DNA of 32,400 nucleotides from Candidatus Woesearchaeota archaeon (lineage in GTDB: Archaea; Nanobdellota; Nanobdellia; Woesearchaeales; JAGVZT01): positions 1 through 32,400 of the forward strand of contig JAANXH010000012.1 in the NCBI GenBank assembly GCA_018263355.1. Reading direction: 5' to 3'. The position numbers were made by a program, and so were the translations under genes. This document shows positions 1 through 32,400 of the stretch, one piece after another; position 1 is the first letter of the stretch, and each line of letters begins with the position of its first letter. The notes beneath the pieces were generated by a model. The model was given only the letters and a program-made list of their open reading frames with translations. It ran no database searches and was not told the DNA's origin.

Positions 1-693
1 GAAAAAGAGATGAATAAGATAAGGCAAAGATATTGCGAGTTATTCAGAAAAGTTGGAGAAGTAAATCTTGGATTCATCATGCCTCTTTCTAAAAAGAATA
101 TTTCTGACTTGCCAATCTTAGCAGATTTTTATCAAACAAATTCTGATATCATCAACTTAGTTGTATTTACCACAATAAAAGAAATGCTCCCTAATAAAAC
201 CCTTGATAAAAGTTTAACCTTAACCATGCAAGAGGCTAGTTCAGCTGTCAAAGATGCATTTGGATTGTCTTACTGCGCTTATCTTGGCAAGAGTAAATTC
301 AATGGCGTTTCCTGGCTATTTTCCCTTTCTACTTATAAAAAAGGAAGGTTTTTAGGCTCCTTTGATGATAAGTTCTATAAATCTATACAGGAAAGATACT
401 ACAAAAAGAAGCATAAGCATTTTATTACAATCAATAATAAACCTATTAAAATGTCAAAATTATTATCTGGATTTACTAATAAATCTGTTAGAACAATAAT
501 AAAAAATTCAAAAAAATACAATGGAGATTATATTAATTCGCAAGTTGTTCTTTTAATAGATGCTCCTGATAAAATTAAGGATTCGTGGGATATATGTAAT
601 AGCTGCCCAGACGCAATGATATATAATAATAAACTTGTTCCATCATGCTTATTAGAAAGAGTAAAATCTGGAGAAAAAATATATCTTAACTAA
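1..693 (+). CDS. C-terminal part of a possible radical-SAM-type protein (5' end outside window)
   Basis: Frame open to base 1; C-terminus DICNSCPDAMIYNNKLVPSCLLE resembles the C-terminal Cys motif of some archaeal radical SAM proteins. Confidence 0.5.
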   Translation, partial: EKEMNKIRQRYCELFRKVGEVNLGFIMPLSKKNISDLPILADFYQTNSDIINLVVFTTIKEMLPNKTLDKSLTLTMQEASSAVKDAFGLSYCAYLGKSKFNGVSWLFSLSTYKKGRFLGSFDDKFYKSIQERYYKKKHKHFITINNKPIKMSKLLSGFTNKSVRTIIKNSKKYNGDYINSQVVLLIDAPDKIKDSWDICNSCPDAMIYNNKLVPSCLLERVKSGEKIYLN

Positions 694-1690
694 GCTCAAA
701 AACTTCATATTCTGTTATTATTTCATATCCTTCATAAGGAAATTTTGTTACATTATTCCCTACTCTAATCAAGGGATAATAAAACTCCTTAAATCCCTCA
801 TCTTTTGCTCTTATATGTTGTGAATAAAGCAATGCACCAGCTATATTTTGTCTTCTCAACTCTGGTAAAACTCCTATTGTCTTAAGAATTATCTGCTCCT
901 TATTGTAAGGATTTGGCAATGAAAAACAAAAACCAATAGGCTTTTTTTCTTTATCTTCTGCAATCTCAATAAATGACAGATCAACATTATTCATAATATC
1001 CTGATAAAGATATTCAAACTCTTCAAAAGATAAAGGCACAAAATTCCAGCTTTCAGCGAATATTTGATTCGCTAGTTCTAAAATTATCTTTAAGTCATCT
1101 GAATTTTTATTGAATTTTCTTAACCTGAATCCATACCCTGACAAATCATCATGAGCTTTCTTAGTATAAGGTATTACATAATTGAAGTCTTGTCTTACAG
1201 CAGAAACATATTTCCCTGCATTTGTAAATCCTTTTTTCTTCCAAAAATCAATATAATAATCTTTACTAAATGGGTCAAACAAATCTGGCTTTCTTTTGCA
1301 TCTAGAGATAAATCTATAATTGTGCCATATTGTTAGATTAACAGGTCCCCTAAATTTCGAACATCCTTTTGTTCTTAACCAATTAATGCATTTATCTAAT
1401 AACAGACCACTAACTTTCTCATCTTTAACACAATCATAAAACCCAATTAAACCTATGTCTTTATTCCTATTATCTAAAATAGCTGAACAATGACCTAGTG
1501 TCTTTCCATCCTCTTGAATTATGTAATTACAGATTTCCCCATGTTCAAAAAAAGGATTATCTATATCTAACAATTTCCTAGTATTAGCTAATTGACCTGT
1601 AATCCTTAAATCATCAGAATAATGGATTTTTAAGAAATTAATATACTCTTCAATCTTCTCTTTTTCATGCTTATATTTGATTATTTCCAT
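686..1690 (-). CDS. GNAT-family N-acetyltransferase-like protein
   Basis: 334-aa ORF; GPVNLTIWHNYRF and C-terminal IGVLPELRRQNIAGALLYSQ (GNAT motif A-like). Confidence 0.7.
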   Translation of the reverse strand: MEIIKYKHEKEKIEEYINFLKIHYSDDLRITGQLANTRKLLDIDNPFFEHGEICNYIIQEDGKTLGHCSAILDNRNKDIGLIGFYDCVKDEKVSGLLLDKCINWLRTKGCSKFRGPVNLTIWHNYRFISRCKRKPDLFDPFSKDYYIDFWKKKGFTNAGKYVSAVRQDFNYVIPYTKKAHDDLSGYGFRLRKFNKNSDDLKIILELANQIFAESWNFVPLSFEEFEYLYQDIMNNVDLSFIEIAEDKEKKPIGFCFSLPNPYNKEQIILKTIGVLPELRRQNIAGALLYSQHIRAKDEGFKEFYYPLIRVGNNVTKFPYEGYEIITEYEVFELS

Positions 1691-1692
1691 TT

Positions 1693-4083
1693 TTATTCAA
1701 TGCTTATTTTTCCAGTGTTTCCATCCATATTGATATTCTGTCCATCCTTTAATAATTTTGTTGCATTTTCAACTCCTATGATACAAGGAAGATTCAATTC
1801 TCTTGAAATTATGGCAGCATGAGACAATAATCCTCCATTTTCTACAATAAGCCCTTTGCAGATTCCAAATAAAGGAGTCCATCCAGGATCTGTATGTTTA
1901 ACAACAACAATCTCTAATGGTTTTTTTGGCAATTTAAATTCATGCATAACTGTTATCTTTCCAGATACGATTCCTGATGAGCATCCAATGCCTTTTAACT
2001 GCTTTGAACATTTTATTTTCTTAAAATCCTTTTGTTTTGGTAATTCATTACCTCTAGTAACTAATACATTGCCTAATTCAACTTTTTCATATTCTGCATA
2101 TTCCTTTTTTCTTCTAACTATAATCTCTTTTAATTCCGAGTTATCATTTTTAATAGCTGTTTCGATTTCATCTAGCTTCAGGTAAAAAATATCATTAAAA
2201 TTATCTATTATTCTTTTAGTCTCTAATTTCTTACCGATTGCAATAAATAATCTTCTTGTATAACTAAATGCCTGAGACCGTAATAACCTTAGTTCCTCCC
2301 TATGTTTTAAATAGTGCTTTGATCTCTTTGAAAGAATATTCAATACAAGCCCCTTATAAAAAGGAAGATTTATTTTTTCTCCATTTAATGTTTTCTTCTT
2401 ATTTCTTGTTTTATATTGGTACAATAGTTGCGGTAAAAATTCAGGATCAGAATCTAAGTCTTTCGCTTCTAACTTAAGTTCATTGGCAAATCTTCCCCCA
2501 TATAAACTTAAATATTCTTCAATTAGATTATTCAGAGATACATCATTCATCATCTCTTTGTAGCATAGATTCCAATTAGAATTTTTGGCAAGAGTTATTA
2601 GTTTATTATTCTTATAAAATTCCTCAGATAAATTCCTAAGAGCATTTACCTGTTGAGCACTAACTAATGATTTAATAGAAGTAATCTGAGAAAGTATCTG
2701 GCTGTCATTAAGCCCATATCTTTTTGCATATTTTTTAAAAAAACCAAACCAAGTCATTGCTAGAAAATCATTGTCTACTGTTATGCTCCATTTTTTAAGC
2801 AGATTTTCCTGAAAATCCTCAAACCACATCCATAGTTTATTTAGTTCAGCTTGCTCAAAATTATTCTCTTTGGCATGTCTCAAATAATTTTTTACATCTT
2901 TTTTGAATTTCCTAATATCCTTCTCAAATCTAAAAATCCTATAAATAATGTATGGGTAATAACGGAGCTTATCTATGAGATTTACATTCTGATGGTGCTC
3001 CTTATTCAGTTCTGCCCTGTTTTTTGCAGAGATCATCATATCTAGATTTCTCTTATTTCTTTCATAGCCAGGGAATAGGGTAAGCATCTTATACCAATTT
3101 AGAATATTATAATAAAATCTTCCATAGAAAAATCCAAGCAGATTCTCAAAAACATCCGAATATTTCTCAATTTTTCTGGGATTAATGTTTGATGTTATTG
3201 CTAAATCTCTATATACTTGCGTATAGATGAATTTTGCAAAAGAGCAGGTTAGAGGCAATACAATTCCGCTGTAGCTTTCAGCTATATTTGAATTATCCCA
3301 TACATTAATTTGTTCATGCACATTCTTTGTTATTGCTCTTGATTGCAATATCCAGAGTTTATCATTAGCGTAACACCACTCTATATCTTGAGGTTTATTA
3401 AAATAGGATTCTATTTTTCTGCAATTTTGAGTTACTTCTTTTAAGATTTTATTAGGTATATTGTTTTTCGGAATTTTATTATATTGAATAAATATCTCAT
3501 TAACTCCTTTTCCCAGAACAGCATTTTCTCCATGTCCTTTAACCGCATTGATCAACATTCCCTTTTTATTATTATATTCGGTTTGAGTGAATGTAATGCC
3601 TGAATATTCTGGATCAATGTAATTTTGAACTATCAACGATATCTCTGGAAAGGTGTTCATGCCAATTAATTTACAATAATTCCAAACTCTTTCTGAAAAT
3701 GCCGAACTTAAGACATACTTGAAATCCTCTTCAAATTGTTTATTATTTTCTGTAATTTTTGATTCATAAATCCCTGCAAAACTATGTTTCTTCCCATCTT
3801 CACCTAATGCAGATGAACGGACTATTAGTTTCTTATCCAACTCATTTAGATTTAGAAAATTCAGGTTTAATCCGCTTTTAATTATCTTATCCCTTATTAA
3901 CTGCCTATTTTTAGAGTCATTATCAAATGCTTTATTTATTTCATTTTTACTAATTCCAATTTTTTCTAAAATCTTATATATCTCATTAGAGGGAATGCTA
4001 AAGAAAGCAGGAACATTGTACGAATTCTTAAGTAATAACAAATTTTTTGCCTTATTGCCTATCTCATTAACTGCCAATTTCAT
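1693..4083 (-). CDS. PEP-synthase / rifampicin phosphotransferase-like protein (ATP-grasp plus C-terminal swivelling His domain)
   Basis: 796-aa ORF; N-terminal RSSALGEDGKKHSFAGIYES and C-terminal GGLLSHAAIISRELNLPCIIGVENAT phosphohistidine domain. Confidence 0.8.
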   Translation of the reverse strand: MKLAVNEIGNKAKNLLLLKNSYNVPAFFSIPSNEIYKILEKIGISKNEINKAFDNDSKNRQLIRDKIIKSGLNLNFLNLNELDKKLIVRSSALGEDGKKHSFAGIYESKITENNKQFEEDFKYVLSSAFSERVWNYCKLIGMNTFPEISLIVQNYIDPEYSGITFTQTEYNNKKGMLINAVKGHGENAVLGKGVNEIFIQYNKIPKNNIPNKILKEVTQNCRKIESYFNKPQDIEWCYANDKLWILQSRAITKNVHEQINVWDNSNIAESYSGIVLPLTCSFAKFIYTQVYRDLAITSNINPRKIEKYSDVFENLLGFFYGRFYYNILNWYKMLTLFPGYERNKRNLDMMISAKNRAELNKEHHQNVNLIDKLRYYPYIIYRIFRFEKDIRKFKKDVKNYLRHAKENNFEQAELNKLWMWFEDFQENLLKKWSITVDNDFLAMTWFGFFKKYAKRYGLNDSQILSQITSIKSLVSAQQVNALRNLSEEFYKNNKLITLAKNSNWNLCYKEMMNDVSLNNLIEEYLSLYGGRFANELKLEAKDLDSDPEFLPQLLYQYKTRNKKKTLNGEKINLPFYKGLVLNILSKRSKHYLKHREELRLLRSQAFSYTRRLFIAIGKKLETKRIIDNFNDIFYLKLDEIETAIKNDNSELKEIIVRRKKEYAEYEKVELGNVLVTRGNELPKQKDFKKIKCSKQLKGIGCSSGIVSGKITVMHEFKLPKKPLEIVVVKHTDPGWTPLFGICKGLIVENGGLLSHAAIISRELNLPCIIGVENATKLLKDGQNINMDGNTGKISIE

Positions 4084-4137
4084 TATAGCACTTAAAAAGA
4101 AACATTTATATATAAATATTGGTAAATTAGAAGTAAT

Positions 4138-4665
4138 ATGATATTTGAGATATCCATAATCGTACTAGCATTGGTTTTCTCGTTAATCTTATTTAAGTCA
4201 GATAAGCATATCTTCAAGAAATTCGGATTAGCATTAATTGCAGTCCTATTGTTTGAATATTTTACTCAGGCACTTTGGTTAAATAAAGGTTTAGCACCAT
4301 GGGCTTACCTATACTTAGACGTAAGTTGGATAATAGGTTTAGGTTGGGCAACAATAATTATCGTAATGAGATCTATTACAGATATGTATTTTCCTTCTTT
4401 TTCTAACAGGTTAAAATTCTTTATTAACTTGATTCTGATTGGCATTGTCGGATTCTTTGCAGAATGGGTTGTTCTTGGATTGGACATTAGAGAATACTCT
4501 GAAGCTGTTAAGAATACACTTAGCGGAATAACAATTGGTCCAGTTCCAATAGAAGCCATTTATTATATCCCTGTTTTCATGGCATTAGTTTTATCATTTA
4601 ATCTTTATTGGGAATCTTTGCTTAACATTAATGAATCCAAATTAAAGAGGAAATCATCAAAATGA
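4138..4665 (+). CDS. multi-pass membrane protein, unknown function
   Basis: 175 aa, several hydrophobic segments; similar to the next ORF (DVSWII.LGW). Confidence 0.65.
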   Translation: MIFEISIIVLALVFSLILFKSDKHIFKKFGLALIAVLLFEYFTQALWLNKGLAPWAYLYLDVSWIIGLGWATIIIVMRSITDMYFPSFSNRLKFFINLILIGIVGFFAEWVVLGLDIREYSEAVKNTLSGITIGPVPIEAIYYIPVFMALVLSFNLYWESLLNINESKLKRKSSK

Positions 4666-5180
4666 GTGGAATATTGATTTTTGAAATAAGCATGATTTTG
4701 GTATCTGTAGGAATCTGGTTTTATATGAAGAAAAATAATTATAAGAACATCTTACAGAAAATGCTTGTTTTATTTATTGCTGTTTTACTCTTTGAAATTA
4801 TGAGTGAACCAATGTGGAGAAATTTTCTATTGCATAGGTGGACATTCATTTATCATGATGTATCGTGGATCATCACATTAGGATGGGTGAATATCTTTAT
4901 GGTTTCCATGCTACTAGTAGATAAGCTATTCAGCAAATATACTGAAAAAGCAAAATTCTGGCTTTATTTGTTATTTGTAACTATTATCACTACACCTATA
5001 GAAGTAATACTTCTAAATACTGGAATTAGAGGATATGATGCTGTATTAACAAGCACCATGACAGGAATAACTATTCCTTTTACATCTGCACCAATAGAGA
5101 TAATTATGGTAATCCCAATAATTGCAGCTTTGATTATACCTTTCTATAAAATAATGTTAAATTTGTTTAAACTTGATTAA
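4662..5180 (+). CDS. multi-pass membrane protein, tandem paralogue of the preceding ORF
   Basis: 172 aa; 4-nt ATGA overlap with upstream ORF; shared YLDVSWIIGLGW / YHDVSWIITLGW. Confidence 0.65.
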   Translation: MSGILIFEISMILVSVGIWFYMKKNNYKNILQKMLVLFIAVLLFEIMSEPMWRNFLLHRWTFIYHDVSWIITLGWVNIFMVSMLLVDKLFSKYTEKAKFWLYLLFVTIITTPIEVILLNTGIRGYDAVLTSTMTGITIPFTSAPIEIIMVIPIIAALIIPFYKIMLNLFKLD

Positions 5181-5636
5181 GTTTTCTCGCCCCTAGATAC
5201 TTGTTCTTGATAGCTCACTTTGTTCGCACTGATTGAACGGAACTCCCCCTTGATGTATTGACTTGATGAGCCTTCGGCTTTGATGAAAAAAGAACTCCCC
5301 TCGATACTTGTTCTCTATGGCACTTCGTGCTTGAAGGAACGGAACTCTCCAGTGCTACGCACATGCTCAAAAATGGAACATTTTTGGCACGTAAAAATGC
5401 TACGCATTTTTTGTGCAAGAAAAACTTGGTTTTTCTTTGCATCCTAAAAATCTTTGATTTTTATGATATACACTCCCTACGGTCGAATTTATTGGAAATG
5501 GAAATTTTACTTTTCGGAACGAAATTTCCCAGAACTCCGCAAACATATCGTTGTAAATATTGATTGTGTAACTTGAAAGAACCTGCTTCTTAAAGTCGCT
5601 GTATTTCTTTAAATGTTTGCTCGTAACTGGGAAAGT

Positions 5637-5800
5637 ATTTAACAGGGCTTATACGGTTCGGAACGACCGCCTTCGGCTATTTTGCCAAGCAAAATTCGTT
5701 CCTCTCCCAAATGCTTTAATCTTCACCTTAACACTACACCCTAACCTACGTGTTGACACGCCTAGAAGTTAAATCACTTCGCATAAGCCCAATGTTATAT
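5637..5800 (+). repeat. attC-like site A (long)
   Basis: R''-like ATTTAAC (5637-5643), arm GGGCTTAT (5645-5652) pairing with ATAAGCCC (5783-5790), R'-like GTTATAT (5794-5800) followed by TCAATT. Confidence 0.6.
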
Positions 5801-5897
5801 TCAATTCTACGGTTATTAGGTTTTAAAAAAAAGCCAAAGAGGTAGAACTTTGCGGACGCAACTTTACCCCACTTTGTTTCACTCGTAGGGTAAAGGA

Positions 5898-6031
5898 ATA
5901 TAACACGAATTAAGCAGTTCACTCGTCGCTCGCCTCCTCGCTTCTCGTTCTCCAAAATTTAATTTTCCATCTCTGTTCCGCCTTCGGCTACACGAGGGAA
6001 AATCAAACTTCGCTTAATTCGGATGTTATGT
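5898..6031 (+). repeat. attC-like site B (long)
   Basis: ATATAAC (5898-5904), arm CGAATTAAGC (5906-5915) pairing with GCTTAATTCG (6012-6021), R'-like GTTATGT (6025-6031) followed by GCAATT. Confidence 0.65.
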
Positions 6032-6105
6032 GCAATTGGGCTACGGGGCGCTTAAATCTAAAATCATAACAAGATTTAAATAATAATTGAACTAAAGTAT
6101 ATTAT

Positions 6106-6936
6106 ATGATGAAAAAAATACTACTATTTACAATTTTAATTGTATTTGCTCTATCCCTTTCCGATTCTGTTTTTGCCTGTTCTCCTGCTCCAAATTATAT
6201 CAGTATTTCCTGTACTCCAACGAATACATTAGATGAAAATGAACTGCCTCAAGGATACAGATTTTACAATGAAAAACTAACATTATCTTCTGGTTACAAA
6301 TTTGAATCAGTTGATGAAAACTTTGATTTCCTAACATCTAACTGTCAAGAAGATGTTGAATCTGTAAAACCAGAATTGATAAATTTGTTTAAGGAGTACA
6401 ATTCGAAAGAACACAGATACTTTACTCATGAAAGAACAGAAATTGTCCCTTATGACGAAACCTTAATTGAAAATAATAAAAATAGCAGATACAACCCAGA
6501 TAATGTAGGTAATTGTTATTTTGAAAATGTTTACAAACTTGGTGATTTTGTAGTTAATGAGGGTGGTATGAGAGATTATTGTCATTTAACAGGTGGAGGT
6601 GGTGGAATGTGTCCTCACGCCACAAAATTACATTTACAATTTTTTGGATTTATATTAACCAATCCAAATGTTAATACACTCCCATATTTATTTGGTTATT
6701 TGATTGCAATAGGCGTTGTTATTGGTTTCATAGTATATCTTTTTAAAAGAAAAGAATTGAAATTGTTTTTCAAACCAAATAAATTCAATATCATTTTCAC
6801 TTTGGTTTTAGGTATTCCAACATTTTTGTTATTTTTACTGTTTACAGGGATAGAGCAAATTATTGTTTGGATTATTGGATATTATATTTTTTCATCAACT
6901 ATAAAATATATTTATTTAAGACTTAAGAAGAAGTAA
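6106..6936 (+). CDS. cassette ORF: secreted/membrane protein, unknown function
   Basis: 276 aa, N-terminal signal-like segment, two C-terminal TM segments; lies between attC-like sites B and C. Confidence 0.7.
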   Translation: MMKKILLFTILIVFALSLSDSVFACSPAPNYISISCTPTNTLDENELPQGYRFYNEKLTLSSGYKFESVDENFDFLTSNCQEDVESVKPELINLFKEYNSKEHRYFTHERTEIVPYDETLIENNKNSRYNPDNVGNCYFENVYKLGDFVVNEGGMRDYCHLTGGGGGMCPHATKLHLQFFGFILTNPNVNTLPYLFGYLIAIGVVIGFIVYLFKRKELKLFFKPNKFNIIFTLVLGIPTFLLFLLFTGIEQIIVWIIGYYIFSSTIKYIYLRLKKK

Positions 6937-7013
6937 CGGGCCCCTTCGCCCGACTTTCTCCGCTTCGCTCCGAACCCCATTGCATTCTCACTTCGCTACG
7001 CTTCGTTCGGGTC

Positions 7014-7039
7014 ACTTAACAAGGATCCTGATGTTAGTT
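7014..7039 (+). repeat. attC-like site C (short/collapsed)
   Basis: ACTTAAC-AAGGATCCTGAT-GTTAGTT followed by TCAATTTT; arms meet in palindrome AGGATCCT. Confidence 0.5.
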
Positions 7040-7067
7040 TCAATTTTCAAAAATCCTAAAAACTAGA

Positions 7068-8126
7068 AAGGGAAGGGGAACAATCTAATAAAATGTAGAA
7101 TCTTTGTTTCCAGATTCAACATCTGCATTGCATCTTGAGATAGACCTTTCAACTGCAGTTTCTTTAACACCGTTACCCAATTGCATATTATCACAAATAG
7201 AAGAGTCTTGAGTGTCTACTGCAATATTTCTATAGCATTCATACTTCAAGGCAGAATTTGCAATTCTTGAACATACATTTGAATTTAATACGTCCTTTGC
7301 TATATTGAACATACATACATCAAGATTATCTGCATTTTCACATTCAGATAAATCAACTTCAAAAGATAAACATTTTTGATTTAAATCAGGATCAGTTATT
7401 TTTGAACAAGATTTAAGTCCTAAAAAACATTCATCTTTGATTTTATCCCAAGCGATATCTTCACATATTGTTTCATCTTCATTGTTAATTGCAATATTTT
7501 TTATACATTCCGCATAAAAAGTTCCGGATTTACCTTTAATATTCTCACACAATTCAATATTTAAGGATGTATAAGATATTCCAAGATAACATTGATCTTC
7601 CGTAGTATCTCTTTCAATTAACTTACATTTTGAAAAATCAGATGTTGTTCTTGCTACTCCTTTATAGCACACTTCTTTACTTAGTTGCGTTTGGAGTTTA
7701 TTGCAAATTGATATATCTCCTACTTCAATTCCAACAGTAGAATAGCATTCATATTTAAAATCAGTATCAATGTAATCACAAATCTTAACTTCTTTTTCTT
7801 GAACTGCGATATCTATATAACAGTTATACCTTGGATAAGAAATTGCAAGACCTTTTTCAATTAATGGTAATTTATCACACCCTTGTAACCTAGGATCATT
7901 ATTAGTGGGTAATTCATTAGTTTGATTGTCGATGGATTCTTGGGTATTTTCTTTAGGTACATCAATAACAGGAGTTTGAGTATTACATCCGATGATGATT
8001 AATATCATTATAACAAGAATCCCATATTTAAAATTATATTTGAGGTTCATAATACAATATTTTTTATTAAGTATTTAAATAATTCTATAGTTTCTCGAAA
8101 TGGAAGTTATTTGTTCCCCTTCCCTT
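7068..8126. repeat. cassette-specific inverted repeat pair bracketing the cassette 3 ORF
   Basis: AAGGGAAGGGGAACAA (7068-7083) and TTGTTCCCCTTCCCTT (8111-8126), perfect 16 bp. Confidence 0.85.
7085..8050 (-). CDS. cassette ORF: Cys-rich repeat lipoprotein, unknown function
   Basis: 321 aa; lipobox-like IIGCN; recurring C-x(n)-C units of about 30 aa (e.g. ICDYIDTDFKYECYSTVGIEVGDISIC). Confidence 0.75.
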   Translation of the reverse strand: MNLKYNFKYGILVIMILIIIGCNTQTPVIDVPKENTQESIDNQTNELPTNNDPRLQGCDKLPLIEKGLAISYPRYNCYIDIAVQEKEVKICDYIDTDFKYECYSTVGIEVGDISICNKLQTQLSKEVCYKGVARTTSDFSKCKLIERDTTEDQCYLGISYTSLNIELCENIKGKSGTFYAECIKNIAINNEDETICEDIAWDKIKDECFLGLKSCSKITDPDLNQKCLSFEVDLSECENADNLDVCMFNIAKDVLNSNVCSRIANSALKYECYRNIAVDTQDSSICDNMQLGNGVKETAVERSISRCNADVESGNKDSTFY

Positions 8127-8217
8127 AATTCTTTAACATTTAAGGGGCTTCGCCCTTTAAGACGGATTTTTGAAAACTTTTCGGGCGAAATTTTTCCATA
8201 CGTTGTATGGAAAAAGA

Positions 8218-8243
8218 AACTAACAAGGATCCTGATGTTAGTT
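8218..8243 (+). repeat. attC-like site D (short/collapsed)
   Basis: AACTAAC-AAGGATCCTGAT-GTTAGTT then ACAATTT; same core as site C. Confidence 0.5.
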
Positions 8244-8320
8244 ACAATTTAGTTTAAGTTTAAACGTTCTTTTAGAAAAAGAACCAAAAAAAGAGTTGGG
8301 GCAAATTAAAAAAGAAAATC

Positions 8321-8328
8321 TTATAAAT
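8321..8328 (+). promoter_or_regulatory. possible archaeal TATA box for the cassette 4 ORF
   Basis: TTATAAAT about 25-30 bp upstream of the ATG at 8351. Confidence 0.45.
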
Positions 8329-8350
8329 TAGTGAAATTCTTAAGTATTTA

Positions 8351-9493
8351 ATGTTAAAAAAATATATTAAAAAATATTATTTTCAAACATTACTAGTAAT
8401 TACTTTAATTCTTATAGTAATTTTGATATTTAATATAAATAATTTGAATAATAAAATTGAAAATCAGAAAAAAGAATTAGAGAACCGCAATGAACAAATA
8501 TCAAATTTAAACAAAGATATTTCAAATCTTAATATTTCTTTTAATCAATTAAAATCTGAAAAACAGAATTTAGAATCTGAAAAACAGAATTTAGAAATAA
8601 ATTTTGAAGAATTAGATGAAGAATATTCAAATTTAAAAGATGAAACAAACTTATTATTGAGCGATATTAATACTTATCAAGAAGAAATTGAAGAATCTTT
8701 AGAATGGTATAAAATAAACTCCTTGTTAGATGATAACACCGAACAAAAAAGAGTCAAAAGACAAATTGATAATAATTGTGTTGAAATTAGAAACAATGAA
8801 TGTAAAATTAAATTAGGATGTTTTTATTTAATAAATTCAGAAAAATTAGATTTAGAATATAAATACGACGAAACAATTTATGAAAAAGAGGATAAGCTAA
8901 CTTCAATTAAAGATTTTTTAAAAAATGATGGTGGTGATTGTGAAGATTATTCTTTGTTTTTCAAAGCAGAATACAATTATGCTTTAAATCAATGTGAAGA
9001 TAATAATATAGTACTAGAAGGATGGAAATATCCAAATTCGGAAGATAGAGAAACAAAATATTGGTTAAATTTTCAAAAAAGTTGGTATTTAGATGATGTT
9101 GCAAAAGTAGAAATAAAAGATAATATTTATCCAAATATAATTTGTGGTAATTTATATGATCCGATACTTGGAGATGTAGCAGGTCATTGTATGATTGCGT
9201 ATACTCAAAATGAAATAAAATCAATAAATGATTTATCAGAATTAGATAATGCATATATAATAGAACCACAAGACGGTTCTTTTCAAGGAAACATAAATAG
9301 AGAAAATAGTGAAGTGTATTTGTTAAATGAAGATATTTGGTATGATGAAAGTGTTAATTCTTGGATTTATTCTATAATCACTGATAATGATTATTTTTTA
9401 TTTAGTGAATCTGATTTAGATTGGAATTCATATTCTTTATTTAATTCCCATCTGAACACAAAGAAAAATGAATTATTATATTTGTTAAATTAA
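8351..9493 (+). CDS. cassette ORF: membrane-anchored coiled-coil protein with transglutaminase-like Cys peptidase domain
   Basis: 380 aa; N-terminal TM, coiled coil, then GGDCEDYSLFFKA (Cys), AGHCMIAY (His), AYIIEPQDG (Asp/Glu region) in the order of a transglutaminase-like triad. Confidence 0.65.
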   Translation: MLKKYIKKYYFQTLLVITLILIVILIFNINNLNNKIENQKKELENRNEQISNLNKDISNLNISFNQLKSEKQNLESEKQNLEINFEELDEEYSNLKDETNLLLSDINTYQEEIEESLEWYKINSLLDDNTEQKRVKRQIDNNCVEIRNNECKIKLGCFYLINSEKLDLEYKYDETIYEKEDKLTSIKDFLKNDGGDCEDYSLFFKAEYNYALNQCEDNNIVLEGWKYPNSEDRETKYWLNFQKSWYLDDVAKVEIKDNIYPNIICGNLYDPILGDVAGHCMIAYTQNEIKSINDLSELDNAYIIEPQDGSFQGNINRENSEVYLLNEDIWYDESVNSWIYSIITDNDYFLFSESDLDWNSYSLFNSHLNTKKNELLYLLN

Positions 9494-9640
9494 TATTAAA
9501 AAAAGCCCCAACTCTTTAGTCCTTCGGACATATAGTCTCCTTCGGAGAAATTTATCTAAACTTAAACTAAACTCTTCGGGATTTTTTCACTTCGTGAAAA
9601 ATCGTTGCACTATCCCTTGGTCGTCGTTGCACTCCGACGC

Positions 9641-9745
9641 AACTAACAAGGATTTAGAGGTTCCAGAAACTTGCAGACTTCTCCATCCAAATTCGGTTTT
9701 GTGGGTTGCCTCAAAACCGAACTTCTCTTAATCGCAATGTTAATA
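9641..9745 (+). repeat. attC-like site E (long)
   Basis: AACTAAC (9641-9647), GGATTTAGAG arm vs CTCTTAATC near 9725-9733, internal perfect hairpin TTCGGTTTTG/CAAAACCGAA, GTTAATA (9739-9745). Confidence 0.55.
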
Positions 9746-9750
9746 GAAAT

Positions 9751-10558
9751 AAAAATGAATTTTCTTACCCACCCAATAGGACGCGCGCAAGTTTTCCTGA
9801 CGGAAAACAGATAGTCTGCTATCGCAGAAAATAATATAAACTTACTTAATTTCATTATGAATATGTCTACTGAAAAAGCAGAAAGTGTTAGGGAAACGGA
9901 GAAAGCTCCGCCAATCTACCAGGTTTATATCAAAAAAGAGAAAGAATGGATTGAAAGAAAAATAACACACACAAAATCCTTAATTGATGTTGGTTGTGGT
10001 GAAGGTAGAGCAACAGCGTTTCTCTCCCCTTTAACTGATAAATATGTTGGGATAGATTTAAATTCAAAAGCAATATCCAAAGCAAAAAAATTAGAAAACA
10101 ACAAAATAGCTTTCAAAGTTGTTGATGTTACAAAAATGTCTGAGATTTTTCCAGAAAACGCTTTTGAAACAAGTATGTGTCTTTGGAATACTATAGGAAA
10201 TATTGAAAAAGACAATAAAGCGATCGAGGAAATGTATAAAATCACATCTGAAAAATGTTTTATAACAACCTTGAAAAGAGGAAATCTAAAAGAGAGAACG
10301 AACTATTATAACTCCTATGGTGTAAAATTTGAAGTGGATGAAGAAAATGAAATATTCTATTCAGATGCTTGGGGAATTTCTAGATCATATGATAAAGAAG
10401 AGTTCAAAAAAATGTGTGAAGCAGTGGGCTTCAAAGTTGTTGAAATAGTTGATTTGGGAAAAATTGCTTTTGGTATTGAACTAAAGAAATAATCTTCTTT
10501 TAGAAAAAGAAGCAAAAGCGCGCGTCAAATTTAATACCCACCCAGAAAATTCATTTTT
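9751..10558. repeat. nested inverted repeat pair bracketing the cassette 5 ORF
   Basis: AAAAATGAATTTTCT (9751-9765)/AGAAAATTCATTTTT (10544-10558) and GACGCGCGC (9780-9788)/GCGCGCGTC (10518-10526); ACCCACCCA lies between them in direct orientation on both sides. Confidence 0.85.
9857..10492 (+). CDS. cassette ORF: class I SAM-dependent methyltransferase
   Basis: LIDVGCGEGRATAFLSPLTDKYVGIDLNSKAI motif I. Confidence 0.85.
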   Translation: MNMSTEKAESVRETEKAPPIYQVYIKKEKEWIERKITHTKSLIDVGCGEGRATAFLSPLTDKYVGIDLNSKAISKAKKLENNKIAFKVVDVTKMSEIFPENAFETSMCLWNTIGNIEKDNKAIEEMYKITSEKCFITTLKRGNLKERTNYYNSYGVKFEVDEENEIFYSDAWGISRSYDKEEFKKMCEAVGFKVVEIVDLGKIAFGIELKK

Positions 10559-10615
10559 ACTCTCTCCGCTATGCTCCGAGCCACGCCTTGCAGGCTCTCG
10601 GCTTCGCCTCGGGTC

Positions 10616-10637
10616 TATTAACAGCGCGATGTTATAC
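10616..10637 (+). repeat. attC-like site F (short/collapsed)
   Basis: TATTAAC-AGCGCGAT-GTTATAC followed by GCAATTTT. Confidence 0.45.
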
Positions 10638-10642
10638 GCAAT

Positions 10643-11316
10643 TTTTGGGCTCGGCGACTTAGAAAAATCTATTAGCTCTTTTGAATAACTTTAACATTTT
10701 TAACTTCAGGATCTACTGTTCGCCTACCATCACCATGGTTTATCGGTTCATAACCAAATGGAGAATAAAGTAAACAGTCTCTTCTCCAAAGACAAGGATC
10801 ATGTGTAAATTTGATAGGTGGATAATATCCTCCCCTATCACCTGCAGAATCTGTTCTATTTCTTTGAAATTGGTCTTTAGAAACTGCTATTTCCACCATA
10901 TCTCCTACATTTATCTGATCGGCCAATTCACTTAATTTTTTCGATGCTTCTTTGTACCTCTCTACTAAGTGATCTTTTGGCACATCATCATAGTATGATG
11001 TATGAAGACCTAAACCAAAGATTAAATGAGTTATCCCCCTATAACTATCTCTTACAGAATCATCCAAAGTTATACTACAATCTATACCTTCATAATCATA
11101 CAATTCTCCTTGATAAGAATGGTCTCCTGTAGGATCCCCCACAAATCTACATCTATTTCTGATTTTGGATTTACTCCTTATTGTAGCAGTAACCTTTTCT
11201 AAGTCTTCATTATCATTTTTTTGTGTCATAAGTATGGGTATAACTCCAAACTATTTAAACTTTTCTATATATTTACTACTTCTAAATTAATATAGATGAG
11301 TCGCCTTCGCCCCAAA
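10643..11316. repeat. imperfect inverted repeat pair bracketing the cassette 6 ORF
   Basis: TTTTGGGCTCGGCGACT (about 10643-10659) vs AGTCGCCTTCGCCCCAAAA (about 11298-11316). Confidence 0.65.
10672..11229 (-). CDS. cassette ORF: conserved-looking protein of unknown function
   Basis: 185 aa ORF with TATA-like element (TTTAAATAG) upstream on the minus strand. Confidence 0.65.
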   Translation of the reverse strand: MTQKNDNEDLEKVTATIRSKSKIRNRCRFVGDPTGDHSYQGELYDYEGIDCSITLDDSVRDSYRGITHLIFGLGLHTSYYDDVPKDHLVERYKEASKKLSELADQINVGDMVEIAVSKDQFQRNRTDSAGDRGGYYPPIKFTHDPCLWRRDCLLYSPFGYEPINHGDGRRTVDPEVKNVKVIQKS

Positions 11317-11374
11317 ACTTCTTCGGAATACTTCGCATTCCTCGACCACGTTGCACTTTCGCTTCGCTCAGGGC

Positions 11375-11400
11375 GTTGAACACGCATGCGAATGTTCAAT
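11375..11400 (+). repeat. attC-like site G (short/collapsed)
   Basis: GTTGAAC-ACGCATGCGAAT-GTTCAAT; extended palindrome TTGAACA/TGTTCAA around CGCATGCG. Confidence 0.45.
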
Positions 11401-11412
11401 TCGGGCAGGCAA

Positions 11413-11423
11413 AATTTATAAAT
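11413..11423 (+). promoter_or_regulatory. possible archaeal TATA box for the cassette 7 ORF
   Basis: AATTTATAAAT about 25 bp upstream of the ATG at 11445. Confidence 0.45.
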
Positions 11424-11444
11424 ATTTTCAAACAATCTTAAATT

Positions 11445-12083
11445 ATGAGCATTATTAAAAAAGATTATGATAAGAATTATTTTGAAAACGCTTTCTATAA
11501 AGAGAAGCCCGAATCTCAAAGAAATAGAAACCGTATCAGAGAACTAATTAGACATAAGAAACGCGGTAAATTATTAGAGGTTGGATGTGGGGAAGGAAAT
11601 TTTCTTAAGGAAGCCGAAAAATACTTTGATATTGAAGGAGTTGAATTCTCTAAATATGCCACAAACAAGGCAAAGAGAATATTGGGAGATAATGTTAGCA
11701 GAGGAAATATTGAAAACATCTCGTTGCAACCAGCTTATTATGATGTGATTATGGTATTTAATTTACTGGAACATCTAGGGGAACCAATGAAAACTATTAA
11801 GAAATTATTCGATGCCCTTAAAGAGGGAGGTATTCTAATAGGATCTGTTCCGAATAATTTTGGAATTATTGGAGGATTGGCGACAGCGCTTTCAAATATA
11901 ATTGACAAGACCCACTGCTCAACCTATTCTCCTAGTATTTGGCATGAATATTTTACAGAAAGTGGTTTTAATGAAGTACAATTTTTTGGCGAGATTACCA
12001 TCGGAAGAAACAGGAGTTTTTATGTGAAAAATATATTTTGGAAATTCATATCGTTTAATTTGATTTTTGTTTGTAAGAAATAA
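11445..12083 (+). CDS. cassette ORF: class I SAM-dependent methyltransferase
   Basis: LLEVGCGEGNFLKEAEKYFDIEGVEFSKYA; FNLLEHLGEP. Confidence 0.85.
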   Translation: MSIIKKDYDKNYFENAFYKEKPESQRNRNRIRELIRHKKRGKLLEVGCGEGNFLKEAEKYFDIEGVEFSKYATNKAKRILGDNVSRGNIENISLQPAYYDVIMVFNLLEHLGEPMKTIKKLFDALKEGGILIGSVPNNFGIIGGLATALSNIIDKTHCSTYSPSIWHEYFTESGFNEVQFFGEITIGRNRSFYVKNIFWKFISFNLIFVCKK

Positions 12084-12148
12084 TTTTGCCTGCCTGAACT
12101 CTGAAATTTCCCTTCGGGACGTTGCACTAAATTTCAGCCCTTCGGGGA

Positions 12149-12173
12149 ATATAACAGTGCGCAAACGTTATAC
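12149..12173 (+). repeat. attC-like site H (short/collapsed)
   Basis: ATATAAC-AGTGCGCAAAC-GTTATAC followed by GCAATT; TGCGCA core. Confidence 0.5.
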
Positions 12174-12422
12174 GCAATTAAATTTTCACTAGTCTAAATC
12201 TCATTCTTTTTTTAAAAATGCTCAGAAAATCTTGTTTTCTGGCACCCTAAAAATTTTTGATTTTTATGGAAGAAGCAAAAGAGGGGGAGTCCAGGTGCTA
12301 CGCACACGCTCAAAAATGGAACATTTTTGGCGTCCTAAAAATCTATGATTTTTATGATATTGCCTTTTACTTGGTAAAAGAAATTTATGATAAGATTTAT
12401 TAATAAAGTACTATCACTATAA

Positions 12423-12986
12423 ATGATGATGAATAAACTATTGCTTTTAACTACACTATTGATTTTATTTATTATGCCTGTTTCTGTCTTAGCACTTCCT
12501 AATTCAGATACAAGTAAAAGTGGTGATGTTTGCGAAAGAGAACATAGTTTTAATTATAACTATAATTTTAATTATGATAAAGAATTAGAAATTAACAAAG
12601 AATATCAATTAGAATTATCTTTTTCAATTAGTGGCTCAAAAATAACAAGAAATCCTTATAAAGTAAGCATTGAATTAGAGCCAAACGGATTTGAATTAAG
12701 TCAAAATAGTATTTCACTTTCACAAGGAAATAAAATAATTGGCATAACTCCTATTAAAAAGGACGCTTCAATAATTGTAAATACAAAATTAGTTTTAGAT
12801 GGGGATGCTAGTCAACATAGAGGATATAAAGCTACATATAAAGATAAATTTACATTAGATCAATTTTTTATTTATGAACCAAAAACAAAATCAAAAAATA
12901 CAAAATCCAATAATTTATCAATTGTTCCTTTTCAAACATATCATATCCAATATCTAAGAATAAATAAATCTTTTCAAACTAGTTAA
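12423..12986 (+). CDS. cassette ORF: secreted protein, unknown function
   Basis: 187 aa with N-terminal signal-like sequence. Confidence 0.6.
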   Translation: MMMNKLLLLTTLLILFIMPVSVLALPNSDTSKSGDVCEREHSFNYNYNFNYDKELEINKEYQLELSFSISGSKITRNPYKVSIELEPNGFELSQNSISLSQGNKIIGITPIKKDASIIVNTKLVLDGDASQHRGYKATYKDKFTLDQFFIYEPKTKSKNTKSNNLSIVPFQTYHIQYLRINKSFQTS

Positions 12987-13016
12987 TTTTTTAAATAATT
13001 AGAAGATATATATCAC

Positions 13017-14072
13017 ATGGAAAAATCAACTAAAAATAAGGTATTAAAGGTTTTCTTGGCCTTGATATTAATTATAATTATGATTTTAGTAATATGTTGT
13101 GGAAGGCGTGATAAAAAAATAAATGAGCCTAATGAACCCCCACTAAAGCCTCCAGAACCGCCAAAACATAAAGAAGAACCAATAAAAGATTTTGGAGAAC
13201 CTTTAACAGAATTAAGTTCAGGAACCCACCAGTTATCTATTAAAATGCAGGATAATAAAAACACATTTCAAGAAGGAATACAAGTTGAAAGGCATTACTT
13301 AGTTCATTTGCCTACAGGATTTAATCCAAATAATAATTATGATTTAGTAGTATTTTTTCATGGAACAACAGGAACATCTCAAAAATCATTACAGGATACA
13401 GAATTTGATGATTTAGCAAACCAAGAGAATTTTATTATGGTATTTCCACAGGGAATGGGAACTTCAAATAATATTAATGAAGTATTTACTGGGGATAATA
13501 TACAAAAGAACACATGCTGGAACATAAGACCTGATGCAGAGCCAGATAATAGATGCTATGCAAGTTCAAGAAAACCAGATGACGATAAATTCATAAATGG
13601 AATAATAACTAAATTTAATAATGAATTAAATATAAACAAGTTATTTGTATCTGGATTTTCTAATGGTTGTGGCATGGCTCAGCATATAGGATTAACAAGA
13701 ATAGATATTAATGCAATCGGAATTGGTGGATGTTCAGTTCCAGGACAGGATTTCTTAGATAGAAGAAAATCAATACCAGTATTAAGGTTTCATGCCACAG
13801 ATGACCCTGTATCAGAATATATGTCTATTAATGAAGAACTTCCTCAAGGCATAGTACCAACAGCTGAATTAGCAATTGATGGATATGCAGATTTAAATGA
13901 TTGCTCTAAACCAGCAGATAAAGAAGAATTAAACATAGGTAATTTTGAGATAGAACATTGGACTTATCCTAACTGTAAAGAAGATACAGAATTTTATAAG
14001 ATTGAAGGTGGAAGTCATATATGGTATTCTGCTATAACACCAATTGTATGGGATTTTTTTGAGAAGAATTAA
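13017..14072 (+). CDS. cassette ORF: PHB-depolymerase/feruloyl-esterase-like alpha/beta hydrolase, membrane-anchored
   Basis: VVFFHGTTGTSQ, CWNIRPDAEPDNRC, nucleophile elbow GFSNG, HATDDPVSEY, GGSHIW. Confidence 0.85.
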   Translation: MEKSTKNKVLKVFLALILIIIMILVICCGRRDKKINEPNEPPLKPPEPPKHKEEPIKDFGEPLTELSSGTHQLSIKMQDNKNTFQEGIQVERHYLVHLPTGFNPNNNYDLVVFFHGTTGTSQKSLQDTEFDDLANQENFIMVFPQGMGTSNNINEVFTGDNIQKNTCWNIRPDAEPDNRCYASSRKPDDDKFINGIITKFNNELNINKLFVSGFSNGCGMAQHIGLTRIDINAIGIGGCSVPGQDFLDRRKSIPVLRFHATDDPVSEYMSINEELPQGIVPTAELAIDGYADLNDCSKPADKEELNIGNFEIEHWTYPNCKEDTEFYKIEGGSHIWYSAITPIVWDFFEKN

Positions 14073-14169
14073 AAAATAAACAATATTTAAAAGTACCTAA
14101 ATCTCTTTTTTATTATGGAGAATATAATTGTATTTGTAGCACATAGTCAACACTCTCTGGGATAAATAT

Positions 14170-14403
14170 ATGTGGGAATTGAGTTTAAAAGAAATATTTT
14201 GGTTCGATTTTTCATCAAAAATTAATATCCTATTATCCTTAGGAGTATTAGCTTTTTATTTATTAATTATAATAATATTTACATCAATCACTCCAAAAAT
14301 AATTCAAAAAATAAAATTTAAAAGATGGAAAAAATTCATCTATTATTATATATTTCATTTATTCTCGTTATTATTCATAGTCTTTTTTTGGGAAGTGATT
14401 TGA
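14170..14403 (+). CDS. small membrane protein (possibly frameshifted with the next ORF)
   Basis: 77 aa hydrophobic ORF overlapping 14325..14528 in another frame. Confidence 0.35.
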   Translation: MWELSLKEIFWFDFSSKINILLSLGVLAFYLLIIIIFTSITPKIIQKIKFKRWKKFIYYYIFHLFSLLFIVFFWEVI

Positions 14404-14528
14404 ATATTATACAAAATAATTCAATAATAACAATCTTATCGTTCGCAGTGTTTGCAGCATTTTCATTATTAACAATTTTATTTTTAATCATTCGTTTTTT
14501 AATTAAAATTAAAGGAGTAAAAAGATGA
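14325..14528 (+). CDS. small membrane protein (possible continuation of the preceding ORF)
   Basis: 67 aa hydrophobic ORF; 4-nt overlap with 14525..14869. Confidence 0.4.
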   Translation: MEKIHLLLYISFILVIIHSLFLGSDLNIIQNNSIITILSFAVFAAFSLLTILFLIIRFLIKIKGVKR

Positions 14529-14869
14529 TAATTTGGGGAATAATTCATATAGTACTTTCTTTAATTGCATATATAGGTTACATATTTGTAACTATAAAGT
14601 CATTTACTAAAAAAAATTACTTGATTTTATCGATTTCAAATATATTATATTTTATTGGATTTTTATCAGGAATGATTTGGGCAAAATTAGAATGGGGATT
14701 TTATTTAAATATGGATATAAAAACTATTCTATCAATAGCATTGTTTATACCTTTTTTTATTGAAAACATATCAAAAACTAAAAAAAATTATTGGCTACTA
14801 TTGGGAACTTTGATATTAGTTCTTAATTATATATTACCGTTAATCATTGGCACTTTACATTCCCATTGA
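14525..14869 (+). CDS. multi-pass membrane protein, unknown function
   Basis: 114 aa, several hydrophobic segments. Confidence 0.55.
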   Translation: MIIWGIIHIVLSLIAYIGYIFVTIKSFTKKNYLILSISNILYFIGFLSGMIWAKLEWGFYLNMDIKTILSIALFIPFFIENISKTKKNYWLLLGTLILVLNYILPLIIGTLHSH

Positions 14870-15016
14870 TTATAAAATAATAAAATCTGGACTCCCCCTC
14901 ATCCTACGGACATATAGTCTCCTACGGAGAAATTTATTATCGTGAAAATTTAACTCTTCGGTTTTCCTTCGCTTCGCTACGGAACGTTGCACTAAACCTT
15001 GGTCTCTTCGAGACGC

Positions 15017-15132
15017 GTATAACAGGGTTTAAAGGGTTCACTCACCTTGCAGGTTCGTTCTCCCAATTTTTTTATTCGAGGTCGCTACGCTCCACTCTGA
15101 ATAAAAAACTTCCCTTAAACCCGATGTTATTT
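15017..15132 (+). repeat. attC-like site I (long)
   Basis: GTATAAC (15017-15023), GGGTTTAA-A-GGG (15025-15036) pairing with CCCTTAAACCC (15112-15122) leaving one unpaired A, internal TTTTTTATTC/GAATAAAAAA hairpin, GTTATTT (15126-15132), then TCAAT. Confidence 0.7.
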
Positions 15133-15275
15133 TCAATCGTCGTGTAGATTTATTAAAGGGGGGGGTTTCCGCCTTTAGTCCTAACGGACATTTAGCCTTT
15201 TTCTACGAAAAAGAATTTATTGGGGGGATTTCCTAAGTCCTAACGGACAATTTGTCTTTTACTTCGTGAGAAATA

Positions 15276-15431
15276 TTATTTAATTGCATGTTTTGTAATT
15301 TCTATATTACAGCTATTATACTTTTTACACCATTCTTGGCATTTCTCAGCCCATCTTTTCTCTTTATATCTAAGTTTGCACTCTTCACAAATAAAATATT
15401 TTTTATTATTTTTGATTTCTTCTTTTACCAT
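15276..15431 (-). CDS. 51-aa Cys-rich protein of the type found next to merT/merP
   Basis: MVKEEIKNNKKYFICEECKLRYKEKRWAEKCQEWCKKYNSCNIEITKHAIK, read from the minus strand; below the ORF-track size cutoff. Confidence 0.7.
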   Translation of the reverse strand: MVKEEIKNNKKYFICEECKLRYKEKRWAEKCQEWCKKYNSCNIEITKHAIK

Positions 15432-15432
15432 T

Positions 15433-16035
15433 TTATTCACCCATTAATTCATCCTTGATTATTTCAGCAGAATATAAACTTGAAAAAGCTTCACTCTTTA
15501 TAATCTGTTTAGTGGATATTTTATTTGGTTTATAAATAACTTCTCCAGTTCCTTTTGAAAAACTAATCTCTGCTTTTGTAACCCCTTCTAATTGCTCTAA
15601 TTGATATTGTATTCCATATGCACAACCAGAACAAGTCATTCCATTTATTTTTAATGTGAGCTTATGATTCTCAGGAGAATTCACTGCAAATGTATTTGTT
15701 GAAATTCTAGTATAAACAGAGGGAGCAAGAATTGGGACAAAAACATAGAGCAACAATGCAAAAATTAAGATGTGTGTTACTATCGCTGTTCCTATAAAGA
15801 ATTGCTTATCTGTTCTGCAACAGGTTTTATTCTTTTTGAAAAACAAGATCAAAGAAGATACTAAAAAAACAATGCTTAATCCAATGAAATATGGTTTAAA
15901 CTGGACAATCTTTAATGCTGTTCCTATGCTTGCCAATCCCAAAATTATCAAAATCAATGGCAGGATACAACATAAAGAAGATAAAATTCCTGCTTTTATA
16001 CCTATACCTATTGCTTTGATATTTATTTTTCTCAT
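15433..16035 (-). CDS. mercuric transport-like MerT/MerP fusion (TM domain plus HMA domain)
   Basis: N-terminal TM region with LCCILPL; C-terminal HMA motif GMTCSGCAYGIQYQLEQLEGV. Confidence 0.8.
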   Translation of the reverse strand: MRKINIKAIGIGIKAGILSSLCCILPLILIILGLASIGTALKIVQFKPYFIGLSIVFLVSSLILFFKKNKTCCRTDKQFFIGTAIVTHILIFALLLYVFVPILAPSVYTRISTNTFAVNSPENHKLTLKINGMTCSGCAYGIQYQLEQLEGVTKAEISFSKGTGEVIYKPNKISTKQIIKSEAFSSLYSAEIIKDELMGE

Positions 16036-16046
16036 ACAAATTCCAA

Positions 16047-16286
16047 CTAAATATATTGTTTAAATTCTTCAGCAGATAATTTGCCCACATGCGCTATTTT
16101 TCCGTCTATGGCTATGCTTGGGACAGCCTTTACTCCATAACTCTTTGCTGGCTCACAACATTCTGTTCTTTCGCACTTCTGCTCAACAACTTTACAACCA
16201 CAATCTTTAGTCGCTTCCTTGACAGCGTTAATTGTATCCAGACAAAGCGGGCAACCTGCTGTAAATACTTCTATCTTATGTTTCAT
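16047..16286 (-). CDS. small thioredoxin/glutaredoxin-like protein
   Basis: IEVFTAGCPLCLDT; VKAVPSIAIDGK. Confidence 0.75.
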   Translation of the reverse strand: MKHKIEVFTAGCPLCLDTINAVKEATKDCGCKVVEQKCERTECCEPAKSYGVKAVPSIAIDGKIAHVGKLSAEEFKQYI

Positions 16287-16302
16287 TTTTTCACCTCCTG
16301 AC

Positions 16303-16635
16303 TTATTTTATTATTCCACATGATTTATTTTTCAAAATGCCGCAGCATTCTAACCTTTTGTTATATTTTTCAATATGTTTGTCTATGTTATTCAGAATAG
16401 GAATTATATATTTTTTATCAAGCGAGTAAATTTTGTTCTTGCCTTTCCATTTGGAAGATACAAAACCACACGCTTCCAGGCATTTTAAATTATGAGAAAC
16501 CCTGCTTTGTTCAAATTTTAGTTCTTTGCATATATCTGTAACGCTTTTTTGCCCTTTTCTCAATAATTTGATTATCTCAAATCTTGTGTTATTTGAAAAT
16601 GCCTTGAAAAACAAACGATATGGTAATTCTTTCAT
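16303..16635 (-). CDS. ArsR-family HTH regulator
   Basis: FKAFSNNTRFEIIKLLRKGQKSVTDICKELKFEQSRVSHNLKCL; Cys-rich C-terminus. Confidence 0.8.
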   Translation of the reverse strand: MKELPYRLFFKAFSNNTRFEIIKLLRKGQKSVTDICKELKFEQSRVSHNLKCLEACGFVSSKWKGKNKIYSLDKKYIIPILNNIDKHIEKYNKRLECCGILKNKSCGIIK

Positions 16636-16673
16636 ATGATAATATTATCATAACTAATATTTAAACTTTTCGG

Positions 16674-17855
16674 TCACCAAAAGAAACTTTCTATCTTAAT
16701 GTTATTCTTTTTAATCCCTAAATCTTTCAAATCATTAATAACCTTCTTTTTCATCAGTTCTGGACCGCAAATATAGAATACTGCATTATTAGTATCTTTT
16801 ACATATTTTTCAATAATTTCCTTATCAATATAACCTTCTTCATACCTGTCTGATGATTCTCCACTTAAAACAAACACTTTTTTAAGCCAATTCTTTTTGA
16901 TGCTCTCCAGTTTGTTCTTGAAAATTATATCTTTTCTTGTTTTTGATCCATAAAGCAAAGTAATATCATTTTTTGCTTCTCTTCCTACAATATGTTCTAT
17001 CATGCTCATGAAAGGAGTAATTCCCACTCCGCCAGCAATAAACACCAAATCTTTTTTGATATCTTCAAGAGTGAAAATCCCAAATGGCCCATCTATAATT
17101 ACTTCTTCTCCTTCTTTTAATTCAGAAGCTACTTGTGTGAATCTCCCTGTATTCTTTATTGTAAAATTCAAATATTTGTCCTCAGGAGCACTAGATATAG
17201 TAAATGGATGTCTTGCATATAGCTTATTTCTATTCAATCTAAGAAAACAAAATTGTCCTGACTTAAAAGAAAACTTCTGCTGTGGCTCAACTATTAATGT
17301 AAATGTATCTTTTGTTTCCCATTTAACACCTTTTACATAAAACTTATTTTTTCTTTGTTTGAACTTATAATTTGTTCTGTAAATAATTCCAATTATAAAA
17401 AAAACAAATAAAGTTCCATAAATAACCTTAATTGCTAAGAAACTAGAATCTGATCCTATCTTTATAGCGTGGTATAGACTAAAGAAAAAAAGCAGATAAA
17501 TTAAAATATGTATATACTGCCATGCACTATAAGAAATTCTTTTATAAAGTTTTGAAGCAATTGAAATAAAAATAAAAATGAGAAAGGAAATAATGCCTAA
17601 TATTAGAGGGAAAATAAAATTGGGTGCAAAGTAAGAAGGCAACACACCAGCGATTATAAAAAATACTGGATGAAATAGCACAAACATCGCTGTTGCTAAT
17701 GAAAATTTTCTCTGGAATTTTATTATTTTATCCATTCCAAAAAATCTATCAAAAAATCTTGCTGTATCTCCAGAAATTATAAGAATAGATAGAAAAAGAA
17801 AACCAATAAGACCAGATAATCTACCAATTTCATAGAGAAGAGAGTATAAGTCCAT
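16674..17855 (-). CDS. ferric-reductase-like TM plus FAD/NAD(P)-binding oxidoreductase
   Basis: ARHPFTISSAPED (FAD), FIAGGVGITPFMSMIEH (NAD(P)), N-terminal TM helices with His. Confidence 0.8.
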   Translation of the reverse strand: MDLYSLLYEIGRLSGLIGFLFLSILIISGDTARFFDRFFGMDKIIKFQRKFSLATAMFVLFHPVFFIIAGVLPSYFAPNFIFPLILGIISFLIFIFISIASKLYKRISYSAWQYIHILIYLLFFFSLYHAIKIGSDSSFLAIKVIYGTLFVFFIIGIIYRTNYKFKQRKNKFYVKGVKWETKDTFTLIVEPQQKFSFKSGQFCFLRLNRNKLYARHPFTISSAPEDKYLNFTIKNTGRFTQVASELKEGEEVIIDGPFGIFTLEDIKKDLVFIAGGVGITPFMSMIEHIVGREAKNDITLLYGSKTRKDIIFKNKLESIKKNWLKKVFVLSGESSDRYEEGYIDKEIIEKYVKDTNNAVFYICGPELMKKKVINDLKDLGIKKNNIKIESFFW

Positions 17856-17864
17856 AGTATTTTT

Positions 17865-19679
17865 TTACTCTAAAGTCCCAATCAAAAATTGGTCGAGGAG
17901 ATTTTTTGCTTTTGGAGAAGCATGTTTTTTTATTCCTTCAAACATATCTGTTGCACCAATTCCACATCCATTAATAATTTGGGAGTTATGTTCTCCTGAT
18001 GCAATAAATTCAGTTACATCATAGACGTTACTATCAATCACGATCCAGCAATTATCTTTTGAGTTATGTTTATTTACTTCTTCTATGGAAAAAGTAGTTT
18101 TATCAATTTTTGTAGTAGTATCGTTTGTTTGTTCTTGAGTGCTACGGTTGTCATCATCGTACTGCTCATATCTATCATCATCGTATCGCTCATATCTATC
18201 ATCATCGTATCGCTCATATCTATCATCATCTTCGCTTTCTGTCTCTTCTTCAGATTCAGTCTCATCCTCAGACTCTTCTTCCTCTTCAGACTCGTCTTCT
18301 TCTAATTCCTCACATTCACCGTCTTCACAGAATTCTCCTACTCCACAGTCAGTATCTTCAACACATTCTATCTCTTCTTCATCATTCAGCTCTTCGGCTG
18401 TTTTTCCGAGGAATTTCATTCGTGCTTCTGATGCAAGTTCTCTAGCTTCTTCTGCAAGCTCTTCAGCTTCATCAATGTTACCAACTTCAAAAGCTGCTTT
18501 TGCCTCAGTTAATTTTTCTTGTGCTTGAGCTAACCTATCTTCAGCAGCAGAAGTTTCTTTCCCTTTATCTTCTGCTTCGGCTATCTTTTCTTCAGCTTTA
18601 GATATTTCTTCTCCTGCATCGTCAATAGCTTCAGAAGCATCATCTCTATCTTCCTCTTCTTCAACCTCAAACTCAGCAATACTTACTACCTCTTCCCGAC
18701 TTAAGCCAGTTCTTGCTACAATTTCGTCAATTATAACCTCTTGGTCAGTAGTATCTAAGCTGAATTTATATTTGTTCTTGCCAACTTCCACTTCTACCTT
18801 AGCTCTGCCTTCTTCAATCTCTAATTCAATCTCTCTTTCTGCTTCTTTCTCAACTTCTTCTAAACTTTCATCTGCTTGTTCAGCCAGTTTTTCAGCTTCT
18901 CTATAATCTCCAGCATCGAAAGCAGTTTTGGCTTGTTCAAAAAGAGAGGTTATACGTTCTGGAACAGTTATTCCTTCTTCATTTAACTCTGCCAGCTCTT
19001 CTTCAAGATCTTCTATTTCTTCTTGTGCATCTTCTCTTAACTCTTCAGCCAGACCAAGCTCATCTTCAAGCCCATCTTCAACATCATCGCCACTCTTTCC
19101 TAATTCCTGTTCAATTTTAATTTTTGTCTTGCCTTTTTCATTCTCAATCTCTATTTCCACTTCTCCAGTCTGTCCTTCAAGACCAGCTAAGACAGAATCT
19201 ATCAGAACTTGCTGTTCAGGTGTTATCTGTCCTTCAACTTCTATCTTCACCTTTAATTTTTTGTTTAAATTCTCTACTTTATGTCTATGTTCTCTAACTT
19301 TTCTTTCAATTTCCAATTCTTTTTTCAGTTCCGCTTCGCTGTCACCATCTTCAACATCACGCACTTCTTGTTTTAGATCAGAAAGAAACTCTCCGTGTGA
19401 TTTTCCGGCTTTCTGTGCTGCCTCAACATTTCCAGCGTCTACCATTACTTCAATTTCACTAAGACGCTCTTCCGCATATCTAAGTCGCTTCTCAATCTTT
19501 TCATCCACATCAAATGTCAATAACAGGTCTATATTTTCAATAGCTCTTTCCAATCCCCATAGAAAACTGTCAGGTGTTGTGCCTGGATCTGCTGTAGACT
19601 CTTCTTGAGCCGCTACCGGCACTGCCAAAGCAACCAGCATAACAACAAACAAATTTAATAATTTTTTCATTATAATCAC
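17865..19679 (-). CDS. DUF5667-type secreted protein with C-terminal cytochrome b5-like heme-binding domain
   Basis: Signal sequence plus TPDSFLWGLERAIENIDLLLTF; C-terminal EVNKHNSKDNCWIVIDSNVYDVTEFI. Confidence 0.75.
   Translation of the reverse strand: MIIMKKLLNLFVVMLVALAVPVAAQEESTADPGTTPDSFLWGLERAIENIDLLLTFDVDEKIEKRLRYAEERLSEIEVMVDAGNVEAAQKAGKSHGEFLSDLKQEVRDVEDGDSEAELKKELEIERKVREHRHKVENLNKKLKVKIEVEGQITPEQQVLIDSVLAGLEGQTGEVEIEIENEKGKTKIKIEQELGKSGDDVEDGLEDELGLAEELREDAQEEIEDLEEELAELNEEGITVPERITSLFEQAKTAFDAGDYREAEKLAEQADESLEEVEKEAEREIELEIEEGRAKVEVEVGKNKYKFSLDTTDQEVIIDEIVARTGLSREEVVSIAEFEVEEEEDRDDASEAIDDAGEEISKAEEKIAEAEDKGKETSAAEDRLAQAQEKLTEAKAAFEVGNIDEAEELAEEARELASEARMKFLGKTAEELNDEEEIECVEDTDCGVGEFCEDGECEELEEDESEEEEESEDETESEEETESEDDDRYERYDDDRYERYDDDRYEQYDDDNRSTQEQTNDTTTKIDKTTFSIEEVNKHNSKDNCWIVIDSNVYDVTEFIASGEHNSQIINGCGIGATDMFEGIKKHASPKAKNLLDQFLIGTLE
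18151..18230 (-). repeat. in-frame 24-bp tandem repeat (about 3 copies) in the DUF5667/cyt b5 gene
   Basis: (CATATCTATCATCATCGTATCGCT)n encoding RYERYDDD. Confidence 0.9.
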
Positions 19680-19909
19680 CTTTTTTTATTTATATACTGC
19701 AATTGATTTTATAAATTTTTGTTTTTTTCACAAAGAAATTGTCACCTTAAATTCTTGTCTGGCTTCGCCAGTAATTTTATAGTTGAGAGTAATCAAAAAC
19801 TACGGAAAGTCCTAGTGCTTCGGAGAATTTGAGACTTCTTCGGTTTAATGTTCTCCACTTCGTTCCGAACTTAAACCTCGACCACGCTGCGCTCTCGCCT
19901 ACGGCTGCG

Positions 19910-20000
19910 CCTTAACAAAACTTTATTATCTTCATTTATTAGCTTAAATTCCTAAATAAAGCTCAGCTTTTGAAAAGGTATGTATAGATTAGTTTCAATT
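19910..20000 (+). repeat. degraded attC-like site K
   Basis: CCTTAAC (19910-19916) and GATTAGTTTCAATT (19987-20000), one base off the GTTAGTTTCAATT of site C; pairing of arms poor. Confidence 0.35.
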
Positions 20001-20090
20001 TTTGTTGGCTCGCTAATAAACGAAAGCCCGGGCAGTGCCTATGGCAAATTTTGACTTGCCTTTGGCGAGGATATTAATAAAAAACTTTTC

Positions 20091-22025
20091 TTACCTCTTT
20101 CTTCCAATCCTCAAAGAATTCAATATAACAGCTAAACTCAATCCCATATCCCCAACAGCAACAGCCAACCATAAAGTAACAATCCCCGGAAATGCCAAAA
20201 TTGCAAAAGAACCTTTAATTAAAATCGCAACCGAAACATTTTGTTTTACAACAGACATTGTTTTTTTGCTTAAAGCAATAAGATAATTAACTTTTGTTAA
20301 ATCATCGTGCATCAGGGCAATATCAGAAGTTTCTATTGCTACATCTGAACCGATTGCACCCATAGCAATTCCAACATGAGCCTTAGCCAGAGCAGGAGCA
20401 TCATTTACCCCATCACCAATCATAACTACATGTTCATGTTTTTTTAACAGATCATCAATGACTTTAACCTTGTCTTCTGGTAAAAGTTCCGCATAAAACT
20501 TACCAATTTTTAGTTTTCCAGCAATAGCCCTTGCTACTTGTTCATTATCTCCTGTAAGCATAACTGTTTTGATTCCTTTATCTTTCAGTTCTTCTATCAT
20601 GCTTGAAGAAGCACCTCTTATTTTATCCATTAATGCGATTAGACCAATAATATGATTATCATTGCCAACTAAAACAATGGTTTTTCCTTCATTTTCAAGT
20701 TTCTTTATCTGATTTTCTGGAATTTTAATTTCATTGAAGAAGCTCTTATTTCCAGCATAAAACCGTTTCCCATTAATCTTTCCTTTTAAACCTTTTCCAG
20801 CGACAGACTTAAATTCAGAAACTCTCTTTAATTTAACCTTCTTTTTTCCAGCGTTTCTAATTATTGCCTCTGCTAGAGGGTGTTTTGACTTTGATTCCAA
20901 AGATGCGGCTATCTGTAAAAGTTCTTTATCTGAATATTTGTTCAGACCAATAACATTTGTTACTTCTGGCTTGCCTTCTGTTAATGTTCCTGTTTTGTCA
21001 AAAACAACAACTTTCACATTCCTTATCTCCTCAATAAAGTTACTGCCTTTAATTAAAACACCATTTCTCGCTCCAGAGGTAATTGCAGAAACCATGGATA
21101 CTGGAGTAGATATTGCTACTGCACACGGACAGGAAACAACAAGCAGTACTAATGCCCTATAAAACCATTCGCTGAATTCTAAACCAAAAACAAGAGTTGG
21201 AATGGTCATTACAAGGAAAGCCAGAATTACGACAATAGGAGTGTAATATTTAGCAAATTTATCAATGAATGCTTCTGTTTTTGATTTCTCCTTTTGTGCT
21301 TCTTCTACAATTTTTACCATTTTTGATAATGTAGTCTCATCAGATTTTTTAGTTACTTTTATCTCAAAATAACCTTCTTCATTAATCGTCCCAGCAAAGA
21401 CATTATCCCCTTTTGTTTTAGTAACAGGCATGCTCTCTCCTGTGATTGGAGCCTGGTTTACTGATGATGCTCCTTTATTTACGATTCCATCTAAAGGTAT
21501 CCTATCACCAGGTTTAACTATAAAAATGTCTCCAACCTTTACTTCATGGATATGAACTTTTACGTCTTTTCCATCTTTTCTTATTGTTGCCATTTCTGGT
21601 GCAAGTTTTAGAAGAGAAGTTACTGATTTTCTTGCACGTTCAGCAGCATAACCCTCTAAAAATTCAGCAATATAAAATAGAAATATAACTGCTGCACCTT
21701 CTTCACCATGACCAATTAAAAAAGCGCCTGCGGCTGCAATGCTCATTAGAAAATTCATATCCAATCTTTTTCTCCATACAGAAAGAAGTCCATTTTTTAT
21801 GATGTTATGACCTGAGATTAGAACAACTACAAGAAATAAAATCTGAGCAAACAAATATTGTTCTGTTAAAAATTCCAAATATAGTCCAATGCCAAAGATT
21901 ATTCCTGCTATTATAATAATCAGAATACCCTTCTGTTTCCAGAAAGGTACTTTCTCTTCAAAGATATCTGTTGCACATGCAGAGCAACTTTTCTCAGTTT
22001 TATGGCTATGTTTTTCTTTCATCAT
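20091..22025 (-). CDS. cadA: P1B-type Cd/Zn/Pb-transporting ATPase
   Basis: SCPCAVAIS, DKTGTLTEGKPEV, KSKHPLAEAI, MIGDGVNDAPALAKA. Confidence 0.9.
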   Translation of the reverse strand: MMKEKHSHKTEKSCSACATDIFEEKVPFWKQKGILIIIIAGIIFGIGLYLEFLTEQYLFAQILFLVVVLISGHNIIKNGLLSVWRKRLDMNFLMSIAAAGAFLIGHGEEGAAVIFLFYIAEFLEGYAAERARKSVTSLLKLAPEMATIRKDGKDVKVHIHEVKVGDIFIVKPGDRIPLDGIVNKGASSVNQAPITGESMPVTKTKGDNVFAGTINEEGYFEIKVTKKSDETTLSKMVKIVEEAQKEKSKTEAFIDKFAKYYTPIVVILAFLVMTIPTLVFGLEFSEWFYRALVLLVVSCPCAVAISTPVSMVSAITSGARNGVLIKGSNFIEEIRNVKVVVFDKTGTLTEGKPEVTNVIGLNKYSDKELLQIAASLESKSKHPLAEAIIRNAGKKKVKLKRVSEFKSVAGKGLKGKINGKRFYAGNKSFFNEIKIPENQIKKLENEGKTIVLVGNDNHIIGLIALMDKIRGASSSMIEELKDKGIKTVMLTGDNEQVARAIAGKLKIGKFYAELLPEDKVKVIDDLLKKHEHVVMIGDGVNDAPALAKAHVGIAMGAIGSDVAIETSDIALMHDDLTKVNYLIALSKKTMSVVKQNVSVAILIKGSFAILAFPGIVTLWLAVAVGDMGLSLAVILNSLRIGRKR

Positions 22026-22031
22026 AATTCC

Positions 22032-22139
22032 TTACTCAGAATGCGTTGGGTCTAAAGCCCCTGGCTGTCGGGAAGCGTAGCTTCCTGAGCATGATCAGGA
22101 CGAACAGTCTGACATTTGGACCCAAGGCATTCTGAGTAA
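22032..22139. mobile_element. about 108-bp palindromic element, possibly IS200/IS605-like end or MITE
   Basis: TTACTCAGAATGCGTTGGGTC (22032-22052) vs GACCCAAGGCATTCTGAGTAA (22119-22139), 20/21 complementary; internal hairpins GGAAGCGTAGCTTCC and CCTGAGCATGATCAGG. Confidence 0.55.
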
Positions 22140-22257
22140 ATATACCCCCAACAATTTCAATTATTGTAAAAGATAAATTCAAGAAGAACGCTGTTTTAAT
22201 ATTGGTAGTACTATCATGATGATGTCCATGATGACTGTGAGTCTTCTTTTTAGTCAT
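22036..22257 (-). pseudogene. 5' fragment of a cation diffusion facilitator (CDF) gene, interrupted by the palindromic element
   Basis: MTKKKTHSHHGHHHDSTTNIKTAFFLNLSFTIIEIVGGIFT is CDF N-terminal-like, then sequence switches to the palindrome; the rest of the gene is absent. Confidence 0.65.
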
Positions 22258-22267
22258 TTTAATTGCA

Positions 22268-23461
22268 TTATTCTGTAAATTTTTTAATCTTTCTAATTTC
22301 TTCTATTAATATATCACATTCTTCTTTTGTATTGTAAAGATATAATGATATTCTTGCAGAACCATCTAATCCATGCTTGTTAAACCATGAATGCACACAA
22401 TGCATACCTGATCTTATCATAATATTAGAACTTTCATTAAGTATCCCTGCAACTTCATGATGATGTACCCCTTTAATATTGAAACTTATTATACCTCCTC
22501 TTTTACTTGGATCAGTATCTCCTAATAGTGTAATACCCATATCAATTAATTTTCCTGAAATATATTGATTTAATTTATATTCATGTTTTTCAATATTTTT
22601 CATACCTATTTTTTTCAAATATTCTGCAGCCTCTGCTAGACCAATGATTCCTGCGTAATTTTGCAGTCCTGCTTCAAATCGTTCAGGAATATCTTCAGGT
22701 TCATAACCTGTGTAAGTGCTGTTCTTTACTGTGTCCCCACCAACTAAGAATGGCTTTAATTCTTCCAGTAAATGAAGTTTACCATATAAAACACCAGTTC
22801 CACTGGGACCAAGCATTTTATGTCCTGAAAAAACCAAGAAATCAGCATCTAGTTTCTTAACATTGATTTCTTTATGAGGGACTGCTTGTGCTCCATCCAC
22901 TAAAATTAAACTCTTATCTTTATGAGCTAATCTTATCATTTCTTCAATAGGTTGGGAAGTTCCATCTAAATTTGAAGTAAAAACTGTTGAAACAAGTTTC
23001 ACATCTTCAGTCAGTTTAGATTTAAAATCTTCAATATCACCAAAGTTGAATATTTTATGAATTATTCCTTTCTCCTGTAACAATTGAAAAGGAATTAAGT
23101 TACTATTATGCTCTTTATCACTTGTTAAAACTGTATCTCCTGATTTAAGATTTAATGAATTAGCAATCAAGTTTATTCCTTCAGTGGTATTCCTGGTAAA
23201 AACAATTTCTTCTTTTCTCTTTGCTCTAATAAAATCCTGCATGATTTTTCGTGCATGATTAATTTCTTCTGTAACCTTTCTTCCATATGTATGACCACTT
23301 CTTCCTGCACAAGCAGGAAACTCTTTATAATATTTATTAATAGCTTTAATAACCTGATTAGGTTTTAATGTTACACATGCTGAATCCATATATATTGGTA
23401 TCATGCCATTTATTTTTTGATTGTATATGGGAAAATCTTTTTTAATTTGATTAATATTCAT
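22268..23461 (-). CDS. class V aminotransferase, SufS-like cysteine desulfurase
   Basis: FTRNTTEGINLIANSL, FSGHKMLGPSGTGVLYG (PLP Lys), IMIRSGMHCVHSW. Confidence 0.85.
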   Translation of the reverse strand: MNINQIKKDFPIYNQKINGMIPIYMDSACVTLKPNQVIKAINKYYKEFPACAGRSGHTYGRKVTEEINHARKIMQDFIRAKRKEEIVFTRNTTEGINLIANSLNLKSGDTVLTSDKEHNSNLIPFQLLQEKGIIHKIFNFGDIEDFKSKLTEDVKLVSTVFTSNLDGTSQPIEEMIRLAHKDKSLILVDGAQAVPHKEINVKKLDADFLVFSGHKMLGPSGTGVLYGKLHLLEELKPFLVGGDTVKNSTYTGYEPEDIPERFEAGLQNYAGIIGLAEAAEYLKKIGMKNIEKHEYKLNQYISGKLIDMGITLLGDTDPSKRGGIISFNIKGVHHHEVAGILNESSNIMIRSGMHCVHSWFNKHGLDGSARISLYLYNTKEECDILIEEIRKIKKFTE

Positions 23462-24381
23462 TTTAATAACCTCTTATATACTCTATATGGCTTAGGTCCT
23501 ACAACTACATCTCCATTGATAAACACTGTTGGAGTGCCATAAATTCCAGTTTTTTGAATTTCAGATATCTGAAGCCTAGTCAAGTTCTGAATTCTTTCAG
23601 TGTCTGAGCATTGTCTTATTGCTTCTTTATCCAGGCCAATTTTTTCAACAACCTTAAGTAGATAATCTTCATTTCTGAGTACAGATACATCTGTTGAGAA
23701 TAACTCATCATTGAATTCTACAAACTTCTTGCTGTCAACTTCATTGATGCAATTCAAAATATTTGAAATGAAACGAGTATCCTCTTTTACAGGAAGATGA
23801 GCAAATATAAAATTAACATCTTGCCTTTCCGCTAGTTTTTTTATAGTTGGATATGAATCTCTTGTGTAAGGGCAAGCATAACATCCTATGAAAACCACAT
23901 CATTCTCCGCCCCTTGGTCTATCTTTGGAAATGATTCCAAATTTACATTTTCCAAAGACAAACTTTCTTTGGTTTGCGGTTCAACAGAGCAAGATGCTTC
24001 TGTTTGAGCAGTTGAAACTTTGCTGTTACTTCCCAACGGATCAAATATGCAAAATCCATCTTCGTTAGGGCCATTGCAGTTGCCATATAGATAATAATTA
24101 TAACCGCCAATCCCTGTGTAAATAATGCTTACAATAAAGATTACTGTAAAGAACCACGATATTCCCTCAAAATGTCTAAAAGTAAATCTTGCAACAGTAG
24201 GATTTTTTCTCATTAGCTTGCCAGTAATTTGGCTTTTCAATCTTTTATCAAGACCTGTTTCACATTTTCTTAAAGTAACTCTTCTAAAGACACAATCAAA
24301 TGCTTCTAAAGCAATCTTTCTATGAGTAGCACTAAATATGCCAAGAATTCCAAACACGATCATAGCTAATATACATATCAT
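23458..24381 (-). CDS. membrane-anchored DsbA/thioredoxin-fold protein
   Basis: VFIGCYACPYTRDSYPTIKKLA; IYGTPTVFINGDVVVG. Confidence 0.75.
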   Translation of the reverse strand: MICILAMIVFGILGIFSATHRKIALEAFDCVFRRVTLRKCETGLDKRLKSQITGKLMRKNPTVARFTFRHFEGISWFFTVIFIVSIIYTGIGGYNYYLYGNCNGPNEDGFCIFDPLGSNSKVSTAQTEASCSVEPQTKESLSLENVNLESFPKIDQGAENDVVFIGCYACPYTRDSYPTIKKLAERQDVNFIFAHLPVKEDTRFISNILNCINEVDSKKFVEFNDELFSTDVSVLRNEDYLLKVVEKIGLDKEAIRQCSDTERIQNLTRLQISEIQKTGIYGTPTVFINGDVVVGPKPYRVYKRLLK

Positions 24382-24411
24382 TCGATCACCTCAGGATAAA
24401 AATAAAAAAAA

Positions 24412-25455
24412 TTAAACTCCGCATCCTGCTGCAGTAGCTGAACCTCCTTGAGTGTCAAAGCCGAAACCTGGTGCAGGTGTGCCAAACGAAGTCATGTCTG
24501 TATTACATTCTTCAGGCTTATCAGTGAAAGTTCCGCAGATTGTATTCAGAATGCTTTGAGCATCTCTTCCGCTTTGTGCCTGTTGTCCATTGATAACTAA
24601 AGTTGGCGATCCTCTAACCCCATATTTTTGGTTTTCTGCATCATACACTTTGAAAGGTGGGAATCTACCCCTCCACTCGCTTTTTTGTGGGTCTTCATAA
24701 AGTTCAGTGACTTTATACTTTTCATCAGTTTCTTTTACACACTGACTTATATCTGATTCACTAAGTCCGGCAATAGCAAGTGCCTTAGCTGAACTCTCTG
24801 TTTCAAGGAACTTGCCTAAATAAGTTAGGTATTTGTCATTGTAATCTCTTTGTATGCAATATTGTCTTAATTCTTCATCAAGCTCTTTCTTACCATGCAT
24901 TGCATAATTTACGAATTTTACCTTAAAATCAATTTTATCCCCTAGCTCTTTAACAACAGGCAACATTCCCTTTTCCATTTGTGTTCCATATGGACAATGA
25001 CTCATAACAAATAATTCAACATTGGGTTTATCAGATTTTTGAAGATTTGTTGGAGCAGATTGAGCTTCTTTTTGCTGTTGTTGTGGCTTCTTTGTTAAAT
25101 CAACTGCTTGAGGAAACAACATTTTTCCATCCTTAGAAACATAGGATTCCATTTCTTTTCCATTTATATTTAATTTAAGTAGATACATACCATTGGACTC
25201 TTCAACTCCTTCAAGCTTAGCTGTTGCCTGACCCTGCATGAGGTTTTCATTAATTAATTTAACAGTTTTGTCTGCAACAACATTGCTGCTCAAAGTAGCT
25301 CCATTTGCAGATCCGTTTCCGAATTCCCCCATAAAAAAGGATATTATTAACAGCACGCTTAATACTGCTGTTGATGCCTGCCAAATTCTCACTTTCTTTA
25401 TTTTGATTTTATCATGCTTATGTTTTGAATGCTTATGTTTTCCCATTTGTTTCAA
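24412..25455 (-). CDS. membrane-anchored DsbA-like thioredoxin-fold protein
   Basis: ELFVMSHCPYGTQMEKGMLPVVKEL; VRGSPTLVINGQ. Confidence 0.75.
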   Translation of the reverse strand: MKQMGKHKHSKHKHDKIKIKKVRIWQASTAVLSVLLIISFFMGEFGNGSANGATLSSNVVADKTVKLINENLMQGQATAKLEGVEESNGMYLLKLNINGKEMESYVSKDGKMLFPQAVDLTKKPQQQQKEAQSAPTNLQKSDKPNVELFVMSHCPYGTQMEKGMLPVVKELGDKIDFKVKFVNYAMHGKKELDEELRQYCIQRDYNDKYLTYLGKFLETESSAKALAIAGLSESDISQCVKETDEKYKVTELYEDPQKSEWRGRFPPFKVYDAENQKYGVRGSPTLVINGQQAQSGRDAQSILNTICGTFTDKPEECNTDMTSFGTPAPGFGFDTQGGSATAAGCGV

Positions 25456-25463
25456 ACCTCCAT

Positions 25464-25544
25464 TTATCTAAGTATGAAATATATTAGTATTAACACTATT
25501 ATGATGCCAATAACCCCTAAAATATATTCGAGTTTATATTTCAT
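25464..25544 (-). CDS. tiny (26 aa) single-TM peptide candidate
   Basis: MKYKLEYILGVIGIIIVLILIYFILR read from the minus strand just upstream of the DsbA-like gene; too short for composition support. Confidence 0.3.
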   Translation of the reverse strand: MKYKLEYILGVIGIIIVLILIYFILR

Positions 25545-25764
25545 GTATTCTTTAGAAAAAGGTGCTGCTTAATATAATCTTGCCCGTAAACTGTTGCCTT
25601 AAAACCGGCCAAAAGTGCATAATTATAGTTTTAGACTGTTTATATCGGTTTTTTTTAATCTGAAGAATTTGATACATTAAAAATTTTGCAAGCACAAACT
25701 AAGGGCTTTAGCGCATAGCAAGCTTCAAAATTTTTGAGTGATCAAGAACTGCACACTGTGGACT

Positions 25765-26277
25765 TTAGTCCGCAGTTCTTGACAAATTAACTCGCAAAAA
25801 CAACTGGTTTGTTCTGCCTTTCTTTTTCTTTTTGATAAGTTCTTTATCTTCCAACATCCCAACAATTATACTTAATTTTGATTTATGGATGTCAGTTCTG
25901 ATCCCTAATGTATGTTGGGTAATTCCATCTTGGTTTTTTATAGCTGTCAACACTCTTTTCTCATCCTCTTTCAATCCCTTTAATATCAGATTGAATCTTT
26001 CTTCTTTTGATTTTATAGAAGCATTTTCCTTGAGTTTTTTCACAAGAGTTTCATGAGACTTTTCAAAGAAAAGAAGATATACACCAAGAGTAAGAGTCCC
26101 AACTATAACTGCAATCCCGCCATGCACTAAGTAAGAAGGTTCATGAGCAGTACAAGTGTCGGCACAAGCACAGGCATTAGTTTGTAATGCAGTAAGCCTT
26201 GATGCGAAGCCCCACATAAGTAAACTAAATAAAATACTCAGACCAATGATGATTAAGCCTAGTTTTTTATTATCCAT
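25765..26277 (-). CDS. membrane-anchored winged-helix regulator
   Basis: Two TM segments; C-terminal EDEKRVLTAIKNQDGITQHTLGIRTDIHKSKLSIIVGMLEDKELIKKKKKGR. Confidence 0.75.
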   Translation of the reverse strand: MDNKKLGLIIIGLSILFSLLMWGFASRLTALQTNACACADTCTAHEPSYLVHGGIAVIVGTLTLGVYLLFFEKSHETLVKKLKENASIKSKEERFNLILKGLKEDEKRVLTAIKNQDGITQHTLGIRTDIHKSKLSIIVGMLEDKELIKKKKKGRTNQLFLRVNLSRTAD

Positions 26278-26368
26278 TTTCCGATTTCTCCCTATAAATA
26301 TAAAGCTTATTTGTTTACTTTTTAAATTATTCGTTTTAAAATATTCAACTCAAGTGTTATTGACTTGT

Positions 26369-26961
26369 AGTTTTCTTGCCCCTTGATACTTTATTATGAC
26401 GTCATGAAAATCAAAAATTTTCAGGATGGCAAAAAGCTATAGTGTAGAAACATATTATTCGGATGTGTTGAAAAATATACTGATGATGAAGGCAGCGACG
26501 GTCATGCTCTGCATGCCCTATTACGTTTTCTGACGAAAACTCCATCGCGCCACCATCAGTATATTTTCCGAATATTTAGTACTTATACTAGTGCTTTTTG
26601 AGCATATCAGCTTCGCTTCTTTTGATAAACTCCACTTCTTGCCCTTAATGTATTTCCTTCAAGGCTCACTTTGTTCCCTCGATTGGAGAGAATTCCCTAA
26701 AATATAGTCTCCCTTCAGTCGAATTTATTGGGAACTCAAATTTCACTTTGCGGACGAAATTTTCCCATACGTTGCATGGAAAAAGAACTTAACAGGGTTT
26801 AAAGGGTTCATTCGTCGTTCGCCAAGCTCACTCCTTATTCTCCCAAATTTTTTGCTACGCAAAAAACTTCCCTTAAACCAGATGTTAGTCATAATTAAAT
26901 TTAAGTTTCTATTGGGTAAAAAAGGGAATTCTCTTTAAAATAGATGGGGGGCAAGAAAACT
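26369..26961. repeat. inverted repeat pair flanking attC-like site J (no ORF inside)
   Basis: AGTTTTCTTGCCCC (26369-26382) and GGGGCAAGAAAACT (26948-26961), perfect 14 bp. Confidence 0.8.
26787..26890 (+). repeat. attC-like site J (long, solitary)
   Basis: ACTTAAC (26787-26793), GGGTTTAA-A-GGG pairing with CCCTTAAACC (same unpaired A as site I), internal TTTTTTGC-TAC-GCAAAAAA hairpin, GTTAGTC (26884-26890). Confidence 0.7.
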
Positions 26962-26970
26962 TTGAACTAT

Positions 26971-28269
26971 TTACCAAAAGAAATCTTCGATGATAATATT
27001 TTGTTTATGAACTCTTAATTCACCCAATGCTTTTTTCACACATTCTTTCATTGGTTCAGGACCGCAGACATAAAACCTAGCATTATCAATATTTGTAATA
27101 TGCCTTTTTATCATGGCTTTATCAATATAACCATTTTCACAAAGTTCATGATAATTGTCATCATTGCTTAGAATATATTTCTTCATAAACCATTTTTCAT
27201 TAATGCGGTCTAACTCTTTCTTAAAAATTATGTCTTCTTTTGTTTTTGATCCATATAGCAAAATGATGTTCTTTGATTTATTGTTATGCAAGTGATCTTT
27301 TATCATGCTCATAAAAGGCGTTATTCCTACGCCTCCTGCAAGAAGAACAATGTCTTTTGCATCATCTTCTATTGTAAATGTTCCAAAAGGCCCTTCTATG
27401 ATTACTTCTTCCCCTTCTTTAAGCTGAGATGCTGTCTTAGTAAATCTTCCTTGCAATTTTATTGTAAAACTCAAATCCCTATCATTTGGAGAACTCGATA
27501 TTGTAAATGGGTGTCTTGCGTATAGTTTATTCTTATTTAATCTCAAGAAGCAAAATTGTCCAGCTTTAAACTTAATCTTCTTATGCTGCTTTAATATTAA
27601 AGTGAAAGTATCTTTTGTTTCCCATCTAACTTCTTTAACTGTAAATTTGCTTGATCTTTGCCTTATCTTATAAGAAGTTCGATATATTATTCCAATAATT
27701 ATTCCTAAAAGAAATACTAAATAAATTCCTTTTACCAGCCAATTATTTGAATCAGATCCGTATTTGAACCCATGATATAAAATAAAAAAGAAAAGAAAAT
27801 AGATTGCAACATGAATATACTGCCAGATAGCATATGAAATTCTTTTATATAATGAGGATGCAATCATAACTCCTATAAAAATATAGAATGCAACTACTCC
27901 GATCGCTAAAGGAAGAACTGCAAAATCAGGAACAATATATTCAAAGAATGATTTTGAAGAGATTATAAATGAGATTGGATGTATCAATGCGAATAAAAGG
28001 ATCGCAAAAGAGAATTTTTTGTTAAAGACTATCGTCTTATCAAGGCCAATAATTTTATCCCAATATCTTGCTGTATCTCCTAGAAAAATCAGAAATGACA
28101 TCATTACAAACGCCATAAGACCAGAGAATCTTCCAACATCATAAAAAAACAAACCAAAAGATAAATTTCGAAGAGGATAAAAAACAATGTACAATAATGC
28201 TAAACTAACAAATATGAACAAGGCAATAAGACCTTTTTTTACAATATTTGCTTTTTGGAATCTATCCAT
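26971..28269 (-). CDS. ferric-reductase-like TM plus FAD/NAD(P)-binding oxidoreductase (paralogue of 16674..17855)
   Basis: ARHPFTISSSPNDRDLSFTIK, LLAGGVGITPFMSMIKDH. Confidence 0.8.
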   Translation of the reverse strand: MDRFQKANIVKKGLIALFIFVSLALLYIVFYPLRNLSFGLFFYDVGRFSGLMAFVMMSFLIFLGDTARYWDKIIGLDKTIVFNKKFSFAILLFALIHPISFIISSKSFFEYIVPDFAVLPLAIGVVAFYIFIGVMIASSLYKRISYAIWQYIHVAIYFLFFFILYHGFKYGSDSNNWLVKGIYLVFLLGIIIGIIYRTSYKIRQRSSKFTVKEVRWETKDTFTLILKQHKKIKFKAGQFCFLRLNKNKLYARHPFTISSSPNDRDLSFTIKLQGRFTKTASQLKEGEEVIIEGPFGTFTIEDDAKDIVLLAGGVGITPFMSMIKDHLHNNKSKNIILLYGSKTKEDIIFKKELDRINEKWFMKKYILSNDDNYHELCENGYIDKAMIKRHITNIDNARFYVCGPEPMKECVKKALGELRVHKQNIIIEDFFW

Positions 28270-29037
28270 TTACAACCTCAATAATCCTTTAAAGAAATCC
28301 ACAAAATCAATTGCTGTTGGCAAGACATAATTTTGATACTCCCAACCAAACAAAATAGGTCCTGTCGACCACAATATGTAAAACATTCCAAAGACAATTA
28401 AAGTAATTCCGCTAAAAATCTCAAGTTTTCTTTTCACATTATGGAATCTTTGGTTTATATTTTTCATCCCAAATGAAACAAGAATTCCGATGGCTAAGAA
28501 AACTACATTTGCTCCTAATCCAAAAGCAATAGTGATAACTGAAGTTTTAAAAACTTTACCTAAAGCAAAAGGCAAAAGAAGAAATGTAAATACTGGAACG
28601 CAAGGAGTTATTGTTGATGCAAAGCCAAGTATGCCAGATCCAACAAAAGGATTATCGAACCGTTTAGATTTGCTTAACATATTTTTGCAGCTTTTATGAT
28701 TAAAAAATTTTAGTTTAGCTTTAGCTAAAACCATGATGCCGTAAAATATTGTTAAGAACCCAAAAATGAATACTAGCCATGTTGATATCTTAGGAAATGT
28801 GTTTTGAAAAAAATACAAAAATGCAGCACCCATTAAAGCAGCAACTGTCCCTAAAGTGAAATAACCAATAAACCTTCCTACAGCAAACCCTAATGCGAGT
28901 TTAGCTCCTTTTTTAGCATCATCACCATAACCAAACAAAATAGGAAGATAGACTGGAAGACAAGCAACTAAACATAATGTGACAGAGCTTGTCAACCCAT
29001 ACATAAAAGCAGTTACTACATCAACACCTAATGCCAC
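28270..29037 (-). CDS. CcdA/DsbD-type transmembrane thiol-disulfide transporter-like protein
   Basis: 255-aa multi-TM ORF; LCLVACLPVYLPILFGYG and ITPCVPVFTFLLLPFALG Cys-Pro motifs. Confidence 0.75.
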   Translation of the reverse strand: MALGVDVVTAFMYGLTSSVTLCLVACLPVYLPILFGYGDDAKKGAKLALGFAVGRFIGYFTLGTVAALMGAAFLYFFQNTFPKISTWLVFIFGFLTIFYGIMVLAKAKLKFFNHKSCKNMLSKSKRFDNPFVGSGILGFASTITPCVPVFTFLLLPFALGKVFKTSVITIAFGLGANVVFLAIGILVSFGMKNINQRFHNVKRKLEIFSGITLIVFGMFYILWSTGPILFGWEYQNYVLPTAIDFVDFFKGLLRL

Positions 29038-29038
29038 T

Positions 29039-29485
29039 TTAACTCACATAGATATTGCCATTAAAAACTTCTATGTTGATTATATCTAAAATTGCATTGT
29101 TCTGAAGAGGTGTTCCTGATTTTGCAGTGCCATCAAAATTGTAAGTTCCATGTGAACATGCGAATTCATTTTCATCCACTTCTCCTGCTTTAACTTTTAG
29201 TTTATGAACTGGGCACTTGGCATAATAAGCCATAAATTTTCCATTAAAATTTGCTAGAATAGCATCTTCTTCACCAATTTGAAAGGTTAATACGTCTCCA
29301 GGTTGTAATTCAGATGTTTTCGCCACAAATTGTTTGTCTGCAAGTACCTCTCTTTTTACTTCTGGCTTATTGTCAACTTTTGGTTCTATTACTTCATTTC
29401 CTGTAATTTCCTTTGTTCCACAACCACTTAGAACTATCATACTTAGAACCAAGATAATGGACATGCTTTTTAGTGTGTTTTTCAT
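29039..29485 (-). CDS. Rieske-like [2Fe-2S] lipoprotein with atypical ligand spacing
   Basis: Lipobox LSGCG; CPVHKLKVKAGEVDENEFACSHGTYNFDGTAKSGTP. Confidence 0.7.
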   Translation of the reverse strand: MKNTLKSMSIILVLSMIVLSGCGTKEITGNEVIEPKVDNKPEVKREVLADKQFVAKTSELQPGDVLTFQIGEEDAILANFNGKFMAYYAKCPVHKLKVKAGEVDENEFACSHGTYNFDGTAKSGTPLQNNAILDIINIEVFNGNIYVS

Positions 29486-29488
29486 TTT

Positions 29489-29686
29489 TTACCCCCTCAA
29501 AATAAAATTTCTCTCATCAATATAATAACCTTTAATAACCCAGCAATCATCTGCAGAATTATGCTCTGATAAATCGCTTGGTAATTCTGCAACTACATTT
29601 TGAGTAGGATTATTTTTTGAACATCCAACAACTATTCGTATGAATAGTAAACAAATCAATAAACTTATTTTTTTCATATACCTCAT
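29489..29686 (-). pseudogene. lipoprotein with truncated cytochrome b5-like domain
   Basis: SEHNSADDCWVIKGYYIDERNFILRG then stop; heme-binding HPGG region missing. Confidence 0.5.
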
Positions 29687-29819
29687 TCCATTCTCGTATT
29701 AAAATAAAGAAACCATATATAAATGTTACTGTTCTGTAATTCTAATGTAACCTTAATGTAAATAGTAAGTAATATAAATGTAAAATACTTCTACAGTAAC
29801 ATACCTAGGAGGTGCCAAA

Positions 29820-30113
29820 ATGGATATACATCAAATGTTGATTATTTTAGCTTCTGTAGCTTTGCTTTTTGCAGTATATTTTAGCTTTAAACTCTCTAAA
29901 GAGACCAAGCATGAGTTATACTGGATTTTGCTCTCTGCCGGATTATTTATTTTTGCAGTTCACCATTGGAGTATGATGCTAACAGGAATTATATCGGAAA
30001 AGATACAACTTTATCTTGAACAATTAACATCAATAATAGGTGCTTCTTTAATGGCTTATGCAACGTTTGGATTATATAAGTCTCTGAAGATAGTTAAAGA
30101 AAAGACAAAATGA
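29820..30113 (+). CDS. three-TM membrane protein, unknown function
   Basis: 97 aa; GGAGGTG upstream; 4-nt overlap with the next ORF. Confidence 0.7.
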   Translation: MDIHQMLIILASVALLFAVYFSFKLSKETKHELYWILLSAGLFIFAVHHWSMMLTGIISEKIQLYLEQLTSIIGASLMAYATFGLYKSLKIVKEKTK

Positions 30114-30385
30114 TTTCAAAGTCTATTCTTTTTTATTGGAGTAAAGGAGCTGACACAAGAAGAAGTGTTTTATTTATTATTGATGAGCTTTCTAAATTAA
30201 ATAAACCCTGTTTTCTAAATATAATAGCAAAAAAGTTGAAAATCACACATGTCGGAATCAAGAAACATGTGGATCTTTTAATTGAAGAAAAATATATTGA
30301 ACCAATCAATCCAGATGGAAAACCAATATATTTAAAACTTAGTAAATCTGGGCAAGATATGGTAAAAGAATTATCAGAGAAATAA
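30110..30385 (+). CDS. winged-helix transcriptional regulator
   Basis: IAKKLKITHVGIKKHVDLLIEEKYIEPINPDGKPIYLKLSKSG. Confidence 0.75.
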   Translation: MISKSILFYWSKGADTRRSVLFIIDELSKLNKPCFLNIIAKKLKITHVGIKKHVDLLIEEKYIEPINPDGKPIYLKLSKSGQDMVKELSEK

Positions 30386-30638
30386 AACCCTTTAAACTGA
30401 AATCTCCATTTTCTTTTTTTAGATCATTCCAATTGAGATTATCAACGTCTAATTTATTTTCTTTTAAAAGTTTTGGTTCAATAACAACCATTTCATAATT
30501 ATTATTAAATTTTGCAACAGCAACATCGTATTCTACACCTTCTGCACCATTATTCATTGCCCATTTTATTGTAAGAATGCAATTTGGAGGATAATCTAAT
30601 GATTTCCCTCCACCTCTATGAAAAACTAATGTATCCAT
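30339..30638 (-). pseudogene. truncated glycerophosphodiester phosphodiesterase-like fragment
   Basis: FHRGGGKSLDYPPNCILTIKWAMNNGAEGVEYDVAVAK resembles GDPD N-terminus; ends within 99 aa and overlaps the regulator 3' end. Confidence 0.5.
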
Positions 30639-30699
30639 GTAATAACTTAAATTAATCTAATTTATTAAACCTTTTTGTTTGAGCTGACCCTTTGCTTCA

Positions 30700-30800
30700 T
30701 TTATAGGATTGGGTTTCGCCTTTATGTAACGACTTTTCCCAACTCTGCGGACGTAGTTTTCCGGATTTTGTATGGGAAAAGGATTTAACAAGGATTAAAT
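30700..30800 (+). repeat. half attC-like site L (pre-R'' segment plus R'' only)
   Basis: AACTCTGCGGACGTAGTTTTCCGGATTTTGTATGGGAAAAGGATTTAACAAGG matches segments before sites D and J; no R' follows. Confidence 0.45.
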
Positions 30801-30919
30801 ACAAAAAATTTGGAGTCCTAAGAAATAGAAGAGAGCTTTGGTATTAATTAATATAAATATTCTGCTCTTTCATTAAGACTAAGCATTAAATTTATATATC
30901 TCAAAAATCTAAAAAAAAC

Positions 30920-31321
30920 ATGCCAGGAGTTTTGATTCACACAATAGCTGCAATAATTTGTTTAACAGTGGTTCATCTTCTTCATTATAAATGGGAATAT
31001 AGTTTGTCCATCTTTGCTGGAAACTTTGTCCCTGATGTGATTAAATTTGGTTTTTCAGCAATTAAACAAGGCACATTGGCAATTTTTAAATTAAAACAGG
31101 ATTTTTTTTACAATAAATTAGCTTCTACTACTTCAAATCCTGCTAATTGGTTTACTCTTGGTTTTTTTGTTTTAGGTATCTGTTTATTGTTGTATCACTT
31201 TCATTATATTGAAAAAAAGAAAATGGAAGAATATGATGAGCTGTATGTATTTTTTCTAATTGGTATAATTATTCACCTAATATTAGACGCACTGATTATG
31301 GAAGCAGGTTATTGGTTTTAG
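30920..31321 (+). CDS. membrane protein, unknown function
   Basis: 133 aa, several TM segments with conserved-looking His/Asp (FAGNFVPDVIKFGF). Confidence 0.6.
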   Translation: MPGVLIHTIAAIICLTVVHLLHYKWEYSLSIFAGNFVPDVIKFGFSAIKQGTLAIFKLKQDFFYNKLASTTSNPANWFTLGFFVLGICLLLYHFHYIEKKKMEEYDELYVFFLIGIIIHLILDALIMEAGYWF

Positions 31322-31420
31322 ATCTCACTATTGTTCGTGAAATTGGTCTTCACACAGGATATTATACCAAAAACTTTATCATAAAAAGACTTATAAAGTA
31401 AACAAAACTTATTTTTTTCA

Positions 31421-31987
31421 ATGAAATTTGTAAAACAATATATAAAAAATCCAATTAAAACAGGAGCAATCACTCCATCATCTAAAGGTTTAGCTAAACT
31501 AATTACAAAAACCGCAGATTTACCAAGAAAAGAAACTATAGTAGAATTTGGCTCAGGTGATGGAGTTATTACTGAACAAATAATTGAAAAAATTGACTCT
31601 CGTGCTACTTTTTTCTCCATTGAAATAAACCAGGAGTTTGTAAGACAGACAAAAAAAAAATGTCCAAAGGCGACAGTTTATCATGATTCAGCTAAAAATG
31701 TAGATAAATATTTAGCCAAACAGGATGTAGAAAAATGTAGCTGTATAATCTCTGCTTTGCCCTGGGCCGTATTTGATAACAATCTACAAAAAGAACTATT
31801 ATCAGCTGCATACAAATCTCTTGAAGAAGGAGGAGAGTTTTTAACAGTTGCATATTTTACTGGGGTTTTTTTTCCAAAAGGGATTAGATTCAAAAAATTG
31901 TTAGATTCTAAATTCAGGATAGTTAAAAAAACCAGGATAGTTTGGTGGAATATTCTGCCTGCTTTTGTGTATCACTGCAAAAAATAA
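31421..31987 (+). CDS. phospholipid N-methyltransferase (PmtA)-like / rRNA dimethylase-fold SAM methyltransferase
   Basis: IKNPIKTGAITPSSKGLAKLI; IVEFGSGDGVITEQIIEKI. Confidence 0.75.
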   Translation: MKFVKQYIKNPIKTGAITPSSKGLAKLITKTADLPRKETIVEFGSGDGVITEQIIEKIDSRATFFSIEINQEFVRQTKKKCPKATVYHDSAKNVDKYLAKQDVEKCSCIISALPWAVFDNNLQKELLSAAYKSLEEGGEFLTVAYFTGVFFPKGIRFKKLLDSKFRIVKKTRIVWWNILPAFVYHCKK

Positions 31988-32052
31988 TATTTCTATCTGA
32001 GTAATAAAGTTTTTAAATAAATTCCTGTTCTGTGACTTTTTGGGAAGGTTAA

Positions 32053-32400
32053 ATGAAAGTATTACTTGATGCAGACGGGGTTTTATTAGACTCACACTCC
32101 TTTTTTTTAGATAAAGTCAATAAGGAATATGCTGACAGAATTTGGAAAAAACTCAAACGACCTTTAGTTCTTGAGGATATCACTAAGTGGGATTTCGGAC
32201 TTGCAAGAAAAGTTTTAGGTATTCCATTATTTAAAACAAAGAATGACGAATTATTAGGAGCAGCTGATTATATTCATCTGGCATACACTCAGAATACAAC
32301 TAAAATTGGATTAATAGATCCTTCAGTTGTATATGTAGCTAATTATATACTTGAAAACTTTCAAGCAGAGATTGTAACCGCAAACCATGAATCTGAGGGT
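32053..32400 (+). CDS. HAD-superfamily hydrolase-like protein (3' end outside window)
   Basis: MKVLLDADGVLLDSHSFFLDKVNKEY; DxDG motif, frame open to window end. Confidence 0.6.
   Translation, partial: MKVLLDADGVLLDSHSFFLDKVNKEYADRIWKKLKRPLVLEDITKWDFGLARKVLGIPLFKTKNDELLGAADYIHLAYTQNTTKIGLIDPSVVYVANYILENFQAEIVTANHESEG

Follow-up and report, generated by a model that had tools for sequence, protein, structure and literature searches.

A cassette array of a probable integron-like system in DPANN archaea, with XerA-family integrases heading related arrays

The window, by which we mean the whole stretch of 32,400 nucleotides of archaeal DNA analysed here, holds nine attC-like sites between positions 5641 and 15134, all on the plus strand, whose presence was confirmed by reading the sequence and by a purpose-made site detector with a score threshold of at least 12. 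The sites have the form NNNNAAC-A-arm..arm'-RAY-GTTANNNNCAAT, with the 5' box also given as NNNNNAAC-A, and are either long (A, B, E and I) or short palindromes (C, D, F, G and H). Site A (5641..5802, AAC at 5641 and GTT at 5794, the span covering AAC..GTT plus the R' extension) reads AACA-GGGCTTATACG..CGCATAAGCCC-AAT-GTTATATTC and site B (5902..6033, AAC 5902, GTT 6025) reads AACA-CGAATTAAGC..GCTTAATTCG-GAT-GTTATGTGC, with detector scores of 16.9 and 18.4, respectively. Site E (9645..9747, AAC 9645, GTT 9739) is long with imperfect arms, AACA-AGGATTTAGAGG..CTCTTAATCGC-AAT-GTTAATAGA, and the array closes with the long site I (15021..15134, AAC 15021, GTT 15126; score 17.4), in which a single A is left unpaired when GGGTTTAAAGGG is set against CCCTTAAACCC. 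The short sites C (7018..7041, AAC 7018, GTT 7033; AACAAGGATCCTGATGTTAGTTTC) and D (8222..8245, AAC 8222, GTT 8237), both returned by the site detector, have the core AAGGATCCTGAT in common; F (10620..10639, AAC 10620, GTT 10631) is the shortest, AAC-AGCGCGAT-GTTATACGC, while G (11379..11402, AAC 11379, GTT 11394) and H (12153..12175, AAC 12153, GTT 12167) read AAC-ACGCATGCGAAT-GTTCAATTC and AAC-AGTGCGCAAAC-GTTATACGC. An earlier note on this DNA had described nine sites of uniform orientation and eight intervals, one of them without an ORF (here c1) and seven with ORFs (here c2 to c8), as well as the unpaired A of site I; all of these features are present, and the uniform orientation is that of the plus strand.

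The eight cassettes between these sites are all read on the plus strand, and c2 to c8 hold ORFs of unrelated kinds in either orientation; Pfam recognises two methyltransferases and one esterase-like protein, and several other proteins have no family over the cut-off. Cassette c1 (5794..5904) comprises 111 bp without an ORF, and c2 (6025..7020) encodes a 276 aa protein without a Pfam family over the cut-off (6106-6936, plus strand). Cassettes c3 (7033..8224; 7085-8050, minus strand, 321 aa), c4 (8237..9647; 8351-9493, plus strand, 380 aa) and c6 (10631..11381; 10672-11229, minus strand, 185 aa) have one ORF each, and the methyltransferases are encoded by c5 (9739..10622; 9857-10492, plus strand, PF13649, 6.5e-11) and c7 (11394..12155; 11445-12083, plus strand, PF13489, 1.8e-21). 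Cassette c8 (12167..15023) contains four plus-strand ORFs at 12423-12986, 13017-14072 (esterase-like, PF02230, 2.3e-06), 14170-14403 and 14525-14869. Ordinary chromosomal genes flank the array, encoding a PEP-utilising enzyme, a GNAT protein, a P-type ATPase, an aminotransferase, DsbA and a ferric reductase. A 62-nt direct repeat (81% identity) lies left of site A (5352-5413) and at the left end of c8 (12295-12356), and the first long-site cassette of another genome, G182, starts with a similar stretch; an eroded cassette may form the array's left border.

The sites of the window exceed chance. In the 1.17 Mb genome to which the window belongs, the pattern RATGTTANNNNCAATT occurs seven times forward, five of them inside the array, and never in reverse, and a reversed-pattern control also gave none; matches on contigs C33 and C60 were judged to be chance after reading. 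Likewise, the detector returned 87 matches scoring at least 12 across 41 loci vs none in reversed sequence. Both strands of the sites fold, and in A, B, E and I the bottom strand does so with slightly higher stability. Outside the array, a lone tenth site of the long type (26791..26892, plus strand, AAC 26791, GTT 26884; score 12.3) lies between a MarR-like gene and the ferric reductase gene (region 26380-26960), and matches a site of genome G042 at 80% over 191 nt in an alignment that ends at +3 after GTT. Its flanks pair with each other across the site (AGTTTTCTTGCCCC near 26385 with GGGGCAAGAAAACT past the site), those of the array sites do not, and the lone site resembles a complete hairpin of cassette ends that has no cargo.

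Same-strand clusters of such sites occur in many genomes of the window's order: the pattern ACTTCNNWWADNNNYRAYGTT, the 3' half of the long sites, was found in 126 of 353 genomes, with few matches in the control, and also in other orders of the class (for example in G360, G381 and G376). The order's maximum, 43 matches, is reached in G304, where they are spread over many short contigs that often end at sites; most of the compared genomes are probably metagenome-assembled, with many contigs. Core lengths in the arrays are bimodal, 8-15 nt and 68-178 nt with one core of 48, and the same arm types recur across distant genera. Among 96 long sites there are 38 distinct 5' arms, and the two arms covary, 10.31 of 11 positions pairing vs 6.68+-0.16 when arms are reassigned. 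The earlier description of the boxes as RYYYAAC and GTTRRRY-like stood only in part: the AAC/GTT sites are real, but of 135 sites just 58 and 45 obey these strict forms, and TAAC (128) with GTTA (130) is the better fit.

The first bases of an integron cassette derive from its own circular attC, and should therefore pair with the cassette's own last R box and not with that of its neighbour. In 80 cassettes, we tested the 6 nt that follow GTT for complementarity to the 6 nt that precede the AAC of the same cassette. Within cassettes, 4.81 of 6 positions match and 46 of the 80 match perfectly (Wilcoxon p 6e-9), whereas the value across sites (3.08) resembles that of shuffled partners (2.90+-0.12). 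In the window, c1 (ends GTTATATTC..GAATATAAC, 6/6 within and 4/6 across the site), c3, c5 and c8 (ends GTTATACGC..GCGTATAAC) match at 6/6, and c2, c4, c6 and c7 match imperfectly. High own-end pairing combined with random pairing across sites indicates that neighbours have been reassorted at the GTT boundary. Of the refuting conditions named in the earlier note, two were examined in relatives and did not hold: cassettes reassort, and breakpoints fall at GTT (below).

The complementarity reaches well beyond the R box, since in most cassettes the left ~110 nt can pair with the right ~170 nt; when set against foreign pairs, 55 of 75 cassettes lie past the 95th percentile and 51 past the 99th (p 7e-31). 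Inverted arms of this kind are found in c3 (7068-7083 / 8111-8126, AAGGGAAGGGGAACAA; score 16 vs at most 8 against other cassettes), c4 (8248-8262 / 9557-9571, TTTAGTTTAAGTTTA), c5 (9750-9765 / 10544-10559, TAAAAATGAATTTTCT) and c7 (11404-11416 / 12082-12094). For all eight cassettes of the window, the folded junction of the circle is more stable than the integrated site, as judged against mononucleotide shuffles only.

Breakpoints between relatives are located at the GTT as well, where the earlier note had placed the crossover. When 115 sites with their flanks were aligned all against all, 69 alignments ended at +3 after the G of GTT and 43 at +11/+12, where the partners share CAAT, with no more than nine at any other position near GTT; a few run the opposite way, starting at about -22 and continuing into the next cassette, such as that of window site I with the first array site of G107. 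A contig of G280 (3,066 bp) matches a single cassette of G279 with 100% identity and ends no more than 33 nt from the GTT at both sites, and one gene, which we take to be YdeI-like, is a cassette in G189 and G118 and free-standing in G185 and G280. Cargo in relatives includes defence functions, as the cassette after the first site of the G107 array (L096:8319-11046) encodes a restriction endonuclease of the XcyI family and a DNA methylase.

In relatives, the array begins beside a divergently transcribed tyrosine recombinase gene, and mostly an attI-like site with the consensus AATAGGTGTTANNNNCAAT, directed into the array, is found between them at 24-155 bp from the start of the integrase; Candidatus Woesearchaeota archaeon Bin_423 is a named case among the matches listed. 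This integrase-head layout, with attI and/or sites, accompanies 12 of 12 core array integrases vs none of 16 XerA controls. Within clade I it was seen for 12 of 14 array-type integrases, the maximum-likelihood tree placing the two others (L097 and L111) apart from the core clade, and within clade III for 3 of 12. The attI-like motif, directed away from the integrase, was counted at 10 clade I array loci and at 0 of 16 XerA loci; as it was read from the same loci in which it was later counted, the independent parts of this comparison are the array sites and the XerA controls. Integrase and array share one contig in only part of the array genomes, because contigs often end at sites.

Read from sequence comparison, the unit boundaries, the GTT breakpoints, the reassortment of neighbours and the integrase-attI-array layout in relatives are evident, and end pairing, breakpoints and layout all support the earlier proposal of integron-like cassettes in an archaeal genome. 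We put at roughly 85% the probability that the nine sites and their cassettes belong to an integron-like system of DPANN archaea which works with a XerA-family integrase and occurs both in the window's order and in at least some further orders of its class.

A canonical integron, in which the attC sites would be ordinary, an IntI would act in trans and the Xer-like neighbours would be incidental, is improbable. It would account for the site logic (AAC/GTT boxes, hairpins and GTT breakpoints as in attC), and archaeal IntI and attC have already been reported (Ghaly et al., 2022; PMC9668308). However, the head of the arrays is occupied by XerA-family enzymes and not by IntI, GTTRRRY fits only 45 of 135 R' boxes, and none of the 353 genomes of the order contains an IntI above the curated TIGR02249 cut-off. 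That model aligns with the array integrases in two segments that skip their middle part, always below the cut-off, and the best NCBIfam ranking of these enzymes is the archaeal XerA type (NF040815). The catalytic residues R-K-H-R-H-Y are invariant in ten aligned array integrases, and the spacing from the K-R motif to H.LRH is 57-69 residues, like in XerA, vs 105-107 in IntI-type proteins from bacteria; the array integrases are without the IntI insertion of ~40 residues. The bacterial IntI-type proteins form a clade of their own (support 100/100), and array integrases and XerA of the same genomes fall in separate clades. The closest solved structures are XerA (4a8e, from Pyrococcus abyssi, and 5hxy), followed by IntI4 (2a3v). 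The array integrases belong to the same NCBIfam family as archaeal XerA but differ from it in having attI sites and arrays. Xer-like recombinases from Flavobacteria/Saprospirales (L177, L180, L181 and L184) group beside the archaeal array integrases with support of 47/82, and among the matches listed no sites comparable to the array sites were found at the set threshold beside bacterial Xer/IntI proteins.

Even less probable is a row of transposons or MITE-like units that end in terminal inverted repeats, in which each GTT..AAC segment would be one element. The matched inverted repeats that reach well inside the cassettes agree with this idea, yet Pfam finds no transposase among the cassette ORFs of the window, the units are joined at hairpin sites and a site moves together with the unit before it, matches spanning the upstream part and the arms and stopping at GTT, and the attI with its divergent head integrase would go unexplained. 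A shufflon, in which a Xer-type invertase flips invertible segments, would fit the inverted ends, the Xer-like enzyme and the minus-strand ORFs of c3 and c6; it is very improbable, as inversion would flip sites and every array is uniform in orientation at the set threshold, no opposite-strand site lies upstream of the head integrases, and the units carry unrelated cargo. Least credible of all are structured terminators or other RNA elements between operons, for which the strong hairpins in AT-rich intergenic DNA would speak, since no Rfam family was found for the sites and neither sharp GTT breakpoints between genomes nor cassette-specific end pairing would be expected without recombination.

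In the integron-like system that we favour, the array integrase (~270 aa) would recognise the folded hairpin of a site, by analogy as a single-strand substrate, cut it at G^TT and exchange strands. Excision would turn the cassette into a circle that brings its two complementary ends together, the junction forming one long hairpin from outer stem, R boxes and inner arms, and re-entry would take place at another site or at the attI next to the integrase gene. We infer that a free cassette exposes one long composite hairpin which is split upon insertion, and this hairpin might favour capture over excision.

Much of this organisation is familiar from integrons, which spread antibiotic resistance genes in bacteria. 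Bacterial and archaeal IntI integrons (PMC9668308; class 1 and Vibrio integrons) likewise have a divergent integrase followed by attI and a cassette array, AAC..GTT boxes with hairpin sites and a G^TT crossover, cassettes whose first bases pair with their own terminal R box, and commonly arrays without an integrase. Of the features by which an IntI-defined integron is recognised, an attI-like site beside the integrase is present in relatives, and a G^TT crossover with cassette ends forming one R box pair is backed by comparative evidence, but an intI with the insertion near patch III is absent. The arrays further differ in boxes that follow TAAC/GTTA more often than strict RYYYAAC/GTTRRRY, in their bimodal sites that include palindromes of 8-15 nt, in the CAAT after the R' box, and in cassette ends that are complementary for tens of bases past the R box. 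Use of folded attC by a tyrosine recombinase has been held to require the IntI-specific insertion, and to our knowledge every known integron uses an IntI-type recombinase, unlike the enzyme beside these arrays. We lean towards, with less assurance than for the array itself, a separate integron lineage that is run by XerA-family integrases without the IntI insertion and is widespread over the DPANN class, in which cassette ends form the long composite hairpin only in the circle, so that free cassettes and integrated sites would be structurally different substrates.

If true, archaea with tiny genomes would have a system of gene exchange that spans a whole class, and a complete integron layout with an enzyme lacking the IntI insertion would allow a test of whether integrons arose from Xer recombinases. 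Search tools based on IntI would miss such integrons or call them CALINs. In the literature that we searched, which covered few subscription journals and no bioRxiv preprints, Ghaly et al. (2022) was the only paper on archaeal integrons as such, and none joined Woesearchaeota and integrons.

The window's array itself has the makings of a CALIN, with nine sites, where at least two attC-like sites less than 4 kb apart and no integrase nearby are called for, and a largest gap of 2.86 kb. As the earlier note had stated for the window, there is no tyrosine recombinase, and this extends to the whole contig. The CALIN call thus stands as a cluster without an integrase and has to be amended in kind, for the arrays of relatives are headed by a XerA-family integrase: a recombinase that is not IntI, together with sites departing from canonical attC, argues for a CALIN of a non-IntI integron. 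Since the related complete loci use such an enzyme, rules based on IntI would probably call all of them CALINs at best. An archaeal IntI elsewhere in the genome, for which the earlier note had advised looking, was not found: the genome's two tyrosine recombinases are XerA, on contig C22, and a frame-broken array-type enzyme on contig C43 that is close to the clade III enzyme of G135. Completeness of the genome is estimated at 99.96%, so that a missing contig is improbable though possible. The window's array is best described as a CALIN, and the genome, which has only XerA and a broken integrase accompanied by degenerate sites, seems to hold a decaying integron of its own on C43; the only attI candidate of the genome is degenerate, too. 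Read by eye, the C43 locus (~10100-11400) contains the broken integrase, the candidate attI TTTCGCATATATAGAGTTATACACAAT and the degenerate sites AACAAGGATTATACACAATATTACTCC and AACAGAGGTTATATCCAATATTACTCC, followed by a small lipoprotein-like ORF. On contig C33, three copies of another intergenic repeat, GATACCATARCAAAC...GTTT, at ~13490, 15206 and 16458, are apparently unrelated to the arrays.

Follow-up and report, generated by a model that had tools for sequence, protein, structure and literature searches.

Paired terminal arms of gene cassettes in a woesearchaeal attC array as candidate halves of an extended attC hairpin

A cassette array with paired arms

The window, the whole 32,400-nucleotide stretch of woesearchaeal DNA that was analysed, holds a tandem array of nine attC sites at about 5641-15128 and an isolated tenth site (a10) at 26791 (Table 1). 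An integron array is recognized by two or more attC sites spaced by less than 4 kb; nine such sites are found here, and they fold with R and L boxes and carry GTT at the crossover. The attC stems measure ~10-12 bp, and the R box matches that of its own cassette to 80-100% at positions 1-8. Five sites of the window are short forms without a loop, which were added by pattern or by hand because the strict-stem attC scan overlooked short palindromic sites. Convincing attC sites are confined to the window contig (1.09 of 1.17 Mb of the genome checked), and the array had no match in one other genome of the same family.

Table 1 Coordinates of attC sites, arms and shells in the window
Feature	Coordinates	Strand	Pairing	Details
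Cassette 0, right shell	~5180-5640			S1 type, S1 R arm at 5495; left end beyond contig start
attC a1	5641..5796	+		closes cassette 0; detector and stem
Cassette 1	between a1 and a2			ORF-less
attC a2	5902..6027	+		detector and stem
Cassette 2, arms	6036-6050/6938-6953		weak, interrupted	span 6036..6953; flank ORF 6106-6936 (+)
attC a3	7018..7035	+		short palindromic form, upper stem and loop lost
Cassette 3, inner arms	7044-7056/8164-8176		13 bp	enclose ORF 7085-8050 (-)
Cassette 3, outer arms	7068-7083/8111-8126		16 bp	enclose ORF 7085-8050 (-)
attC a4	8222..8239	+		short form
Cassette 4, inner arms	8248-8262/9557-9571		15 bp	enclose ORF 8351-9493 (+)
Cassette 4, outer arms	8290-8302/9505-9517		13 bp	enclose ORF 8351-9493 (+)
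attC a5	9645..9741	+		
Cassette 5, inner arms	9750-9765/10544-10559		16 bp	enclose methyltransferase ORF 9857-10492 (+)
Cassette 5, outer arms	9780-9788/10518-10526		9 bp	enclose methyltransferase ORF 9857-10492 (+)
attC a6	10620..10633	+		short form
Cassette 6, arms	10640..11320		weak	left side AATTTTTGGGC and GGCGACT (predicted fold); enclose ORF 10672-11229 (-)
attC a7	11379..11396	+		short form
Cassette 7, arms	11400-11416/12082-12098		16/17 paired	enclose methyltransferase ORF 11445-12083 (+)
attC a8	12153..12169	+		short form
Cassette 8, inner arms	12178-12189/14942-14953		12 bp	enclose three ORFs
Cassette 8, outer arms	12281-12294/14887-14900		14 bp	enclose three ORFs
attC a9	15021..15128	+		followed by left shell of locus L128 type
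Free-standing shell	26369..26961	+	14 bp	arms 26369-26382/26948-26961; no ORF between arms
Free-standing shell, second arms	26687-26698/26923-26934		12 bp	around attC a10 (26791-26886)

Each cassette starts with TTAxxxxCAA followed by a unique arm of ~14 nt, and the complementary arm lies at its other end; extra nested arm pairs are often found on the ORF side. The two halves that adjoin an attC in array order are mismatched. An earlier note, made from the sequence of the window, had claimed that every ORF cassette is bracketed by its own inverted repeat. This holds for the five of the seven ORF cassettes with perfect or near-perfect inverted arms, cassettes 3, 4, 5, 7 and 8, in which the complementarity of the untranslated flanks scores 16, 15, 16, 12.5 and 14 compared with a maximum of 11 for shuffled flanks, while cassettes 2 (8.5) and 6 (7.5) are weaker and marginal. 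Within-cassette scores in the window also exceed between-cassette scores. The strong pairs that the note had located at 7068/8111 (16 bp), 8290/9505 (13), 12281/14887 (14), 11400/12082 (16/17) and 9751/10544 (16, with one more base) are all present. Its list covered the pairs nearer to the ORF and overlooked the inner pairs of cassettes 3, 4 and 8; cassettes 3, 4, 5 and 8 have two arm pairs apiece. The supposedly constant polarity, G-rich on the left and C-rich on the right, is a tendency and not a constant rule: paired bases of the left side comprise 541 G versus 358 C, and the GC skew of the right flank is negative in 48 of 58 cassettes of this and related genomes. No partner was noticed downstream for the left shell that follows attC a9.

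Position, pairing and folding of the arms in related archaea

Of the 359 genomes of the order, 35 contain sites that fit the attC-family pattern, in a few cases by chance. The scored set comprised 58 cassettes of the window genome and its archaeal relatives, 50 between successive attC sites and 8 first cassettes. Their mean arm score was ~12.2-12.4 with their own ends and 7.1-7.2 for mismatched cassettes; right arms were placed by best match, and the mismatched pairs, which were searched identically, serve as control. An earlier set of 33 cassettes gave an observed mean of 13.74, above all 10,000 permutations (maximum 10.44). The 41 tabulated cassettes have 37 distinct arm sequences.

The position of the arms is tied to the recombination site. 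The inner arm starts exactly 10 nt from the attC crossover in 38 of the 41 tabulated cassettes, directly 3' of G/TTAxxxxCAA, where TTAxxxxC pairs with the cassette's own R'' box and is followed by AA, and the right arm precedes the R'' box of the attC by 41-110 nt. All eight first cassettes, which are bounded by attI and an R box only, carry arms at +10 or +11. Watson-Crick pairs make up 88-100% at each of 13 arm positions, all four Watson-Crick pair types occur among the cassettes at nearly every position, and wobble-type mismatches (G-T or A-C) amount to ~3 of 533 arm pairs in the tabulated cassettes. Because 37 different sequences are paired to this degree everywhere, we read the arm alignment as strong covariation, which the earlier note had named as a test.

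The controls remained at background. Only 4 of 580 ordinary genes of the window genome (0.7%) score at least 12, the same rate as for mismatched genes, and exact inverted repeats of arm size, 54 in 717 kb including the window versus 30 in the reversed-sequence control, are not far above background genome-wide. Among 148 cassettes of bacterial IntI integrons none scores at least 12 (own 6.69, mismatched 6.67); this set stems from a third, looser attC detector and maybe includes some false sites, the first two generic detectors having yielded 0 and 15 cassettes. Several cassettes of the related loci are arm-less (L114 3681, L114 10443, L118+ 8834, L124 and L131 8985), and good R-box agreement is absent from them as well. 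They may contain an undetected attC and were retained in the statistics. The arms are real and general in this archaeal attC family.

For folding, the right end, a constant core and the left end of a cassette were joined, and single-strand DNA folding was predicted. Own ends reached -46.6 kcal/mol, compared with -31.1 kcal/mol for mismatched ends and -30.7 kcal/mol for ends that are neighbours in the array; these are minimum-free-energy values of naked DNA, which describe a predicted hairpin and do not imply its formation in the cell. Since only own ends gain in predicted folding, the arms would pair across the attC only if the cassette is circular. Around single attC sites within arrays there is almost no complementarity. 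Nested helices of at least 6 bp number 3.9 on average at own junctions versus 2.2. Additional hairpin-rich DNA lies on the right side between arm and attC, and many small hairpins with TTCG loops are found beside the arms.

The earlier note had concluded that attC biology does not explain the arms, which is overstated because they prolong the known R-box complementarity outward. Its suggestion that the arms flank the attC of a circular cassette and extend the stem fared better, due to the fixed distance from the crossover and a predicted folding gain of ~15 kcal/mol that is obtained with own ends only.

Exchangeable ends and array-adjacent recombinases

Five groups of cassettes from different genomes have related ends. 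Both ends are related in four of the five groups (e.g. 84-97% identity over 50-270 nt). One of the groups is based on 28 nt only. The shell of cassette 8 belongs to type S2, which two other genomes have around different genes. No convincing cargo gene common to the members of a group was found: the only matches (two weak, E about 1e-5, one 19-residue) all lie inside group S1, and all protein comparisons were otherwise empty. Since both ends recur jointly around unrelated genes, we regard the cassette ends, as judged from these alignments, as an exchangeable shell. The idea that the arms are ends of a second-layer element is thereby upheld in part, as it is by the lone ORF-less shell at 26369-26961. 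This free-standing shell forms one hairpin in the predicted DNA fold (-84.7 kcal/mol, z -4.4) and may be old, given its mismatched R box. Single attC sites were tested as further free-standing shells, which mostly they are not. Locus L110+ shows a complete shell, next to it cargo and then a second right half. This layout fits the birth of a cassette via recombination of two like shells and also fits two tandem cassettes of one shell type. Between the first shells of L117 and L128 and the S2 shell, arm positions 2 and 3 vary in both halves while the pairing stays intact, and these compensated differences suggest that the arms are maintained; outside the arm, the three show little relatedness (28 nt at 86%).

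In related genomes, all ten array loci that hold a tyrosine recombinase gene have it upstream of the first attC, pointing away. Close upstream of the gene, most loci have an attI-like sequence TTCGTTTAATAGGTGTTAxxxx with a dif-like layout, in which a 6-bp spacer separates one arm from the cassette start TTAxxxxCAA, which serves as the other arm. In most loci, the bases that follow the GTT of attI agree with the R'' box of the first attC, and the attI arm TTCGTTTAA recurs as attC L box in locus L123. The attI pattern occurs in 53 of 359 genomes, some by chance, and stands beside XerA-like genes in several new loci. Relatives have the integron order of an attI adjoining the recombinase gene with the array downstream. 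In the window, which starts at the first base of its contig, no integrase gene and no attI next to one was found.

The nine aligned array recombinases all match NF040815 (XerA) at E<=1e-20 with the catalytic boxes present; one example scores 245.5 bits against a cut-off of 220, and the best structures for it are 4a8e and 5hxy. Eleven of 12 form one clade (97/93) separate from both IntI and the general XerA of archaea, while the twelfth (L118) falls outside. The distance between GLRxxE and HxLRH is 85-92 residues in comparison to 134 in IntI; the array recombinases are ~45 residues short where IntI has its additional (I2) domain and are thus not IntI enzymes. No IntI above the curated cut-off of TIGR02249 was found in the window genome or in 147 genomes of the order. 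In the relatives, a XerA-clade recombinase whose gene adjoins attI is the likely enzyme. The window genome encodes one intact XerA-type gene on another contig, outside the array-adjacent clade, and one broken gene; neither a member of that clade nor a match to the attI pattern was found in it. Due to the absence of a cognate recombinase gene, the window array is best called a CALIN (cluster of attC sites without integrase) of this family.

Interpretation and comparison with known systems

We propose, and consider more probable than not, that the arms are two halves of an extended attC stem-loop, the shell, in cassettes of an archaeal integron family. Excision as a circle would bring the halves together, so that a long branched hairpin containing R box and attC core could form from a single strand or as a cruciform. 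This hairpin would favour attC folding and thereby integration at the dif-like attI. Integration would part the halves again, in-array sites would fold worse, and cassettes would tend to stay. Shells would pass on as units independent of their cargo, and a new cassette may be born where chromosomal genes lie between two copies of one shell that recombine. As no array-clade member was found in its genome, the window array would rely on the genome's general XerA or on a recombinase supplied from outside. From sequence and layout we infer three steps: folding of the arms in circles, their help in integration and catalysis of the reaction by the XerA clade. Somewhat more tentatively, and with a little less than even confidence, we suggest that the woesearchaeal relatives have a second kind of integron, in which a dedicated XerA clade devoid of the IntI-specific helix would join attC hairpins to a dif-like attI and the arms would stabilise folding of the circle.

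The weak-armed cassettes 2 and 6 of the window count against the extended-attC reading, as do the missing attI pattern match in the window genome and the placement of its intact XerA outside the array-adjacent clade. In bacterial integrons, a single hairpin of R box and L box suffices, and the arms may for this reason be a by-product of cassette birth rather than selected. In its strict form, with functionless arms left when a cassette is excised from between two copies of the same attC-bearing palindrome, so that both its ends derive from a single hairpin, such a scar is unlikely but is the most serious of the alternatives. It would account for shells that recur around unrelated cargo, for the free-standing shell and the shell-cargo-shell order in L110+, and for arms that are mostly perfect, as if recent; the L117, L128 and S2 shells, with paired changes at positions 2 and 3, speak for maintenance instead. 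An RNA function, in which the 5' and 3' untranslated regions would pair and protect or insulate the transcript, appears improbable. The arms do lie in untranslated DNA around ORFs, adjoined by the small TTCG-loop hairpins, yet the earlier suggestion of paired UTRs is not supported because the layout tracks attC orientation while ORFs lie on either strand, and because wobble pairs are almost absent, unlike in typical RNA helices; multi-gene cassettes of up to 6.8 kb carry the same arms. It is more improbable still that the arms are terminal inverted repeats of ordinary transposons, each with its own cargo: inverted ends do flank cargo and shells do recur independently of it, but the arms differ in nearly every cassette instead of being constant, their position is locked to the attC crossover, and the ORFs of cassettes 2-8 contain no transposase domain. 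AT-rich genomes do yield short inverted matches and metagenome assemblies can err at hairpins, but chance, low-complexity sequence or an assembly artefact can practically be dismissed, since shuffles, mismatched cassettes, ordinary genes and bacterial cassettes are all at background and the pattern recurs in genomes assembled by different projects.

The extended-attC reading bears on two questions, the birth of cassettes and the step by which a Xer recombinase became an integron integrase. De novo cassette formation has been described as largely unknown (PMC5371416), and Escudero et al. saw a chicken-egg paradox in the acquisition of the I2 domain (PMC4792948). In the open-access literature searched, no paper contains both "integron" and "Woesearchaeota", and the one directly relevant paper on DPANN or archaeal CALIN is the 2022 discovery paper (PMC9668308). 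Arrays of attC sites beside an I2-less XerA, with half-hairpin ends around changing cargo, would make both questions directly testable. If true, the second integron kind would be a living model of the Xer-to-IntI step, and cassettes beside a non-IntI recombinase may help to explain the origin of gene-collecting integrons.

Composite elements, which have a copy of a mobile unit at either end, also carry unrelated cargo between like ends. In the cassettes, by contrast, each end is half of a single hairpin, and recombination would be expected to take place at attC and not through transposition. For CTXphi, we know of no arms of the cassette kind. The integration of this phage at dif by XerCD likewise employs a Xer-type enzyme without the I2 helix and a folded hairpin, but CTXphi is a phage genome without an array and not a set of exchangeable gene cassettes (PMC4792948). 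Archaeal XerA/dif systems, such as XerA of Pyrococcus abyssi and Thermoplasma (PMC8371274), share the recombinase family and two arms around a short spacer as in attI, whereas most of the array-adjacent genes form their own clade (97/93) and stand beside cassette arrays. The IntI/attC integrons, including archaeal ones (Ghaly et al. 2022, PMC9668308), likewise have tandem cassettes, attC sites that carry R and L boxes plus an unequal spacer, a G/TT crossover, R-box complementarity of a cassette's own ends and a divergent integrase with attI between; unlike them, the arrays described here have outer arms of ~14 bp, nested shells and a dif-like attI, and the recombinases that adjoin them are without the IntI-specific domain.

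Short attC forms and hairpin modules

Short attC forms, which lack the upper stem and loop while the palindromic centre remains (GGATCC, GAATTC, GCGATCGC), are present in the window as well as at the outside loci L114, L124 and L136. They likely originated by a hairpin-spanning deletion between very short direct repeats. Small TTCG-loop hairpin modules recur between the arm layers and are common to different cassettes and genomes.

Short attC forms and TTCG-loop hairpin modules in the window
Feature	Positions
Short attC forms	7018-7036, 8222-8240, 10620-10634, 11379-11397, 12153-12170
TTCG-loop hairpin modules	5180-5640, 8140-8160, 9515-9560, 12200-12370, 14900-14940

Probable shell remnant and genes in the window

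Positions 30741-30830 probably represent a remnant of a shell right end with a broken attC, fused to another cassette start (TTAAATACAAAAAATTTGGAGTCC). The window also carries a related gene pair (16674-17855 and 26971-28269; about 10.3 kb apart; DNA identity of 70-72% over parts), which by eye appears ferredoxin-reductase-like. The ORF at 17865-19679 contains a tandem repeat with a 24-bp unit (18151-18230) encoding an acidic DDRYERYD repeat.

Distribution and large cassettes

The attC family of the window was also found in bins labelled Dojkabacteria, Atribacteria, Patescibacteria and Parcubacteria (loci L157, L154, L165, L170 and L183), reflecting either cross-domain transfer or misbinning. 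Three cassettes (L110+ 14077, the first cassette of L121+, and L172 2094, whose span may include an undetected attC) measure 5.6-6.8 kb and carry four or five genes each, which is large as integron cassettes go.
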